From a bacterium (GTDB taxonomy: Bacteria > Joyebacterota > Joyebacteria > Joyebacterales > Joyebacteraceae), in NCBI GenBank assembly GCA_025774935.1, contig JALGZK010000005.1, positions 124,001 through 188,000 of the forward strand: 64,000 nt of DNA, in the 5' to 3' direction. How positions within the stretch are numbered: the stretch's first letter is position 1; each line of letters opens with the position of its first letter. This document shows positions 1 through 64,000 of the stretch, in pieces. The translations under genes were made by a program, and so were the position numbers. The notes under the pieces were generated by a model. The model worked only from the letters and a program-made list of their open reading frames with translations. It was not told where the DNA came from and ran no database searches.

Positions 1-756
1 TTCGGGTCTGGCGCGCGCGACGCCGAGGAAGAGCTCCTCGTCGAACCACCCGTAGGCCGCTCCGCCGTACATGATCACGGGCCCCTCGAGGCCAGCGAGT
101 ACGGACGGCGCGCCCCGGCTCGCGGCGAGGGCGGCACCGAGCTCGTCGCGCGACGCTTCCGGATCGCCCGTGATCGCCTCGGCGAAGTGGCGCCTGTCGG
201 CCGCGTTCGGGAGGCGGTGCGCTTTGCCCGAGTCCGCCTTCGCGTCGAGGAGCGCCTGCGAGACCACGAAGACGAGATCGGCCGCCTCGATCATGTCCCG
301 CTCGATCGCAGACGTTGCCTCCGGATCGGCGCCGCTCGTCGCCGCGGGCTCGTCGGCGGCGTGGTAGACGACGAGCGACTCGCCGAGCGATCCCGCATAG
401 GCAACGTGCTCCGGTGCGAACGCCCAGAGAACGGGGCGCTCGAGCCCCAGCGACGTCGCTGCCTTCGTCACGCGCCGGGCGTGCCGTCGGTGGAATTCGA
501 GCCTCGACCGGGGACTCGACGGGTGCGACGGGACGACCGGCGACAGCACCCACAACCGCTCGTCGACGCGACGAAGGCCGAGGAGCTTCGGCCAGCGCCT
601 CCGCCGTCCGACGACCGAGAAGACGTCGAGCGGCGGATCGACGTAGAGCACGCTCGCCGAGCGGGAGACGACCTGCATCAGGTGCTGCTTGCTCGTCGGC
701 AGGCCGGTCCAGTGGTTCGCGGAGGCGCAGATGACGTCGGGCACCCGGTCGGTCAC
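1..756 (-). CDS. Glycosyltransferase, TuaH-like (3' end cut by the window)
   Basis: My own translation from a GTG at 756 stays open to the window edge (252 codons), so the C-terminal part is missing. The start overlaps the stop of the upstream glycosyltransferase as GTGA. The N-terminus reads ANHWTGLPTSKQHLMQ followed by VLYVDPP, which resembles the opening of TuaH-type GT4 glycosyltransferases. Later segments VVYHAADE, ADLVFVVSQALLD and HRLPNAAD fit the middle of a GT-B fold. It probably adds a sugar to an envelope polysaccharide at the inner face of the membrane. Acceptor and donor cannot be told from sequence. It is the last visible gene of the LPS-core cluster. Confidence 0.7.
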   Translation of the reverse strand, partial: MTDRVPDVICASANHWTGLPTSKQHLMQVVSRSASVLYVDPPLDVFSVVGRRRRWPKLLGLRRVDERLWVLSPVVPSHPSSPRSRLEFHRRHARRVTKAATSLGLERPVLWAFAPEHVAYAGSLGESLVVYHAADEPAATSGADPEATSAIERDMIEAADLVFVVSQALLDAKADSGKAHRLPNAADRRHFAEAITGDPEASRDELGAALAASRGAPSVLAGLEGPVIMYGGAAYGWFDEELFLGVARARPE

Positions 757-1814
757 GCTCGCTTCCCTCCTGCGAACTCCGCGAGAGCCGTCATGACGTC
801 CTCGACGCTCACGGCCTCGATGCAGGGATCGTCGGGGCGCTGACAGGGCGCCCTCTGGTCGCACGGGCTGCACGGGTAGCCGGCTGTCAGGAGACGGCGC
901 TCCACGGCGCGCGGTCCCCACGTGTCCTGGGTCGTCGGTCCGAGGATGCCGACGATCGGCGTCTCCACGGCGGCGGCGACGTGGAGCGGCCCGCTGTCGT
1001 TCCCCACGAGGGCCACCGCGCCCGCGGCGACAGCGGCCAGCTCCCGAACGCTCGTGCGTCCGCCGAGGGACACCGCCGTGCCGTCCGACGCGGCGACGAC
1101 GTCCTCGACGAGCCCCTTGTCCTTCGGGGAGCCGGCGACGGCGGTCGAGAGCCCGAGCCGTTCCTTCGCGAGGGCGGCAACTTCCCCGAAGCGCTCCGCC
1201 GGCCAGACCCTGAGGGGTCCGCCGGCGCCGGGCGCGATCACGATGTAGTCCGAGTCCCGAGCGAGTCCGCTCTCCGCGAGAAGCTCCCGCGCGCTCCGGA
1301 GCTCGTCTGCCGACAGGTAGATGCGCGGAACCGGAGTCCCGGGGAGAGTCGCCCCGACCGTCTCGACGGCCGAGACGAAGTGGTCGGCGACGTGGCCGGA
1401 GGCGCGATAGGGAACGCTCCTGTCCAGGATGCGCCCGAGGCCGAAGCCCGCGTGGCTGAAGCCGACCGTGAACGAGGGCTCAGCGAAGAGCAGGAGGAGC
1501 GATGAGCGGTGGTCGCCGGTGAGGTCGACGGCGAGGTCGAATCGCCGGCGCCGGAGCTCGCGTGCGAGCTTCCACAGCCACACGGGGCTGTGGTAGTTCT
1601 CGACGGCATCGTAGACGATGATCTCGTCGATGTTCGGGTTGCCGGCGAGCACGTCTCGCGCGCGCCTCTTGACGAGGACTGAGACCTCCGCCTCGGGGAA
1701 CCTCCGCTTCAGCGCCTCGAAGACCGGGATCGAGACGACGACGTCGCCCAGAAAATACAGACGCACGACGAGGATCGATCGGACGCTCTCCGGGTGGAAC
1801 GGTCTCTCTCTCAT
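753..1814 (-). CDS. GT9 heptosyltransferase-like protein
   Basis: A 353-residue protein of the ADP-heptose:LPS heptosyltransferase family (GT9), which transfers heptose to the inner core of LPS in the cytoplasm. The N-terminus has the family's RLYFLGDVVVSIPV opening. The C-terminal half carries VGNDSGPLHVAAA and ILGPTTQDTWGP, the usual nucleotide-sugar-binding region. A cysteine-rich tail (CSPCDQRAPC, then C) is typical of RfaF-type members. I chose the ATG at 1814 because it overlaps the previous stop as ATGA and gives a family-like N-terminus; upstream in-frame sequence is arginine-rich and not family-like. The exact sugar specificity is unknown. Confidence 0.85.
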   Translation of the reverse strand: MRERPFHPESVRSILVVRLYFLGDVVVSIPVFEALKRRFPEAEVSVLVKRRARDVLAGNPNIDEIIVYDAVENYHSPVWLWKLARELRRRRFDLAVDLTGDHRSSLLLLFAEPSFTVGFSHAGFGLGRILDRSVPYRASGHVADHFVSAVETVGATLPGTPVPRIYLSADELRSARELLAESGLARDSDYIVIAPGAGGPLRVWPAERFGEVAALAKERLGLSTAVAGSPKDKGLVEDVVAASDGTAVSLGGRTSVRELAAVAAGAVALVGNDSGPLHVAAAVETPIVGILGPTTQDTWGPRAVERRLLTAGYPCSPCDQRAPCQRPDDPCIEAVSVEDVMTALAEFAGGKRA

Positions 1815-2950
1815 GCGGCCTCCCGGGCTCCCCGGCGAGGAGCGGTCCTCGTCCCGCCCGCAGCGTCGATCTCCGCGGCGAAGCACTCCTCGACGCGGTC
1901 GATCATCGTGGTGAGCGAGAACTCGCCCGCAACTCGCTGCCTTGCCTCGGCGGCGAGTCTCGACGCGAGGTCCGGATCCGACAGAGCTCTGAGAATCGCG
2001 CCGGCCAGCTCCGAGGGGGCGCGCGCCGGCACCAGGAGTCCATGACGACCGTCCTCGATCATCTCGGGAATCCCGGCGACGGACGTGGCCACGACCGGCG
2101 TCCCCGCCGCCATAGCCTCCAGAATCGAATGCGGCATCCCCTCGCGGATGCTCGCGACCGCTAGCACGTCGGCGGCGTCGAGGATCGCGGGCACGTCCTC
2201 GCGGCGCCCGGCGAAGACGACCGTTCTTTCCGGAGTCAGGCGGGCGGCCTCCGCCTCGAGCTCCCCGCGGAGCTCGCCGTCTCCGACGACCAGCATGCGG
2301 GCTTCCGGCAACTCCACGAGCACGCGCGACATCGCTTCGAACGCGTCCACGTGTCTCTTGTCTCCCACGAGCCGCGCGACCATCGCGATCAGCGGAGCGC
2401 CTGGTGCGATCCCGAACTCGGCGCGGACGGCCTCTCCGCCCCCGCGCGGGACGCGCCCTGGGTCGATCCCGTTCGGGATGATCGTGATCCGCGAGCGCTC
2501 GACGACGCCGGTGTCGGCCATCTCATCGGCGAGCGCCCGGCAGTTCGCGATGACGTGCGTGACCCACCTGCCGTACACGAACCTGTTGCGAACCGAACGC
2601 CTGGGCGGGAAGTTGAGCCCCCGCCGCTCCACGACGGGGCCGATCCGAGCCAGGCGCGCCGCCGCCCCTCCGACCCTCACGGCCCTCTGCACGTTCACGC
2701 TCACAAGGTCGGGCGCGAAGCGCGCCATCCACACCGACAGCCGGACGATCGAGACGACGTCAGCATCTCCGGTCATGGGCAGCTCGAGAACCGGGTAGCC
2801 CGCCTCGCGGGACGCCGATGCGAGTGCGCTCCCGGACCGCGCGACGACCGCCGCGTCGTGCCCGCGACCGGAGAGGCCGGCGGCGACCTCGAGGAGCCAC
2901 CGCTCGCCGCCGCCGAGCTGACGCATCGAGTTGACGAAGGCGATTCTCAT
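1811..2950 (-). CDS. GT4 family glycosyltransferase
   Basis: A 379-residue retaining GT-B glycosyltransferase. The N-terminal MRQLGGGERWLLEVA is the glycine-rich acceptor-side loop typical of GT4. The C-terminal EGMPHSILEAMAAGTPVV is the EX7E nucleotide-sugar motif region, followed by GIPEMIEDGRHGLLVP. Both ends overlap neighbours by four bases (ATGA), so it is translationally coupled with two other sugar transferases. It very likely builds part of the LPS core or a linked polysaccharide; donor and acceptor are unknown. Confidence 0.85.
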   Translation of the reverse strand: MRIAFVNSMRQLGGGERWLLEVAAGLSGRGHDAAVVARSGSALASASREAGYPVLELPMTGDADVVSIVRLSVWMARFAPDLVSVNVQRAVRVGGAAARLARIGPVVERRGLNFPPRRSVRNRFVYGRWVTHVIANCRALADEMADTGVVERSRITIIPNGIDPGRVPRGGGEAVRAEFGIAPGAPLIAMVARLVGDKRHVDAFEAMSRVLVELPEARMLVVGDGELRGELEAEAARLTPERTVVFAGRREDVPAILDAADVLAVASIREGMPHSILEAMAAGTPVVATSVAGIPEMIEDGRHGLLVPARAPSELAGAILRALSDPDLASRLAAEARQRVAGEFSLTTMIDRVEECFAAEIDAAGGTRTAPRRGAREAA

Positions 2951-4131
2951 CCCCGTCCACCTCCCGTCGGCCGGCCCTTCGGGGTCCCCGTCGCCCGGAC
3001 CGCGTCGAGGGCCGCGCTCAGGAGCTCACCGAACGCGTCCACGGAGAGCCGTTCGCGGGCCGTCCTCCGTGCCTCGTCCCCCATCCGCGTCGCCCTGTCG
3101 CCGTCGCCGAGGACCGAGACGATCGCGCGGGAGAGTCCCGCGGGGTCGTCGGGGGCGACGAGGAGACCGCTCGAACCGTCCCGGATCAGCTCGGGGATCA
3201 CGCCGACGGTGGTGGCAACGACGGGCCTCCCGGCGGCCAGGTACTCGCTCACTGCCCGCGAGTTCTCCTCGCTCCCGCGGGATGAGCAGACGCAGACGTC
3301 GGCCTCCGCGAGGAACCGCGGGACGTCGTCGCGCCGCCCGGCGAAGACGACGGCTTCCTCGATCCCGAGGTCGCGCGCGAGCTCGCGAAGTCGCTCGGGC
3401 TGGCCGGACCACGGTTCGCCGACCAGCACCAGACGAGCGTCCGGGAAGCTCCTGACGACGTCCACCATGGCGGTGAGGAGCACGTCGTGGCCCTTGACCG
3501 GAGCGAGGCGGGCGACGTTCACGATCACAGGCACCCGGGCCCTGATCCCCAGCTCGCGCCTGAGGGATCCGTCGGCCGGCTGCTCCACGAAGCGATCGTC
3601 CGTCACCGGCAGGAGGATCCGGTGCACGCGGTCGGGCGGGACCCGCAGCGCGTCGACCACCCAGGTCCGAATCCGAGCCGACGGTACGATGACCGCGTCG
3701 GTCAGTCTCCGGTACAGAAGGCGGTTGCCGGCGTTGGTGCGCGGGGCACGCGAGACTCCGCGGAGGTGAAGGAGAGGCGCCCGGCGGCCGACGGCCAGAG
3801 CCACCGAGAGATGCGCCGCGGACCCCGACGAGTGGACCACGTCGAATCGGTGCGCACGCGTGAGAGCAGAGAGGAAGCGGACGTCCGCGAAGAGATCCGA
3901 GAGCGACCGCCTCGCGTCCGCTCCCGGGAGTTCCATGTACCGGAGTCCCGCCTCGGCGTCGCTTCCGCGCCCGTCGGGTCGCCTCCGCCCGCTCACAGCT
4001 TCAGCGCTCCCCGCAGGAGTCGCGACCGTGACCTCGATTCCGAGGGCCGCCTCGGCGTCCGCAACAGCGACGGCGTACTCGCTCTCGGCCGTCCAGATCC
4101 GCGAATCCGTTACTATGAGCGATCTACGCAC
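2947..4131 (-). CDS. GT4 family glycosyltransferase
   Basis: A 394-residue glycosyltransferase. The open frame extends to 4233, but the GTG at 4131 is the better start: it follows a GGGAG/GGAAG-like ribosome site, overlaps the previous gene's TAG by only eight bases and begins just before the family-like segment SLIVTDSRIWTAESEYA. The C-terminal half has VNVARLAPVKGHDVLL, VVFAGRRDDVPRFL, CSSRGSEENSRAVSEYLAAG and RPVVATTVGVIPELI, the ordinary GT4 pattern with the second glutamate in the nucleotide-sugar site. It sits in the core-oligosaccharide operon and ends in an ATGA overlap. Confidence 0.82.
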   Translation of the reverse strand: MRRSLIVTDSRIWTAESEYAVAVADAEAALGIEVTVATPAGSAEAVSGRRRPDGRGSDAEAGLRYMELPGADARRSLSDLFADVRFLSALTRAHRFDVVHSSGSAAHLSVALAVGRRAPLLHLRGVSRAPRTNAGNRLLYRRLTDAVIVPSARIRTWVVDALRVPPDRVHRILLPVTDDRFVEQPADGSLRRELGIRARVPVIVNVARLAPVKGHDVLLTAMVDVVRSFPDARLVLVGEPWSGQPERLRELARDLGIEEAVVFAGRRDDVPRFLAEADVCVCSSRGSEENSRAVSEYLAAGRPVVATTVGVIPELIRDGSSGLLVAPDDPAGLSRAIVSVLGDGDRATRMGDEARRTARERLSVDAFGELLSAALDAVRATGTPKGRPTGGGRG

Positions 4132-5164
4132 GCGCTTCCGCTCCCGCCAGGAGCTCGCGCGCCTCCGCGACGACCTCCCGGGCAGTGACCGACTCCATGC
4201 ACTCCAGCGTTCCAAGCGGACACGAGCGCGCACCGTGGCTCCCGCACGGCCTGCACTCGAGTTCCGCTCCCATCACGCGAGACAGATGAGTGTACGGCGC
4301 GTACCCCTGCGACGGAACCGTCGGTCCGAAGACCGCGATCACGGGGGTTCCGAGCCCGGCGGCCACGTGCACGGGCGCGGAGTCGTTCGTGAGAAGCACG
4401 GACGCGCGGTCGAGGAGAGCGATCCAGGGACCGAGCGCGAGCGCCCCCGTGAGATCGACCGCACCGCCACCGAGGAGCCTCGCCACCTCGCGTCCCGCCG
4501 ACCGATCCGCTTCCGCCCCAGCGACAACGACCGTCGCCTCGAGATCGGAGGCCAGCTCCCCCGCCGCTTCGGCGAACCGCTCCGGAGCCCAGCGCTTCGT
4601 CGGCCACTGACTGCCCGGTGCGACGACGACAATCGCTCCGTCGGCGGGTACTCCGGCACGTCCGAGCTCTCCCTGGAGGGATTCGTGCGCGCCCGGCGGG
4701 ACGACCACGCGGAACGGAACGCGCCCACCACCCGGACTGGCCCCGAGCGGGGTGAGGAGACCCGCGGCGCGCTCGATCTCGTGCGACCGCGCGCGGTACC
4801 GGACGACGTCGGTCAGAAAGACGCGCCCACCACTCTCATCGAAACCGATGCGTCGCGGGATTCCGGCGAGCCAGATCAGAAGGGCGCTTCGGAATGACCT
4901 GTGGACAACGAGTGCGGCGTCGAACCCGAGTCGGCGGATCCCGCGCGCCTTCCGGAGGAGACCGCCCACGCCGCGGTCGTCGCCGTGCTTGTCATAGACG
5001 ATGATCTCGTCGACGCCGCCCTGTCCCCGCAGGAACTCCCCGCCGATCGGCGTCGTCAGGACCGAGAGCCTGTCGACGCGATCGGCCTCCCGGGCCAGGC
5101 GGATGAGCGGCAGGGTCAGGATCGTGTCCCCCAGGAAGGCCATCGTCACGACGAGGACGTTCAT
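4124..5164 (-). CDS. GT9 heptosyltransferase (WaaF/RfaF-like)
   Basis: A 346-residue GT9 enzyme, close to the usual length for heptosyltransferase II. Motifs include VTMAFLGDTILTLPLIRLA at the N-terminus, VVVAPGSQWPTKRWAPERFAE in the middle, and LTNDSAPVHVAAGLGTPVIA with FGPTVPSQGY near the C-terminus. The tail contains CRPCGSHGARSCPLGTLECM, the cysteine pattern seen in RfaF-like proteins. It should transfer L-glycero-D-manno-heptose from ADP-heptose to the growing core. The start at 5164 overlaps the preceding gene's stop as ATGA. Confidence 0.86.
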   Translation of the reverse strand: MNVLVVTMAFLGDTILTLPLIRLAREADRVDRLSVLTTPIGGEFLRGQGGVDEIIVYDKHGDDRGVGGLLRKARGIRRLGFDAALVVHRSFRSALLIWLAGIPRRIGFDESGGRVFLTDVVRYRARSHEIERAAGLLTPLGASPGGGRVPFRVVVPPGAHESLQGELGRAGVPADGAIVVVAPGSQWPTKRWAPERFAEAAGELASDLEATVVVAGAEADRSAGREVARLLGGGAVDLTGALALGPWIALLDRASVLLTNDSAPVHVAAGLGTPVIAVFGPTVPSQGYAPYTHLSRVMGAELECRPCGSHGARSCPLGTLECMESVTAREVVAEARELLAGAEARA

Positions 5165-6276
5165 CGTCCACCCCTTCCGACGTCGTCCCCGGTACCCGGC
5201 GCCCGCAGCTCCCCGCCGACCCGCGCTCCGTCCGCGGCAATCGGTCCGAGGAGCCCCTCGAACGCCTCGAAGACGTCGTCGACCTCGACCGTCCTCATGC
5301 AGTTCCAGTGCGAGAGGCGACAGCGGTCACCGCCGAAGAAGGAACACGCGCTGCACTCGAGGTCGGCGTAGACCAGCGCGTGGCCCTCGAAGTCGAACTG
5401 ACCCGGATCGGTCGGACCGAAGACGGCGACCGTCGGAGTTCCCGCGGCCATGGCGATGTGCGTCGGGCCGCTGTCGTTCCCGACGTAGGCTCGCGCGAGC
5501 GCGATGAGCGCGGCCATCTGTCCGAGGGTCGTCTCCCCCGCCGCCACTCTCGCACTCGGGGCGCACGCGACGCAGCTCTCGGGCGAAGCGATCGACTCGC
5601 AGAGCTCTCGCTCGCCCGCCGAGCCGAGGAGGAGCACTGGAAGCCCGAGCTCCGCGTTCACCCGCCTCACCAGCGCCCCGTACCTCTCGGCGGGCCATCG
5701 CTTCGTCGCCCACACCGACCCGGGCACGACCACGGCGAACCCGCCGGGAGGGATGCCGACGAGTTTGAGGTACTCCTCAGCCCACTCGCGGTCCGCTTCC
5801 GCCACGTGGTATCGCGGCCGACGATAGACGGGCTCGACGCCCAGCGGAATAAGGCTCGCGACGTACCGCTCGACGAGTCTCTTGGAGGCGCGGAACGGCT
5901 GCTTCCGGACCCTGACCCGATACGCGTCGCCCACCTCCCGCTTCCTGTAGCGCGTCACGAGCCGCGCGCCGGACGCTCCGGCCAGGTAGCGGCTCCTGAA
6001 GTTCGCATGGAGGTCGACCACGGCATCGTACCCGCGCTCTCGGACCTCGCGGCCGAGGGCACGGACTCCGGCAAGTGACCCTTCTCTCAGCAAGTGGATC
6101 GCGTCGAGATACGGGTTGCCGGCGACGAGGTCCACGAGCCCCGCCTTGACGACGAACGCGATCTCCGCACGAGGATAGGCCTCGCGGAGAAGGGCCGTCA
6201 CGGGCTCGGTCAGAACCACGTCTCCCACCGAGCTCATTCGGATGAGTGCGATCTTCTCGAGTGCGGGTGCGGACAC
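5161..6276 (-). CDS. GT9 heptosyltransferase-like protein
   Basis: A 371-residue GT9 enzyme. The GTG at 6276 is preferred over in-frame starts further up because it lies four bases after the ABC transporter stop, follows a GAGGA site, and puts the family opening IALIRMSSVGDVVLTEPV near the N-terminus. Middle and C-terminal motifs are VVVPGSVWATKRWPAERYG, YVGNDSGPTHIAMAAGTP and FGPTDPGQF, with a cysteine-rich tail CSACSFFGGDRC. It probably acts on the inner core of LPS in series with the neighbouring GT9 enzymes. Confidence 0.85.
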   Translation of the reverse strand: MSAPALEKIALIRMSSVGDVVLTEPVTALLREAYPRAEIAFVVKAGLVDLVAGNPYLDAIHLLREGSLAGVRALGREVRERGYDAVVDLHANFRSRYLAGASGARLVTRYRKREVGDAYRVRVRKQPFRASKRLVERYVASLIPLGVEPVYRRPRYHVAEADREWAEEYLKLVGIPPGGFAVVVPGSVWATKRWPAERYGALVRRVNAELGLPVLLLGSAGERELCESIASPESCVACAPSARVAAGETTLGQMAALIALARAYVGNDSGPTHIAMAAGTPTVAVFGPTDPGQFDFEGHALVYADLECSACSFFGGDRCRLSHWNCMRTVEVDDVFEAFEGLLGPIAADGARVGGELRAPGTGDDVGRGGR

Positions 6277-6280
6277 GCTG

Positions 6281-8194
6281 CTACTCGTCCTCAGAGCGAG
6301 GGGGTGCCTGGCCGTTCCTGAATTGCATGTCATACAGGTGTCGGTACAGGCCGTCGGCAGCAAGGAGGTCGTCGTGGGAGCCGGCTTCGACGATCCTGCC
6401 TCCATCCAGCACGACGATCCGGTCGGCGTTTCGGATGGTCGACAGCCTGTGGGCGATGAGGAGCACCGTCCTGCCGGCGAGCAGGTGCTCGATCGCCTCC
6501 TGCACGAGCCGCTCGGACTCGGTATCGAGGGAGGACGTCGCCTCGTCGAAGATGAGAATCGGCGGGTTCTTGAGGATCGCCCGGGCGATCGCTATCCTCT
6601 GCCGTTCCCCGCCAGAGACCATCACGCCGCGCTCCCCGATCTCGGTGTCGTAGCCCTGGGGCATCGCGCTGATGAAGCCATGGGCGTTCGCCGCCCTCGC
6701 GGCCGCCTCGATCCCCTCAGGCCGGGCGCCCTCCAGTCCGTATGCGATGTTGCTCCGAACGGTGTCGTTGAACAGGATCGTCTCCTGCGTGACGATGCCC
6801 ATGAGCCGGCGAAGCGATGCGAGATCGACGTCCCGCAGGTCCCGGCCGTCGATCGTGATGCGCCCCGAGGTCGGGTCGTAGAAGCGCGGCAGGAGATCGA
6901 GGAGCGTCGACTTCCCCGCGCCGCTGGGACCGACGACGGCGACGACCTCGCCCCGTCCGATCTTGAGGTCGACAGAGGTGAGCACCTCGTCTCCCGTGTC
7001 GTAGCTGAACGACACGCTCTCGTACGCGATGCTCTCGTCGAAGGACTCGATGACCCGAGCCTCCGGCGGCGAGATGATTCGGGGCGGGGTGTCAAGTACC
7101 TCGAAGACGCGCGCGGCCGCCGCGAGTCCCACCTGGAGCTCGCTGTTCGCCCGCGAGACGTTCCGAAGCGGGTTCATCGCCGACAGGAGCGCGGCCAGGA
7201 AGATCAGGAACCAGTCTGCCGACACGACGCCGTCGACGAGCACCTCTCGGGCGCCGATCCAGAGGACGATGACCACACCGATGACTCCCAGATACTCCGT
7301 GAGCGGACTCGCGAGGACGCTCAGGAGCTCCATTCGGATCGTCGCCCTGAAGAAGTCGCGCGTGTTCGCGAAGAACCTGCGGCGCTCGTACTCCTCCATC
7401 CCGAACGCCTTCACGACCCTGATGCCCGAGATCGCCTCCTGGAGGGTCGAGGTCACGTCGGCCATCCGTTCCTGGATCCGTTTGCTGCGCTTCCGCAGGC
7501 GCTGCCCGATCTTCCCGATCAGGAAGACGATCGGCGGGAGCACCACGAGCGTGATGAGGGACAGGCGCCAGCTGATCCAGAACGCGAGCCCCAGGTAGAG
7601 AAGCGCCAGGAGCGCCTCGCGGAATAGACTCGCGAACGTGGCGACGAGGGCCCTGCGTACCAGAACGACGTCGTTCGTGACGCGCGAGATCAGCTGACCC
7701 GACCGCTGTCCGTGGTAGAACGAGAGCGAGAGCTCGGTCAGCCGCGTGAAGAGCCCGTTCCTGAGATCCCGGATCACGCTCTGCTCGACGGAGATGATGA
7801 GGATCGCCTGGAGGTAGCCGAAGATCGCCTTGACGAGGAACATGATGAGGAGCGCGACGCATATCTTCCCGAGAACGCGCTGCGGCGTGTCGCTCGAGAA
7901 GAACGCGAGGACGCGATCGCGCACCTCGTCCTTCACTCCGCCGACCGTTGCGGAGACGGAGCCGGCGTCGTCCGTCGACCCCTCGGTCGACGACAGAACG
8001 TCGAGAGGCGCCGCGACGGACTCCGCGCCTTCCTCGAGCAGCTCCTCCTGCTCAAACAGCATGTTCGTGAACGGAAGGATCATGCCCAGCGTGACGCCGG
8101 AGAGCACGGCAAAGACGGCCATGCAGAACAGCGCCGCCAGGAGGCGGCGCCAGTAGGGTCTCACGTAACTCAGTAGTCTCAGGAAGAGGCGCAT
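6281..8194 (-). CDS. msbA: MsbA-like lipid A/LPS ABC exporter (permease fused to ATPase)
   Basis: A 637-residue half-transporter: an N-terminal membrane domain with about six helices (roughly residues 10-330) fused to an ATPase (roughly 385-620). The ATPase has Walker A GPSGAGKST, the Q-loop in GIVTQETILFND, the signature VSGGERQRIAIARA and Walker B ILIFDEATSSLD. Homodimers of this family flip lipid A-core across the inner membrane. An acidic, low-complexity stretch between the first helices (about residues 45-90, EEQEELLEEGAES onward) lengthens the first periplasmic loop. Location among core glycosyltransferases supports an LPS substrate rather than a drug. Confidence 0.85.
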   Translation of the reverse strand: MRLFLRLLSYVRPYWRRLLAALFCMAVFAVLSGVTLGMILPFTNMLFEQEELLEEGAESVAAPLDVLSSTEGSTDDAGSVSATVGGVKDEVRDRVLAFFSSDTPQRVLGKICVALLIMFLVKAIFGYLQAILIISVEQSVIRDLRNGLFTRLTELSLSFYHGQRSGQLISRVTNDVVLVRRALVATFASLFREALLALLYLGLAFWISWRLSLITLVVLPPIVFLIGKIGQRLRKRSKRIQERMADVTSTLQEAISGIRVVKAFGMEEYERRRFFANTRDFFRATIRMELLSVLASPLTEYLGVIGVVIVLWIGAREVLVDGVVSADWFLIFLAALLSAMNPLRNVSRANSELQVGLAAAARVFEVLDTPPRIISPPEARVIESFDESIAYESVSFSYDTGDEVLTSVDLKIGRGEVVAVVGPSGAGKSTLLDLLPRFYDPTSGRITIDGRDLRDVDLASLRRLMGIVTQETILFNDTVRSNIAYGLEGARPEGIEAAARAANAHGFISAMPQGYDTEIGERGVMVSGGERQRIAIARAILKNPPILIFDEATSSLDTESERLVQEAIEHLLAGRTVLLIAHRLSTIRNADRIVVLDGGRIVEAGSHDDLLAADGLYRHLYDMQFRNGQAPPRSEDE

Positions 8195-8207
8195 GTTCGT
8201 CCGTGCC

Positions 8208-9347
8208 CTAGACCGTGCTCGCGGTCAGGAGCACCGCCTGAGTGCGCTCGATGAAGTCCTCGATCGGGAAGCGTTCCCCCGGGGTGAGCTCCACGACCTG
8301 CAGGCAGTCTGATTCGGGGAGTGCCGCCTCCTCCATCTCGGGAGGCGTCATGAGTGAAACCGTCGGAATGCCCATGGCGACGGCGAAGTAGACGAGGTCG
8401 GTGTTGCCGGCGACGAAGAGGTCGCACTGGCCCAAGAGCCCGACGACGTCGCGCATCTTGCGCTGCTGCACTATGATCGGCTCGCGCGAGAGCATCGATT
8501 CGAGCTTGTTTACGAGCCCGTGGTGCTCCGGCGCCGTCAGGAGAATCGCCCGCGCCTGGTAGTCGGAGCAGAGCTTGTCCAGGAGCCTGGCCTGCTGGGA
8601 GAGTGTGATCGAGCTCCCGCCCCGCCCCGGACCCGGGTCGAAACCGACGAGGAGCTCGTCCTCGCGTGGCTTCCGGAAATGGACGAGCTGCTCCGCGAGC
8701 CGTCTCTCGCGCTCGGGTACGTGCCAGTACAGACCGAGTCCGGAGACGTCGATCCCCATGATGCGCGCGATCTCGAGGCCGAGCTGCGCGCGCGTCTTCC
8801 CGGGGACGTTCCTGCTCACCTCGAGGTTCAGGAACGGATGGCTCTCGTCGCTCTGGAGTCCCGCGCGGACCGTGGCGCCGGTGAAGTAGCAGAGCAACAC
8901 GCGCTCGAGGACGAAGTGTCGGTCGAGGATGATCGCGATGTCAAACCGGTACGATCGCATCTTCCTCGCCATCCACAGGAGCGCCCAGAACCGGCGGACG
9001 CCGGTCGGCAGCGAGTACGTGATTACGCGGTCGAGCTCGTCCGCCCCCTCGAGGAGGTCACGGTCGACTTCGTGGACGAGCGCGGCGATCTTCCCGTCCG
9101 GGAACCCCCGGCGCATCGCGCGCAGGGTCGGCATCGCGAAGAGAGCGCCCGCCACTCCACGCTCGGGAATGACGAGAACGCGACCGGCGCGACCGAACGC
9201 TTCCCCGAACGAGATCGCCTCGGGTCTCTTGAACTTCATCAGGTAGGAGCCGATGAGACGCGCGACCCGCGACGGCTGCTCGTTGGGCCCGCCGGTCCGA
9301 CTTCCCGTCGTCTCTCGGCCTTCTGCCTGGGCTACGTTGCCGGCCAT
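8208..9347 (-). CDS. Divergent GT9 (heptosyltransferase-like) protein
   Basis: A 379-residue protein with a GT9-like fold: an N-terminal RVLVIPERGVAGALFAMPTLRAM, a central FDPGPGRGGSSITLSQQARLLDKL and a C-terminal LGQCDLFVAGNTDLVYFAVAMGIPTVSL. The usual NDSGPxH element is replaced by NTDLVYF, and the cysteine-rich tail of the neighbouring GT9 proteins is absent, so catalysis may differ or be lost. It has an N-terminal extension of about 35 mostly polar residues. The ATG at 9347 follows a GGGAAG ribosome site. It is the first gene behind the candidate promoter near 9500 and leads the LPS-core operon. Confidence 0.68.
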   Translation of the reverse strand: MAGNVAQAEGRETTGSRTGGPNEQPSRVARLIGSYLMKFKRPEAISFGEAFGRAGRVLVIPERGVAGALFAMPTLRAMRRGFPDGKIAALVHEVDRDLLEGADELDRVITYSLPTGVRRFWALLWMARKMRSYRFDIAIILDRHFVLERVLLCYFTGATVRAGLQSDESHPFLNLEVSRNVPGKTRAQLGLEIARIMGIDVSGLGLYWHVPERERRLAEQLVHFRKPREDELLVGFDPGPGRGGSSITLSQQARLLDKLCSDYQARAILLTAPEHHGLVNKLESMLSREPIIVQQRKMRDVVGLLGQCDLFVAGNTDLVYFAVAMGIPTVSLMTPPEMEEAALPESDCLQVVELTPGERFPIEDFIERTQAVLLTASTV

Positions 9348-9476
9348 CGTTCGCTTCCCGGCCGCCGAGACGGCCCCGCCCCCACACGACGCGGCTGCGC
9401 CGCCAGGGCGTTCCTCTCCTCGGACGTGACGCGGTGCACGTATAGGACGTTGACGGGCGCGACTCCCGTCGGGCGA

Positions 9477-9506
9477 AGGCTAGCAGACCGCTCTCCGAAG
9501 TGTCAA
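9477..9506 (-). promoter_or_regulatory. Candidate sigma-70-type promoter for the LPS-core operon
   Basis: On the minus strand TTGACA (9501-9506) is followed after 18 bases by TAGCCT (9477-9482), with TGC directly before it as an extended -10. It would start transcription near 9470, giving a leader of about 120 bases. The 251-base divergent gap 9348-9598 holds nothing else I can identify, and I see no good plus-strand promoter in it. Confidence 0.5.
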
Positions 9507-9598
9507 CGGTTTTCTGGTGACCTAAAGCAACGCGCCGTAACGAGTTCCGGGGAGAAGCGTTCGACACCGCCGGGCACGGTCTGGTAGACTCTCCGACG

Positions 9599-11986
9599 AT
9601 GAACGCACAGCCGACCGAGGAACGCAAGACCACGGGCTGCGGGAAGGCGGCCCTGAGGACGGCCTTCGTCGTTCTGGGTCTGACCGCGGTGACGGTCCAG
9701 GTCCTGCTCCTCCGCGAGCTCATGGTGGCGTGGCGCGGGAACGAGATGTCCTTCGGCATCACGCTCTCCGTCTGGCTCGCGCTCGTGGGCGCCGGAAGCG
9801 CCCTCTACGGGGGGCTCGGGCGGCGGGTCACGGCTTCGACTCGAGCCCTCGCTTGGGGCCTCCTGGCTCTGGGTTCGCTCGCTCCGATCGCCCTTCTGGT
9901 CGCCAGACTGGCGAGGAAGGCCATGGGCGTCTCGGCCGGTGAGCTCGCCGGCCTCCGGCCACTCGTCACCGCCGCCGTCGCCTCACTCGCCCCCCTTACG
10001 CTCCTGTCGGGCTTCCTCTTCGCCCTCGCCGTGGCCGTGCTCGCAGCCCGGCGAAGTGCGCCCGGCGCTGCCCCGGACCGATCGGGCACGTCCTCTCCCG
10101 TGGGAGAGGTCTACGTCCTCGAAGCTGTCGGAGCCGCCGTCGGGGGGATCGTCCTGAGCTTCCTCCTGCTCCCGCACTGGGGCCCCGTCCGGATCGCTCT
10201 CCTCGTCACCGCGGCGAACGGCGCGGCGGCGCTCCTTCTCACCCGTCGTCCTCGACGCTCCCCCGACGTCGCCGGCCCGGCGGCCCCTTCGCCTGTGGTC
10301 GTCGTCGGCTTCGTGCTCGTCGGCGCTGCGGTCGCCCTCCTAGCACGAGGCGGTGAGTCGATCGACGAAGCGACCGTGAGGCTCTCGTGGCGCGAACTCG
10401 GGTTCCGCGCTCAGACGAACTCCGTCTACGGCAGGGTCGTCGCCACCGAACTCGGATCGCAGCAGAGCGTCTTCGAGAGCGGTGTCCTTGTCGCGTCCTC
10501 CCCCGACCGCCTGTCGGCGGAGGAAGCGGTTCACCTGCCGCTCCTCTCCCACCCCTCCCCGTCCCGCGTGCTCCTCCTGGGCGGGGGGCTCGGCGGAACC
10601 GTCGAGGAGATTGTGAAGCACCCCAGCGTCACGGCGGTCGACTACGTTGAGCTCGATCCGGCGCTCGTCAGGACCGCCGAGGACGTGTTCGGCAGGAGTC
10701 TCACGGCCGGTCTCAACGACCCGCGCGTGACCGTTCACTACTCGGACGCCAGGTTCTTCGTCAAACAGAGCGAGACGGCATACGACGTCGTCATCGCGAA
10801 CGTCCCCGATCCGAGCACCGCCCAGCTCAACAGGTTCTACACGAGGGACTTCTTCCGCGAGGTCGAGCGCGTTCTGACTCCGGGCGGGGTCCTGGGCCTC
10901 TCGGTCACCTCGGCCGAGAACTACATCGGAGAGGAACTGGGTCGATTCCTCGCGTGCGTGAAAGGAACCCTCGGGGATGTCTTCGCCGCGGTCGTGATGA
11001 CCCCGGGCGATCCGTGCCACTTCGTCGCCGCGCGCGACGGCGCGTACCTGTCGAGGGACGCATCCGTACTGTCGGAGAGAATCCTAGAGCGGAATCTCGA
11101 CGTCGTCTTCGTCCGTGACTACTACCTCGCGGACAGGTTGTCGCCCGAGCGAACCGCCTCCCTCGACGAGAGCGTGGGGCGGGTGCGGGCCCCGCTCAAC
11201 ACCGACCTCTCACCGGCGGCCGTCTACCTCTCGATGGTGCTCTGGAACCGGCAGTTCTCGTCGACGCCGGCCCTCCTGCAGACCGCGCCCCGCTTCCTGA
11301 ACCTCAGGAACGCCGCCGTCGTCGCCCTCGCGCTCGCCGCCGCGCTCGCGGCGCCTGCGCTCCGACGGAGGAGGAGGCCGCGCGCGCTCAGACGGACGGT
11401 CGTGGCGGCGGTCTTCGTCGTCGGGCTCACCGAGATCAGTCTCGAGATCGCGGCCCTGCTGGCGTTCCAGAGTCTCTACGGGTTCGTCTATCACAGGATG
11501 GCCATGATCGTCGCGGCGTTCATGGCCGGACTCGCGCTCGGCGGCTGGCTCGGAGCGAGGGCGGTGAGTCGCGGCGCGGGAGCGCGGACCTTCGCGGCCC
11601 TCCAGCTCGGGATCTGCGCAGTCCCGCTGGGGCTCTCGGCCGCGATCGCCGGGATCGCGGGACTCCCCCACGACGCCATGCTCTCTTGGGCGGGGCTCTT
11701 CCCCCTCGTGGTCGTCGGTTCGGCGGTGCTCGCCGGCATGCAGTTCCCGCTCGCCGCCAGGCTCCTCATCGCGCCGGGCGGAGTCGCGGCCGCGGACCCG
11801 GGCGCGACCGGCGGGAGGCTCTACGCGGCCGACCTCCTGGGCTCCGCACTCGGGGCGTCGCTCACGGCCGTCTTCCTCCTCCCCGTCATGGGCATCCCGC
11901 TCACCATGGCGGCGCTGTCGCTCGTGAATCTCGCGGTCCTGGCCTCGCTCGCGGTCTCCGTCCTTCCCGGGAGGCAGAACGGCTGA
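9599..11986 (+). CDS. Membrane-embedded spermidine-synthase-like protein
   Basis: A 795-residue protein with about seven hydrophobic helices (residues 20-245), a soluble Rossmann methyltransferase-fold domain (about 255-545) and about seven further helices (570-790). The soluble part matches spermidine/spermine synthase: VLLLGGGLGGTVEEIVKHP for cofactor binding, VDYVELDPALVRTA, HYSDARFF, and YDVVIANVPDPSTAQLNRFY. The usual acidic residue in the last motif (D-S/T-x-D) reads N-V-P-D, so true aminopropyl transfer is doubtful. It stands alone between divergent and convergent neighbours, so context gives no pathway. The ribosome site before the ATG at 9599 is weak. Confidence 0.75.
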   Translation: MNAQPTEERKTTGCGKAALRTAFVVLGLTAVTVQVLLLRELMVAWRGNEMSFGITLSVWLALVGAGSALYGGLGRRVTASTRALAWGLLALGSLAPIALLVARLARKAMGVSAGELAGLRPLVTAAVASLAPLTLLSGFLFALAVAVLAARRSAPGAAPDRSGTSSPVGEVYVLEAVGAAVGGIVLSFLLLPHWGPVRIALLVTAANGAAALLLTRRPRRSPDVAGPAAPSPVVVVGFVLVGAAVALLARGGESIDEATVRLSWRELGFRAQTNSVYGRVVATELGSQQSVFESGVLVASSPDRLSAEEAVHLPLLSHPSPSRVLLLGGGLGGTVEEIVKHPSVTAVDYVELDPALVRTAEDVFGRSLTAGLNDPRVTVHYSDARFFVKQSETAYDVVIANVPDPSTAQLNRFYTRDFFREVERVLTPGGVLGLSVTSAENYIGEELGRFLACVKGTLGDVFAAVVMTPGDPCHFVAARDGAYLSRDASVLSERILERNLDVVFVRDYYLADRLSPERTASLDESVGRVRAPLNTDLSPAAVYLSMVLWNRQFSSTPALLQTAPRFLNLRNAAVVALALAAALAAPALRRRRRPRALRRTVVAAVFVVGLTEISLEIAALLAFQSLYGFVYHRMAMIVAAFMAGLALGGWLGARAVSRGAGARTFAALQLGICAVPLGLSAAIAGIAGLPHDAMLSWAGLFPLVVVGSAVLAGMQFPLAARLLIAPGGVAAADPGATGGRLYAADLLGSALGASLTAVFLLPVMGIPLTMAALSLVNLAVLASLAVSVLPGRQNG

Positions 11987-12032
11987 GCCGCCGGCCGGGC
12001 GGACCCCGACCGCGGTACCCCGCACACAGAAG

Positions 12033-12060
12033 AGGGCCCCGCCGCGCGCGGCAGGGCCCT
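12033..12060. terminator. Hairpin between convergent genes
   Basis: Arms AGGGCCCCGCCG and CGGCAGGGCCCT form a 12-bp stem with one mismatch around a CGCG loop. It lies midway between the convergent stops at 11986 and 12095, so it can serve both strands. There is no clear U-tract, so termination may be inefficient or assisted. Confidence 0.6.
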
Positions 12061-12094
12061 GTCGTATTCCGTCCTGGTGAACCGGGATGGGAGG

Positions 12095-13102
12095 TTACCT
12101 GTAGAGCGCCTTGATCGCTCCCCAGCTGCTGCGTTCCACGATCGAGACGCACTCCGTGCAGGCGCCGCCGAGCGCTCCCAGATCGCCACCCATGCTGTCG
12201 GCGCCGACGTTGGGAGAGTCGACGCAGACGTGGTAGTCGTATCCCGCCGCGCCCGTGTAGTCGCAGTAGAACGGCTCCAGTGAGATGTTCCCGTTGGATC
12301 CGGTCTGGTCGTCCATTCCGCCGTAGTCCAGCGGGCCTTCCTGGGGATCGGGGTCGACCTGGTCGTTCCAGTAGACGTTGCAGTACACGACGCTCGGCTC
12401 GGTGAGGTACGCCCTGACGCCGTTCTTGCCGTTGTGCGTGATGCAGCTGTTGGCGATGTCGGTGGCGCCTTCGAACACGTAGATGCCGTGGTCGAAGTTC
12501 TGCACTATCGTGGCGTGGTCGACCGTGACGGCGGCGCCGCCCGTCTTGGCGACGTAGATCCCGTGATGGCTGCCGCGGGAGATCACGGTGCCCTCGATCA
12601 CCGGAGCCGACAGCCCGCGGATCACGATCCCGGTGGCGCTTCCCCTGATCTGCAGGCCGTCGATCGTCGGGCTGCCCTCCTGGAGGCAGGCGACGCCCGC
12701 GACCAGGTTCCGTCCGTCGCCGTCGTCGCCCCTCCCCTGATCCCTGCCGATGCCGCCAGTAATGGTGAAGTTCTCGATGCGGGTGTCCGCTCCGACGTTC
12801 TCGCAGATGATCGCGTACTCGGCTTCCGTGTGGTCGATCACGACGTCTCGAGCGTGGTTGCCGCGCAGGATCACGCCGTCGGGCATCCGTGCGATCGCCC
12901 CTCGGATGCCGACCGAGGTGTCGAAGTACGAAACGCTGTCGTAGGTCCCGGTCCAGACGAGCACGGTGTCGCCGGCCTCCGCCAGATCGAGGCCTTCCTG
13001 AATCTCCGTGACATCGAAGAGCGAGCCCACGTTGATGGTCGTCGCTCCCGCCACCGACGCCATGAGCGCCGCCGCCAGGACGACAGCCAGGACAAAACGC
13101 AT
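12095..13102 (-). CDS. Secreted right-handed beta-helix protein with conserved-looking C-terminal tail
   Basis: A 335-residue exported protein. The ATG at 13102 follows an AAGGAGGAG ribosome site and opens a signal peptide (MRFVLAVVLAAALMASVAGA). The body is rich in short repeats such as GVILRGNHARDVVIDH, IENFTITGG, IVIRGLSAPVIEGTVIS and GIYVFEGATDIANSCI, the pattern of pectate-lyase-like parallel beta-helices (PbH1). Such proteins bind or cleave polysaccharides or act as surface proteins; no catalytic site is evident. The last residues read ERSSWGAIKALYR, a possible sorting or anchoring tail. It has its own promoter, so it is probably transcribed apart from the genes upstream. Confidence 0.75.
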   Translation of the reverse strand: MRFVLAVVLAAALMASVAGATTINVGSLFDVTEIQEGLDLAEAGDTVLVWTGTYDSVSYFDTSVGIRGAIARMPDGVILRGNHARDVVIDHTEAEYAIICENVGADTRIENFTITGGIGRDQGRGDDGDGRNLVAGVACLQEGSPTIDGLQIRGSATGIVIRGLSAPVIEGTVISRGSHHGIYVAKTGGAAVTVDHATIVQNFDHGIYVFEGATDIANSCITHNGKNGVRAYLTEPSVVYCNVYWNDQVDPDPQEGPLDYGGMDDQTGSNGNISLEPFYCDYTGAAGYDYHVCVDSPNVGADSMGGDLGALGGACTECVSIVERSSWGAIKALYR

Positions 13103-13142
13103 CTGTCTCCTCCTTACTGAGACACAAGGGGGTCTGGTCGCC

Positions 13143-13161
13143 GGCGGCCCCAGGGGCCGCC
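13143..13161 (-). other. 5' leader hairpin of the beta-helix gene
   Basis: GGCGGCCC and GGGCCGCC form a perfect 8-bp GC stem around a three-base loop. It begins about five bases after the predicted transcription start and ends about 27 bases before the ribosome site. This position suits an mRNA-stabilising 5' structure; no known riboswitch is recognised. Confidence 0.45.
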
Positions 13162-13172
13162 CACCACCCCAG

Positions 13173-13201
13173 ACTCTAAAGAAAGCAGGGGCGGTTGTCA
13201 A
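13173..13201 (-). promoter_or_regulatory. Promoter of the beta-helix gene
   Basis: TTGACA (13196-13201), a 17-base spacer, then TAGAGT (13173-13178) on the minus strand. The expected start is near 13166, about 65 bases ahead of the ATG. The rest of the 141-base gap down from the radical SAM gene holds only this promoter and the leader hairpin. Confidence 0.6.
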
Positions 13202-13243
13202 CAGGCACGTTTGAGGGGGACTCGTCCGGGAAGCCGGTCTCTA

Positions 13244-14377
13244 TTACCAGACGCCTTCGATCTCCGTCCCGCACGCGGGGCACGCTCCCGAGTCGAGGCC
13301 GGACGGATCGACGGAGTAACCGATCCTGTAGATCAGACGGCGGCTGCACTCCGGGCAGTACGTCGAGTTCGCCCGGTGCCCGGGGACGTTGCCGATGAAG
13401 ACGAACTTGAGGCCGGCCTCGCGCGCGAGGCTGTGCGCCGTCTCGAGTCGCTCGACGGGCGTCGGAGGCAGGTCGCGGAGCTTGTACTGCGGGTGGAACC
13501 TCGAGAAGTGGAGCGGTACGTCGGCGCCCAGGTTCTCGTAGATCCACTCGCACATGGCCGAGATCATCTCGGGGTCGTCGTTCCATCCGGGCACCACGAG
13601 CGTCGTGATCTCAACGTGGACGCCCTCCTCTCTCAAGATCCTGAGGGTGCGCAGGACGGGCTCGAGCCACGCGTCGCTCATGTCGGCGTAGTAGTCCTCG
13701 CTGAACCCCTTGAGGTCGATGTTCGCAGCGTCGAGGTACTTGCAGAGCTCCCTCAAGGGCTCTTCGTTGATGAACCCGTTGGAGTGGTAGACGTTCCTGA
13801 GACCCCGAGCGCGGGCGAGCCGGGCCGTGTCGATCATGTACTCGTAGAATATGGTGGGCTCGGAGTAGGTGTAGGCGATGCTCTCGCAGCCGCTCGCGAT
13901 CGCGGCCTCCACCAGTTCCTCGGGAGTCAGGCTCTCGTTGTAGAGCTCCTCGGGCAGTGCCTGCGAGATGTGCCAGTTCTGGCAGAACTTGCACTCGAGG
14001 TTGCAGCCGGCGGTCGCGATCGAGAACGAACGCGTCGTCGGAAGGAAGTGGTAGAACGGCTTCTTCTCGATTGGGTCGATGTGGACGGCGCAGGGGTTCC
14101 CGTATGTGAGCGTGTAGTACGTGCCGTCCCGGTTCTCGCGGACCTCGCAATATCCCCTCTCGCCGGGCGCCACGACGCACCGGCGTGGACAGAGCGCGCA
14201 CCTGACGCTGCCGTCCTCGAGACGGTCCCAGTAGAGCGCCTCTCGAGGCTCGACGAAGCCCTGCCCCCCACCCGAGCGTCCGCCCGAGGCGAGGCCGGCG
14301 AGCCCGACGGCGAGGACGGCGAGCGCCCCCGCGATCAGGACCGTGGTTGCGCCGATCCGGATCCCCCTGTGCCCCAT
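13244..14377 (-). CDS. AmmeMemoRadiSam system radical SAM enzyme with N-terminal membrane/export segment
   Basis: A 377-residue radical SAM protein of the PflA-like group that co-occurs with AMMECR1 and MEMO1 domains. The 4Fe-4S/SAM motif is C125-x3-C129-x2-C132 within CNLECKFCQNWH. An earlier cysteine cluster (C60, C63, C67, C77) and a C-terminal CPEC...CPAC pair are also present. The ATG at 14377 follows GGAGG by eight bases and gives a hydrophobic segment at about residues 8-31, which looks like a signal peptide or anchor and is odd for an oxygen-sensitive enzyme. It lies directly after the MEMO-AMMECR1 fusion gene. The reaction of this family is unknown. Confidence 0.85.
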   Translation of the reverse strand: MGHRGIRIGATTVLIAGALAVLAVGLAGLASGGRSGGGQGFVEPREALYWDRLEDGSVRCALCPRRCVVAPGERGYCEVRENRDGTYYTLTYGNPCAVHIDPIEKKPFYHFLPTTRSFSIATAGCNLECKFCQNWHISQALPEELYNESLTPEELVEAAIASGCESIAYTYSEPTIFYEYMIDTARLARARGLRNVYHSNGFINEEPLRELCKYLDAANIDLKGFSEDYYADMSDAWLEPVLRTLRILREEGVHVEITTLVVPGWNDDPEMISAMCEWIYENLGADVPLHFSRFHPQYKLRDLPPTPVERLETAHSLAREAGLKFVFIGNVPGHRANSTYCPECSRRLIYRIGYSVDPSGLDSGACPACGTEIEGVW

Positions 14378-14441
14378 GATGCTACCTCCGCTTGCTGTTC
14401 CTCCGCCGGCGCGCATTCACCGTGGTACGCGGCGCGTCGGG

Positions 14442-16028
14442 TCAACCCCTGCCGAGAACCTCTTTCTCCCCGAAGACCTCCGCCGTGAACCTGAGGATCG
14501 TGACGCCCTCGCGCCGCCAGCACCCCGCCTCGAGCCCGGCCTTGCGGCAGGTGTGATCGAGGAAGGTCTCGCGGTCCCACCCGTAGTCGGTCGCGACCTG
14601 CGGAAGCAGGAGACCGCTCCGATACCCGTCCTGGATGATGAGGCCGTAGCGCCCCACCACGATCTCGGAGACGTCCTCCACCTCCTCGAGCGGCGAGAGC
14701 ACCGAGATCTCGATCTCGAGTCCGACGAGCTCCTCGCGCGAGACCTGCGGGAAGCGAGGGTCGTGGAGCGCCGCCTGGACGGCCATCTCGACGACGGTCC
14801 GCCGGAGCGGGGCGTCTGCCCTGACGTGCCCGATGCAGCCGCGGAGCTGCCCGCCCTTCTCGAGCGTCACGAAGGCGCCGCACTCCGTGTCGAGCGCGGC
14901 CGACTCGAGCTCGGAGACCGGAGCAGCGCCCCCCGCGAGAGCGCTCTCGATCGCGCGCCTGGCGAGGACGAGGAGCTCTTCCTTCTCCGCGAGGTTCAGT
15001 CCCTCGTACGGACGCTCGACCGAGCCCGCCGTCGGGGCAGCGGCGCTCTCCTCGTCGACGGTAACGTCGCCGCACGCGGCGGGCCTCGTCACGACCGCGG
15101 CCATGTACCCGACCACCTGGCTCCGGTCGCCGCTCGTGTCGCCCGACGTTCCGTACCCCACGACGCGCGCCTCCTCGGCGTCGAGCTCGCGCGAGGCCAT
15201 CAGAACGGTCGCCGTCGGACCTCCCCCGCACGCTTCGCACTCGCCCCGTGCCAGGGCCTCGAGAAGCCCCTCGGGATCGAACGCGTCGACCGCCTCGAGA
15301 ACGCGGGCGTCGAGCCTCTTCGCGGTGCCCTCGTCGTGGTAGTGCGAGAGGTCGGTGCTCGCGACGAGGAGCACTCGCTTCCGTGTCTCGTGTCTCTTCA
15401 CTGCGTCGGCGATCGCGGCGGCGAGGACCTTCGCGTTCGCGGCGCCCTGGTCGCCCATCACGATCGGGACGATCTCGAACTCGCCAAGGGCTCTCTGGAG
15501 GAACGGAACCTGGACCTCGAGCGAGTGCTCGGCCTCGTGCGCCCTGGGCTCGTAGACGAAGCTCCCCGACGCACTCCGGATCTCGTCCGCGATCTCCCGA
15601 TCGACGGCCACGGTTCCCAGCGGCGTCGCGTATCCGTCGCCCCCGAAGACCGAGGCTCCGCGGAACGCCACGCGGTGGGACGGGGCCACGACGACGACGG
15701 TGTCGAACGCGCGCCCCCTGAGGGCCGCGTACGCGTGCGCCGCGACGCCCCCCGAGTAGACGTAGCCCGCGTGAGGGGAGACGATGCCGACGATCTCGCC
15801 CTCGACCTCGGGCGGCTCCGCCTGGTCGAGAAACCGGTCCACGTCGCGCGCGAGGACGGACGGGTCGCCCGGGTAGAACGCTCCTGCAACGACGGGGCTC
15901 CGGACCTCTCCCCCGTTCTCGCTCCTGTTCGTGCTCACCTCTGCATCGCCTCCTTCGGCACAACCTGACGGCAGGCCCGCCAGGAGAACGACGGAAAGAA
16001 CTACGAGAGTTCGTGTGGAGAGTCTCAC
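14442..16028 (-). CDS. AmmeMemoRadiSam system MEMO1-AMMECR1 fusion with export signal
   Basis: A 528-residue fusion. Residues 1-23 form a hydrophobic signal ending LAGLPSGC, an imperfect lipobox because proline sits at -3. A MEMO1-like domain (about 43-310) follows, with the candidate metal ligands H86 in SPHAGYVYSGG, H118 in VAPSHRVAFRG and C267 in CGGGP. The AMMECR1 domain (about 345-525) has the hallmark LRGCIGHV. The start is a GTG overlapping the nadB stop as GTGA. The protein and the next gene's radical SAM enzyme form a known but functionally unsolved system. Export of both partners would place the activity outside the cytoplasm. Confidence 0.85.
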   Translation of the reverse strand: MRLSTRTLVVLSVVLLAGLPSGCAEGGDAEVSTNRSENGGEVRSPVVAGAFYPGDPSVLARDVDRFLDQAEPPEVEGEIVGIVSPHAGYVYSGGVAAHAYAALRGRAFDTVVVVAPSHRVAFRGASVFGGDGYATPLGTVAVDREIADEIRSASGSFVYEPRAHEAEHSLEVQVPFLQRALGEFEIVPIVMGDQGAANAKVLAAAIADAVKRHETRKRVLLVASTDLSHYHDEGTAKRLDARVLEAVDAFDPEGLLEALARGECEACGGGPTATVLMASRELDAEEARVVGYGTSGDTSGDRSQVVGYMAAVVTRPAACGDVTVDEESAAAPTAGSVERPYEGLNLAEKEELLVLARRAIESALAGGAAPVSELESAALDTECGAFVTLEKGGQLRGCIGHVRADAPLRRTVVEMAVQAALHDPRFPQVSREELVGLEIEISVLSPLEEVEDVSEIVVGRYGLIIQDGYRSGLLLPQVATDYGWDRETFLDHTCRKAGLEAGCWRREGVTILRFTAEVFGEKEVLGRG

Positions 16029-17629
16029 GGTTCGAGCCCCCCGCTGACTATCGTGTCGTGGAGGAAGTGCTCGTCGTCCCTCTCGGGATGATCCTCGAGG
16101 TAGTGGAGTCCGCGGGACTCCTTCCTCTCAAGCGCGCTCCGGATGATGAGCTCGCCGACGAGAGAGATGTTCCGGAGCTCGATGAGGTCGCGGCTGACCG
16201 GATACCGCGCGAAGAACTCGACGATCTCGTGTCGGATCGCCACGATTCGCGCGCAAGCGAGTCTGAGTCTCCTTGCGGTCCTCACGATTCCAACATAGTC
16301 CCACATGAGCCTGCGGACAACGTCCCAGTTGTAGTCGATCAGGACGCCCTCCGGGATCGGGCCCGCGGCGTTCCCCTCCCAGTGCGCAGTGCCGGCGGAC
16401 GCGACCGCCGCCTTCCTGTCGTCGAGCTCCGCCGCCGCGGACTTCGCGGCGCGCTCGCTGAAGACGACGGCCTCGAGGAGGGAGTTCGAGGCGAGACGGT
16501 TGGCGCCGTGCATCCCTGTGTGCGCGGCCTCTCCCACGGCGTAGAGCCCGCGCAGCTCGGTCCTGCACTCGAGGTCGACCTCGATGCCCCCGCACAGGTA
16601 GTGCGCCGCGGGGACGACCGGGATCGGGTCTCGCGTCAGATCGATGCCGAGCTCCTTGAGATGGACGTCGATGTTCGGGAAGCGCGAACGGACCCGGTCG
16701 GGGTCCTCCGACGTGATGTCGAGGAGCGCGTGCTTGTCCCCCGTCGCCTTCATCGCGCGGTCGATCGCTCGGGCGACGACGTCCCGGGGAGCGAGATCCT
16801 CCCGCGGGTGCTGGCCCTTCATGATGCGCCGGCCGTCGAGGCTCCTCAGAACCGCGCCCTCGCCGCGGACGGCCTCGGAGATAAGGAACGACGTCACGTC
16901 CGGGTGATACAGGCACGTGGGGTGGAACTGGATGAACTCCATGTTGCGCACCGGAACGCCCGCCCTGAAGGCGATCGCGACGCCGTCCCCGCTCGCGATG
17001 TCGGGGTTGGTCGTGTAGAGGTAGACCTTCCCGCATCCGCCGGTCGCGAGGACAGTCACGGCGGCCGACGCGGTCAGGACCTTCGAAGCCTCGACGTCCA
17101 GCACGTGGACGCCCACGCACGAGCGCTCCGCCCCCGTCCCGTCGACGATCAGGTCGATCGCAACGTGGTCTTCCCACACGTCGATGTTGGGGTTCCTGGC
17201 GACCGCCTCGAGGAGCGAGCTCTCGATCTCCCTGCCGGTCATGTCGGCCGCGTGCACGATCCGCCTCGCGGAGTGCCCGCCCTCCTGCCCGAGGTCGAGG
17301 ACCTCTCCCCCTCCCGCGCTCTCGCGCGTCGAGAACTCCGCGCCCCAGTGCATGAGACGGCGCACGGCGTCGGGGCCGCTCCGGATGGCGATCTCGACCG
17401 CCTCCCGGTTGCACAGACCGACGCCCCCCGCCAGCGTGTCCTCGATGTGCCTGTCGAACGAATCGGTCCCGAGCATGACCGCGGCGATGCCGCCCTGGGC
17501 CATGTTCGTGGCCGACTCCGCGTCGTCTTTCTTGGTGATGACGATCACGCGACCGCGCTCGGCGGCGGTGAGGGCGAAGGTGAGTCCGGCGATCCCGCTC
17601 CCCACGACGATGAACTCGGCGGTCTCCAT
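16025..17629 (-). CDS. nadB: L-aspartate oxidase
   Basis: A 534-residue flavoprotein that oxidises L-aspartate to iminoaspartate, the first step of NAD synthesis from aspartate. The N-terminal FAD motif is FIVVGSGIAGLTFALTAAERG. The segments ATNMAQGGIAA, HSARRIVHAADMTGREI, QFHPTCLYHP and GLYAVGEAAHTGMHGANRLASNSLLE are the conserved family core, including the RLASNSLLE substrate/FAD site. Length is normal. It follows nadA by 39 bases; its product is the substrate of NadA. Confidence 0.93.
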   Translation of the reverse strand: METAEFIVVGSGIAGLTFALTAAERGRVIVITKKDDAESATNMAQGGIAAVMLGTDSFDRHIEDTLAGGVGLCNREAVEIAIRSGPDAVRRLMHWGAEFSTRESAGGGEVLDLGQEGGHSARRIVHAADMTGREIESSLLEAVARNPNIDVWEDHVAIDLIVDGTGAERSCVGVHVLDVEASKVLTASAAVTVLATGGCGKVYLYTTNPDIASGDGVAIAFRAGVPVRNMEFIQFHPTCLYHPDVTSFLISEAVRGEGAVLRSLDGRRIMKGQHPREDLAPRDVVARAIDRAMKATGDKHALLDITSEDPDRVRSRFPNIDVHLKELGIDLTRDPIPVVPAAHYLCGGIEVDLECRTELRGLYAVGEAAHTGMHGANRLASNSLLEAVVFSERAAKSAAAELDDRKAAVASAGTAHWEGNAAGPIPEGVLIDYNWDVVRRLMWDYVGIVRTARRLRLACARIVAIRHEIVEFFARYPVSRDLIELRNISLVGELIIRSALERKESRGLHYLEDHPERDDEHFLHDTIVSGGLEP

Positions 17630-17668
17630 CCGATCTCCTCGGCGGGGTGCCGCGCGGGCCGCGCGGCG

Positions 17669-18598
17669 CTAACCCACGAACTCGAGCATGCGCTGGAGCG
17701 CGCCCTCGGCGCGCGAACGGATGTCCTCGGGGATGTCGATCTCGTGCTCTTCGTTCTCGAGCGCCCACACGACGCGGGGAAGGTCCGTGAGCTTCATCGT
17801 CCGGCAGATCGCGAACGCTGAGAGCGGGTAGAAGCTCTTCTCGGGGAACTCGCGGTTCATGCGCTCGATGAGCCCGACCTCCGTCCCGACGATGAGCTCG
17901 TCGTGCTCGGCCCCGAGCTTCACCATCCCGCTCGTCGACGCGACGTAGTCGGCGCTCTCGACGACCTCCGGCGGGGATTCGGGGTGGACGACAATCGGCA
18001 CGCCGGGGTGCTCGCCGCGCGCCAGCTCGACGTCTTCTGCGACGAAGTTGTCGTGGACGTAGCAGTAGCCGTCCCAGGGTATGATCTTCTTGTCGGTCTT
18101 CGAGGCCGCGTAGGCGGCAAGGTTCCTGTCGGGAACGAAGATGATCTCGTCCTCCTCGACGCCCCTGACGACCTCGACGGCGTTCGACGACGTACAGCAG
18201 ACGTCGCTCACGGCCTTGACCGCGGCGGACGTGTTCACGTAGGAGACCACAGCCGCGCCCGGGTGCTTCGACTTGAAGCCCGTCAGCTCCTCGGGAGTGA
18301 CCATGGCCGCCATCGGACAGGTGGCCTGCTCGTTCGGGAGGAAGACCCTCTTGCTCGGGTTCAGGATCTTCGCGCTCTCCGCCATGAAATCGACGCCGCA
18401 GAGGACGATGACGTCGGCGTCCGTCTCGGCCGCGAGCTGCGCGAGTCTGAGCGAGTCCCCGAGGTGGTCCGCGACGAGCTGGACGTCCTCGATCTGGTAG
18501 TTGTGCCCGAGGATGACGGCGTTCTTCTCGCGCTTGAGCCGGGACAGTCGCTCGCCGAGCTCCGCGTTCGTCAGCTTCCCGTAGTCCTCAAGCTCCAT
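17669..18598 (-). CDS. nadA: Quinolinate synthase
   Basis: A 309-residue protein that condenses iminoaspartate with dihydroxyacetone phosphate to quinolinate using a 4Fe-4S cluster. Family marks are LGHNYQIEDVQLVADHLGDSL, C67 in VLCGVDFMAESAKIL, NEQATCPMAAM, a cysteine in SDVCCTSSNA and the last in AICRTMK. Three cluster cysteines are therefore present. The start overlaps the end of lpxK by eleven bases. nadC, which acts next, is not in the window; nadD is, about 28 kb upstream in the same run. Confidence 0.93.
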   Translation of the reverse strand: MELEDYGKLTNAELGERLSRLKREKNAVILGHNYQIEDVQLVADHLGDSLRLAQLAAETDADVIVLCGVDFMAESAKILNPSKRVFLPNEQATCPMAAMVTPEELTGFKSKHPGAAVVSYVNTSAAVKAVSDVCCTSSNAVEVVRGVEEDEIIFVPDRNLAAYAASKTDKKIIPWDGYCYVHDNFVAEDVELARGEHPGVPIVVHPESPPEVVESADYVASTSGMVKLGAEHDELIVGTEVGLIERMNREFPEKSFYPLSAFAICRTMKLTDLPRVVWALENEEHEIDIPEDIRSRAEGALQRMLEFVG

Positions 18599-19778
18599 GA
18601 CGGCTCCTCCTCCCGATCGCCTTCTCGAGCGCCATGCCGAGGAGGCGCTCCCCGCGTGTCACCTCGAGTTCGATGCCGAGCGCGTAGACCGGAACGGACG
18701 GCCTCCAGTCCGAGAGGCGCACGGCGTCCTTCTCCGTCGTTACCACCGCGCGGGCACCGGACACGCGGATCTCATCCTCTACGGCCTCGAGGTCACGCTC
18801 CGTGTACCGGTGGTGGTCCGGAAACGCCACGCGCGCCGCGATGTTCACGTCTAGCTTCACGAGCGTCCGCTCGAAGTCGCCGGGGTTCGCGACGCTCGAG
18901 AGCACCAGCACGGGGCCGACGCGGAGCGAAGATCCGTCCGCAGAGAGGCCGGTCCCGACCTCCCACAGCTCCACCGGCTTCATCCGGGTCTCGACGATCG
19001 GGACGCCCGGCGCGAGAGGTCCGAGCGTGCGCGCGATCCGGGCCGCCCCGCCGACCGTGTCGCAGCGGGTAGCCACGATCACGTCGGCCCGGCCGACGCC
19101 GAGCGGGTGCTCGCGGAGCGAGCCGGCCGGAAGCAGGTGTCCGTTCCCGACCGGGTACCTCGCGTCGACCGCGAGGATGTCGAGATCCCTCGCGAGTTGC
19201 ACGTGCTGGTAGGCATCGTCCAGCAATATAACATCTGCGCCGAGGTTTTCCACGGCGTATTGCGCCGCCTCGTGCCGCTTCGCGGACACGACGACCCTTG
19301 CGCCCTTCGTGAGGAGCGCGATCAGATACGGTTCGTCGCCTGCCCGCTTCCAGGAGGCCACAGGTCGGTCCCCGCGCGAGACGACGACGGTTCCCCCTTC
19401 GGGTCGACCGTAGCCTCTGCTCACGACGGCCACGGTCCGCCCGTCGCTCACGAGGCGACGCGCCAGGTGGACCACGAGCGGGGTCTTCCCCGTCCCGCCG
19501 ACGACCAGGTTCCCCACGGAGACGACGGGAACGGAGACCCGAACCCGCCTCGCCGCGCGGAGCCGGAGCGAGAGCCACGCGCCGATGCCGTAGAGGACGG
19601 ACGCCATGACCAGGCCCCCGGCCACCACGGCCCCGAAACCCCGCGGGCTCTGCTCGCCCCGTGCGAAACGGTCCCACCAGCGGACCGCCCTGGACCCGAG
19701 CGAGAGCGCCCGGCGCGTCTCGGCGTCCCCGGGGAGGGACAGCCGACGTGCTCCGGTCTGGCGCTGCCTGCCGCTCAC
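18588..19778 (-). CDS. lpxK: Tetraacyldisaccharide 4'-kinase
   Basis: A 396-residue inner-membrane kinase that phosphorylates the 4' position of the lipid A disaccharide. The P-loop region reads VSVGNLVVGGTGKTP, characteristic of LpxK, and DVILLDDAYQHVQLARDLDI contains the conserved DDGFQ-like block (here DDAYQ). A membrane-associating helix precedes the P-loop (about residues 50-75). It starts in an ATGA overlap with waaA and runs into nadA. It is somewhat longer than the E. coli enzyme because of a polar N-terminal extension. Confidence 0.92.
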   Translation of the reverse strand: MSGRQRQTGARRLSLPGDAETRRALSLGSRAVRWWDRFARGEQSPRGFGAVVAGGLVMASVLYGIGAWLSLRLRAARRVRVSVPVVSVGNLVVGGTGKTPLVVHLARRLVSDGRTVAVVSRGYGRPEGGTVVVSRGDRPVASWKRAGDEPYLIALLTKGARVVVSAKRHEAAQYAVENLGADVILLDDAYQHVQLARDLDILAVDARYPVGNGHLLPAGSLREHPLGVGRADVIVATRCDTVGGAARIARTLGPLAPGVPIVETRMKPVELWEVGTGLSADGSSLRVGPVLVLSSVANPGDFERTLVKLDVNIAARVAFPDHHRYTERDLEAVEDEIRVSGARAVVTTEKDAVRLSDWRPSVPVYALGIELEVTRGERLLGMALEKAIGRRSRHGA

Positions 19779-21067
19779 CTCTCGATAACCCCCGCGCTCT
19801 CGAGAACCACGAGCGTGCGCTCGGTGGCTCCCCTGCCGGACTCGACCGCCGCGATAGCGCCAGACGCCATCGTCTCCCTCTCAGCGGGATCCTCGAGGAG
19901 ACCGAGAACCGACGCGGCCAGCTCGTCCCGCCCGACGACCGACCCGCCGCCAGCAGCAAGGAGGCGCTCCGCCGAGTCCCTGCAGCTCTCGGTGTGCGGG
20001 CCGAACAGAACCGGGACGCCATGCGCCGCGGGCTCGAGCGGGTTGTGTCCTCCGTAGGGCCCAAGGCTCCCGCCGACGAACGCCACGTCCGCAATCGCGT
20101 AGACGCGCGAGAGTTCGCCCGTCGTGTCGAGCACGACGGCACGGCTCTCCTCGGCGCGGCCGGCACCGGGGTCGGAGCGCCGCGCCGACGGCACGCCCGC
20201 CGCATCGAGGGCGCTCACGAGCGCCGGCGCACGGTCGAGATGTCTGGGCGCGACGACGACGTGAGCGTCCGCGTTCCGGGAGAGCACTTCGCGGGCCGCG
20301 CCCACGGCCGTCCCTTCCTCGAGCGGCCGCACGCTGCCGAGGACGACGACGGGACTCCCCTCCGGAATCCCGAGGGACGCCCGGAGCGCGCTCTTCTCGG
20401 CTTCCGGCAGCGGCCTCGGGAGCGCGTCGAACTTCGTGTTACCCGCGATCTGGACCTTCTCGTCCGGGAACCCCACGCGCAGGAAGCGACTCCGGTCGCG
20501 TCCCGACTGGCACGCGACGAACGAGACGAGATCGGCGGCCCCACGGAGTGGAGATCCCGGAAGCGCGTACCTCCTGGCGCTCCGCTCGGAGAGCCTCCCG
20601 TTGACGACTCCGACGACCGCTCCGAGGCGGACGGCCTCCACGATCAGGTTCGGCCAGAGCTCCGTCTCGACGAGGAGGACCGCGCGCGGGCTCACGGCGT
20701 CGAGGGCGCGCCTCACGGAGGGAACGAAGTCGAGCGGCGCGAACGAGAGCGTCGCGTGCTCGTCGAGCGAACCCTCCGCGGTCCTCCTCCCGCTTGGCGT
20801 GACAACGGTGAGGTAGACCTCCTCGCCCCTCGATGCCAGGGCGCGCACGAGCGGCCCCGCGGCGACGAGCTCGCCGACGGAGGCTGCGTGGACCCAGACG
20901 CCGCCGCGTGCGGCGCGAGGGAGGCGCCCCATGCGCTCCGCCCACTCCTCGCGGCCGGACCCTCGGTGGAGTGCGGCCCACCCCGCCGCCGCAGGGTAGA
21001 CGACGGTCGTGAGAACCCTGTACACGCGATAGGACAACGGTTGACCCCTTCGTGTTCCGGCGCTCAC
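19775..21067 (-). CDS. waaA: 3-deoxy-D-manno-octulosonic acid (Kdo) transferase
   Basis: A 430-residue GT30 enzyme that adds Kdo to lipid A at the cytoplasmic face. It has an N-terminal membrane segment, GVWVHAASVGELVAAGPLV with the likely catalytic glutamate, ETELWPNL, VVNGRLSERSARRY, and the C-terminal GGSLGPYGGHNPLEPAAHGVPVLFGPH. The family's GST(H)xGEE loop reads GSVRPLEEG here. Whether it adds one, two or more Kdo residues cannot be read from sequence. It follows the acyltransferase gene by 55 bases. Confidence 0.92.
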   Translation of the reverse strand: MSAGTRRGQPLSYRVYRVLTTVVYPAAAGWAALHRGSGREEWAERMGRLPRAARGGVWVHAASVGELVAAGPLVRALASRGEEVYLTVVTPSGRRTAEGSLDEHATLSFAPLDFVPSVRRALDAVSPRAVLLVETELWPNLIVEAVRLGAVVGVVNGRLSERSARRYALPGSPLRGAADLVSFVACQSGRDRSRFLRVGFPDEKVQIAGNTKFDALPRPLPEAEKSALRASLGIPEGSPVVVLGSVRPLEEGTAVGAAREVLSRNADAHVVVAPRHLDRAPALVSALDAAGVPSARRSDPGAGRAEESRAVVLDTTGELSRVYAIADVAFVGGSLGPYGGHNPLEPAAHGVPVLFGPHTESCRDSAERLLAAGGGSVVGRDELAASVLGLLEDPAERETMASGAIAAVESGRGATERTLVVLESAGVIER

Positions 21068-21122
21068 CGCCGAACGGCCGCGCCGGTCGGCGACGGACGC
21101 AGCCGCGTGCGACCGGTGGCCG

Positions 21123-21794
21123 TCAGGACCTGGCGAGTGAGGCCGCCTCGTCGCTCAACCGGTCGAGACTCGCCTTGAGTCTCTCGGCCTTCTGCTCGAA
21201 CGGCTCGTCCGCCGTCGTCCTGAGCGGCTCCCCGTAGGCGACAGCGAGGCGCGCGAACGGGACCGGGACCATGAAGCTGTCCCAGCTCGACAGGTGCTTC
21301 GCGCGGGAGGCTCCGACCGCGGCCGGGACGATCGGCGCTCCTGACTTCTCCGAGAGGTAGAAGATCCCGCGCGACACGGTCCTCGCGGGACCCCGCGGGC
21401 CGTCGGGCGTGATGGCGAGGTCGAAGCCCTCGACGGCCTTGCCGAGCATTCGCATCAGCCCCCTCGCCGACCCCCGGCTGGTGGAGCCCCTGACGACGCC
21501 GTATCCCAGACGGGTCATGAGCCGCGCCGAGATCTCGCCGTCCCGGTGCCAGGACGAGAGAACGTGGACGTTCGACCCGCGGTAGACGTACTCGAGCGGC
21601 AGGAGGAAGCCATGCCAGAACGCGTAGATGACGCCCTTGCCGGGCTCGCGCGCGCGCGCGACGATGTCCTCGCGCGCGACGGTGATGCGCCACGTCGAGC
21701 CGAGGAGCCTCAGGAGAACCGGCCCGACGGCGCCCGCCGCTCCTACGAGAATCCTGTCGCCGAGTGAGAGTCCCAGGCGCGCCTCCGCCATCAC
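21123..21794 (-). CDS. DUF374-type lysophospholipid acyltransferase-like protein
   Basis: A 223-residue membrane-associated acyltransferase of the LPLAT superfamily. Motifs are IYAFWHGFLLPLEYV, SSWHRDGEISARLMTRLGYGVVRGS and the conserved TPDGPRGP. This DUF374 family is often found beside lipid A genes in organisms lacking ordinary LpxL/LpxM and is a candidate for secondary acylation of lipid A or a precursor; that role is inferred from location between lpxB and waaA. The start overlaps the lpxB stop (ATGATG, so either ATG could serve). Confidence 0.82.
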   Translation of the reverse strand: MMAEARLGLSLGDRILVGAAGAVGPVLLRLLGSTWRITVAREDIVARAREPGKGVIYAFWHGFLLPLEYVYRGSNVHVLSSWHRDGEISARLMTRLGYGVVRGSTSRGSARGLMRMLGKAVEGFDLAITPDGPRGPARTVSRGIFYLSEKSGAPIVPAAVGASRAKHLSSWDSFMVPVPFARLAVAYGEPLRTTADEPFEQKAERLKASLDRLSDEAASLARS

Positions 21795-22945
21795 TCGCCC
21801 TCCCGTGCGCTCGACGCGAGCATCTCGAGCGCGATCTTCGCAACGCGGTCGCTCGCACCCGGTTCGCCCAACCCGCTCCTCACCTGAAGCAGCCGCCGGG
21901 ATGTCCGCTCGAGCAGCTCGCCGTCGGTGAGGAACGGACGCACCTCCCGGGCGAGGTTCTCGCCGGTGACGTCGTTCTGAACGAGCTCGGGAACGACCCT
22001 CTCACCCGCCACCACGTTCACGAGCCCGATGTCGGGGATCCGGACGAGCGCGCGCCCCGCGAGATACGAGAGGAGCGCCATCCGGTACAGGACGACCATC
22101 GGCGTCCCGAGGCACGCAGCCTCGAGCGTCGCCGTTCCCGACGAGACGAGGAGAGCGGTCGCATCTCGCACGAGCTCGTGCGTCCTCTCTTGCTCGAAGA
22201 TCTCGACGTCGGCGTCCGCCACGCCGCCGACCTCCCGGAGAACGGCGTCGTCGACTCCGGGCGCCCGAGCGAGTCTGACGTCGAGGCGACCGAGGTCTGC
22301 CCTGAGGATGCTGACGGCCTCGAGCATCGGAGGAAGGTGAAGCGCGATCTCGTTCCGTCGGCTCCCCGGTAGAAGCCCGAGAACTGGCGGATCACCGAGC
22401 GACGCCTTCGGCGCCGGGACGACGGCGACGCCCGGCTCCTCGAGGAGCGGGTGACCGACGAACTCGGCATCGACGCCCCGTTCGGCGTAGAAGCGCTCCT
22501 CGAAGGGAAGGACCACGGCCATGCGGTCGACGCGCCGGGCGATCTTCGAGACGCGTCCCTCGCCCCAGGCCCAGACCTGGGGGCTTATGTAGTAGAACAC
22601 GCTCACGCCCTCCGCCTTCAGGCGCCGCGCGAGCATCAGGTTGAACCCGGGATAGTCGATCAGGATGGCGAGGCGGGTGCCCCGCTCGCGGACGGTCGCG
22701 ACGAGGTCGCGCATTGCCCTTCTCAGGCGCGGAAGGAGCCCCACGACTTCCACCAGCCCTACGACGGCGAAGTCGTCCGCATGGAAAGCGAGGTCCATGC
22801 CGGCGTCGCGCATCCGGTCGCCGCCGACGCCGTAGACGCTCAGGTCCGGCGCGAGCTCGCGAAGCCTCGCCACGACCTTCGAGCCGTGGAGGTCGCCTGA
22901 CGCCTCCCCCGCGACAATGAGTACCGAGTCGTTCGCTGGGGTCAT
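21791..22945 (-). CDS. lpxB: Lipid-A-disaccharide synthase
   Basis: A 384-residue GT19 enzyme joining lipid X and UDP-diacylglucosamine into the lipid A disaccharide. The ATG at 22945 gives MTPANDSVLIVAGEASGDLHG, the classic LpxB opening. Further marks are GVGGDRMRDAGMDL, LIDYPGFNLMLARRLKAEG, YYISPQVWAWGEGRVSKI and LPFEERFYAERG, then LLPGSRRNEI. Length is normal. It follows the gnnA-like gene by 49 bases. Confidence 0.95.
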   Translation of the reverse strand: MTPANDSVLIVAGEASGDLHGSKVVARLRELAPDLSVYGVGGDRMRDAGMDLAFHADDFAVVGLVEVVGLLPRLRRAMRDLVATVRERGTRLAILIDYPGFNLMLARRLKAEGVSVFYYISPQVWAWGEGRVSKIARRVDRMAVVLPFEERFYAERGVDAEFVGHPLLEEPGVAVVPAPKASLGDPPVLGLLPGSRRNEIALHLPPMLEAVSILRADLGRLDVRLARAPGVDDAVLREVGGVADADVEIFEQERTHELVRDATALLVSSGTATLEAACLGTPMVVLYRMALLSYLAGRALVRIPDIGLVNVVAGERVVPELVQNDVTGENLAREVRPFLTDGELLERTSRRLLQVRSGLGEPGASDRVAKIALEMLASSAREGE

Positions 22946-22994
22946 CGCGCTGTCCCCCCGAGCCGAGCGGCGCGGGGTGTCGCTGCCGGCCCGG

Positions 22995-23963
22995 TCACTT
23001 CGGGCCGATCTGCCTGAGGATCTCGAGAGCGACCTCGAGCGCCTTGAGGCCGTCCTCGCCGTCCACCGGGGGTCGTCCTCCGGTCTCGACGGCATCGAGG
23101 AACGACCCGAGCTCGAGCATCAGGGAATCGGCGCCGTCCATCGCTGGCTCCTCGTACTCCACGATGTCCTCGAGACCACCTTCGATCTGCCCGGTCGCGA
23201 TTTTGAGCAGCGTCTCGGGCGGAACGTCCTTCCGTCGGAAGATCTGCGTCTGGGGCTTCATGCAGTCGACCGAGACGTAGGCGTCGTGCTGGAAGAAGCG
23301 GATCTTCCGCATCCTCTCTCTCGACACCCTGCTCGCGGTTACGTTCGCCACGCACCCGTCGGCGAACTTGAGCCGCGCGTTCGCGATGTCGATCGACGGC
23401 GAGAGGACCGGCACTCCCATCGCGTCGATCGACTCGACCGGCGAGTCGACCGCCGACAGGATGAGATCGATGTCGTGGATCATGAGGTCGAGGACGACGG
23501 CGACGTCGGTCCCCCTCGGCACGAAGATGCCGAGCCGGTGGGCCTCGACAAACATCGGCTTCCTCAGGACAGAGAGAGCGGCGCGCATCGCCGGGTTGAA
23601 CCGTTCGATGTGCCCGACCTGGATCTTGAGGCCGGCGTCCCTCGCGGCACGCACGAGGTCGCGGGCCTCGTCCGCGGTGGTGGCGATCGGCTTCTCGATG
23701 AGGACGTGCGTGCCTCTCTCGAGGCACTTGAGTCCGGTCTCGTGGTGCGCGCTGGTCGGAACCGCGATGCTTGCGGCGTCGATGCCCTCCAGAAGCTCGT
23801 CGAGGTCCGGGAACGCGCGCGTGCCGTACTCGTTCGCGACCAGCGCCGCCCTCTCCGGATCGGTGTCGTAGACGCCGACGAGCTCGCACGACGGGATCTC
23901 CGAGTAGACCCTCGTGTGGAATCTCCCCAGGTGTCCCACGCCGATGACGCCGACCTTGAGCAC
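22995..23963 (-). CDS. Gfo/Idh/MocA oxidoreductase, GnnA-like (UDP-GlcNAc 3-dehydrogenase candidate)
   Basis: A 322-residue NAD-dependent sugar dehydrogenase. The GTG at 23963 follows GGGGAGGA by about seven bases and opens LKVGVIGVGHLGRFHTRVY with the Rossmann glycine motif. The family's EKPIA segment and the HIERFNPAMRAAL region follow. Position between lpxA and lpxB is where GnnA lies in organisms that make 3-amino lipid A. GnnA oxidises the 3-OH of UDP-GlcNAc before GnnB aminates it. No gnnB aminotransferase is visible anywhere in the window, so the role is open. Confidence 0.8.
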   Translation of the reverse strand: MLKVGVIGVGHLGRFHTRVYSEIPSCELVGVYDTDPERAALVANEYGTRAFPDLDELLEGIDAASIAVPTSAHHETGLKCLERGTHVLIEKPIATTADEARDLVRAARDAGLKIQVGHIERFNPAMRAALSVLRKPMFVEAHRLGIFVPRGTDVAVVLDLMIHDIDLILSAVDSPVESIDAMGVPVLSPSIDIANARLKFADGCVANVTASRVSRERMRKIRFFQHDAYVSVDCMKPQTQIFRRKDVPPETLLKIATGQIEGGLEDIVEYEEPAMDGADSLMLELGSFLDAVETGGRPPVDGEDGLKALEVALEILRQIGPK

Positions 23964-24018
23964 CGTCGTGTCCTCCCCGCCCGAGCCGGGCGTCCGCGGC
24001 CGCGTCCGGGTCAGCGAA

Positions 24019-24067
24019 TCGGGAGGGCAGGCCCTCCCGATGCTCTCGGGAGCGCGCACCCTCCCGA
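24019..24067. repeat. Tandem inverted repeats of a TCGGGAG unit
   Basis: Two neighbouring hairpins share one core. The first pairs TCGGGAGGGC (24019-24028) with GCCCTCCCGA (24031-24040). The second pairs TCGGGAG (24046-24052) with CTCCCGA (24061-24067). They fill the middle of the 145-base gap between lpxA and the gnnA-like gene, one of the larger gaps in this operon. Possible roles are mRNA processing, partial termination or a protein-binding site. Confidence 0.6.
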
Positions 24068-24108
24068 TCCCGCCTCCGCCGTGGCCCGGGTCCCCGGCCG
24101 CCGGTCCG

Positions 24109-24882
24109 CTACTTGATGATCCCGCGCTCCGACCCCGCGATGAAGCTCACCAGCCTCCCGATCTCTCCGTCCTCCGGGAGCTCGTTCTTGATGCGCGCGA
24201 GCGCCTGCGTCGTGTTCAGGTCCGTGAGATAGAGGAGCCGGTACGCCTTCCTCAGCTGGTTCAGAGACTCCTCGGAGAACCCGCGTCTCAGGAGACCGAC
24301 GGTGTTCACCTCGATCGGTCTGGTCGGGACGCCCCCGATCTTGAAGTACGGAGGAACGTCCTTCGAGATGCGGCAGGCGCCGCCCACGTAGCTGTGCGCT
24401 CCGATCCTCACGAACTGCTGTACGGCCGACATGCCCCCGATGATCGCGTAGTCCTGGATCTCCACGTGGCCGGCCAGGCTCACCGCGTTCACGATCACGA
24501 CGTGGTCGCCGATGATGCAGTTGTGGGCGACGTGCGCGTACGCCATGATCAGCGTGTCGCTCCCGATGACCGTGGCCTCGTTCTTCCCGGTCGCGCGATT
24601 GAGCGTCGCGAACTCGCGGACGATCGTCCTGTCGCCGATCTTGAGGTACGTCCGCTCGCCGTCGTACTTGAGGTCCTGCGGATCGGTGCCGACGACCGCG
24701 CTGTGCCCGATGAGACAGTCCTCGCCGATCTCGGTCGAGCTGTGGACAAGCGCCTGGGAGCATATCCGGCTGCGGCTGCCGACCGACACGCCCGGCCCTA
24801 CGATCGAGAATGGCTCGACGACCACCCCGTCGGCTAGCTGCGCGTCCTCGTGTACGATGGCTCTTGGATCGACTTCGGGCAT
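24109..24882 (-). CDS. lpxA: UDP-N-acetylglucosamine acyltransferase
   Basis: A 257-residue hexapeptide-repeat (left-handed beta-helix) enzyme that transfers the first acyl chain from ACP to UDP-GlcNAc or its 3-amino analogue. The catalytic histidine is in AYAHVAHNCIIGDHV. GDRTIVREFATLNRAT and VRIGAHSYVGGACRISKDVPPY are typical; the C-terminal helices are complete. The ATG at 24882 follows GGAGG. It is transcribed after lpxC-fabZ and ahead of the gnnA-like gene. Confidence 0.95.
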   Translation of the reverse strand: MPEVDPRAIVHEDAQLADGVVVEPFSIVGPGVSVGSRSRICSQALVHSSTEIGEDCLIGHSAVVGTDPQDLKYDGERTYLKIGDRTIVREFATLNRATGKNEATVIGSDTLIMAYAHVAHNCIIGDHVVIVNAVSLAGHVEIQDYAIIGGMSAVQQFVRIGAHSYVGGACRISKDVPPYFKIGGVPTRPIEVNTVGLLRRGFSEESLNQLRKAYRLLYLTDLNTTQALARIKNELPEDGEIGRLVSFIAGSERGIIK

Positions 24883-24894
24883 CGTGTCCTCCGG

Positions 24895-26202
24895 CTATCT
24901 GTCCACGACCTGCGACCAGAGCACCGCGTCGGCGACGAGTTCGCCGCGGACGAACGCTGAGCCGCGCATCTTGCAGGTCCCTCGCCGGAGGCGCAGGAGC
25001 TCGAGCTCGAACCGAACCGAGTCCCCGGGACGCACCGGCTGCCTGAACTTGGCGTCCTCGATCTTCGTGAAGTAGACCAGCTTCTTCTCCCTCTCCTCGA
25101 CGCGCGAGAGCAGGAGGAACCCGCCCACCTGGGCCATCGCCTCGATGATGAGGACCGCCGGGGCGATCGGGTGGCCCGGGAAGTGCCCGACGAAGTACCA
25201 CTCGTTCATCGTGAAGTTCTTGACGCCGACGACCCTGCGGTCGTCGAGTTCGAGAATCCTGTCGACGAACAGGAACGGGTAGCGGTGTGGCATGACCTGT
25301 TCGATTGCGCCGATGTCCCAGCTCGTCGTGCCGCTGTACCTGACCTTGCCCTCCCGGATGCCCTCCCGGATCGCCTGGACGAACTTCACGTTCGTCGCGT
25401 GGCCCGCCTTCGAGGCGAAGACGTGCCCCTTGACCGGCATGCCGAGGAGCGCGAGATCGCCCAGGAGGTCCAGCATCTTGTGCCGCACGAACTCGTCGGG
25501 AAACCGGAGCGGCATCTCGTTGACGATACCTTCCTCGCCGACGAGGATCGCGTTCTCGAGGCTCCCGCCCTTGATGAGCCCCTGCTGCTTGAGGGCCTCG
25601 ACATCACTCTCGAGCGCGAACGTCCGCGCGGGCGCGATCTCCTCGAGGAACGTCTCCTCGGTGACCTCGAAGCTGGCGAACTGGCTCCCGATCGTCGGGT
25701 TCGCGTAGTCGATCGTGAAGGACATCCGAAAGCCGTCGTGCGGCGAGGCCGCCAGATGGACGTCGCCCTCGGTGAACGCTATTGGCTCGACGATCTCGAG
25801 CCTCTGAACCGGCGCGTCCTGCTCGACGATCCCGGACTCCGTCAGGATGTCGACGAAGGGCTTGCAGCTCCCGTCGATGGGCTCCGCCGGCTCGTCCGAG
25901 TCGAGCTCGACGATCGCGTTGTCGACACCGAGTCCGACGAGAGCGGCCAGGACGTGCTCGACGGTGAAGATCCGCACGCCGTTCAGCGAGAGTGTCGTCC
26001 GCCTCGCGATGTCGCTCGAGCTCACCGCGTGCGCGATCGACGCCGGGATCGCGGGCGACCCCGGCAGATCGACTCGCTTGAACGTGATGCCGGAGTTCGC
26101 TGGCGCGGGCGCGAACGCGACCGTCGACTGGCGGCCCGTGTGAATGCCGATGCCCTTGTACGAGCTTCGGCCGCCGAGCGTTCGTTGGTGCGTCCTCTCC
26201 AT
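24895..26202 (-). CDS. lpxC-fabZ: Bifunctional LpxC deacetylase / FabZ dehydratase fusion
   Basis: A 435-residue fusion. Residues 1 to about 280 are UDP-3-O-acyl-GlcNAc deacetylase, with zinc ligands H83 (VEHVLAAL), H241 and D245 (HKMLDLLGDLALLG) and active-site H268 (KAGHATN). Residues from about 295 are 3-hydroxyacyl-ACP dehydratase, with catalytic H306 (MPHRYPFLFVDRI) and E353 (LIIEAMAQVGG). The fusion links the committed step of lipid A synthesis to hydroxyacyl-ACP use; it is known in Bacteroidetes and related groups. The ATG at 26202 shares one base with the lpxD stop (TGATG). Confidence 0.95.
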   Translation of the reverse strand: MERTHQRTLGGRSSYKGIGIHTGRQSTVAFAPAPANSGITFKRVDLPGSPAIPASIAHAVSSSDIARRTTLSLNGVRIFTVEHVLAALVGLGVDNAIVELDSDEPAEPIDGSCKPFVDILTESGIVEQDAPVQRLEIVEPIAFTEGDVHLAASPHDGFRMSFTIDYANPTIGSQFASFEVTEETFLEEIAPARTFALESDVEALKQQGLIKGGSLENAILVGEEGIVNEMPLRFPDEFVRHKMLDLLGDLALLGMPVKGHVFASKAGHATNVKFVQAIREGIREGKVRYSGTTSWDIGAIEQVMPHRYPFLFVDRILELDDRRVVGVKNFTMNEWYFVGHFPGHPIAPAVLIIEAMAQVGGFLLLSRVEEREKKLVYFTKIEDAKFRQPVRPGDSVRFELELLRLRRGTCKMRGSAFVRGELVADAVLWSQVVDR

Positions 26203-27242
26203 CAATCCTCTCCCCCGAGGTCCCGGAGTCTCTTCTCGATCTCCTTCACCCGCGCGAACAGCGACGGAAGATGGGTCAGGCATGCGTTTATCCTCTTCGA
26301 GATGGAGTGCTTCCGGGCCGGGTAGCCCGACACGCGCTCGCCCGCGGGGATGGACCCGATGACCCCGGCCTGCGCGCCGACCATCGCACCGTCCCCGATC
26401 TGGATGTGGCCCACGAGGCCGGCCTGACCGGCGAGCACGACGTTCTTCCCGACCTCGGTGCTCCCGGAGATCCCGACCTGGGCGACGATGAGCGAGTCCT
26501 CACCGATCACTACGTTGTGGGCAATCTGCACCAGGTTGTCGATCTTGGTCCCCCTGCCGATGCGCGTCGTCCCGATCGTCGCCCGATCGATACAGACGTT
26601 GGCCCCTATCTCGACGTCGTCCTCGACGACGACGTTCCCCACCTGCGGGACCTTGCGGCAGGTGTCGTCCTCGCGAGCGAAGCCGAACCCGTCGCTCCCA
26701 ATGACCGTGCCCGAGTGCACGATCACCCGGCTCCCGATGACGCACTCGGCCCGAACTGTCACGTTCGCGTGGATCACGGAGTCGTCGCCGACGCTCGCGC
26801 TCCGTCCCATGTAGACCCCGGGATGCACGACGGTCCGATCTCCCAGGACCACTCCCGACAGAATCACGGCGTTCGCGCCCACCGCCACGTCGGCGCCGAG
26901 CTCGGCCGTCGCGTCGACGACAGCCGACGGGTGGACTCCAGGCTCGACGTCCCGCGCGTCCTGCTCGAAGAGCGCCATGACGCGCGCGATCGTGCCGTAT
27001 GCGTTCTCCGCCACGAGGACGGGTCGCCCGTTCGACGAGGCGGCGTCGCGATACTCGCTTCCGACGACCACCGCCGACGCGTGCGTCTCGGCCAGGTACT
27101 GCTCGTACTTCGGGTTCGATAGGAAGGTCAGCTGACCCGGGCCGGCGTCCTTGATCCCCGCCACCCCGGTGAGGACCACCGATCCGTCGCCCACGACCTC
27201 CCCGCCGACGAGCTTTGCCACCTCATCCAGGGTGATGCTCAT
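26202..27242 (-). CDS. lpxD: UDP-3-O-acylglucosamine N-acyltransferase
   Basis: A 346-residue hexapeptide acyltransferase that adds the N-linked hydroxyacyl chain. The N-terminal uridine-binding domain (about 1-105) contains LTFLSNPKYEQYL. The beta-helix carries IGSDGFGFA and LVQIAHNVVIGEDSLIVAQVGISGST, with the catalytic histidine in AHNV. A C-terminal helix follows. It lies 45 bases after the skp/ompH gene, the same order as in many proteobacteria (bamA-skp-lpxD). Confidence 0.95.
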   Translation of the reverse strand: MSITLDEVAKLVGGEVVGDGSVVLTGVAGIKDAGPGQLTFLSNPKYEQYLAETHASAVVVGSEYRDAASSNGRPVLVAENAYGTIARVMALFEQDARDVEPGVHPSAVVDATAELGADVAVGANAVILSGVVLGDRTVVHPGVYMGRSASVGDDSVIHANVTVRAECVIGSRVIVHSGTVIGSDGFGFAREDDTCRKVPQVGNVVVEDDVEIGANVCIDRATIGTTRIGRGTKIDNLVQIAHNVVIGEDSLIVAQVGISGSTEVGKNVVLAGQAGLVGHIQIGDGAMVGAQAGVIGSIPAGERVSGYPARKHSISKRINACLTHLPSLFARVKEIEKRLRDLGGED

Positions 27243-27287
27243 CTGCCGGTCCCTTCACGCGCCGCGGTTCGAGCGGCGCCCATCGGG

Positions 27288-27818
27288 CTATTCGGTCTCA
27301 CCGTTGAGACGGTCGATGATCTGCTGCGTGAGGTCGGTGTCTGGAGCGGCGAATACGATCCCGCCCGGAGCGGCGTCGAAGATCATCGCGTACTCGCCGT
27401 CCTCACCGATCTCGTTGATGATGACGTTGATCCGGTCGAAGACGGGCTGCCACAGCTCGGCCTCCTTCTGCTGAGCGAGCCCGCCGACGCCCCATATCTC
27501 GTTGAGGTACCCTTCGAAGGCGACCTGCTTCTCCCGGATGAGCATCTCCTTCTCCTGGACGGCCTCCTCCGACAGCAGCAACCGCTGGCTCTGGAGCTCG
27601 TTCACGAGAGCCTGGATCTCGCTCTCCATGCCCTCGGCCGCCGTGCGCCACTCGGAGACCGCAGCCTGGAGCTGGGTCTCGATGTCGCGCGCCCCGTTGT
27701 ACTCCACCCGGATCTGCTCTGAGTGGATGTAGGCCACCTTCTCGGCGCTCATAGCCGGTGATAGCGCGAGCGTCACGATGAGGATCGCGCCGACGGCGAC
27801 AGCCGCATTTCGTCTCAA
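27288..27818 (-). CDS. skp: OmpH/Skp family periplasmic chaperone
   Basis: A 176-residue exported protein. No suitable ATG exists ahead of the signal peptide. A TTG at 27818, five bases after GGAGG, starts a hydrophobic signal ending near SPAMSAEKVAYI. The mature part is strongly helical and charged (ELQSQRLLLSEEAVQEKEMLIREKQVA), as in Skp's coiled-coil arms, and ends with a short beta/alpha cap. Skp holds unfolded outer-membrane proteins for BamA, which is encoded immediately upstream. Confidence 0.85.
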   Translation of the reverse strand: MRRNAAVAVGAILIVTLALSPAMSAEKVAYIHSEQIRVEYNGARDIETQLQAAVSEWRTAAEGMESEIQALVNELQSQRLLLSEEAVQEKEMLIREKQVAFEGYLNEIWGVGGLAQQKEAELWQPVFDRINVIINEIGEDGEYAMIFDAAPGGIVFAAPDTDLTQQIIDRLNGETE

Positions 27819-27870
27819 CTGGACCTCCGTGTCCGCGGCGTGCGCGCACTTCCCTCTCGGGGCGCACCGC

Positions 27871-30252
27871 CTAGTATTCGATTCCGAACTGGTAATGGAC
27901 GCGCCACTGCCCCCCGATGACATCGTCGAACCCGTAGCCCACGTCGATGCCCAGGTTGCCCAGAACGGGGACCTCGAGGCGGACACCCGCCCCGACTCCC
28001 CAGAAGAGATTCGTGGGGTCGGTCAGCTCGACCGCGTTCCACGTGTTGCCGGCGTCGACGAACCCGAGCACGTAGATCGGCATCTGCTCGCGCTCGTCCG
28101 TCACGGCGAACTTGAGTTCCAGGCCCCCCAGCAGCATCGTACGGCCACCGTAGAGCTCGTTCCCCGAGGGGAGAATCGCCCGGTTGTCGTATCCCCTCAC
28201 GCCGTTCAGACCGACGCCGCCGAGCTCGAACCTGGTGTCCTGCGGGACCGTGTTCGGATCGCCGTAGCCGGTGACGAGCCCTCCTCTGGCGTGGAGCGTG
28301 AATGTCGTCCGCCAGAACACGGGGATGAACTTCCGCGTGTCCAGGACGTACCGCTGGTACTCGACGTCTCCGCCCATGGCGTTCCCGAAGAGGTCGGCGG
28401 TGAACCTCGTGTAGCTGCCCAGCCTGGGATGGAACCTCCGGTCGGTCGTGCGTCTCACGAGCGTCCCGGTGATGCCGCTCCGCCACTCCCAGTTCGACGG
28501 GATGCGCGTGTATGTGTCAGTGTCGGTCCCGGTCGAGTCGGTGACCGTCACCTCCGTGTACTCGTGCAGGTTGAACTGCTCCAGCGTGTACCTGCCGTAG
28601 AGCATCGTGGTCCGCGAGCCGAAGAACGGCCAGCCGATGCGGAGGGCGCCTCCGCGCCTCTTGCGCTCGACGATGTAGCGGCTCGACGCGTCGTCCCTGT
28701 TGATCTCGTCGGCGATCGAGTCGGGATAGGCGTCCTCGTAGAAGTCGGTGCCTAGCGACGTGTAGTACCGCCTGTCGTCCGTGTCGTAGATGTCGAAGCC
28801 GACGGAGAGCTCGCGGTCCATGAACCACGGTTCCGTGAATCCCAGGATGAGCTCGGTGTTGTTCTTCCCGAACTCCCACTTGAGGTCGAGGAAACGGCCG
28901 TTGCCGAACAGGTTCGCCTCGCTGAGCTCGATGAAGCCGGTGATGCCCCGTTCGCTCGTGTGGGACACACCGACGCCGGCACGACCCGTCTGACGTTCCT
29001 CGACAGCGAAGACGAGGTCGATGTTGTCCTGATCGGCGCCCTCGGCGAACTCGACGAACGGTCCGTCGAAGAACCCCAGGTTCGCGACCTTCCTCTGGCT
29101 CGCGATGACCTCCGACGTCTGGTAGAGGTCGCCAGGCTTCACAGTGAGCTCGCGCCGTATGATCTTCTCCTGAGTCCGGCTGTTGCCCACGATGTGGATC
29201 TGGCCGATCTTGGCCGGCTCGCCCTCGTCGACGTGGAAGACCAGTCGGAGCTCGTTCGCCGACTGGACGTCCTCGGTGTGGTAGATCCTGACGTGGATGT
29301 ACCCGCGCTCCCCGTACCAGCTGTACGCGTCGCGGATCGATTCCTCAGCCAGCGCGGGCCTGTAGACGTCTCCGACCCGCAGTCTCGTGAGATTGATGAG
29401 CCCGTTCGCGGCGAACTCCGAGGTCCCGGTCCACTCCACCGCGGAGATCGTGTACAGCTCGCCCTCTTCGATGATAATCGTTATGTCGACCCTCTCGCCG
29501 GTCTCGTCGAACTCGGTCTCGTAGCCGGCGACCTTGGCGTCGATGTACCCCTCCTCGTGGTACCGGGCCACGAGCTTGTCGAGGTCCTCCCTGAGTGCGT
29601 CGCGGTCGAGGTGCGCATCGGTCCTCCACCACCTGTCTTCCTTGGTCTCCATCACCTTCTGGAGGTCCGTCTCGTCGAGGACCGTGATGCCCTCGAATCC
29701 GATGCTCGTGACGGTGACCTGGGACCCCTCATCGATCGCGACGCGTACCTTGACGGTGTTCTCGGATGTCGGCTCGGACACGATGTCGACGGAGGCCGAC
29801 AGGAACCCCTCGTCGTCGTAGAGGGCGAGGATCGCTGCCCGGGAGTCCTCGATCTTGCCCGGGTCGGCCGGTCTCCCCTCCTCCAGGACGACGACGTCCC
29901 GGATGTCGCTGGTCCCGATCTTGTCGTTCCCGGTGATCTCTATCTCAGTGACCCTGGGACGCTCCTCGACGACGACGACGAGCGCTACGGCGCCCCCCTC
30001 GGCATCCTCGGCGTAGACCTGGACGTCCGAGAAGTTCCCCAGATCGTAGAGCCTGTGGACGCCCTCCCGGAGCGCCTCGGCCGTGGGCTCCTCCCCGATC
30101 CTGAGCCCGAAGGTCAGGAGGATCCGGTCCGTCGAGACGTACCTGTTCCCCTCGACACTGATCCCGCTCACCGTCTGCGCGCGGAGCGCTCCCGAACACA
30201 GCAATACGAGCGACAGGATCAGGCCTGAGAGTACGAGTGCGCGCATGCGCAT
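27871..30252 (-). CDS. bamA: BamA outer-membrane protein assembly factor (Omp85)
   Basis: A 793-residue precursor. The ATG at 30252 follows GGAGG and opens a signal peptide ending near SGALRAQTV. Five POTRA domains (about residues 25-400) precede a 16-strand barrel. The loop-6 motif appears as GLNGVRGYDNR, and the chain ends in the aromatic FGIEY. It inserts beta-barrel proteins into the outer membrane with BamD, encoded at 47208-47984. A candidate promoter lies within 65 bases upstream, so bamA and the lpx genes may be transcribed independently of tamB. Confidence 0.95.
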   Translation of the reverse strand: MRMRALVLSGLILSLVLLCSGALRAQTVSGISVEGNRYVSTDRILLTFGLRIGEEPTAEALREGVHRLYDLGNFSDVQVYAEDAEGGAVALVVVVEERPRVTEIEITGNDKIGTSDIRDVVVLEEGRPADPGKIEDSRAAILALYDDEGFLSASVDIVSEPTSENTVKVRVAIDEGSQVTVTSIGFEGITVLDETDLQKVMETKEDRWWRTDAHLDRDALREDLDKLVARYHEEGYIDAKVAGYETEFDETGERVDITIIIEEGELYTISAVEWTGTSEFAANGLINLTRLRVGDVYRPALAEESIRDAYSWYGERGYIHVRIYHTEDVQSANELRLVFHVDEGEPAKIGQIHIVGNSRTQEKIIRRELTVKPGDLYQTSEVIASQRKVANLGFFDGPFVEFAEGADQDNIDLVFAVEERQTGRAGVGVSHTSERGITGFIELSEANLFGNGRFLDLKWEFGKNNTELILGFTEPWFMDRELSVGFDIYDTDDRRYYTSLGTDFYEDAYPDSIADEINRDDASSRYIVERKRRGGALRIGWPFFGSRTTMLYGRYTLEQFNLHEYTEVTVTDSTGTDTDTYTRIPSNWEWRSGITGTLVRRTTDRRFHPRLGSYTRFTADLFGNAMGGDVEYQRYVLDTRKFIPVFWRTTFTLHARGGLVTGYGDPNTVPQDTRFELGGVGLNGVRGYDNRAILPSGNELYGGRTMLLGGLELKFAVTDEREQMPIYVLGFVDAGNTWNAVELTDPTNLFWGVGAGVRLEVPVLGNLGIDVGYGFDDVIGGQWRVHYQFGIEY

Positions 30253-30285
30253 CGTGCACACCTCCGTATCCTGCGTCGACGCGGC

Positions 30286-30314
30286 ATCGTAGCACAGCGC
30301 CCACGCAGAGTAAA
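30286..30314 (-). promoter_or_regulatory. Candidate internal promoter before bamA
   Basis: TTTACT (30309-30314), 17 bases, then TACGAT (30286-30291) preceded by TGC as an extended -10, all on the minus strand. The start would be near 30279, about 27 bases ahead of bamA. It would drive bamA, skp and the lipid A genes apart from the long upstream run. Confidence 0.45.
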
Positions 30315-30371
30315 CCAAAACTTCGTCAGCGGAACTTGCCCTGGGAGATACAGTTACAGCGATCACGACCC

Positions 30372-33300
30372 CTAGAACAGGTAGCGGTTCTCAATCGTGA
30401 TTCTGCGCTCCCAGCCGGGCCAGGTGGGATCGTACACCACCCTCAAGGAAAGAGACGTGTTGCGGGATACCTCGTATTCAAGGCCGAATTCCTGCTTCAC
30501 GGCCAGCTGCTGGTCGCCCACGGCTGCGTTGTAGCTGTCGACCCGCCCGACGTACGAGATCAGCCAGTGCTCCGCGAAGTACTTGCCGAGGAGAAGCCGC
30601 GAGTCGCCGAGGAACGGGACGTACGTCGAGCTGGACGACTGAGCGCTCCAGCCGTCGACCTTCGAGATGAAGTGCTGGATGAAGTCGACGTCGATCCGGA
30701 CGAGGTCCAGGTGGAGGTTCCGGCGCATCCGGGCCTCGATTGGCGCCAGGATCGGGCGCATGACCACCCCCGCGATCTGCCCGCCGATCACGTCGATGGC
30801 CTCCCTGCGCTCCAGGGCGGCCTGCTCTCCCCCTTCGAGGAGGTCGTAGGAGACCCCGTATGTCAGCCTCGAGAGTACCTTCTCGCGCGTGTTGTCCTCC
30901 GGGGCGTCCGACGTGAGCTGAAGGGCGCTCTCGTCGAGAGGCGCCCCGGGCGCCGTCGCGAGCGGGAGCGCCGCTTCGATCGTGTCCATCTTGAGCGTGA
31001 TGGTCGTCCCGTCCTGCACCTTGGTGTCGGCCTCGACGAAGAACCGCGGCGGCTCGCAGAAGGGCGGGAAGTCGACCGACGCCAGCCTGACGTCGAAATC
31101 GCTGTTCGCGTAGGTCACGGTGCCGTGCGTCGACTCGACGTGCCCCTCCACGCACAGGTCACCACCCTCTGCCGGCACGCCACGGAAGTAGAGGCTGCTG
31201 CCTCGCTCGAGCCTCAGGCTCGCGTCGGTGCGGCGGTACCAGACGTTCCGTCCGGCCGACATGCGGAGGGCCAGATCGGCGGTCTCGATGAAGCCGAGAG
31301 CCCCTTCCTCTTCGGTGTCCTCGAAGGGATACGTGAACGACATGTCGTTGTACTCGAGCTCTCCCCAGACGAGCGGGTGATCGTCGGGGCCGGCGATGAA
31401 CGCCTCGGGCGCTCCATCCTGGCCTCTCACGGTGATCCTCCCGACGTCTCCGGGGGGCATGAGCTCCGGGATCGCCGCCTCTACGCCCTCCGGGTCCGTC
31501 GTGAGCGTCAACACTCCGAGGTCGATCCCGCCCATATGCAGGGAGGGCACCAATCGGCCCTCGAGCGTGACGCCGCGGCGGCTCCCGAGCGTGATGCGGT
31601 TCCCGCTGACCAGGCCCGTGACCATCGCCTCTGCCACCGCGCCGTCGAGGATCTCGGCCCTGACCTCCACGTCCTCGATCTCGTCGAAGAGCGCCACAGG
31701 GGCCGCGCGGTCGGCTCTGGCGTCGAGCCGCGCGCTCGCCACCGCGACCTCGCCGCCTTCCCAGACGAGGTGAGCGCTCAGCCGCCCCTCTCCCCCCTCG
31801 CTCCGTCCGAGCGACGCGAGTTCGAAGAGAAGAGCCAGCGGGTCTCCGTCCACATCGATCGTGAGCGAACCCTCGCCGGGCTCTTCTCCACCCTCGGGTT
31901 CGCCGTACGGCACCCGCCCGGAGGCCGAGAGCCTGTAGATCCCGCTCCTCTCGAGGGCGAGCGGGTCGACGCGCGCGAGGCCGCCCGCGCCGGTGATCCT
32001 CGCCGAGAACTCGTCGAACGGGATCCCCGCGAACTCGCCGTCGCTCGCCGAGATCCTCGCGTCGAAGTTCGGATCGCGCGTCTCCCCTCCGATGCCCATC
32101 GTCATGTCGAAGCGCGACTCGGCCCCCCCGCCGAGGATCGGGCCCGGGATGCCCTCGCCCCGGACGGAGAGCATGATGTCGCCGTCGAGGTCCGCCGAGC
32201 CGTCGGCGCTTGCGATCGTCCGGCCGCCGTGCGTGACCGTGAACTCGTCGATGGCAAGGTCGCCGTCCCTGAGGACGGCGAGCAGCGCGGCGTCGAGGTC
32301 CGTGACACCCGCGAACTCCGCGTCCCCGATCTGCAACTGGACGCTCGACTCGAGCTCCTCGAGCGTGCCGTGGACCGAGACTGAGGCGAAGGCGAGACCG
32401 GCGAGACCTTCCGGCGGCTCAGCCCCGGACACCATGGTGATGATGTCGCGAAGGTCCGCCTCGGACACCACGAGGCTCGCCAGGAGCGGCCTCTCTCCCG
32501 TGAGTCCCACGCTCGCGTGCGCCTCGCCAACTCCCCCGATGTCGGCGGAGTCGAACACGATCCGCTCACCGTCGTACGCGAGATCGGCGGTGAAAGGCAC
32601 GCGCACGCCCCTGACGGCGGCGTCCTCGGACCGCACTGACAGCGCGAGGTCGGGACCCTCAGTCGTCTCCCGATAACCCCCGGTGACCCCGAGCGTCGCC
32701 TTCGAGTGGGTCCCCTCCACCACGACGTTCCCCTCGACCGCGAGGTCGGCAGGCGAGCCTTCGAGGCGGAGCGCCCCGTCAAGGGTCGCCTGCAGGACCG
32801 AGCCCTCCTTCGACCCAAGGAGTGAGTCGACGGGGAGGGCTGAGAGAACCAGCTCGGCGCCGACGACGGGATCTGCGAACAGGTCGGTGACCTCGCCGTT
32901 CAGTGAGAACGTGCCGTCGGCCGCGCCGAGCGAGACAGTGAGCGAACCGTCTCTCATGAGGACCCCGCCGGCGCCGTCGCCGATCCCGACGGCCCCGACC
33001 GCGAGGTCGCGCCACCGCATGATCGACTCCACGTCGAGCCGTTCGGTGGTGCCCTCTGCCTCGAAGTCTAGAAGGTCGAGCGAACCCTCCGCCGTGCCCC
33101 AGGTGAGAAGCTCCGACAGCGTCGAGAGATCGAGTCCCACGACGTCACCGCCCGCTTCGACGTCCCAGGGCTCGCCCTCGGCGGCGCGCCCCACAGTGCC
33201 GCGGAGGTCGAACGTGCCGCCGAGGGCCTCTGCGCGGGCCGAATGCACCTCGATCACGTCGCCGGCGAGCTCGCCCGCGGCCCTCACGTTCGATACGGGC

Positions 33301-34403
33301 ACGCCGTCGACGACGAGCTCGCGGGATTCCGCCTCGATGCCGACCACCGGGTCGTCGAGCGTCCCCCTTATCAGCAGGTCGACGTCGACCGTCCCCTCGA
33401 GCTCGAACGGCGTCCCGCCGACGATCTCGACGAGAGGCGTGAGCGGCACGCCGACCGCGCGCCCCGTGACCCCCCGAAGGTCGCACGCCGATATGCAGAA
33501 CGCTCCGGCGGCGCTCCACTCCGCGTCACGCCAATGCCCTTCCAGGCGGGTAAAGTCGAGAACGTCACCGTCGAACCGCCCCTCGCCCTCGACGTCGGTG
33601 AGACGCTCGCCGAAGTCCAGAATCTCCATTACACCGCCCGAGAGCGCGAAATCGATCTCGAGCGAACCCGAGCCGCTGCCGGAATTCGCCAGGAAGGTCG
33701 CGTCGATCTCCCCCTCGACCGGATCGAGCGGGACGCTCTCCGGCAGCGGAAGCCCGCGCGAGAGGACGGCGTCCTCGAGAGCGCCCTCGGCCGTGAGCGT
33801 CTGAGCGACCACGTCCCACGCGAGGTCGGCCGTGAGGTTGCCGGTTCCGCCTAGGCAGCTCGCCACTACCCTTCCCTCGATCGCTCCGTCCTCCTGCCGC
33901 TCGAGGAGGAGGTCGATCGACGACACAAACGCGCTGCGCCCCGTCGCGGCGTCCTCGAAGACGACGGTACCGTCGGAGACACCGACGTAGTCGGGCAGGA
34001 GCTCGGCCAGCCTCGCGGGGTCGAACTGCCCCGAGGTGTCGGGCTGGCCCCCGCCGTACACGACGCGCACTCGCGGGCCGTTCAGGATGACGCTCCCGAG
34101 CGCGCGCTGCGCCTCGAGGCCGCCCGCCAGGAACCTGCGGTAGCTCACGTTCACGGTCGCCGAGGGCACGTAGACGGAGCCCGCCTCCTCGAGATCGATG
34201 ACGACGTCGCCGATGTGCAGCGAGGCGAGCCCGATGTCGAGCTCGCCTATCGACAGCTGTCCTTCTACGTTGGGCATGATGCGCGAGAGGACCGCGCGCT
34301 TGACCGCGGGATGACGTGATCCGACCCTGACCCCCAGGAACCCCAGGGGCACGAGGCCAACGATCACAACTGCGAGGACGACGACCCACCTGCGGTGTCG
34401 CAT
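30372..34403 (-). CDS. tamB: TamB/DUF490-type envelope translocation protein
   Basis: A 1343-residue protein with an N-terminal signal anchor (about residues 5-26) followed by a very long beta-rich periplasmic body with many AsmA-like stretches, and a C-terminal DUF490 domain (about 1060-1343) that ends in NRYLF. Such AsmA-superfamily bridges span the periplasm and are implicated in outer-membrane protein assembly and lipid transport. It sits between clpC and bamA, which agrees with an envelope-assembly role. A hairpin overlapping its ribosome site may control translation. Confidence 0.85.
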   Translation of the reverse strand: MRHRRWVVVLAVVIVGLVPLGFLGVRVGSRHPAVKRAVLSRIMPNVEGQLSIGELDIGLASLHIGDVVIDLEEAGSVYVPSATVNVSYRRFLAGGLEAQRALGSVILNGPRVRVVYGGGQPDTSGQFDPARLAELLPDYVGVSDGTVVFEDAATGRSAFVSSIDLLLERQEDGAIEGRVVASCLGGTGNLTADLAWDVVAQTLTAEGALEDAVLSRGLPLPESVPLDPVEGEIDATFLANSGSGSGSLEIDFALSGGVMEILDFGERLTDVEGEGRFDGDVLDFTRLEGHWRDAEWSAAGAFCISACDLRGVTGRAVGVPLTPLVEIVGGTPFELEGTVDVDLLIRGTLDDPVVGIEAESRELVVDGVPVSNVRAAGELAGDVIEVHSARAEALGGTFDLRGTVGRAAEGEPWDVEAGGDVVGLDLSTLSELLTWGTAEGSLDLLDFEAEGTTERLDVESIMRWRDLAVGAVGIGDGAGGVLMRDGSLTVSLGAADGTFSLNGEVTDLFADPVVGAELVLSALPVDSLLGSKEGSVLQATLDGALRLEGSPADLAVEGNVVVEGTHSKATLGVTGGYRETTEGPDLALSVRSEDAAVRGVRVPFTADLAYDGERIVFDSADIGGVGEAHASVGLTGERPLLASLVVSEADLRDIITMVSGAEPPEGLAGLAFASVSVHGTLEELESSVQLQIGDAEFAGVTDLDAALLAVLRDGDLAIDEFTVTHGGRTIASADGSADLDGDIMLSVRGEGIPGPILGGGAESRFDMTMGIGGETRDPNFDARISASDGEFAGIPFDEFSARITGAGGLARVDPLALERSGIYRLSASGRVPYGEPEGGEEPGEGSLTIDVDGDPLALLFELASLGRSEGGEGRLSAHLVWEGGEVAVASARLDARADRAAPVALFDEIEDVEVRAEILDGAVAEAMVTGLVSGNRITLGSRRGVTLEGRLVPSLHMGGIDLGVLTLTTDPEGVEAAIPELMPPGDVGRITVRGQDGAPEAFIAGPDDHPLVWGELEYNDMSFTYPFEDTEEEGALGFIETADLALRMSAGRNVWYRRTDASLRLERGSSLYFRGVPAEGGDLCVEGHVESTHGTVTYANSDFDVRLASVDFPPFCEPPRFFVEADTKVQDGTTITLKMDTIEAALPLATAPGAPLDESALQLTSDAPEDNTREKVLSRLTYGVSYDLLEGGEQAALERREAIDVIGGQIAGVVMRPILAPIEARMRRNLHLDLVRIDVDFIQHFISKVDGWSAQSSSSTYVPFLGDSRLLLGKYFAEHWLISYVGRVDSYNAAVGDQQLAVKQEFGLEYEVSRNTSLSLRVVYDPTWPGWERRITIENRYLF

Positions 34404-34413
34404 TCGCTCGGTG

Positions 34414-34430
34414 CTTCCCGGTCCGGGAAG
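34414..34430 (-). promoter_or_regulatory. Hairpin covering the tamB ribosome site
   Basis: On the mRNA, CTTCCCGG pairs with CCGGGAAG. The second arm contains GGGAAG, the only plausible Shine-Dalgarno, ten bases before the tamB ATG. The 108-base gap from clpC to tamB shows no clear promoter, so this structure is the main feature in it. Confidence 0.5.
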
Positions 34431-34511
34431 TCGCAGAGACCCCCGAGGACGTGGGCCGCCGCTCTCAGGTGCGGTGGACCGGCGTGCGGGCCCTCTGCGG
34501 CCTTCTCCCCC

Positions 34512-36971
34512 CTAGCCGGCGGCCTTGACCTTCTTGCGCGACCGGCGGAACGAGAGCTCTTCTCCCTTCCGCTCGATGGCGATCCGGCCGCCGTCGGTGT
34601 ACTTGCCCTTCAGGATCTCCTCGGAGAGCGGGTCCTCCAAGTAGCGCTGGATCGCGCGCCGGAGCGGCCTCGCCCCGAACGCGGGGTCGAACCCCTTCTC
34701 GATGAGGAGCTCCTTCGCCTCGTCGCTGACCTCGAGCGTAACGCCTGCGTCGGCCACGCGCTCCTCGACCTCTCGGAGGAGTATGTCGACGATGAGACGC
34801 ATCTCGTCCTGGCCGAGCGCCTGGAACACGACCGAGCCGTCGACCCGGTTCAGGAACTCGGGATTGAAGACCATCTTCAGGGCGTCTGTGACCTTCCCCT
34901 TCATCTGGGAGTAGACGTCCATCCCGCTCTCGTCCTGCTGGAACCCGATCCCTCGTCCCTGCGCGATGTCGCGGGCGCCGACGTTCGAGGTCATGATTAT
35001 GACCGTGTTCTTGAAGTCGACCATACGACCGAAGCTGTCGGTGAGCTGGCCGTCCTCGAGCACCTGGAGCAGGATGTTGAAGACGTCGGGATGGGCCTTC
35101 TCGATCTCGTCGAAGAGGACCACGCTGTAGGGACGGCGCCGCACCTTCTCGGTCAGCTGGCCACCCTCCTCATAGCCGACGTAGCCGGGAGGCGCGCCGA
35201 CCAGTCTCGACACCGCGAATCGCTCCATGTACTCGGACATGTCGAGACGGACGAGCGCGTTGTCGTCCTCGAAGAGGAACTGCGCGAGCGCCCTCGCGAG
35301 CTCGGTCTTCCCCACACCGGTCGGACCGAGGAAGATGAACGATCCGATCGGCCTCCTGGGGTCGCGGAGTCCGGCGCGGTTCCTTCTGACCGCCTTCGAG
35401 ACGGTCGTCAGCGCCTCCTCCTGTCCGACCACGCGCTTCCGGAGCTCGTCCTCCATCTTGAGGAGCTTCTCGGTCTCCTCCTGGGCGAGCTTCTTCACGG
35501 GGATGCCGGTCATGCTCGCCACCACCGCGGCGACGTCCTCGGACTCGACGGTCGCCTTCCTCTGGTGCTTGGACTTGATGAGGTCCTTCCGCGCAGTCTC
35601 GAGCTTGCCGCGGAACTCGCGCTCCCTGTCGCGGAGCTCGGCCGCCTTCTCGAACTCCTGGTTCTCGCTCGCGGCCCGCTTCTCACACGAGACGGCGTCG
35701 AGCTGCTGCTCGAGCTCCTTGACCTCGATCGGGATCGCGCTCATCTCGAGCCTGGCCCGCGCGCCCGCCTCGTCGATCACGTCGATCGCCTTGTCCGGCA
35801 TGAACCTGTCGGAGATGTAGCGGTCGGCGAGTTTCGCCGCGGAGACGAGAGCCTCGTCGGTGATCTCGGCGGAGTGGTGCTCCTCGTACCTGCACCGGAG
35901 CCCCCGGAGGATCTCGATCGTCTCTTCGACCGACGGCGGGTCGACGATGATCGGCTGGAACCTGCGCTCGAGCGCGCCGTCCTTCTCGATGTGCTTCCGG
36001 TACTCGTCGAGCGTGGTCGCGCCGATACACTGGAGCTCGCCCCTCGCGAGCGCCGGCTTCAGCATGTTCGCCGCGTCGATCGCGCCCTCGGCGCCTCCGG
36101 CGCCGACGATCGTGTGGAGCTCGTCTATGAAGACGATGACGTTGTCGCTATCCCTGATCTCCGCGATCAGGGTCTTGAGCCTCTCCTCGAACTGGCCGCG
36201 GTACTTCGTCCCCGCGACCGTCGACGAGAGGTCGAGCATGACGAGCCTTCTGTCCTTCAGAGTGGCGGGCACCTCGTTCGAGACGATCTTCTGCGCCAGC
36301 CCCTCGACGATCGCGGTCTTCCCCACGCCGGGCTCGCCGATCAGCACGGGGTTGTTCTTCTTCCTTCGAGACAGGACTTGTAGGACCCGCTCGATCTCCT
36401 GGTGCCGTCCGATGACCGGGTCGAGCTCGTCCTTCCGGGCGAACTCCGTCAGGTCGCGCCCGAACTGGTCGAGCGTGGGCGTCTCCGCCTCCCTTCCCGT
36501 CGCGGGCTCGGGCGCCTCGGCGGCCGTGCCCCCACCCAAGACCTTCATCACCTGCTCGCGCGCCGTCCGGAGATCGACGTCGAGGTCGCGCAGCACCTTC
36601 GCCGCGACCCCCTCGCCCTCCCGGATGAGCGCCAGGAGCAGGTGCTCAGTTCCTATGTACTGGTGGTGCAGTATCCTCGCCTCTTCCCGCGCGAGCTCCA
36701 GCACCGTCTTGGCGCGAGGCGTCCACTGCGTCTCCTTCATGGAGGCGCCGTAGCTTCCGCGTGCGACGTACGACTCGACCATCTCCCTCACAGTGTCGAG
36801 GTCGATGGCGAGTTCCCTCAGGACCGTCGCCGCGACGCCCTCGCCCTCCCGGACGATGCCGAGGAGGAGGTGCTCGGTGCCGAGGTAGTCGTGGTGCAGC
36901 CTCGCGGCCTCCTCGCGCGCGAAATAGAGGACCCTCCTCACCCTCGGGGTGAAGTCTCTCTGTCTCTGCAT
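34512..36971 (-). CDS. clpC: ClpC-type AAA+ unfoldase (Hsp100)
   Basis: An 819-residue protein, the usual ClpC length. The N-domain has two Clp repeats (about 1-145), each with a GTEHLLL motif. AAA1 has Walker A GEPGVGKTA; the middle domain contains a UVR-like FEKAAELRDRE; AAA2 has Walker A GPTGVGKTE. Between the AAA2 core and NPEFLNRVD lies GRGIGFQ, which fits the IGF/LGF loop that docks on ClpP. It unfolds substrates, probably including those marked by McsB, for ClpP, which is not in this window. It follows mcsB by 31 bases. Confidence 0.95.
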   Translation of the reverse strand: MQRQRDFTPRVRRVLYFAREEAARLHHDYLGTEHLLLGIVREGEGVAATVLRELAIDLDTVREMVESYVARGSYGASMKETQWTPRAKTVLELAREEARILHHQYIGTEHLLLALIREGEGVAAKVLRDLDVDLRTAREQVMKVLGGGTAAEAPEPATGREAETPTLDQFGRDLTEFARKDELDPVIGRHQEIERVLQVLSRRKKNNPVLIGEPGVGKTAIVEGLAQKIVSNEVPATLKDRRLVMLDLSSTVAGTKYRGQFEERLKTLIAEIRDSDNVIVFIDELHTIVGAGGAEGAIDAANMLKPALARGELQCIGATTLDEYRKHIEKDGALERRFQPIIVDPPSVEETIEILRGLRCRYEEHHSAEITDEALVSAAKLADRYISDRFMPDKAIDVIDEAGARARLEMSAIPIEVKELEQQLDAVSCEKRAASENQEFEKAAELRDREREFRGKLETARKDLIKSKHQRKATVESEDVAAVVASMTGIPVKKLAQEETEKLLKMEDELRKRVVGQEEALTTVSKAVRRNRAGLRDPRRPIGSFIFLGPTGVGKTELARALAQFLFEDDNALVRLDMSEYMERFAVSRLVGAPPGYVGYEEGGQLTEKVRRRPYSVVLFDEIEKAHPDVFNILLQVLEDGQLTDSFGRMVDFKNTVIIMTSNVGARDIAQGRGIGFQQDESGMDVYSQMKGKVTDALKMVFNPEFLNRVDGSVVFQALGQDEMRLIVDILLREVEERVADAGVTLEVSDEAKELLIEKGFDPAFGARPLRRAIQRYLEDPLSEEILKGKYTDGGRIAIERKGEELSFRRSRKKVKAAG

Positions 36972-37002
36972 GGAAGTCCTCCGTCCGGAGCCGCCCGTCG
37001 CC

Positions 37003-38061
37003 TCACTCGCAGGACTTGAGTTCGTTCCTCACGAGGTCGGCTCGCGCACCGTTCCTCTGCGCTTCCGTCGGCTCTCCGCCGTGCACATACATCAGATGTC
37101 CCGGCTGGGTGACGACCAGCAGTCTGTTCACCGAGCCGAGGTCGACTTCGTCAATGAGCCCGAGGGCCACCCCGAGCCTGAGCGTCGACGCCTTCTCCAT
37201 GACCTCCTCTGCGGAGATCATCCTGGCGTTCGAGAGGACATCGTACGCCCGATGCACCTCGTCCGAGAGGCGCCGGCCGTGCTTCCGGCCGAGCTCCTCC
37301 CTCGCGCCCAGCTCGAGACCCGCGAGCTGCCCCGCGACGCGCTCGACCGTGTAGGCGATGTCCTCTTCGGACTGGCCGAGCGTCGTCTGGTTCGATATCT
37401 GGAAGAACCCTCCGAGCGCGGCGCTCCCCTCTCCGTGGAAGCCCCGCACCGACAACCCCAGCTTCGACACGCTGCCGAGAACCTGAGCGATCCTGCCGCC
37501 CCGCGCGAGACCCAAGAGGTGCGCGAGCACGGACACACGGATCCCGGTGCCCACGTTCGTCGGGCAGGCTGTAAGGTATCCCCAGTCGCTGGCGAAGGCA
37601 TAGTGCAAGTTCCGCTCCAGTTCGCAGTCGATCCTCTGCACCAGGCGACCCGCGTCGACCGGCTGCAGGCCCGACCTGATCGACTGAAGCCTCAGGTGGT
37701 CCTCTTCGTTTACCATCGCGGAGACCACCTCTTTCTCCCCCACCACCGTCGCGCGCCCCGCGCCGCCGTCCGCGAAGTCGGGGCTCGCGAGGTGCCGCTC
37801 GACGAGCACCCGCTTCGTTGCAGGGCTCGCCTCCTCCATTCTGATGAAGAGAGCGTTCGTGAGGTAGTTGCTCCCGGCCATCGCCGAGAGCACGCGCTCG
37901 CGGATCGCGACGAGTTCTTCGTCGGTCGCGCGGTTCGGGAACGAGCTCCCCTCGAGGTTCCGCGCGAGGCGGACCCTTGTCGAGAGGATCACGTCGGACC
38001 TGGGACCTGCTGCCGAGACCCAGCCCGGTGGCTCATGCATCATCGTCTCGAACGTCCACAT
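37003..38061 (-). CDS. mcsB: McsB protein-arginine kinase
   Basis: A 352-residue ATP:guanido phosphotransferase. The N-terminal ILSTRVRLARN and the catalytic loop TACPTNVGTGIRVSVLAHLLG match the kinase core. Near the C-terminus QRNGARADLVRNEL resembles the RDxxRA phosphoarginine-binding element of McsB, with N for D. The open frame reaches a GTG at 38070, but the ATG at 38061 has GGGAG at eight bases and matches the N-terminal length of known McsB. It overlaps the mcsA end by 29 bases. It phosphorylates arginines to mark proteins for ClpC. Confidence 0.92.
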   Translation of the reverse strand: MWTFETMMHEPPGWVSAAGPRSDVILSTRVRLARNLEGSSFPNRATDEELVAIRERVLSAMAGSNYLTNALFIRMEEASPATKRVLVERHLASPDFADGGAGRATVVGEKEVVSAMVNEEDHLRLQSIRSGLQPVDAGRLVQRIDCELERNLHYAFASDWGYLTACPTNVGTGIRVSVLAHLLGLARGGRIAQVLGSVSKLGLSVRGFHGEGSAALGGFFQISNQTTLGQSEEDIAYTVERVAGQLAGLELGAREELGRKHGRRLSDEVHRAYDVLSNARMISAEEVMEKASTLRLGVALGLIDEVDLGSVNRLLVVTQPGHLMYVHGGEPTEAQRNGARADLVRNELKSCE

Positions 38062-38614
38062 CCTCACCACTCCCGTCCCCGCCCGCCGTCCCCGGCGCGT
38101 CCGTGCCCGCCGTCGACGCGAGTTCCCGTTCCTTCGCGCGGACTCGGTCCCGGAGTTCCGCCGCGCGCTCGTACTCCTCGTTCCTGATGGCGCGGCCGAG
38201 CTCGCTCTGAAGCCGCTTGACCTCCTTGAGCGAGTCGAACTCGCGCTCGCGACAGCTGGGGACGCCGCCGGTGTGCTCCGTCGTTCCGTGAATCCGCCGA
38301 AGGAGGGGCTTGAGCTCGCCGTGAAACGACGCGTAGCAGACCGCGCAGCCGAGCTTCCCGGAGCTCCTGAACTCCGCGTACGAGAGCCCGCACCGGGGGC
38401 AGACCGGTCCCGACGGCTCGGGCCCGTGTTCCTCCGCCTCCTCCAGGAGCCCCATCAGGATGTTGACCAGAGGCCCCGCGTACGACGAGAGCGACGCGGC
38501 GGCGCCCTTCTCCCGCGCGCACTCCTCGCAGAGGTTCCACGACGTGAGCTCGCCGTCGGTCATCTCGGCGAACTTGATGGTCGCCTCCCGCTCGTTGCAC
38601 TCCTCGCAGATCAC
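38033..38614 (-). CDS. mcsA: McsA-like activator with zinc-finger CXXC motifs and UVR domain
   Basis: A 193-residue protein starting at a GTG that overlaps the lolD stop as GTGA. It has paired cysteine motifs: CEEC near residue 3, CEEC near 29, CPRC near 72 and CAVC near 90. A C-terminal UVR domain contains IRNEEYERAAELRDRVRAKE. This matches McsA, the activator of McsB in Firmicutes. The last 25 residues are acidic and disordered and overlap the mcsB start in another frame. No ctsR repressor gene accompanies the cassette. Confidence 0.9.
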   Translation of the reverse strand: MICEECNEREATIKFAEMTDGELTSWNLCEECAREKGAAASLSSYAGPLVNILMGLLEEAEEHGPEPSGPVCPRCGLSYAEFRSSGKLGCAVCYASFHGELKPLLRRIHGTTEHTGGVPSCREREFDSLKEVKRLQSELGRAIRNEEYERAAELRDRVRAKERELASTAGTDAPGTAGGDGSGEDVDVRDDDA

Positions 38615-39300
38615 GGCTCCCGTCCCTCCCCTTCCCACCTCTCCGCGCGACCGTCTTTGAGGGCCACGACGCGATCGGCCCGACCGTAGAGGTCGGGGTT
38701 GTGCGTGACGATCACGAACGTCTGCTCGAGCGAGTCGCGCAGGCCCCAGATGAGGTCGTGGAGCTCTTCGCTGTTCGCCCGGTCGAGGTTCCCGGAGGGC
38801 TCGTCGGCCAGCACCATCAGGGGACGCGTCGCCAGCGCTCTCGCCACGGCCGCCCGCTGCTCCTCGCCTCCGGAGAGCTCGCCCGGCTTGTGGTGGAGCC
38901 GGTCGGCGAGCCTCACACCATCGAGCAGCTCCTCCGCCCGCGCGACCGCTTCGTTCCTCGGGACGCCCGCGATCAGACAGGGCATCATCACGTTCTCGAG
39001 CGCCGTGAGCTCCCTCATGAGGTGATGGAACTGGAAGACGAACCCGACGGCGCGGTTCCTGAACGACGCCCTCTCGTTGTCGGGCATCGCGAACACGTCC
39101 GTACCCTCCAGGAAGACGCGGCCCGAGGTCGGGGTCTCGAGCGCGCCCATGATGTGGAGGAGCGTGCTCTTCCCGACTCCGGAGGGCCCCACGATCGCCA
39201 CGATCTCGCCCTTCCCGATCTCGAGGTCGATCCCCTTGAGGACGTCGACCGTCTCGGGTCCCGTCGTGAAGGTCTTCGTAAGCTCCTGGACCTCGAGCAT
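38611..39300 (-). CDS. lolD: Lipoprotein-releasing ABC transporter ATPase
   Basis: A 229-residue ATPase with Walker A GPSGVGKST, signature LSGGEEQRAAVARAL and Walker B LMVLADEPSGNLD. It belongs to the LolD/MacB-ATPase group; the following SGNLDRANSEE is typical. It starts ten bases after the lolC-like permease with a GGAGGA site and ends in a GTGA overlap with mcsA. With its partner permease it should extract lipoproteins from the inner membrane for delivery to the outer membrane. Confidence 0.9.
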   Translation of the reverse strand: MLEVQELTKTFTTGPETVDVLKGIDLEIGKGEIVAIVGPSGVGKSTLLHIMGALETPTSGRVFLEGTDVFAMPDNERASFRNRAVGFVFQFHHLMRELTALENVMMPCLIAGVPRNEAVARAEELLDGVRLADRLHHKPGELSGGEEQRAAVARALATRPLMVLADEPSGNLDRANSEELHDLIWGLRDSLEQTFVIVTHNPDLYGRADRVVALKDGRAERWEGEGREP

Positions 39301-39309
39301 CCTGTCCTC

Positions 39310-40542
39310 CTACTCCCTCCTGATGGCCTCGGCCGGCGCGAGCCTCGAGGCCTTCCACGACGGGTAGACCGCCGCGGCGAAGCTGATCGCGACCGCCGCG
39401 AGCGCGACGACCGCGAAGTCGAGGCCCTGCATCTCAACCGGCAGGGTCTCGATCGGGTAGACGTCACCCGGAAGCGTCACGAACTGGTACCGGTCGAGGA
39501 GAGACGCGAGCACGTACCCCGCCACGCTCCCCACCACCGTCCCGATGATCCCGATCACGAGCCCTTCGAAGACGAAGATCCGCATGATCGATCCCGACCG
39601 CGCCCCCATCGACTTCATGATGCCGATGTCCTTCGTCTTCTCCATGACGACCATGATCAGGGTGCTCGCGATGTTGAAAGCCGCCACCATGATGATGAGC
39701 GACAGTATCCAGAACATGACCTTCTTCTCGGTCTTCATCCAGGTGAAGAGGTTCCGATTGAGTTCGATCCAGTTATTCGCGCGGTACGGGAACCCCCCTA
39801 CGGCCGAGACGGCTATCCTCCCGACCTCGGGGGCGGTGTACGGGTCCGTGATCTTGGTGGCGATGCCGATCACGCCCCCTGGCAGGTCGAAGAGCGACTG
39901 TGCGTCCTCGATATCAATATAGACGAGCGACTGATCGTACTCAAACATGCCCGAGCTGAAGAGGCTTGCGACCTCGAACCGCGACACGGCCGGCATGAGG
40001 CCCATAGGCGTTATGACGTAGTCGAACGGCGACGAGATGGCGACCGTGTCGCCGATCGACACGCGGAGCCTCTTGGCGAGCTCGTCGCCGATGATGGCGA
40101 GCGGTATCCGTTCCGGAGGAGTAGCGAGAGTCTCGAGCGGCGGGGAGATGTTCTCGCGGATGTCGGTGACGCGGGCTTCCTTCGCGAGGTCGATCCCTCG
40201 AACGACGACGCCGTCCGATCCGCCGCTCCCCCGCATCACCGCCTTCGCGTAGGTGAACGGCGAGGACGCCACGATCTCGGGTAGCTCCTCGAGAGTCTCC
40301 CCGATGCGTTCGTAGTCGGTGATCGGCTGGTTGCCGTACCTGAGGAGGATGACGTGCGCGTTGATGCCGATGATGCGGCGGTGAATCTCGTTCTCGAAGC
40401 CGTTCATGACGGCGAGCACGACGATGAGCGCCATCACCCCGACCGCCACGCCCGCGATGGAGATGAACGTGATGATCGAGATGAACCGGGTCTTCCGCTT
40501 CGCGCGGAGGTAGCGCCACGCCACGAACCACTCGAACGACAC
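39310..40542 (-). CDS. lolC: Lipoprotein-releasing permease LolC/LolE family
   Basis: A 410-residue FtsX-type permease. The GTG at 40542 follows GGGAGG and gives SFEWFVAWRYLRAKRKTRF, the characteristic LolC/E opening. One helix follows (about 20-45), then a periplasmic domain (about 50-270) and three helices (about 275-395) beginning WILSLIIMVAAFNIASTLIM. Only one permease is encoded here, so a homodimeric complex is likely, unlike the LolCE heterodimer of E. coli. Confidence 0.9.
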   Translation of the reverse strand: MSFEWFVAWRYLRAKRKTRFISIITFISIAGVAVGVMALIVVLAVMNGFENEIHRRIIGINAHVILLRYGNQPITDYERIGETLEELPEIVASSPFTYAKAVMRGSGGSDGVVVRGIDLAKEARVTDIRENISPPLETLATPPERIPLAIIGDELAKRLRVSIGDTVAISSPFDYVITPMGLMPAVSRFEVASLFSSGMFEYDQSLVYIDIEDAQSLFDLPGGVIGIATKITDPYTAPEVGRIAVSAVGGFPYRANNWIELNRNLFTWMKTEKKVMFWILSLIIMVAAFNIASTLIMVVMEKTKDIGIMKSMGARSGSIMRIFVFEGLVIGIIGTVVGSVAGYVLASLLDRYQFVTLPGDVYPIETLPVEMQGLDFAVVALAAVAISFAAAVYPSWKASRLAPAEAIRRE

Positions 40543-40586
40543 AGCCGGCCTCCCTTTCACCGGGGCGCGCTCGCGCCCCGCTCTCG

Positions 40587-42050
40587 TCACGCCTGACGGT
40601 CGGGACGCATCGGCGGGAAGAGTATGACGTCGCGGATGTTCGGCGCGCCGGTCAGGAGCATCGCCAGGCGGTCGAGCCCGATCCCGAGGCCGCCCGTAGG
40701 GGGCATACCGTGCTCGAGCGCGAAGACGAAGTCCTCGTCCATGCCTTGCGCCTCGGCGTCGCCGCCCTCGCGCTGAGCCTCCTGCAACTCGAATCGCCTG
40801 CGCTGCTCGTCCGGGTCGTTCAGCTCGGTGAACGAGTTCCCGAGCTCGAGGCCGCCGATAAAGAACTCGAAACGCTCGACGGTCTCCGGGTCCTCCGGCG
40901 TCTCCTTCGCGAGCGGAGAGATCGCCTTCGGGTAGTCGATGAGGAACGTGGGCTCCACGAGCTTCGGCTCGACGAGGGTCGAGAGGACATCCTCGGCGAG
41001 CGGGCCGAACTCCACCGGCGCCTCGACGTCGAGTCCCTTCGCCTTCGCGGCCGCAGCAAGCGCGGCGGCGCTCCCGAGCGCCTCCTCGCCGACGGCCTCG
41101 ACGAGCGCGTCCCTGACGGTGAGCCTCCTCCAGGGGGGCGACAGGTCTATCTCGCGGTCGCCCCACGTGACCTTCGTCGTTCCCAGGAGCTCAACAGCGA
41201 GACGCGCGACGAGGGACTCGGTGATCTCCATCATGTCGTGGTAGTCGGCGTAGGCCTGGTAGAGCTCGAGCTGCGAGAATTCGGGGCTGTGCGTCCGGTC
41301 CATGCCCTCGTTCCTGAAGTCCTTCCCGATCTCGAAGACGCGCTCGATCCCCCCGACGATGAGCCGCTTGAGGTAGAGCTCGTCGGCGATCCGGAGGTAG
41401 AGGTCCATCCCGAGGGAGTGGTGGTGCGTCGTGAACGGCCTCGCGAACGCTCCCCCGTAGTTCGGCTGGAGGATCGGAGTCTCCACCTCGACGAACCCGC
41501 GCTCCCACAGGAACTCCCTCGAGACACGGAGCATCCTGCTCCGGAGGAGGAAGACGCGCCTCGAGTCATCGTTCGCGATGAGGTCTAGAGACCGGTGCCG
41601 GTACCGGAGCTCCTTGTCCTTCAGACCGTGCCACTTCTCCGGAAGCGGCTTGAGCGCCTTCGCGAGTACCGCGACGGACTTGACCTTCACGCTGACCTCG
41701 CCGGTCTTCGTCTTCATCACCTCGCCCCTCGCCCCGACGATGTCTCCGACGTCGACGAGCTTCCAGAGCTCGTACTGCTCCTCGCCGACCTCGTCCTTCC
41801 GGACGTACAGCTGGACCTTCCCGCCGCCGTCCACGAGGTCGGCGAACCCCGCCTTCCCGTGCCCGCGGACGCTCATGAGCCGCCCGGCGACCGCGACCTC
41901 GGTGCCCTCGAGCGTGTCGAAGGCCTCGACGATCTCGCTCGAGACGTGCGTCCGCTCCGACCGGCGCGGGTAGGGCTCCACGCCGAGCTCGCGCATGCGG
42001 GCGAGGTTGTCCCGCATCTCCGCGACGAGCGCGCTCTCACCCTTCTCCAA
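40587..42050 (-). CDS. lysS: Lysyl-tRNA synthetase, class II
   Basis: A 487-residue class II enzyme that charges tRNA-Lys. An N-terminal OB-fold (about 55-150) precedes the catalytic core. Motif 2 is visible as FEIGKDFRNEGMDRTHSPEF and motif 3 as GGLGIGLDRLAMLLTG. The start is a TTG at 42050 close to GGGGGA; the next ATG, codon 12, has its purine stretch too close to be a good site. The 73-base gap from prfB shows nothing notable. prfB-lysS adjacency is also seen in E. coli. Confidence 0.95.
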   Translation of the reverse strand: MEKGESALVAEMRDNLARMRELGVEPYPRRSERTHVSSEIVEAFDTLEGTEVAVAGRLMSVRGHGKAGFADLVDGGGKVQLYVRKDEVGEEQYELWKLVDVGDIVGARGEVMKTKTGEVSVKVKSVAVLAKALKPLPEKWHGLKDKELRYRHRSLDLIANDDSRRVFLLRSRMLRVSREFLWERGFVEVETPILQPNYGGAFARPFTTHHHSLGMDLYLRIADELYLKRLIVGGIERVFEIGKDFRNEGMDRTHSPEFSQLELYQAYADYHDMMEITESLVARLAVELLGTTKVTWGDREIDLSPPWRRLTVRDALVEAVGEEALGSAAALAAAAKAKGLDVEAPVEFGPLAEDVLSTLVEPKLVEPTFLIDYPKAISPLAKETPEDPETVERFEFFIGGLELGNSFTELNDPDEQRRRFELQEAQREGGDAEAQGMDEDFVFALEHGMPPTGGLGIGLDRLAMLLTGAPNIRDVILFPPMRPDRQA

Positions 42051-42123
42051 GTGGTCCCCCTTCGTTGCGCTTGTACGGTTCGCGCCGGCCGCTGGCCCCG
42101 CCGCCCGGGCAGGGTCGCCCGCG

Positions 42124-43222
42124 CTATCCCGTCGCCTTGAGGTAGGCTTCGATGAACTCGTCGAGGTTCCCGTCGAGGACCCCTGTCACGTCCGAGGTCT
42201 CGACTCCCGTCCTGTTGTCCTTCACCATCCGGTACGGGTGCAGGACGTACGAGCGGATCTGGCTCCCCCAGGCGATCTCCTTCTTCTCCCCCGCCTTCGC
42301 CTCGTTCTCCTTTCGGCGCTCCTCCTCGCGGAGGGCGTAGAGGCGCGAGCGCAGGACCTTCAACGCGTTCTCGCGGTTCCTGAACTGCGAACGCTCGTTC
42401 TGACACGTGACGACGATGCCGGTCGCCAGGTGCGTGACCCGGACGGCGGTCGAGCTCTTGTTGACGTGCTGTCCGCCGGGCCCGCTCGCGCGGAAGAAGT
42501 CGAGTCTGACGTCGGCGTCCTTGATGTCGATCTCGACGTTCTCATCGACGTCGGGGTAGGCCGCGAGCGACGCGAACGAGGTGTGTCGCCTGTGTGCGGC
42601 GTCGAACGGGGACAGCCGGACGAGCCGGTGGACGCCGATCTCAGCCTTGAGGTAGCCGTATGCGTACGGCCCGCTCACGAGGACCGTGGCGCTCTTGATC
42701 CCCGCCTCCTCGCCCGGCTGGACGTCCAGCACGCGGGTCTCGAAGCCCCGCCGCTCGGCCCACCCGAGGTACATCCGGAAGAGCATCTGGGCCCAGTCCT
42801 GCGAGTCGGTCCCCCCAGCGCCAGGGTGGATCGCGAGGATGGCGCTCCTCTCGTCGTCGGGCCCGGACAGCATCTTCCGGAACTCGAGCTCGTTCAGAGA
42901 GTCACGCAGCCGCTCGAGCTCGGCCTCCGCCTCCAGGGCGGCCTCGCCCTCCTCCCCCTCCTCCTCGGCCAGCTCGATCAGGGCGCTGAGGTCCGAGCAG
43001 CTCACCCTGAGCGCCGCGAGCGGCTCGAGCCACCCCTTGAGGGCGTTGAGCTCGTCGATGACCTCCTTGGCCTTCGTCCCGTCCTGCCAGAACGAAGCCC
43101 CCGCGGTCTGCTTCTCGAGCTCGGCTACACGCTTCTGTTTCGAAGCGACGTCAAAGATACTCCTCGAGCTCGCCGACTCGCGCGGCGATGTCCCCGAGTT
43201 CCCTCGCGATCTCTCCCGTCAT
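42124..43222 (-). CDS. prfB: Peptide chain release factor 2, expressed by programmed +1 frameshift
   Basis: The gene starts at an ATG overlapping the coaE stop (ATGA). Frame zero runs 23 codons to an in-frame TGA at 43151-43153; shifting +1 at CTT-TGA-C continues for 342 codons. The joined product is 365 residues, the E. coli RF2 length. It has the stop-recognition tripeptide SPF at about 204-206 and GGQ at about 249-251 in GPGGQHVNKSS. RF2 ends translation at UGA and UAA and limits its own synthesis by this frameshift. The gene is intact, not a pseudogene. Confidence 0.95.
43149..43165 (-). promoter_or_regulatory. prfB +1 frameshift site
   Basis: The mRNA reads GAGGAG-TAT-CTT-TGA-C. The slippery CTT (43154-43156), poor-context TGA followed by C, and a purine-rich Shine-Dalgarno-like GAGGAG three bases upstream match the classic RF2 site. 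Low RF2 favours the shift and so more RF2. Confidence 0.93.
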
Positions 43223-43830
43223 GTTCGTTTCCTCACTTCTTCAGGCAGCGAGTTCCAGAACCGCTCCGCCCGCGCCTCGAGCTCCTCGAGCGGACCGTCG
43301 TTCTCGATCACCGTGTCGGCGGCCTCGACGAACACCTGCTCGGGCGCCTGGGCTGCGATGCGCTCCCGCGCCTCGCGCTCCGGAAGCCCCCCGGCGACCA
43401 GTCTCCCGACTCGCACCTCGACGGGCGTCGTCACGACGACGACCTCGTCGAAGAGGTCGATGATGTCCCACTTCACGAGGAGCGCCGCGTCGACGACGAC
43501 CACGCCGCCGCCGGACTCCCTCTCGATCTCCTCGATCGCTCTGATGATCGCGTCGACGAGCGGCGGGTGCGTGATCCCGTTCAGCTTCTCGAGCGCTTCG
43601 CTCGAGGCGAACGCGAGCGCTCCGAGCCCCCTGCGGTCGAGCGAACCGTCGGGCAGAAGCACGCCCTCCCCGAACTCCTCGACGAGGCGCGAGAGCACAG
43701 GGCTCCCGGGCTCGACGAGCTCTCGCGCGAGCTCGTCGGCGACGACGACGCGGGCGCCGAGGTTGCGGAGAACACGCGCGACCTCGCTCTTCCCCGAACC
43801 GATGCCGCCCGTCAGGCCGATCCGGTACAC
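43219..43830 (-). CDS. coaE: Dephospho-CoA kinase
   Basis: A 203-residue kinase that performs the last step of coenzyme A synthesis. The P-loop is in GLTGGIGSGKSEVARVL, with VVVADELARELV and VVVVDAALLVKWDIIDLFDEVVVV after it. Normal length. It lies 38 bases after polA and ends in an ATGA overlap with prfB. Confidence 0.93.
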   Translation of the reverse strand: MYRIGLTGGIGSGKSEVARVLRNLGARVVVADELARELVEPGSPVLSRLVEEFGEGVLLPDGSLDRRGLGALAFASSEALEKLNGITHPPLVDAIIRAIEEIERESGGGVVVVDAALLVKWDIIDLFDEVVVVTTPVEVRVGRLVAGGLPEREARERIAAQAPEQVFVEAADTVIENDGPLEELEARAERFWNSLPEEVRKRT

Positions 43831-43868
43831 CGGCCTCCTCCAGTCTCCACGGCGGGCGTGCCCGCCAG

Positions 43869-46586
43869 CTAGTGAGCCTCGTACCAGTTCGCCCCGTGCG
43901 CGGCGTTCGCGACGATGGGGACGGCGAGGTCGAAGCCGTCGGGGTTCTCCATCTCCTCCCGGACGGCCCCGATCACGTCGTCGACGGCTGTCTCGTCGAC
44001 CTCGAATACGAGCTCGTCGTGCACCTGCAGTACCATATCACACGGGAGTGCACCGGTCGCGATCCTTCTGTCGATGCCGAGCATCGCGACCTTGATCAGG
44101 TCGGCGGCGCTTCCCTGGATGGGCGTGTTCACGGCCACACGCTCCGCGAGCGTGCGCACGCGCGCGTTCTCGGAGTCGAGCCCCGACACCGGCCGGCGGC
44201 GGCCCAGGATCGTCGTCGCGTAGCCGCTCCTGGCGGCCTCATCGGTCACCTGCTCGGTGTAGTCGCGCACCCCCGGGTACATGCCGAAGTAGCGCTCGAT
44301 GAACTCGACGGCCTCATCGTTCCCGATCTCGAGCTGGCGCGCCAGCCCGAAGGCGCTCATGCCGTACATGATCCCGAAGTTGACCGTCTTCGCCCAGTCC
44401 CGCTCGCCGAGGCTTACCTTCTCCTCGTCCTTCCCGAAGATGAGCGCCGCGGTCGACCGGTGAACGTCCTTCCCGGCTCGGAACGCCGCGATGAGAGCGT
44501 CGTCGCCGGACAGGTGCGCCATGAGCCTGAGCTCGATCTGCGAGTAGTCGGCCGAGACGAGAACCCTCCCTTCCTCGGCGACGAACGCTCTTCTGATCTC
44601 GCGGCCGATCTCCGTTCTCACGGGGATGTTCTGGAGGTTCGGATTGCTGCTTGAGAGCCGCCCGGTCGACGCGACCGTCTGATTGAACGACGTGTGGAGT
44701 CTCCCGGTCTTCGGATTCACGAGCTTCGGCAGCGCGTCGAGGTAGCCCGCTTTGAGCTTCATGAGCTGACGGTACGAGAGCAGGAGCCCCGGGACCTCGT
44801 GGGTCTCCCGGAGCCTCTCGAGGACCCGGATGTCGGTCGAGTACCCGGTCTTCGTCCGCCTCCCCTTAGGGAGCTTCAGCTTCTCGAACAGCACCTCGCC
44901 GACCTGCTTCGGCGAGTCGAGGTTGAAGTCGGCTCCGGCGGACTTGCAGACCTTCGCCCTGAGCGCGTCGATCTCGCGGCCGAGCTTGTCTCCCAGCGCC
45001 TCCACGAACGGGACGTCGAGCGCGACGCCCGCGAGCTCCATTCCGGCGAGGACCGGCACCAGCGGCAGCTCGACCTCGCTCATGAGCTCCTCCAGCCCCG
45101 CCTCGCGCACGCTCTCGCGGAAGAGCTCGGTGAGCTCGAACGCCGTCGCAGCGTCGTCGCACGCGTAGTCGCGGGCGGCGTCGATCGAGACGTCCGCGAA
45201 CGAGAGCTGGTCGCTGCCCTTCCCGATGAGATCCTCGATCGACGTCATCCGACGACCGAGGTGCTCGAGCGCGAGCGCGGCGAGGTTGTGCTGTCGCTTC
45301 CCCGGGTCGATGAGGTACGACGCGATCATGGTGTCGAACGCGATGGGCGCAAGGGTGATCCCGTACGAGCGGAGCACCTCGTGGTCGTACTTCAGGTTCT
45401 GCCCGTACTTCGGGAGGTCGGAGTCCTCAAGGACGCCGCGGAGCGCGCCCAGGACCCTCTCGGACGGGAGGCCGCGGTCTCCGTCCCCGGCACCTCCCTC
45501 CCGGGCGACCGGAACGTAGGCGGCATCGCGCTTCCCGGTGGCGACGGCGACTCCGACGACCTCGGCGAGAATCGGGTCGAGCGACGTCGTCTCGAGGTCG
45601 ACCGCGAATCCCCCGGAACTCTCGAGCTCCCTGACGAGGGCATCGAGCCCCTTCTTCGTATCGACGAGTCGGAAGCCCGCGGTGTCGCCGGTCCGCGCGG
45701 AAAGCGGGACGACGCGCTTCACGAGCGATGGGAACTCGTACTCCGTGAGGAACGACGACACGCGCTCGACGTCGGGCGGTTCTCGTACGAGATCCGGCAG
45801 ATTCAGTTCGACGGGCGCGTCGACATGAATCGTGACGAGTCCCCTCGAGTCGAGCGCCTGCTGAGCGAACTCCTCGAGGCTCTTTCGCCTCTTGGGGCCA
45901 CTGATGTCGTCGAGGTGTGCGAGAACCTCTTCGATCGTGCCGTACTCGGAGATGAGCGCAACCGCGGTCTTCTTGCCGATGCCGGGGACGCCGGGGACGT
46001 TGTCCGACGCGTCGCCCATGAGGCCAAGAACCTCCGTCACCTTGACGGGAGGCACGCCGAACCTCTCCTCGACGGTCGCAGGTGTATAGGTGATGTCCTT
46101 CCCGGGATCGAAGACGGTGATGCCGTCGCCCACGAGCTGGAAGAAGTCCTTGTCGCCCGAGACCACGACCGAGCTCACGCCTTCGGCGCGCGCCCGCGTC
46201 GCCAGGGTCCCGATGACGTCGTCGGCCTCATAGCCCGGCATCGCGATCGATGGGATCCCGAAGGTCTCGACGAGCTCCTCGATTGCGGGGAACTGCTCGA
46301 TCAGTTCGTCGGGCGGAGCCTCGCGCGTCGCCTTGTAGTCCTCGTACTCCTCGTGGCGGAAAGTGGGCTCAGGCGTGTCGAACGCGACAACGATGTAGTC
46401 GGGCTCGATGTCCTCCAGGATCTTGATGAGGGACGACGCGAAGCCGTACACGGCGCTCACGTTCTTCCCGCGGGAGTTCAGCAGGGGGCGTCGGATGAAG
46501 GCGTAGTACGATCGGAAGGCCAGGGCGCTGCCGTCGATCAGACAGAGAACCGGCGCACCCTGCCCCTTTGGCTTTCGGGCAGTCAT
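43869..46586 (-). CDS. polA: DNA polymerase I
   Basis: A 905-residue enzyme for gap filling, primer removal and repair. The 5'-3' exonuclease (about 1-300) has LCLIDGSALAFRSYYA and MPGYEADDVIGTLA. The 3'-5' exonuclease domain keeps acidic residues in FAVDLETTSLDP, LKYDHEVL and YACDDA, so proofreading looks intact. The polymerase domain has VLVSADYSQIELRLMAHLSGD and LQVHDELVFEV. The ATG at 46586 overlaps the nadD stop by four bases; in-frame sequence further upstream lies inside nadD and is not family-like. Confidence 0.95.
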   Translation of the reverse strand: MTARKPKGQGAPVLCLIDGSALAFRSYYAFIRRPLLNSRGKNVSAVYGFASSLIKILEDIEPDYIVVAFDTPEPTFRHEEYEDYKATREAPPDELIEQFPAIEELVETFGIPSIAMPGYEADDVIGTLATRARAEGVSSVVVSGDKDFFQLVGDGITVFDPGKDITYTPATVEERFGVPPVKVTEVLGLMGDASDNVPGVPGIGKKTAVALISEYGTIEEVLAHLDDISGPKRRKSLEEFAQQALDSRGLVTIHVDAPVELNLPDLVREPPDVERVSSFLTEYEFPSLVKRVVPLSARTGDTAGFRLVDTKKGLDALVRELESSGGFAVDLETTSLDPILAEVVGVAVATGKRDAAYVPVAREGGAGDGDRGLPSERVLGALRGVLEDSDLPKYGQNLKYDHEVLRSYGITLAPIAFDTMIASYLIDPGKRQHNLAALALEHLGRRMTSIEDLIGKGSDQLSFADVSIDAARDYACDDAATAFELTELFRESVREAGLEELMSEVELPLVPVLAGMELAGVALDVPFVEALGDKLGREIDALRAKVCKSAGADFNLDSPKQVGEVLFEKLKLPKGRRTKTGYSTDIRVLERLRETHEVPGLLLSYRQLMKLKAGYLDALPKLVNPKTGRLHTSFNQTVASTGRLSSSNPNLQNIPVRTEIGREIRRAFVAEEGRVLVSADYSQIELRLMAHLSGDDALIAAFRAGKDVHRSTAALIFGKDEEKVSLGERDWAKTVNFGIMYGMSAFGLARQLEIGNDEAVEFIERYFGMYPGVRDYTEQVTDEAARSGYATTILGRRRPVSGLDSENARVRTLAERVAVNTPIQGSAADLIKVAMLGIDRRIATGALPCDMVLQVHDELVFEVDETAVDDVIGAVREEMENPDGFDLAVPIVANAAHGANWYEAH

Positions 46587-47164
46587 GAGTACAGGGTCTT
46601 CTCTTCGATGTAGGCCTGGACGGCGGTGGGCACCAGGTAGCGGATCGACCTCCCGAGCCCGACCCTCTCGCGGATGTCGCTCGAGGAGATCTCGAAGGCG
46701 GGCATGTCGAGGATGACGGCGCGGTCCCTGATACGCGGGTCCGCGTCCCCCACGTCGACCCCGGGTCTCGGGGCCACGACGAAACGGCACTCCTCGAGGA
46801 GCTTCTCGGGATCCTTCCACGTGAAGAACTGAGCGAGGCTGTCGGCGCCGATAATGAAGTGCAGCTCGCCCTCGACCCCGAACTCCTCGCGGAGCTCGTG
46901 CACGGTCTCGACGGTGTACGACTTCCCGGCGCGGCGGGTCTCGATGTCCGACACGGCGAGCCTCGCGTTGCCCGCGATTGCGAGCCGGACCATCGCCAGC
47001 CGGTCCTCGATCGGCGACAGCCCGCCTGCGGACTTGTGCGGCGGGCGCGCCGCCGGGATGAACACGACCCGGTCGAGGTCGAGGCGGTCGAGCGCCTCCT
47101 CGGCGATGATCAGGTGTGCGACGTGGATCGGGTCGAACGTGCCGCCCATGAAGCCGGTCGCCAA
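46583..47164 (-). CDS. nadD: Nicotinate-nucleotide adenylyltransferase
   Basis: A 193-residue enzyme that makes deamido-NAD. GFMGGTFDPIHVAHLIIAEEA is the nucleotidyltransferase signature with the HIGH-like HVAH, and FEISSSDIRERVGLGRSIRYLVP is the C-terminal ISST/R-like block. I chose the TTG at 47164, six bases after GGAGGAGG; the ATG at codon 6 would cut into the first strand. It completes part of the NAD pathway whose first genes, nadB and nadA, lie further along the same run. Confidence 0.92.
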   Translation of the reverse strand: MATGFMGGTFDPIHVAHLIIAEEALDRLDLDRVVFIPAARPPHKSAGGLSPIEDRLAMVRLAIAGNARLAVSDIETRRAGKSYTVETVHELREEFGVEGELHFIIGADSLAQFFTWKDPEKLLEECRFVVAPRPGVDVGDADPRIRDRAVILDMPAFEISSSDIRERVGLGRSIRYLVPTAVQAYIEEKTLYS

Positions 47165-47207
47165 GGACCCCTCCTCCCCAACGTCCGGATCGACGGAGCT
47201 CCGGGGA

Positions 47208-47984
47208 TCACTGGCGTGCGGCCGCGATCGCCGCCGCGGTCGCCGCCGCCTCCGAGTCCGGGTAGAGCCGGATGAGACGTTCGAAGACCTCTTCCGCCCT
47301 GGCCGTCTCGCCTTGGTACAGGAGGCCCTCGCCCTCCGCGAGGAGCGCCTTCGGCGCCCAGGGCGTATCAGGGAACTCGCTGACGACAGACTCGAGGTAG
47401 ATCCTGGACGCCTCGTAGTCGCCCATCTTGAAGTAGAGCTCCGCTGACCGGAACCGCTTCTCGGCGAGTTTCGACCTGAGCTCGAGAATGCGCGCCTCCG
47501 CCTCGACGACGAGCCCGCTGCCCGGGTAGTACCTCAGGAAGCGCTCGAACTGCAGGATGGCCTGGTTGGTCATGTCCTGGTCCAGCGGAATGTCGGGGGA
47601 CTGCTCCATGAACGCTAGCCCGAGTTTGTACTCGGCCTCGGGAACGAGCGGCGACCGGGGGTAGTCCCTCACGAGCCTCCTGTACTCCGCCTCAGCGCTC
47701 GCGAAGTCCCTCGTGGCCCGGTAGGAGTCGGCGAGCGCGAGCAGCGCGTCGTCGGCGTGCTCGTGGAGCGGAGACTCGGCCGTCAGCCTGCTGAACGCCC
47801 CGATGGCGAGCGTATAGTCCCCGTTCTCCATTGCTCCGACGCCGATGTCGTAGAGGTCTTCGGCCGTCGCCTCCTCTATGTTCGGGCTCGACGAGCACCC
47901 TGAGAAGAGGGCGAGGGCGCACGCGGCGACGAGCGCGCACAGGCGCGCGCGGTTGTCGGTACGGTCTGTCGGGCTACGACCCAC
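47208..47984 (-). CDS. bamD: BamD-like outer-membrane assembly lipoprotein
   Basis: A 258-residue lipoprotein. The signal ends at the lipobox LFSGC. The mature part is a run of TPR-like helical repeats with DYTLAIGAFSRLTAESP, YRATRDFASAEAEYRRLVRDYPRSPL and FERFLRYYPGS, as in BamD/YfiO. It works with BamA at the outer membrane. The GTG at 47984, nine bases after GGAGGA, gives an ordinary signal peptide; another GTG at 48026 overlapping the previous stop (GTGA) is also possible and would add 14 residues. Confidence 0.85.
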   Translation of the reverse strand: MGRSPTDRTDNRARLCALVAACALALFSGCSSSPNIEEATAEDLYDIGVGAMENGDYTLAIGAFSRLTAESPLHEHADDALLALADSYRATRDFASAEAEYRRLVRDYPRSPLVPEAEYKLGLAFMEQSPDIPLDQDMTNQAILQFERFLRYYPGSGLVVEAEARILELRSKLAEKRFRSAELYFKMGDYEASRIYLESVVSEFPDTPWAPKALLAEGEGLLYQGETARAEEVFERLIRLYPDSEAAATAAAIAAARQ

Positions 47985-48022
47985 GGACTGAAGTCCTCCC
48001 CCGATCCGACCCCCGCGCGGGA

Positions 48023-49534
48023 TCACTCGGAACTCCTGCTGGTGTAGAAGAGATAGATCAGACCGCCCACGATGGCCGCGACCACGAGCGGCTCGAGGAT
48101 CTTGTCCCAGCCGCCCTCCTCGACCTCGGGAGTCGCGAACGACTGCCCCGGCGTTCCGAGCTCCTCGATCCGCCCGCCGGGAATGATCTCGCGTCGCTGC
48201 CGCGTAATCTCGTCAGCCCAGATGATGGCGTTCGACGTGTCCGACAGCTGGAAGTGGATGTCGGCGTCGGCGCGGCGCTCCACCTTCTTCGCTCCGACGT
48301 ACCACTCGCGCCACACCCTGGCGTACGTCACGCCTCCCGAGACGATGCGGTAGGAGATCTGGTACCGGTTCGGCTCGCCGACCTGGGGCTCCCCGCCAGG
48401 CATCCCGCCCGTCATCACGACGTGTCCGCGCTTCGTCAGTTCCTCGACGAGAACGGACTCGACGAGCCAGCTCCCGTCGTGCGTGCCGATCTGGCTGATG
48501 TAGATCTCGGAGCCCCCGGCGAGCCTCATCCCGTCGAGTGCCTCGGTGATGAGGTCCTGGAGGAGCTCGGTGATGATGGTGATGTTCGACTTGGGGATCG
48601 CGGTCTCCTCGATCGCGCCTTCGTCCTCGGCCGCGGCGATCGGCATGAGACCAGCACCCGTCCCGAATCCCGCCGAGAGCGCGAACTGGTGCGTGCCTCC
48701 CAGATCGGACGGCCTGTACGCGTAGTCGAGGAACCACTGCTCGTCCCAGTTCAGCCCGATGCCGCCGGCCCACGACGACAGAGCCGAGTCCGGGCCGAGG
48801 ATGGCCCCGCCCCGAAGCGCGAGGTAGTCGAACGGATAGTACTCCATTCCGAGGCGCGTGGTCAGGTCGAGGTCGTTCACCTTCTCGAGGTCGAGAGCGA
48901 CCAGCACGTCGCGCCACCGGTACGAGGCCCCGACCGCGAACGTCGCCGGCAGGGGATCGCCGTCCTCCACGTAGGTCACCGCCGACCCGAGGTTCCTCGT
49001 CGCCGCCCCGAACGCGACCGCCTCCGACATCTGATACATGAGTCCTATGTCGAACGCGAACGACGTCGTCTCGTCTGTGCCGAGCGAACTCGAGAGGTAC
49101 TTGAAGCTGCCGGCGAGCCCGAGGTTGGGCCTCATCCGCCAGGCGTACCCCACGGTCCCCGAGAAGTCGCCCGTCTCGAACGTGCCCTCACCCGTGTTGT
49201 CCCACGACGCACCACCACCCTCGAGGGCGACGCCTATGGCCCCGGTGCGCCCGAGCGGGGTCGCGTACGCCGCGTAGCGGTAGTCGACGTCCGACAGCCA
49301 CGACACGTGCGTGAGGCTGACGGTGTGTCCGGTCGCCCGCGCCAGTCCCGCCGGGTTCCAGTAGAGGGCGGTCCCGCCGTCGGCGAGGGAGACGTGCGCG
49401 CCCCCCATGGCCATCGGGCGGGCGCCGATGCCCACGCCGAGGAACTGCGAGCCCGACGTGCCCTGCGCGTGACCGACCAGGGGAGCTCCGGCCAGGACGA
49501 GACAGAGGAAGATCGTGAACCTCTTGGACGGCAT
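48023..49534 (-). CDS. PorV/PorQ-like outer-membrane protein fused to an unknown C-terminal domain
   Basis: A 503-residue exported protein. After a signal peptide (about 1-23, ending VGHAQG), residues to about 300 match PorV/PorQ-type barrels: GARPMAMGGAHVSLADGGTA, then LYWNPAGLA, and many alternating strands. Residues about 310-475 form a separate alpha/beta domain (NITIITELLQDLITEAL, SWLVESVLVEELTKRGHVV, WREWYVGAKKVERRADADI) that I do not recognise with confidence. The chain ends in a hydrophobic segment (about 482-497) and a short polar tail. PorV family members serve type IX secretion in Bacteroidetes. The gene overlaps or abuts bamD. Confidence 0.7.
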   Translation of the reverse strand: MPSKRFTIFLCLVLAGAPLVGHAQGTSGSQFLGVGIGARPMAMGGAHVSLADGGTALYWNPAGLARATGHTVSLTHVSWLSDVDYRYAAYATPLGRTGAIGVALEGGGASWDNTGEGTFETGDFSGTVGYAWRMRPNLGLAGSFKYLSSSLGTDETTSFAFDIGLMYQMSEAVAFGAATRNLGSAVTYVEDGDPLPATFAVGASYRWRDVLVALDLEKVNDLDLTTRLGMEYYPFDYLALRGGAILGPDSALSSWAGGIGLNWDEQWFLDYAYRPSDLGGTHQFALSAGFGTGAGLMPIAAAEDEGAIEETAIPKSNITIITELLQDLITEALDGMRLAGGSEIYISQIGTHDGSWLVESVLVEELTKRGHVVMTGGMPGGEPQVGEPNRYQISYRIVSGGVTYARVWREWYVGAKKVERRADADIHFQLSDTSNAIIWADEITRQRREIIPGGRIEELGTPGQSFATPEVEEGGWDKILEPLVVAAIVGGLIYLFYTSRSSE

Positions 49535-49555
49535 GCTGGTACCTCCCGGGTCTCT

Positions 49556-51223
49556 CTACTTGACGACCGCTACCTTGCGGACGGTGTCGCTGTCGCCGGT
49601 CCGTATCCAGAGGAAATAGACTCCGCTGGCGACGAACTCGCCGTTCTGGTTCGTTCCGTCCCACGTCACCGACGACCCACCCTCGGCGTCCAGCATCCGG
49701 ACGAGCACTCCCGCCATGTTGAAGACGTCGACGAGGAGGCCCTCCGAAGCGGCGTCGGACGAGATCGTCACGTCCTCGCCGGAGGTCGGGTCGAACGAGT
49801 TCGCGTCGACCACGAGTCCCTCTCCTCCGGCTCCCCCCTCGACGACGCTCACCGGCACGACCCCACTGTCGCTGCGGTCGAAACCGTCGGTCGCCGTCAC
49901 AGTCACCGGGGCCACGCTCACCGGCACGAACGTGTTGTCGAGCGAGATCGTGTACTCGACGCGATAGACCCCGCCCGCGAGCGGAGTCACGTCGACGGCT
50001 GACTCCTCGAACTCGCTGTCGACCATGCCGAAGTCCGCGGTCACGTCGTAGCCCGTCGCGTCAAAGGTGCTCTCGATCGTGATGGTCTCGCCGGGAAGGT
50101 AGATCGCATCGTCGTCGGTCACGACCGTCGACACGTGGTCTGGACCTGCGACGTCGAAGACGACGTCGAACGTGATGATCGGATTCGCCGTCGTCTCGGT
50201 GTTGACGTAGCCCTGTCCGCCGGCAGTCGGGCTCCCGTCCCGTCCCCGGACCGAGAACGTGCGAGTCTCGTCGAGCCCGGTCTGCGCACACGTCGTGCAC
50301 GTCACGGTCGACGCCCAGCGCGCGGTGAACGCGGGAAGGGACTCGGGCATGGAGAACGCCAGGTCCTCCCAGCTCTCGCCGTCGTCCGAGATCTCCATCG
50401 AGACGATGCCGGCCCGGTCGTACGCCCTGCCGGCTGCGAGGGCCAGCGTGTCCGCGACCCTGATCTCGCCGGCCTCGGCGTCGGTGAGGTAGGCCGCGAG
50501 CAGAGGCGGCAACGTGTCGAGGTCGACGAGGAGGCCGTCCTCGGTGAGATTGCCGGCGGCGTCCCGCGCCTCGAGCGCGACGATGTAGAGGCCGTCGGAG
50601 GCTGTTCCCCCACCGTCCGCCGTCCCGTCCCAGTAGATCGCCACGGAGTCGATGCCCGTGTCGGACAGGAGCGACGCGATGTCCGCGCCGGAGGTGTCGA
50701 CGACGGAGAGTACGATCTGGTCCGACGGTTCGACGTGATCGAGCAGGAGGAAGACGAAGAGGCTGTCCGCCACGCCGTCTGCGTCCGGGGAGAAGCGGCT
50801 CGGGACGGCCTCGAAGTCGACGACCTCGGGCGGCTGCGTGTCGACCACGCACGCCACCTCGTCCTCCTCGGGCGGTCCTCCGAGCGGGTCGGCCTCCACG
50901 ACGATCACGTACTCACCGTCCGGAACGACCGAGCCGTCGGCCTTGCCGTCCCACCAGAGGGAGTGCTCTCCGCTCCCCTGTGCCGGGAAGAAGTGCTGAT
51001 CGAGCTCGACGCCCGCGGAGTCGCGGATCGACACCGCCACGTCTGCCTCCGCGCTCAGGACGTAGTGGACAGCCGTGGAGTCGAAGACGCCGTCGCCGTT
51101 CGGTGAGAACGGGGTCGGGATGACCCCCAGGTCCGTGATGAGGTCGGCTGCGGCCGTCGGGGCCAGGCCCGTGATCACGAGCACAAAGAGCATGGCCGCA
51201 CCTATCCGCCTCGACGTGCGCAT
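49556..51223 (-). CDS. Secreted multi-domain protein with FlgD/type-A-like C-terminal domain
   Basis: A 555-residue exported protein. The ATG at 51223 follows GGGGGAG and opens a signal peptide ending TAAADLITD. Two FlgD-like Ig modules are seen early: TPFSPNGDGVFDSTAVHYVLS (about 34-54) with LWWDGKADGSVVPDGEYVI, and SRFSPDADGVADSLFVFLLL with IYWDGTADGG. The last 85 residues repeat the pattern (SVTWDGTNQNGEFVASGVYFL...VRKVAVVK), resembling T9SS type-A C-terminal sorting domains. It lacks a recognisable catalytic site and is probably a surface or extracellular protein. It precedes the PorV-like gene by 21 bases. Confidence 0.72.
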   Translation of the reverse strand: MRTSRRIGAAMLFVLVITGLAPTAAADLITDLGVIPTPFSPNGDGVFDSTAVHYVLSAEADVAVSIRDSAGVELDQHFFPAQGSGEHSLWWDGKADGSVVPDGEYVIVVEADPLGGPPEEDEVACVVDTQPPEVVDFEAVPSRFSPDADGVADSLFVFLLLDHVEPSDQIVLSVVDTSGADIASLLSDTGIDSVAIYWDGTADGGGTASDGLYIVALEARDAAGNLTEDGLLVDLDTLPPLLAAYLTDAEAGEIRVADTLALAAGRAYDRAGIVSMEISDDGESWEDLAFSMPESLPAFTARWASTVTCTTCAQTGLDETRTFSVRGRDGSPTAGGQGYVNTETTANPIITFDVVFDVAGPDHVSTVVTDDDAIYLPGETITIESTFDATGYDVTADFGMVDSEFEESAVDVTPLAGGVYRVEYTISLDNTFVPVSVAPVTVTATDGFDRSDSGVVPVSVVEGGAGGEGLVVDANSFDPTSGEDVTISSDAASEGLLVDVFNMAGVLVRMLDAEGGSSVTWDGTNQNGEFVASGVYFLWIRTGDSDTVRKVAVVK

Positions 51224-51278
51224 GCAGAACTCCCCCTGCCTGGACAGCGGCGCCCGTCTAACATACTGATTTCGCAAG

Positions 51279-51309
51279 AGGATACAACGCCTCCCGGCCG
51301 CGGTGTCAA
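51279..51309 (-). promoter_or_regulatory. Candidate promoter before the FlgD-tailed protein gene
   Basis: TTGACA (51304-51309) on the minus strand, with TATCCT at 19 bases (51279-51284) or TTGTAT at 16 bases (51282-51287). The spacing is off the optimum either way. It lies in the 106-base gap after the 51330-52400 gene. Confidence 0.4.
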
Positions 51310-51329
51310 GCAGAATCGCCCCACGGGGC

Positions 51330-52400
51330 CTAGAAGTGCAGGAGCGCCGAGAGCAGGTGTCTCGGCCCCACTCCGTCGGTCAGAAGGACCGCGTAGTTCA
51401 GAACGAGGGCGTCGCTCGGCGCCGCCCCCGCCTTCCAGCAGCCAGGCATCGGGATCGCCCCGAGTCCCACTGTTAGGACGTCAGAGTCGCTGCTTCCTTC
51501 ACGGTAGGCCCCGAGACGGAGAGCCACGCGCTGCCAGACGGTCCACTCCACCCCCGCGTGCGGTTCGAGGGCGGTCGTCGCGTGCTCCTCCGCCAGGTCC
51601 CTGAGGTCGAAGGAGAGCAGCAACGCGTCGTTCGGCCGGAACGCGATGCCGCCGTTCATCGTCCGCGGGGCGAATCCCTCCACGTCGAGCCGGTAGTCCG
51701 CGAACTCGTCCTCGCAGTCGTAGTACGTGAACGAGGCCGTCACGCGCGCGTTCGGCTTCAGCGTCGCGCCGTAGGTACGACCGAGCCCGTACTGGCGCTC
51801 GCCCTCCTCGTCCCACCCGGCGAAGACCGTGACGGTCAGCCCGAGCGAGACCCTTGGATCGAGCCTGAACGCGACCGCCAGGCTCGAGTAGTAGGCGTCG
51901 AGCAGGCTGCTGGCGTCTGCCAGACCGGACGACTCCGCCAGCTCCTCCGCGCCGAGCCGCTCCTCCAGAAGAACGAGCCCGACGGAGAGGCCTCCGCGCC
52001 GGTACGAGGCACTCTTGACGAGGCTGCCCACTGCGATGCCGATCTTCTCGAGATCGGGCAACGAGGCGTAGGGCTCAGCCTCCTCGCCACTGAGCAAACC
52101 AATCTCCCGTGCGATCACGGGAGCCCCGAGGATGTTCAGGTGTATCCTGAAGTTGTTGCCCCGCCTGCACTCCGGCGGCAGGAGCCCGCCGGGGTTCCAG
52201 GTGACCGCCGAGATCTCGTCCTCGACGGCCGTGAACGCACCACCCATGCCGAGCGGCCTCGGGGACACCGTGCTGACGGTTCCCGCCGCTCGAGCGGCGG
52301 TCGCGCCCCCGCCTCCGGCGAACGCGAAGACGACCCCCAGCGCGATCGCGCCGACGGTCGACGCCCCCGAGAGGGCCCTTCTGACGAAGCTCCTGGCCAC
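51330..52400 (-). CDS. PorV/FadL-like outer-membrane beta-barrel protein
   Basis: A 356-residue exported protein. After a signal sequence ending near TAARAAGT it reads SPRPLGMGGAFTAVEDEISAVTWNPGGLLPPE, the N-terminal signature shared by PorV/PorQ and OMPP1-like barrels. The body alternates in short strands and the chain ends LSALLHF, a C-terminal phenylalanine usual for outer-membrane barrels. The start is uncertain: a GTG at 52400 lies one base after the predicted transcription start (near-leaderless), and an in-frame TTG lies at 52436. Function beyond an outer-membrane role is unknown. Confidence 0.65.
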   Translation of the reverse strand: MARSFVRRALSGASTVGAIALGVVFAFAGGGGATAARAAGTVSTVSPRPLGMGGAFTAVEDEISAVTWNPGGLLPPECRRGNNFRIHLNILGAPVIAREIGLLSGEEAEPYASLPDLEKIGIAVGSLVKSASYRRGGLSVGLVLLEERLGAEELAESSGLADASSLLDAYYSSLAVAFRLDPRVSLGLTVTVFAGWDEEGERQYGLGRTYGATLKPNARVTASFTYYDCEDEFADYRLDVEGFAPRTMNGGIAFRPNDALLLSFDLRDLAEEHATTALEPHAGVEWTVWQRVALRLGAYREGSSDSDVLTVGLGAIPMPGCWKAGAAPSDALVLNYAVLLTDGVGPRHLLSALLHF

Positions 52401-52407
52401 GGAGCGC

Positions 52408-52436
52408 AGTATAGCACCGCCCGCGAACGCCAACAA
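52408..52436 (-). promoter_or_regulatory. Extended -10 promoter placing the start at the GTG of the barrel gene
   Basis: TTGTTG (52431-52436), 17 bases, then TATACT (52408-52413) preceded by TGC, on the minus strand. The predicted start is near 52401, immediately before the GTG at 52400. This promoter heads the long minus-strand run down to 12095. Confidence 0.6.
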
Positions 52437-52501
52437 GGCGGGTCACGGGGCGCCGCTCGCGCTCGCCGCGGCCCCCCTGGCGCGCTCCTGGCCTTTTCGC
52501 G

Positions 52502-52530
52502 TTGACACGAAGGCCCCGCGCCTGTAGCTT
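52502..52530 (+). promoter_or_regulatory. Promoter of the small secreted protein gene
   Basis: Consensus TTGACA (52502-52507), a 17-base spacer and TAGCTT (52525-52530). The start would be near 52537, about 41 bases before the ATG at 52578. It shares the 177-base divergent gap with the opposite promoter at 52408-52436. Confidence 0.6.
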
Positions 52531-52577
52531 TCAAGAGGAAACCAGCCTCCCCGGTACGAGAAGGAAGGTGAGCGAGC

Positions 52578-53087
52578 ATGAAGAAGGTACTCTGTCTGCT
52601 GGCAGTCGTGGCCGTGGCGGCAGTCTCCCTGCCGGCCCTCGCGGCCGGTCCGTCTGACCCGACCCCCGGCCCGACGAGCACCGGCAGGATGCCGGTCGGC
52701 ATCGGGTTCGCCGGGACCGAGGAGACCACGATCTCTGGACTCGTGGTCGACGGCGACGGGACGCCGCTCAAGGACGTAACCGTGAAGCTCTACATCGGCG
52801 GTCTTCTCATCGCGGAGTCCGTGACGGGCACCGGCGGTGACTTCGAGATCATCGAGCTGATCAACTACGGTGACGACGTCACGGTCGACCTCTGGTTCCT
52901 GCCGTCGACTCCCGAGCTCGTGATGGAGAACGTCCTCCTGAAGGAGAGCAGTTCGGCGATCGAGCACGGCCTCTACAGCAGGTGCGTCAGCAGGGTGAAG
53001 CTCGACCCGATCGTGGACGTGATCGTCAGGATCGTCGACCTCGAGGCGAGGAACGAGCGGCTCGAGGAGCAGGGCTGCGTCGGCTGA
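52578..53087 (+). CDS. Small secreted protein with carboxypeptidase-regulatory-like fold
   Basis: A 169-residue exported protein. The signal peptide (MKKVLCLLAVVAVAAVSLPALA) follows an AAGGAAGGTGAG ribosome region. After a Pro/Thr-rich linker, ETTISGLVVDGDGTPLKDVTVKLYIGGLLIAES resembles the start of carboxypeptidase-regulatory/CnaB-like beta sandwiches. The C-terminal LDPIVDVIVRIVDLEARNERLEEQGCVG is helical and may form a short coiled coil ending in a single cysteine. It is a monocistronic unit with its own promoter and a strong terminator, which suggests good expression. I do not know its role. Confidence 0.65.
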   Translation: MKKVLCLLAVVAVAAVSLPALAAGPSDPTPGPTSTGRMPVGIGFAGTEETTISGLVVDGDGTPLKDVTVKLYIGGLLIAESVTGTGGDFEIIELINYGDDVTVDLWFLPSTPELVMENVLLKESSSAIEHGLYSRCVSRVKLDPIVDVIVRIVDLEARNERLEEQGCVG

Positions 53088-53122
53088 GGCGCGCCGACGA
53101 CTGGACGACTGCCGTTAAGAAC

Positions 53123-53155
53123 AGAACGCCGGGCACGACTCGTGCCCGGCGTTCT
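53123..53155. terminator. Strong bidirectional hairpin terminator
   Basis: AGAACGCCGGGCAC pairs perfectly with GTGCCCGGCGTTCT (14 bp) around GACTC, followed by a T-rich stretch on the plus strand. It lies between the convergent stops at 53087 and 53212. Confidence 0.8.
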
Positions 53156-53211
53156 CTCGTGTCTTCTGTCTGGGAGCGTACGCGCCGCGGGCGCACCCGC
53201 GGCACAGCGTC

Positions 53212-54594
53212 TCAGAGCGAGTGGATCGAGAGCCCGTGGACGGCCTCGCACGCCTCCATCACTGCCTCGGACAGGCTGGGGTGCGCGTGGATCGCATTCG
53301 CCACGTCGTCGGCGGTGAGTCCGGCCTCGACGGCGAGCGCGATCTCGTGGATGAGGTCGCTCGCGCGCGGCCCGACGATCACGCCGCCGAGAATGGCCCC
53401 GCTCGACGCGTCCGCGAAGACCTTCACGAAGCCCTGCCCCTCCCCCTCCGCTACCGCCTTGCCAACCGCGGCGAACGAGAAGCGTCCCGGCGTGATCTCG
53501 ATGCCCCGCTCCTTCGCCTCGGCCTCGGTGATCCCGACGCTCGCGATCCCCGGGTGCGTGTACGTGCACCTGGGCACCGACCGGTAACTCATCGTGACGT
53601 CTCGGCCCGCCGCGCGCGAAGCGGCCACGATCCCCTCGCGCGAGGCGACGTGGGCGAGCAGCCACCCGCCGACGAGATCGCCGATCGCGTAGACCCCGTC
53701 GACCGACGTCTCCATGCGCTCGTTCACGACGACGGCGCCGTTCTCCGTCGCCACGCCGCTCTCGGCGATCCCGGACGCGTCGATCGACGGACGCCGTCCC
53801 ATCGCAAGAAGAACGAGCCCCGTCTCAGCGACGGCTCCGTCGGACAGCGTGGTTGCGACGGTGTCGCCCCGGACCTCGATGGACTCGACCTTCGTTCCGG
53901 GCTTCGTCTCGACACCGAGCTTGCGGAAGGCGGCCTTCAGGACGCGCGCCGCGCTCGGGTCCTCGCCGGGGAGAATCTCCGGGAGCATCTCGACCACCGT
54001 GACCTCGAGCCCCACCGCAGCGTAGAAGAGCGCGAACTCGCAGCCGATCGCGCCCGCCCCGATGATGAGAATGCTCTCGGGAAGGTCGGTCATCGCGAGC
54101 GCCTCCTCGCTTGTGATGACCTTCTTGCCGTCGTACGGGAACGACGAGGGGATCAGCGGGTCGGAGCCCGTCGCGAGGATGACCCGCTCGGACTCGAGGA
54201 CCTCGGCGCCTTCCGTCCCGGCGACCTCGACGACGCCGGCGCCCCTGAGCGTGCCGTCGCCCGCGAAGACCGACACGCCGCGCTTCTTGAGCAGCTTCTC
54301 GACACCGCCGCGGAGCTGCCCGACCACGCGCTCCTTCCTTTCGAACATCGCCGGCAGGGAGACCCGGGGTTCCCCGACCTCGATCCCCAACTCGGACGCG
54401 CCCCGGACGGCCGCCAGGAGTTCGGCGCTCGCGAGGAGCGCCTTCGTCGGGATGCAGCCCTGGTTGAGGCACACGCCCCCCAGGTGCCCCCGCTCCACGA
54501 GCGCGACCCTGAGCCCCAGCTGCGCGCCCCTTATTGCAGCGACGTAGCCTCCCGGCCCGCCGCCGAGCACCGTCAGATCGAATCGGTCTGCCAC
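53212..54594 (-). CDS. lpdA: Dihydrolipoyl dehydrogenase
   Basis: A 460-residue flavoprotein, the E3 subunit of 2-oxoacid dehydrogenases and of the glycine cleavage system. FAD motif LTVLGGGPGGYVAAIRGAQLG; redox disulfide in GGVCLNQGCIPTKALL; NAD-site GAGAIGCEFALFYAAVGLEVT; second FAD segment VDGVYAIGDLVGGWLLAHVAS; and the C-terminal active-site AIHAHPSLSEAVMEA. The GTG at 54594 is preferred since sequence upstream is not family-like. No E1/E2 genes are nearby, so its partner complex is not shown. Confidence 0.92.
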   Translation of the reverse strand: MADRFDLTVLGGGPGGYVAAIRGAQLGLRVALVERGHLGGVCLNQGCIPTKALLASAELLAAVRGASELGIEVGEPRVSLPAMFERKERVVGQLRGGVEKLLKKRGVSVFAGDGTLRGAGVVEVAGTEGAEVLESERVILATGSDPLIPSSFPYDGKKVITSEEALAMTDLPESILIIGAGAIGCEFALFYAAVGLEVTVVEMLPEILPGEDPSAARVLKAAFRKLGVETKPGTKVESIEVRGDTVATTLSDGAVAETGLVLLAMGRRPSIDASGIAESGVATENGAVVVNERMETSVDGVYAIGDLVGGWLLAHVASREGIVAASRAAGRDVTMSYRSVPRCTYTHPGIASVGITEAEAKERGIEITPGRFSFAAVGKAVAEGEGQGFVKVFADASSGAILGGVIVGPRASDLIHEIALAVEAGLTADDVANAIHAHPSLSEAVMEACEAVHGLSIHSL

Positions 54595-54725
54595 GGATAA
54601 CCCCCTGCGGGCCTCGCCCTGCGGGACACCGGAGACCGGACCGTCCTCTGCCCGGCCGTCCTTATCGGAAACGGTATGCGGTTCGTCCAGCGTACCCGCG
54701 GGCGGCACACGAAGCAAGCGCCGCG

Positions 54726-54754
54726 TTGACCCGTCCGACGAGATGTGATAGACG
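54726..54754 (+). promoter_or_regulatory. Candidate promoter of the aspartokinase gene
   Basis: TTGACC (54726-54731), 17 bases, then TAGACG (54749-54754) with TGA just before it as an extended -10. The start would be near 54761, leaving a 26-base leader, too short for a lysine riboswitch. Confidence 0.5.
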
Positions 54755-54786
54755 GAAGACTGACCGAACAGACGTGGAGCGTTCCG

Positions 54787-55950
54787 ATGCCGATCGTCGT
54801 GCAGAAGTACGGGGGGACCTCCGTCGAGAGCCGCGAACAACTCCTCGCGGTCGCGGAGAGCGTCTCCTCTCTGAGGAAAGAAGGCTACGGGGTGGTGGTC
54901 GTTGTCTCCGCGCGAGGCAGCACGACCGACTCGCTCGTGTCGGAGGCGAAGCTCATCGCCGCCGAACCCGCCCAGCGCGAGCTCGACATGCTCATGACCG
55001 CGGGGGAGCGGGTCTCCATGTCGCTCCTCGCGATCGCCCTCAACTCGATCGGGTGTCCGGCCGTCTCCTTCACGGGTTCGCAGGTCGGCATCATCACCGA
55101 CACGAGGCACACCGACGCGAGGATCCTCGAGGTTCGCCCGTTCAGGGTCGTCGAGGAGCTCGAGGCGGGGAACGTCGTGGTGGTGGGTGGGTTCCAGGGC
55201 GTGAGCACGGCGAAGGACGTTACGACGCTCGGCCGGGGAGGGTCAGACACCACCGCCGTCGCGCTCGCCGCCGCGCTCGGCGCGGAACGGTGCGAGATCT
55301 TGAGCGACGTCGACGGCGTCTACACGGCCGATCCGAACAGGGTCGAAGACGCCGTGAGGATCGACGAGATCTCATACGTAGACATGGCGAGCCTCGCGCG
55401 GTACGGGGCGACCGTCCTCAAAGAGGAGGCCGTCCGGTTCGCCGAGCGAGAGGGCATAGCGGTGCTCGTGGGTCCGAGCAGCGGCAGGAGCCCCGGGACG
55501 ATCGTCCTCGACGGTCCGGGCGCGGAGCCGGCTCCGGTCACCGGGCTCACGCTCCTCCCGGGCGCCGATCTTCTCGAGTGGACAGGGTCGATCGAGGACG
55601 TCCGCGACCAGGTCGAGAGGCTCGGCCGCTCCCTGAGCTTCGTCGTGTCCGCATGCGGACGGACGGCGGCCGCGGCCGACCGCCGGGGGCGTCCGGCGTC
55701 ACAGGACCCGGCGGCGGACGCGACCGTGAGGCCGGTCGATCTCATCGCGGTCGTCGGGCCGGACGGCGGAACAGACCGCGTGGCCACCGAGGTGGTCCGG
55801 ATCGCAGAAGGTCTCGGAACGACGATCGCCGCCATCTCGTCTGCCGGTCGGGCGACGGTGGCGGCGGTGGATCCGGGGGAGTCGGAACGCATCCTCCGGG
55901 AGCTTCACGCGGCGTTCTTCCCCGCGACAACCTCCTCCCCTCGCAGGTAG
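54787..55950 (+). CDS. lysC: Aspartate kinase
   Basis: A 387-residue aspartokinase, the first step toward lysine, threonine, methionine and diaminopimelate. It opens [19 protein letters not shown] and has [63 protein letters not shown] and [12 protein letters not shown]. The ATG at 54787 follows GGAG. The C-terminal regulatory half (from about 255) is short and carries a low-complexity arginine/alanine insert, so the two ACT domains look degenerate and feedback control may be altered. Its 3' end overlaps the convergent amidohydrolase by 46 bases. Confidence 0.92.
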
Positions 55951-57446
55951 AGTGACACGACCTCGATGTCCCTGATGGTCGACGGATCGACCTCGAACGG
56001 GTCCTCAGCGAGGACCGTGAAGCTCGCCTCCTTCCCCACCCCGAGCGTGCCCCGGCGGGCCTCGTCGAACGAGAGCCGGGCGGCGTTCCTCGTGAAGAGC
56101 GAGACGGCGTCGAAGACGCCGAGCTGTTCGTCCGGATTCGGCCGGTTCACGGCCGAGTGGATCCCCAGGATCGAGTCCATCCGCGTCACGTACGAGTCGG
56201 ACCCCCCGCCGAGCACGAGCCCCGAGTCCAGCAGCGTCCGGAACGGATTGCTCCTGGCGGCGCGCGCCCGGCCGAGGCGCTTCTCGTACATGCCGCCCGG
56301 TCCTCCCCAGAGGAACTCGAACGTGGGCTGGACAGAGGCCGCGACGCCGAGTCGGAGAGCCTCCGCGACGTGGGCCGGAGTCGGGAGCTCGAAGTGCTCG
56401 ATCCGGAAGCGCGAGTCCCGTGCCTCGGTCCCGCACGCCTCCTCAATCGCGCCGAGCGCCTGTGAGATCGCCCGGCCCCCGAGGGCGTGGACCGCCACCT
56501 GGAGTCCGCGGGCGTGCGCCTCGCGATAGAACCCCACCAGGAAGTCATCGGTGTAGTAGAGGCAGCCGTTTCCGTCCGAGTCGGCGTACGGCTCGGTCAG
56601 GGCCGCGGTGCCTGAGCTGAACGAGCCGTCGAGCAGGATGCAGCCACCGATTCTCGGGAGTCCGAGCGCCCGGACGCGGTCGACGTCCTCGTACTGCGGC
56701 CAGATGACGATGTCGACCGGGAGTGACTCCTCCGCCTCCATGAGGAGCTCCACGTCCCGGTTGCCGGGGTCCGCGCTCCCCGCGAGCGCGTTGACGATCC
56801 CGATCCCGCGCTCCGCGGCGAGCCGCGCGGCCCTGTGGAAGCAGTCGACGCGCTCCTCGTCTGAGAGAGAGCGCTTCGCGACCCGCGCGGCCGCACTGTA
56901 GGCGTCCTCGCGGAGGACGCCGGTCGGACGCCCTGCTCCGTCGAGTTCGACGCCCGGCGTTGCCGGGTCGACCTCGAGGAGCTTCGCGGCCGCAGTGCTG
57001 ACTACGCTGCTGTGGCCGTCGCGCCGCTTCACGAGCATCGGGATCCCGCCGCCGAGCTCGTCGAGCTCGGCCGACGTCGGATAGCGCCCGTCCTGCAGAA
57101 GATCGGGGTCGAACGTGTGGGCTCGGAGGAGCCTGCCCTCAAACGAACGCGCGGCGTCCCGCAGGATGTCGAGCACATCGCCCATGGTCGACGCCACCGA
57201 GAGATCGACGTCGACCTCCAAGAGCCCCGTCTCGAGGAAGTGCACGTGGCAGTCGTGGAGCGCCGGTATGACCGCGCGTCCGCTGAGGTCGAGCGTGCGC
57301 GAGGCGCATCGGAGCTCCTCTGGGACCGGGCCGCTTCCGAGGTCGGTAACGCGCCCTCCGCTGAACGCCATCCAGTCGAAGACGGCGCCCGGTCCGGCGA
57401 GAGAGTGGATCCGGGATGTCAGAACGGTGCGGTCGGAGTGCTCCAA
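55905..57446 (-). CDS. YtcJ-like metal-dependent amidohydrolase
   Basis: A 513-residue amidohydrolase-superfamily protein. The metal-binding HxH lies in [48 protein letters not shown] and [23 protein letters not shown] supply the remaining conserved histidines and the final aspartate. This is the YtcJ-like group of cytoplasmic hydrolases of N-acyl or cyclic amide substrates; the substrate is unknown. It lies seven bases after the GWxTD gene, so it may be the last gene of the export operon. It converges with and overlaps lysC. Confidence 0.85.
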
Positions 57447-57453
57447 GGTCGCC

Positions 57454-58722
57454 TCAGATCCGCGATGCCTCGACGAGCTTGTACTCGCCGAAGCCCTCGC
57501 GATCCACGAAGACGTACTTGGTGTGATGTTCGTAGTAGAACCAGATCTCCCACGCGTTCAGCATCTTGCCGATCGGCTGCGAGTCGATGTCATCGGGCGC
57601 ACCGTACTCGATGTAGATCCGCCCCATGTCGGTCTGCCAGCCCTCGATGATCGTCCGGAAGTGAGTGTTGACGTAGGCGAGACGTCTCATGAACTCGTCG
57701 CGGAACTCGTTCTCCGGCGTGCCGGGTGACGGGTCGCGGCCCCGCCAGAACTCCTCCCACGCGGCGTCGCGGTCCTCGGGCTCGGCCTCGATCAGGACGT
57801 CGTACTCGTCCCGGGAGGCGACTATGCTGACCTGGGCGAGCATCTTCTCGAAGTCGTCTCCCCAGCTCTTCGGCGAAGTGATCACGCTGAACCTGGCCTT
57901 GCCGCTCGACCCGTCGCCGTCGCCGAGCGGACGCAGTCGCACCTCGTACAGGTAGTACCCGACCTCCAGGTCGAGCACGCCGAAGTCGAACGTGTGTTCC
58001 GTCGACAGCTCCGTCTGGACGACGGTGTCGCGACTGCTCTTCTCCCTGTCGCCGGTCTGCCACAGGACGGAGTGCTCGATCACGTACTCGGTACCGGGGG
58101 AACCGTAGACAGGGAACCTCGCGCGGGCGTGGGGGAAGTCTTCGCCGAAGACCCGCTCCGGGTTCGGCTCGTAGCCGACGGAATCGCTCCCCGATGCGGC
58201 GCTCCTCCGCTCGAAGACGACGGTGCCGACGGTCAGCGACCCGGGAGAGAGGGCCGCAATCTCGATCACGTCCTCGTACAACCCGAACGCTCTCGTGTTC
58301 GTGCTCTCGAGCATGATCCGGATCACGAAACGGCCCGGCGGGGCGTCGAGTACGAGCGTCTCCTTGATCGCGACCTTCCGAGAGCTCGTCTCCTCGTATG
58401 TCCCCACACGTACTTCGCGGCGCCAGCTGTCCCCGGCGATCTGGCGATCGCCGTCGAGGAGGATGATCGTCAGCTCGTAGGCGGCCTCGAACCCGCCACC
58501 TTCGCGGAGGAAGACGAGCGCCTCGTGGGTGACCGAATACGTCACCTCGAGCCTGCCGCCATCGTCGCCTCCCGGAATGGCGCGAACCTCGACGGGGAAC
58601 CGGATGCTGCCCATGCGAGACCGCGTCTCGTAGCCGCTCCCCTCCTGCCCGTCGGCGGACCCGACGGGAACGAGGAGCGCCGCCACGATGGCGACGGCCA
58701 AGGTGAACCGCAGCTTCGTCAT
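57454..58722 (-). CDS. GWxTD domain-containing exported protein
   Basis: A 422-residue exported protein. The ATG at 58722 overlaps the upstream permease stop (ATGA) and opens a signal peptide ending near GSADGQEG. The middle is beta-rich (about 30-260). The C-terminal domain contains WEEFWRGRDPSPGTPENEF and EGWQTDMGRIYIEYGAPDD, the GWxTD motif that names the family, followed by WFYYEHHTKYVFVD. The family occurs in Acidobacteria and FCB-related phyla and its function is unknown. Translational coupling to a MacB-like transporter suggests a periplasmic partner or cargo. Confidence 0.88.
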   Translation of the reverse strand: MTKLRFTLAVAIVAALLVPVGSADGQEGSGYETRSRMGSIRFPVEVRAIPGGDDGGRLEVTYSVTHEALVFLREGGGFEAAYELTIILLDGDRQIAGDSWRREVRVGTYEETSSRKVAIKETLVLDAPPGRFVIRIMLESTNTRAFGLYEDVIEIAALSPGSLTVGTVVFERRSAASGSDSVGYEPNPERVFGEDFPHARARFPVYGSPGTEYVIEHSVLWQTGDREKSSRDTVVQTELSTEHTFDFGVLDLEVGYYLYEVRLRPLGDGDGSSGKARFSVITSPKSWGDDFEKMLAQVSIVASRDEYDVLIEAEPEDRDAAWEEFWRGRDPSPGTPENEFRDEFMRRLAYVNTHFRTIIEGWQTDMGRIYIEYGAPDDIDSQPIGKMLNAWEIWFYYEHHTKYVFVDREGFGEYKLVEASRI

Positions 58723-60038
58723 TCGTACCTCAACGCGACGATCGGATCGAGCTTCGCCGCCTTGGAGGCCGGATAGAGGCCGAAGAAGACCCCGACTCCG
58801 ACCGAGACTCCGAGGGCCAGCACGACCGACCAAAGCTCGACCACGGCCGGTATGGGCGTGACCGAGGAGACGAACGTGGCGAGTGCATACGCGGCCGCGA
58901 GACCGAGCAGCCCGCCGATCCCGGAGAGGACGGCTGCCTCGACGAGGAACTGCACGGCCACGTCCCGCGCTCGGGCGCCGACCGCCTTTCTGATCCCGAT
59001 CTCGCGCGTGCGTTCGGTCACCGAGACCATCATGATGTTCATGATCCCGACGCCGCCCACGACGAGCGCGATGGCGGATATCCCTATCATGACGATCCAC
59101 GTCACCCGGGTCAAGTTCTCGTACATCTCGACGAGCTGCTGCTGTGTGATGATCTCGAAGTTGTTCTCGTCGCCGGACCGGAGACCGCGCCGCTGCCGCA
59201 GGATCCTCGTGACCTCTTCCATCGCCTCGTCCATCACCTCGGCGCTCTCTGCCTTGATCGAGAGACGGCTCGTCAGCCTCCCCCCGTAGAGCTTCGTCAG
59301 CGTCTTGTAGGGGATGATCACGAAGTCGTCGAGCGCCTGACCGAACATCTCCCCCATCGGCTCGAGCACGCCCACGACCCGGAACCTCCGGTTCCCTATG
59401 CTGATGTCCTTGCCGATCGGGTCCACACCCGGGAAGAGGTGCTCCTTGACGGGGTTCCCGAGGACCGCGACCTGCCTCTTGCGGTCGGACTCCGGCCACG
59501 CGAAGAACCGGCCGTCGGCGACGTCACCGTCGGAGACGTACTGGTACTCCGGCGTCACTCCCATGATGATGATGTCGCGCGTCGACTCGTTCCCGCGCTT
59601 CGCCTTCCTGAAGACGAACGTCTGCGGCGAGACCGCAACGACCGAAGGACAGGACTCCTCGACGGCCTCCGCGTCCGAGTAGGTGAAGTCGGGCCGCCTG
59701 ATGTACTCGAGGTACTGCTCGTAGTTGACGTTCCCGGCCGGCATCTTCGTCACGATGAACGAGTTCGTCCCGAGGGACCGGAAGAGGTCGAGGACGCTCG
59801 CGTTCACGCCGGAGATGAGCGAGACCATTGCTACGACGTTCATGACCCCGATCAGGATTCCGAGCGACGTCAGGAACGCCCGGACCTTGTTCGCGCGGAT
59901 CGCCCTGAACGCGGCGAGGATGCTCTCGAGGAGCCGGTTCGCGGGCACGCCCTTCGCGCGCGAGGTCCGCCGCGTGCCACCTCCGCCGCGACCGCCGCCG
60001 CTCTGGTTCGGAGCGCTCATGTCGGCTGCCGGCATCAT
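58719..60038 (-). CDS. MacB-like ABC transporter permease (second)
   Basis: A 439-residue FtsX-type permease without an ATPase. A polar, glycine/arginine-rich N-terminus of about 35 residues precedes AFRAIRANKVRAFLTSLGILIGVMNVVAMV, then a MacB-like periplasmic domain (about 70-310) and three helices from about 320. Near the third helix lies the coupling segment VTERTREIGIRKAVGARARD. Start overlaps the first permease stop as ATGA. Together with its neighbour it likely forms a heterodimeric permease. Confidence 0.88.
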   Translation of the reverse strand: MMPAADMSAPNQSGGGRGGGGTRRTSRAKGVPANRLLESILAAFRAIRANKVRAFLTSLGILIGVMNVVAMVSLISGVNASVLDLFRSLGTNSFIVTKMPAGNVNYEQYLEYIRRPDFTYSDAEAVEESCPSVVAVSPQTFVFRKAKRGNESTRDIIIMGVTPEYQYVSDGDVADGRFFAWPESDRKRQVAVLGNPVKEHLFPGVDPIGKDISIGNRRFRVVGVLEPMGEMFGQALDDFVIIPYKTLTKLYGGRLTSRLSIKAESAEVMDEAMEEVTRILRQRRGLRSGDENNFEIITQQQLVEMYENLTRVTWIVMIGISAIALVVGGVGIMNIMMVSVTERTREIGIRKAVGARARDVAVQFLVEAAVLSGIGGLLGLAAAYALATFVSSVTPIPAVVELWSVVLALGVSVGVGVFFGLYPASKAAKLDPIVALRYE

Positions 60039-61246
60039 TCGTACCTCAGGGCCTCTATGGGATTGAGCCTCCCTGCCCGGGAGGCCGGGTAGACGCCGAA
60101 CGCGAGCCCCGTGATGACCGCGAAGGCCGCCGCAAGCGCGACGGCGGTCGGAGTGACGGCCGCGGGGAGCGGCGTGACCTGTTTCACGAAGAGGGCGATC
60201 GCGGAACCGCCGAGTATGCCGAGCGCCCCTCCGAGGGCCGTCAGGATAACGGACTCCGCGAGGAACTGGAGCGTCACGTCGCGCCTCTTCGCGCCGATCG
60301 CCTTCCTTACGCCGATCTCCCGCGTCCTCTCGGCGACGGAGACGAGCATCACGTTCATCACGCCGATCCCGCCTACGAGAAGCGCGAGACCGACGATCCC
60401 CGTCATCGCGAAATATAGGACGCCCGTGAGCTGCTGGTAGCCCGCCACCAGGTCGCTCTGCGTGTTGACGGCGAAGTCATCGGGCTCGTCCCTCGGCACC
60501 TGCCTGCGGATCCGCATGAGCTGGCGGATGTCCTCCATCGTCCGGCGCATCGGGACGCCCTCGGCCGGCGAGCAGTCGATCACGACGGAGCGACGGCGGC
60601 CGAAGGCCTTCTCGAAGCTCGAGATCGGGATAATGACCAGATCGTCGAGGCTCTCTCCGACGATGTCGCCCTTCGATTTCAGCACTCCCACCACGCTGAA
60701 GCGCTTCCCGCCGACGAGGATCTCCTTCCCGATCGGGTCGCGGGGGCTGAAGAGCTCCTCGGCAACGTCCGCGCCGAGGACGACCGAGCTCCTGTGACGA
60801 TCGACGTCGAGATCGGTGATGAACCGTCCTTCCTCGACCAGGTAGTTGTCGATCGTCTCGTACTCGGGCGTGCTCCCGGAGACGAGCGTGAAACGCACGG
60901 TCTCGCTCCCGTAGGAGATGTTGCGCCTCGTGTGGATGTTGGGGGCCATGAGTCCGACGCTCGGGAGCATCCCGACGGCCTCGGCGTCAGCCCGCGTGAT
61001 GTCCTTGCGCCGGGAGTAGTCCTCCTCGTCACCGATCTGGACCCACGGGTACTTGCTGACCGAGATGATGTCGGTGCCGACCGCCTCGAACTGCACCGTG
61101 ATTGCGCGGTTGAGCCCCGCGATGAGGGACATCACGGCGACGAGCGCTCCCGCGCCGATCACGATGCCGAGCATCGTGAGGGCGGACCTCATCTTGTGCG
61201 ACCGGAGCGTCCTGAACGCGCTCAGGACCGTCTCGCGGAAATCCAT
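60035..61246 (-). CDS. MacB-like ABC transporter permease (first)
   Basis: A 403-residue FtsX-type permease opening ETVLSAFRTLRSHKMRSALTM followed by one helix, a periplasmic domain (about 50-280) and three helices. The cytoplasmic coupling segment reads VAERTREIGVRKAIGAKRRD. It is clearly related to, but different from, the next permease, so the two are old paralogues rather than a recent duplication. It follows the ATPase gene by 28 bases. Confidence 0.9.
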   Translation of the reverse strand: MDFRETVLSAFRTLRSHKMRSALTMLGIVIGAGALVAVMSLIAGLNRAITVQFEAVGTDIISVSKYPWVQIGDEEDYSRRKDITRADAEAVGMLPSVGLMAPNIHTRRNISYGSETVRFTLVSGSTPEYETIDNYLVEEGRFITDLDVDRHRSSVVLGADVAEELFSPRDPIGKEILVGGKRFSVVGVLKSKGDIVGESLDDLVIIPISSFEKAFGRRRSVVIDCSPAEGVPMRRTMEDIRQLMRIRRQVPRDEPDDFAVNTQSDLVAGYQQLTGVLYFAMTGIVGLALLVGGIGVMNVMLVSVAERTREIGVRKAIGAKRRDVTLQFLAESVILTALGGALGILGGSAIALFVKQVTPLPAAVTPTAVALAAAFAVITGLAFGVYPASRAGRLNPIEALRYE

Positions 61247-61274
61247 GCTGGCGCCTCGTCAGAGGGGACCGGGC

Positions 61275-61952
61275 TCACTTCGTCGTGTCGCTCGCGACCG
61301 CGCCGTCGAGGAGCTTGACGATCCTCCTCGCGTGCTCCGCGATATACTGCTCGTGGGTGACCAGGATGATGGTGTTGCCGTCGTCGTTCAGCTTGCGGAA
61401 GATCTGCATGATCTCCTCGCCGGTCGACGAGTCGAGGTTCCCGGTCGGCTCGTCGGCGAGGATGATTGACGGCTCGTTGATGAGCGCTCGCGCGATGGCG
61501 ACCCGCTGGCGCTGGCCTCCCGACAGCTCGTTCGGCCGGTGGTGCGCCCTGTCCCTGAGGCCGACGGCGTCGATCGTCCTCCAGACCCGCTCCACGCGCT
61601 TGCCCCTCTCCCCGCGTCCGTATATGAGAGGAAGCTCCACGTTCTGGAACGCGGTCATCCGCGGCAGGAGATTGAACGTTTGGAAGACGAAGCCGATCTC
61701 GGCGCTCCTGATCTCCGCGAGGTCGTCGTCGTCAAGCGTCGCGATCTCGCGCCCCTTCAGTTTGTACGATCCGTCGGTCGGTGTGTCGAGGCAGCCGACG
61801 ATGTTCATGAGCGTCGACTTCCCGGAGCCCGACGGGCCCATGATCGCGAGGTACTCGCCGTTGTCGATGCCGAGGGAGATGCTCTTGACCGCCGGGACCT
61901 TCTGGGTCCCCACCTCGTAGGTCTTGGAGATGCCATCGAGCTCGATCAGCAA
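61275..61952 (-). CDS. MacB/LolD-type ABC transporter ATPase
   Basis: A 225-residue ATPase with Walker [10 protein letters not shown], signature [15 protein letters not shown] and Walker [19 protein letters not shown]. The start is TTG (61952) six bases after AAGGAG; the next residues [13 protein letters not shown] are family-typical. In canonical MacB this domain is fused to the permease; here it is separate. It lies three bases after the adaptor gene. Confidence 0.92.
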
Positions 61953-61955
61953 GCG

Positions 61956-63215
61956 CTACTCCTTCTCGTCGCCGGACGACTCGTCTTCGATCTTGAGTGC
62001 CTGCCCGTTCTTGAGCGTTCGCAGGACCTTGTAGGGTCCCGAGACCACCTTCTGGCCCTCTTCGAGGTCGCCGTCGATCTCGATCGAGAGCTCGTCGGCG
62101 ATCCCTGCCGTCACCGGCACCCAGACCGCTTCGTCCTCTTCGCCCACGACGAAGACACCTTCGATCTCCTTCTCTTCCTCCCGCTCGCTCCGTCTCTTCT
62201 TGGGCTCCTCAGTCTTGGCGTCGTCGCTCTCGTCGCCAGACTCCTCGCCCTCCTTCTCCGCCTCCTCGAGCTCGCTGGGAGTGCGCGAGGCCACCGACTG
62301 GATCGGGACGTTCAGGACGTCCTCGTGGGTCGCGGTGATGATCTCGACGGTTGCCGTCATCCCCGGTCTGAGCGCGTTGTGAGCATTGTCGACGAGCACC
62401 GTCACGAGGAAGTTCGTCACCTCCTCCTGCGTGCCCGCCATGCTCGTGATGCCGGAGTTCCCGACCTCGGTAACGCGTCCCGGGAGGAGCGTGTCAACGA
62501 GCGCCTCCACGTCGATCTCCGCACGCTGGCCGATCTCGACGTCAACGATGTCGGTCTCGTCGATCTCGACCTCGACCTCCATGTGCTCGAGATCCGACAG
62601 CGTCATGAGAACGGTGCCCGGCTGGTTCATCGTGCCGGTGACGACGTTCTCGCCCACCTCGACGTTGAGTCGGGTGACCACACCGTTGATCGGGGAGTAG
62701 AAGACGGTCTTGTCGAGCTGATCCTGGGCGGCTCGCAGAGCGGCCCGCGCCTCCTGACGAGCCTTGCGATACATGACCGCCCGAGCGACGAAGTCGTCGC
62801 GCTCCTTCTCGGAGATGAGATCACGTTCGTACTGGGACTCCGCATCGTTGAGCTCGCGCTCGACCGTGGTGAGCTCCGCGGTCGCCCGCTCGACACGCGC
62901 GCTGGCCTGCTCGACCTGCGAGCTGTACCAGATGTCGTCGAGCCGCATGAGGAACTGGCCCTGCTCGATCACGTCCCCCTCGTCGACGGCGAGCTCCTCG
63001 ATTCGAGCCATCACGCTCGAGCTCACCTGCACCGTCGTCTCGGCCCGGACCCTGCCGGGCCCCGAGACCTTCGACACGAGAGTCCCCCGCTCCACCTCAT
63101 CGACCGTGACGTCGACCTTCTCCTTCCGGTCGATGCCCTGGTTCGCGATGATCGCCCCGACGACGACCAACACGATGACGATGGGGATGATGAGCTTCCT
63201 CCGGTTCACAGCCAT
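61956..63215 (-). CDS. MacA/HlyD-type periplasmic adaptor
   Basis: A 419-residue membrane-fusion protein. A signal anchor (about 8-25, LIIPIVIVLVVVGAIIANQ) is followed by the lipoyl half-motif VQVSSSVMARIEELAVDEGDVIEQGQFLMRLDD, a coiled-coil hairpin (about 95-180), a second lipoyl half with YSPINGVVTRLNVEVGENV, and beta-barrel domains. An unusual highly charged insert (about 320-360, rich in E, K, D and S) separates the barrel from the membrane-proximal domain. It bridges the permease pair and the TolC-like channel. Confidence 0.9.
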   Translation of the reverse strand: MAVNRRKLIIPIVIVLVVVGAIIANQGIDRKEKVDVTVDEVERGTLVSKVSGPGRVRAETTVQVSSSVMARIEELAVDEGDVIEQGQFLMRLDDIWYSSQVEQASARVERATAELTTVERELNDAESQYERDLISEKERDDFVARAVMYRKARQEARAALRAAQDQLDKTVFYSPINGVVTRLNVEVGENVVTGTMNQPGTVLMTLSDLEHMEVEVEIDETDIVDVEIGQRAEIDVEALVDTLLPGRVTEVGNSGITSMAGTQEEVTNFLVTVLVDNAHNALRPGMTATVEIITATHEDVLNVPIQSVASRTPSELEEAEKEGEESGDESDDAKTEEPKKRRSEREEEKEIEGVFVVGEEDEAVWVPVTAGIADELSIEIDGDLEEGQKVVSGPYKVLRTLKNGQALKIEDESSGDEKE

Positions 63216-63240
63216 GGCATGCCCCCTGTAGATTGTGCCA

Positions 63241-64000
63241 CTAGAGCCCGAGGACCCTCTTCATGTCGGCCTTCGCGATCTCGTAGTCGTACACGGCGCG
63301 CACGAGCTCGGCCCTCGCCGTCGAGAACGCGACGCGCGCGTCGATGACGTCGAGCATGCTCGCGGCCCTCAGGCGGAAGCGCTCCTCGGAGATCCTCATG
63401 TCCTCCTCGGCCGACGCCGCGGCCTCCTCCGCCACCTCGACGCTCTCACGCTTCTCGAGGATCGTCAGGCGCGCGGTCTCGATCTCGTACGCGGCCTGGA
63501 GCCTCGCGTCGCGATACGCCAGCTCGAGGCTTCTGAGCGTGGCCTTGCTCCTGTCGGTATTCGCCTTCGTGGAGAGACCGCTGAAGAACGGGAAGTTGAG
63601 CGAGACGCTCGCAGAGCGCGTGTAGTCGTTCCGGAGCTGATCGAAGAACTCCCCGACCGACTCCGGGTTTCTCGAGTACGAGAGCGACAGGTCCAGCGCT
63701 GGCCACCACCCCGCCTTGGAGGCCAGGAGGCTGCGCTTCGCCGCGGTGACGGTCTCTTCCCACGACATCATGTCGGGTCGCCGCGCGATCGCCTCCTCGA
63801 GGGTGAACTCCACCACCTCTTCCTCGCGCTGGTCCTCGGGCGGGTCGACGACCTCAATCTCCGCCATCGGGTCGAGAGCAAGGTAGAGCCTGAGACCCGC
63901 GCGTGAAGTGCCGACGCCCTTCTGCGCCGTGATAAGCACGAGCTCGGCCGACTGAACCTGCACCCGCGCCTTCAGGAGGTCCGAGCGTGACGCGGAGCCC
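63241..64000 (-). CDS. TolC-family outer-membrane channel (5' end beyond the window)
   Basis: The last 253 residues of an outer-membrane factor; the frame stays open through 64000, so the N-terminal part is missing. It has long alternating coiled-coil helices (LRSLELAYRDARLQAAYEIETA and EEAAASAEEDMRISEERFRL) and barrel strands such as ALDLSLSYSRNP and SASVSLNFPFFSGL. AFSTARAELVRAVYDYEIAKADMKRVLGL closes the second repeat in the family manner. It provides the exit duct for the transporter encoded after it, 25 bases downstream. Confidence 0.88.
   Translation of the reverse strand, partial: GSASRSDLLKARVQVQSAELVLITAQKGVGTSRAGLRLYLALDPMAEIEVVDPPEDQREEEVVEFTLEEAIARRPDMMSWEETVTAAKRSLLASKAGWWPALDLSLSYSRNPESVGEFFDQLRNDYTRSASVSLNFPFFSGLSTKANTDRSKATLRSLELAYRDARLQAAYEIETARLTILEKRESVEVAEEAAASAEEDMRISEERFRLRAASMLDVIDARVAFSTARAELVRAVYDYEIAKADMKRVLGL

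Follow-up and report, generated by a model that had tools for sequence, protein, structure and literature searches.

A putative exported branch of the AmmeMemoRadiSam system with an anchored radical SAM enzyme, a lipoprotein-like MEMO-AMMECR1 fusion and a membrane partner

Introduction

Conservation of Memo and AMMECR1 extends to humans, and what these proteins do biochemically is an unsolved problem. For the widespread AmmeMemoRadiSam system (TIGR04335, TIGR04336, TIGR04337) we found no established molecular function in the papers searched, and the names of the three models make no mention of an exported branch. Radical SAM enzymes are held to be cytoplasmic, and to our knowledge no radical SAM chemistry has been described at or outside the membrane. 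In the literature searched we found no paper on exported radical SAM enzymes or on an exported branch of AmmeMemoRadiSam, and priority is not certain; a 2019 study by Burroughs et al. on the PCAD-Memo superfamily may already note part of these findings.

Here we analyse a 64,000-nucleotide stretch of bacterial DNA, referred to as the window, which has the same three domains, motifs and adjacent genes as AmmeMemoRadiSam. We consider it likely, with a probability of about 0.68, that the window encodes an extracytoplasmic branch of this system, comprising an anchored radical SAM enzyme (rSAM), a lipoprotein MEMO-AMMECR1 fusion that is also made in a second form, and a membrane protein, X.

Results

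The window encodes a radical SAM enzyme and a MEMO-AMMECR1 fusion with hydrophobic N-termini

The rSAM gene (13244-14377, minus strand) encodes 377 residues, matches TIGR04337 with 398 bits against a cut-off of 220 and carries the CxxxCxxC cluster motif as CNLECKFC (13982-14005, minus strand). Adjacent on the same strand is the MEMO-AMMECR1 fusion, whose long form runs from 14442 to 16028 and which scores 296 bits with TIGR04336 (cut-off 26) and 184 bits with TIGR04335 (cut-off 99). Its MEMO domain (PF01875; 15096-15896, minus strand) was aligned to human MEMO1, and its AMMECR1 domain (PF01871; 14472-14969, minus strand) contains the LRGCIG motif at 14829-14846; LRGC[IV]G is present in 119/119 fusions. 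The iron ligands of human MEMO1, H49, H81 and C244 (PMC11081632), correspond in this alignment to the window residues H86, H118 and C267. MEMO-AMMECR1 probably binds iron. The nadB and nadA genes lie directly upstream of the fusion (16025-18598, minus strand).

An earlier note on this DNA had claimed that hydrophobic segments open both proteins, and these segments recur in the relatives from the window's phylum, in 17/17 rSAMs and 18/18 MEMO proteins. The anchor-like helix that it placed at rSAM residues 8-31 fits a start at ATG 14377 and appears at residues 10-31 (14285-14350, minus strand) in an AlphaFold2 model with a mean pLDDT of 95.6. The ribosome site that it had seen for this start is GGAGGT (14384-14389), six bases 5' of the ATG. 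A longer start at 14416 has no ribosome site, and the rSAM starts of relatives cluster 118-124 residues before CxxxCxxC, not 137. After the helix, the model shows a strand at 50-52 followed by another at 58-60, and the REALYW segment (14228-14245, minus strand), an instance of an EAxYY motif that some relatives carry on separate microproteins, forms a confident strand. All 17 helix-bearing enzymes are of the exported type, and the phylum's cytosolic paralogues have no such helix, so its presence is more than chance. The second rSAM of the window genome (contig C21, locus L002) begins right at its EARYW segment and is helix-free; the cysteine and active-site motifs are preserved in exported and cytosolic rSAMs alike.

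The lipoprotein-like signal peptide of MEMO covers residues 1-22 (15963-16028, minus strand) and is followed by Cys23 (15960-15962). As the earlier note had it, the lipobox is imperfect: the cysteine stands in GLPSGC, with proline at -3. Better sites occur in relatives, such as LCAAGC and SGTAGC, and the hydrophobic segment of the 18 MEMO proteins mostly ends at a lipobox-like cysteine. A signal peptidase II (LspA; PF01252, 142.7 bits) is encoded in the window genome. The start, GTG 16028, lacks a Shine-Dalgarno site; the coupling invoked for it is borne out by a 4-nt overlap with the nadB stop (GTGA).

Export signals recur in a clade that spans many phyla

An rSAM alignment was used to scan 84,980 species genomes, which yielded 80 diverse loci from Omnitrophota, Bacteroidota, Thermodesulfobacteriota, Planctomycetota, Chloroflexota, KSB1, Elusimicrobiota and others. 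Signals were assigned with rules based on hydropathy, charge and motif and with some manual curation, and on this basis the clade's rSAMs fell into 64 rows with a Tat signal, 48 with a Sec or transmembrane (TM) signal and 16 signal-less 'split' rows. Tat signals among the relatives include SRREFLK, SRRKFLK, DRRKFIK, TRRDFLK and KREFLK, while others are Sec-like, with an AxA-like cleavage site often seen in Sec-type rSAMs outside the window's phylum (17/30). The Tat-type and lipoprotein-like signals that the earlier note proposed looking for are both present among the relatives. Its proposed refutation, homologues that start after the hydrophobic segment, did not hold, since the segment is either kept or encoded as a separate microprotein. 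A Tat signal was considered for the window rSAM itself and rejected: MGHRGIRIGATTV lacks RR, whereas relatives in other phyla do have the twin-arginine motif. Among named strains, Desulfoferrobacter suflitae DRH4 (L078) has a Tat-signal rSAM together with a signal-bearing MEMO-AMMECR1.

On the MEMO side, signals were found in 77/85 fused MEMO-AMMECR1 proteins, about half with a lipobox, and in 2/47 solo MEMO proteins, both of which are probably truncated fusions. Fusion does not equate strictly with export, as about five fusions are signal-less (L178, L182, L187, L188, L190).

In a tree of 168 rSAM cores, from which N-terminal columns were left out, the exported or cytosolic label requires 2 changes, and all classes together require 13, compared with 85 when labels are shuffled. 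In this tree the window family branches as sister to a Tat-bearing group with Desulfobacterota among its members (SH-aLRT 91). Among genomes searched for TatC, the ratio of presence to absence was 77:2 for Tat or split rows and 6:42 for Sec/TM rows (Fisher p about 1e-24). Phylogenetic correction reduces this association to 3 independent pairs with branch support, or 8 on the full tree, none of them contrary, and because there are only 3 supported pairs the corrected sign test is not significant.

TatC was found in none of the 19 other genomes of the window's phylum searched (0/19). The window genome (G000) has one TatC, and its rSAM belongs to the non-Tat type also seen in its Tat-less congeners. 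We read this as a Tat signal that may have been swapped for a signal anchor after loss of Tat in the window's phylum. The G000 TatC (L233; contig C22, about 222,980), the only one in the phylum's 20 genomes, looks as if it was acquired as one cassette; by ORF reading, its neighbours are a mobA-like gene, a TorD-like chaperone and the end or a fragment of a molybdopterin oxidoreductase. An apparent half-way case is L256 (YRKLFCKICLIGG, TatC absent), the sister of L074 (DRREFCKICFLGG, TatC present). Two DPANN archaeal rSAMs inside the exported clade (L084, L112) have neither signal nor TatC, and perhaps represent a return to the cytoplasm.

Split enzymes appear to receive their signal in trans

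The 16 split rSAMs start a few residues before V-x-C-x-LCP and lack the EAxYY segment. In 14/16, the region just downstream of the rSAM encodes a Tat-type or hydrophobic N-terminus that closes with KEAxFY or a similar motif, either as a separate ORF of 43-92 residues or, in L183 and L264, as the front of the MEMO frame. By hand count, about ten split loci also have an upstream TM microprotein with the same, sometimes weak, end motif. Genomes of 15 split rows were examined for TatC, and it was present in 15/15. Most simply, signal and strand would be supplied in trans.

Several loci (L008/L235, L183/L236, L185/L238, L248, L249, L258, L100, L247, L243) are four-gene operons of a TM microprotein, a signal-less rSAM core, a Tat-type microprotein and MEMO-AMMECR1, in which both microproteins end in EAxYY-like motifs that are weak at some loci. 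At L183 and L264/L267 a single frame holds two hydrophobic segments, since the Tat-type microprotein there shares its frame with the MEMO lipoprotein signal.

In peptide systems, radical SAM enzymes are often accompanied by small neighbours, and the microproteins could in principle serve not for targeting or tethering but as peptides that the rSAM modifies, a reading to which the pairing of two microproteins with EAxYY-like ends in about ten loci also lends weight. We regard it as possible but doubtful, given that intact enzymes, cytosolic ones among them, carry EAxYY as part of their own N-terminus, and that the model shows it as a confident strand of the rSAM fold.

A 14-TM protein with a spermidine-synthase-like domain accompanies the exported-type enzymes

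A search for recurrent neighbours identified an X-type membrane protein near 37/80 loci, whose orthologue in the window lies at 9599-11986 (plus strand; PF01564). The AlphaFold2 model (pLDDT 89.8) has 7+7 TM helices. Across 34 homologues, mean K+R is about 1.7-4.0 in the N-terminus, loops 2, 4, 6, 8, 10 and 12 and the C-terminus, compared with 0-1.1 in loops 1, 3, 5, 9, 11 and 13. Because the loop charges alternate so cleanly, loop 7, the 318-residue spermidine-synthase-like domain (10355-11308, plus strand), is predicted to lie outside the cytoplasm. Foldseek assigns this domain a SpeE fold (best matches at target TM 0.71-0.79; 1uir and 3o4f at 0.73-0.76), and its nucleoside-binding region is largely preserved. 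X was rejected as a true aminopropyltransferase, as the catalytic aspartate of DxxDP is replaced by Asn401 in the window and by N, S, A, H or others in most homologues.

Co-occurrence was counted in 290 genomes, with exported-type rSAMs assigned by score. X is present in 63/69 genomes that have an exported-type rSAM and in 15/221 that do not (p 7e-42), or in 47/52 and 12/218, respectively, outside the window's phylum (p 2e-35); it lies at most 6 kb from the rSAM in 35/63. Because the type was called by score, weaker exported members are probably present in some of the 15 exceptional genomes, G031 and G037 among them. In G031 (contig C1, 1545811-1546854) an rSAM match in two pieces, possibly a disrupted exported rSAM, lies beside X. 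X would be a third partner of the system and is directly testable as such.

Other neighbours recur. DsbD-type proteins adjoin 17/80 loci: a DsbD-like family of membrane proteins in 12 Omnitrophota and related loci, and a second DsbD_2-containing family in 5 more, whose scanned member (L076) also has FMN-binding and 4Fe-4S (Fer4_5) domains. Examples of such proteins beside the exported system are at L067, L065, L075, L076 and others. DUF362 proteins adjoin 8 loci (L123, L098, L099, L108, L125, L130, L133, L139), directly upstream of the exported rSAM, with a Tat signal visible in one (L123). Both types of neighbour are candidates for electron supply. A secreted right-handed beta-helix protein (PF13229; 12095-13102, minus strand in the window) separates rSAM and X in most of the phylum's genomes, as traced by tblastn in the relatives' rSAM loci, usually at 39-65% identity.

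Charge bias favours an outward-facing enzyme in the window's phylum

The earlier note had offered two options: cytoplasm-facing anchors, or a system acting at or beyond the membrane. The second is strongly favoured for the clade as a whole, while the first survives as a rival for the window rSAM. Its helix could hold the enzyme facing the cytoplasm, where the cluster would be loaded by cytosolic machinery and the enzyme tethered near its partners. A single N-terminal TM helix can in principle be N-out/C-in, cofactor assembly and the supply of SAM and reductant would all be solved, and the phylum is without TatC save for the window's own genome. Nevertheless we consider this arrangement unlikely. 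K+R residues are in excess before the helix in 15/17 phylum relatives, with 0 showing the opposite, a bias that favours N-in/C-out, though not decisively; in other Sec-type rSAMs the bias is weak (14 with more, 8 equal, 8 with fewer). In addition, the MEMO partner retains a lipoprotein signal, the X domain is predicted outside, and Tat-bearing relatives, including the neighbouring group in the tree, are predicted exporters. We infer that the catalytic domain of the window rSAM would face outward.

MEMO-AMMECR1 is probably made in two forms

Right after the lipobox cysteine, the codons GAA GGA GGC of the window fusion form an internal Shine-Dalgarno sequence, AAGGAGG (15949-15955, minus strand). 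GAA GGA GGN stands at this point in 17/18 phylum MEMO genes, the eighteenth having a shorter site; the background in those genes is 14% for GAA and 18% for GGA. AAGGAGG is followed 8-10 bases on by an in-frame GTG or ATG; in the window this is GTG 15938, 30 codons downstream, which has a perfect Shine-Dalgarno site and went unseen in the earlier note. An internal start with a Shine-Dalgarno value of at least 5 is present in 18/18 fusions of the phylum, compared with 7/62 in other phyla, and a value of at least 7 was found at 2/559 background in-frame start codons. The predicted short product (14442-15938, minus strand) would be signal-less. The window genome has only one Memo gene for two rSAMs, one exported-type and one cytosolic, and a second, cytosolic MEMO product would naturally explain this. 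MEMO-AMMECR1 is thus probably made both as a lipoprotein and in a cytosolic form, as judged from these codon patterns. Alternatively, the motif could be a pause site after the signal, which leaves the in-frame start codon unexplained. Fusions from other phyla with an internal Shine-Dalgarno site and start after the signal include L198, L123 and L133; the L198 genome (G163) has a single Memo gene.

Use of the internal start alone, with the upstream signal barely translated and MEMO-AMMECR1 cytosolic throughout the phylum, seems improbable to us. The perfect ribosome site at 15938, its absence at GTG 16028 and the genome's cytosolic second rSAM would fit this proposal. However, 18/18 phylum genes preserve the frame and the start position upstream, together with a charged n-region and a hydrophobic segment, mostly with the cysteine, and untranslated sequence would not keep such features. 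The overlap of GTG 16028 with the nadB stop and the signals on fusions of other phyla, usually without an internal start, point the same way. Sequence evidence for a downstream translation start, which the earlier note had named as a refutation, is strong phylum-wide, as an additional MEMO start, but the signal frame upstream of it is conserved. Expression of both forms is the reading we prefer.

That this is an ordinary cytosolic AmmeMemoRadiSam with misplaced start codons, as the cytosolic solo MEMO proteins and 343-residue rSAMs (one in this same genome) might suggest, is very hard to reconcile with the in-frame hydrophobic N-termini retained by relatives, a signal type that tracks TatC and the separation of the cytosolic paralogues in the tree.

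Discussion

These data allow us to propose a model for the exported system. The rSAM would be held in the inner membrane by its single N-terminal helix with the catalytic domain in the periplasm, and MEMO-AMMECR1, as a membrane lipoprotein, would meet it at the periplasmic side. X would join them with its nucleoside-binding fold also outside, and the internal start after the lipobox would supply a second, cytosolic MEMO-AMMECR1. The chemistry would involve a [4Fe-4S]/SAM radical acting on, or with, the probably iron-binding MEMO-AMMECR1 at the membrane. Tat exports folded proteins with their Fe-S clusters, and the ancestral route of the rSAM was probably Tat, a signal anchor having taken its place in the window's Tat-less phylum. 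Against this model, a Sec-translocated rSAM in the absence of Tat would need its cluster to be built outside, for which we know of little precedent.

The earlier note pointed out that a radical SAM enzyme outside the cytoplasm would lack SAM and reductant. The domain of X predicted outside and the DsbD-type electron conduits are candidate answers to this concern. We tentatively suggest a scheme, somewhat less likely to be right than wrong, in which SAM or a SAM-derived nucleoside is moved or presented outside by X, electrons arrive through DsbD/NosR-like proteins, the periplasmic rSAM generates the radical and MEMO-AMMECR1 serves as substrate or co-catalyst.

If true, a periplasmic radical SAM pathway would be the first known to us to run such chemistry outside the cytoplasm, and would break the rule that these enzymes are cytoplasmic. 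An exported branch would also make it unlikely that the system acts only on cytosolic RNA or cytosolic proteins.

The locus departs from described systems in several respects. Unlike the named AmmeMemoRadiSam, it has export signals, a MEMO-AMMECR1 fusion, partner X and an internal start, and its relatives include split microproteins. The pyruvate formate-lyase activating enzyme is cytosolic. This enzyme (PDB 3cb8) is the best solved fold match to the rSAM, at 20% identity, and also its best PDB sequence match; it acts on a glycyl radical enzyme, is shorter (245 residues) and has neither the helix nor the N-terminal Cys-rich segment of the window rSAM, nor its C-terminal CxxC pairs. Human MEMO1 (PDB 7KQ8) aligns with the window's MEMO domain, in which the three iron ligands are kept, but is a solo protein, whereas the window MEMO is fused to AMMECR1 and has a signal peptide. 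SpeE (PDB 1uir, 3o4f) shares the fold of the outside domain of X; unlike SpeE, X has the DxxDP aspartate replaced in nearly all homologues and carries the domain between 7+7 TM helices, predicted outside. In Tat hitchhiker export, a signal-less partner is carried by a signal-bearing one (PMC10924467). The split relatives would differ from this arrangement in that their signal resides on a microprotein of 43-92 residues that also bears the N-terminal strand of the enzyme.
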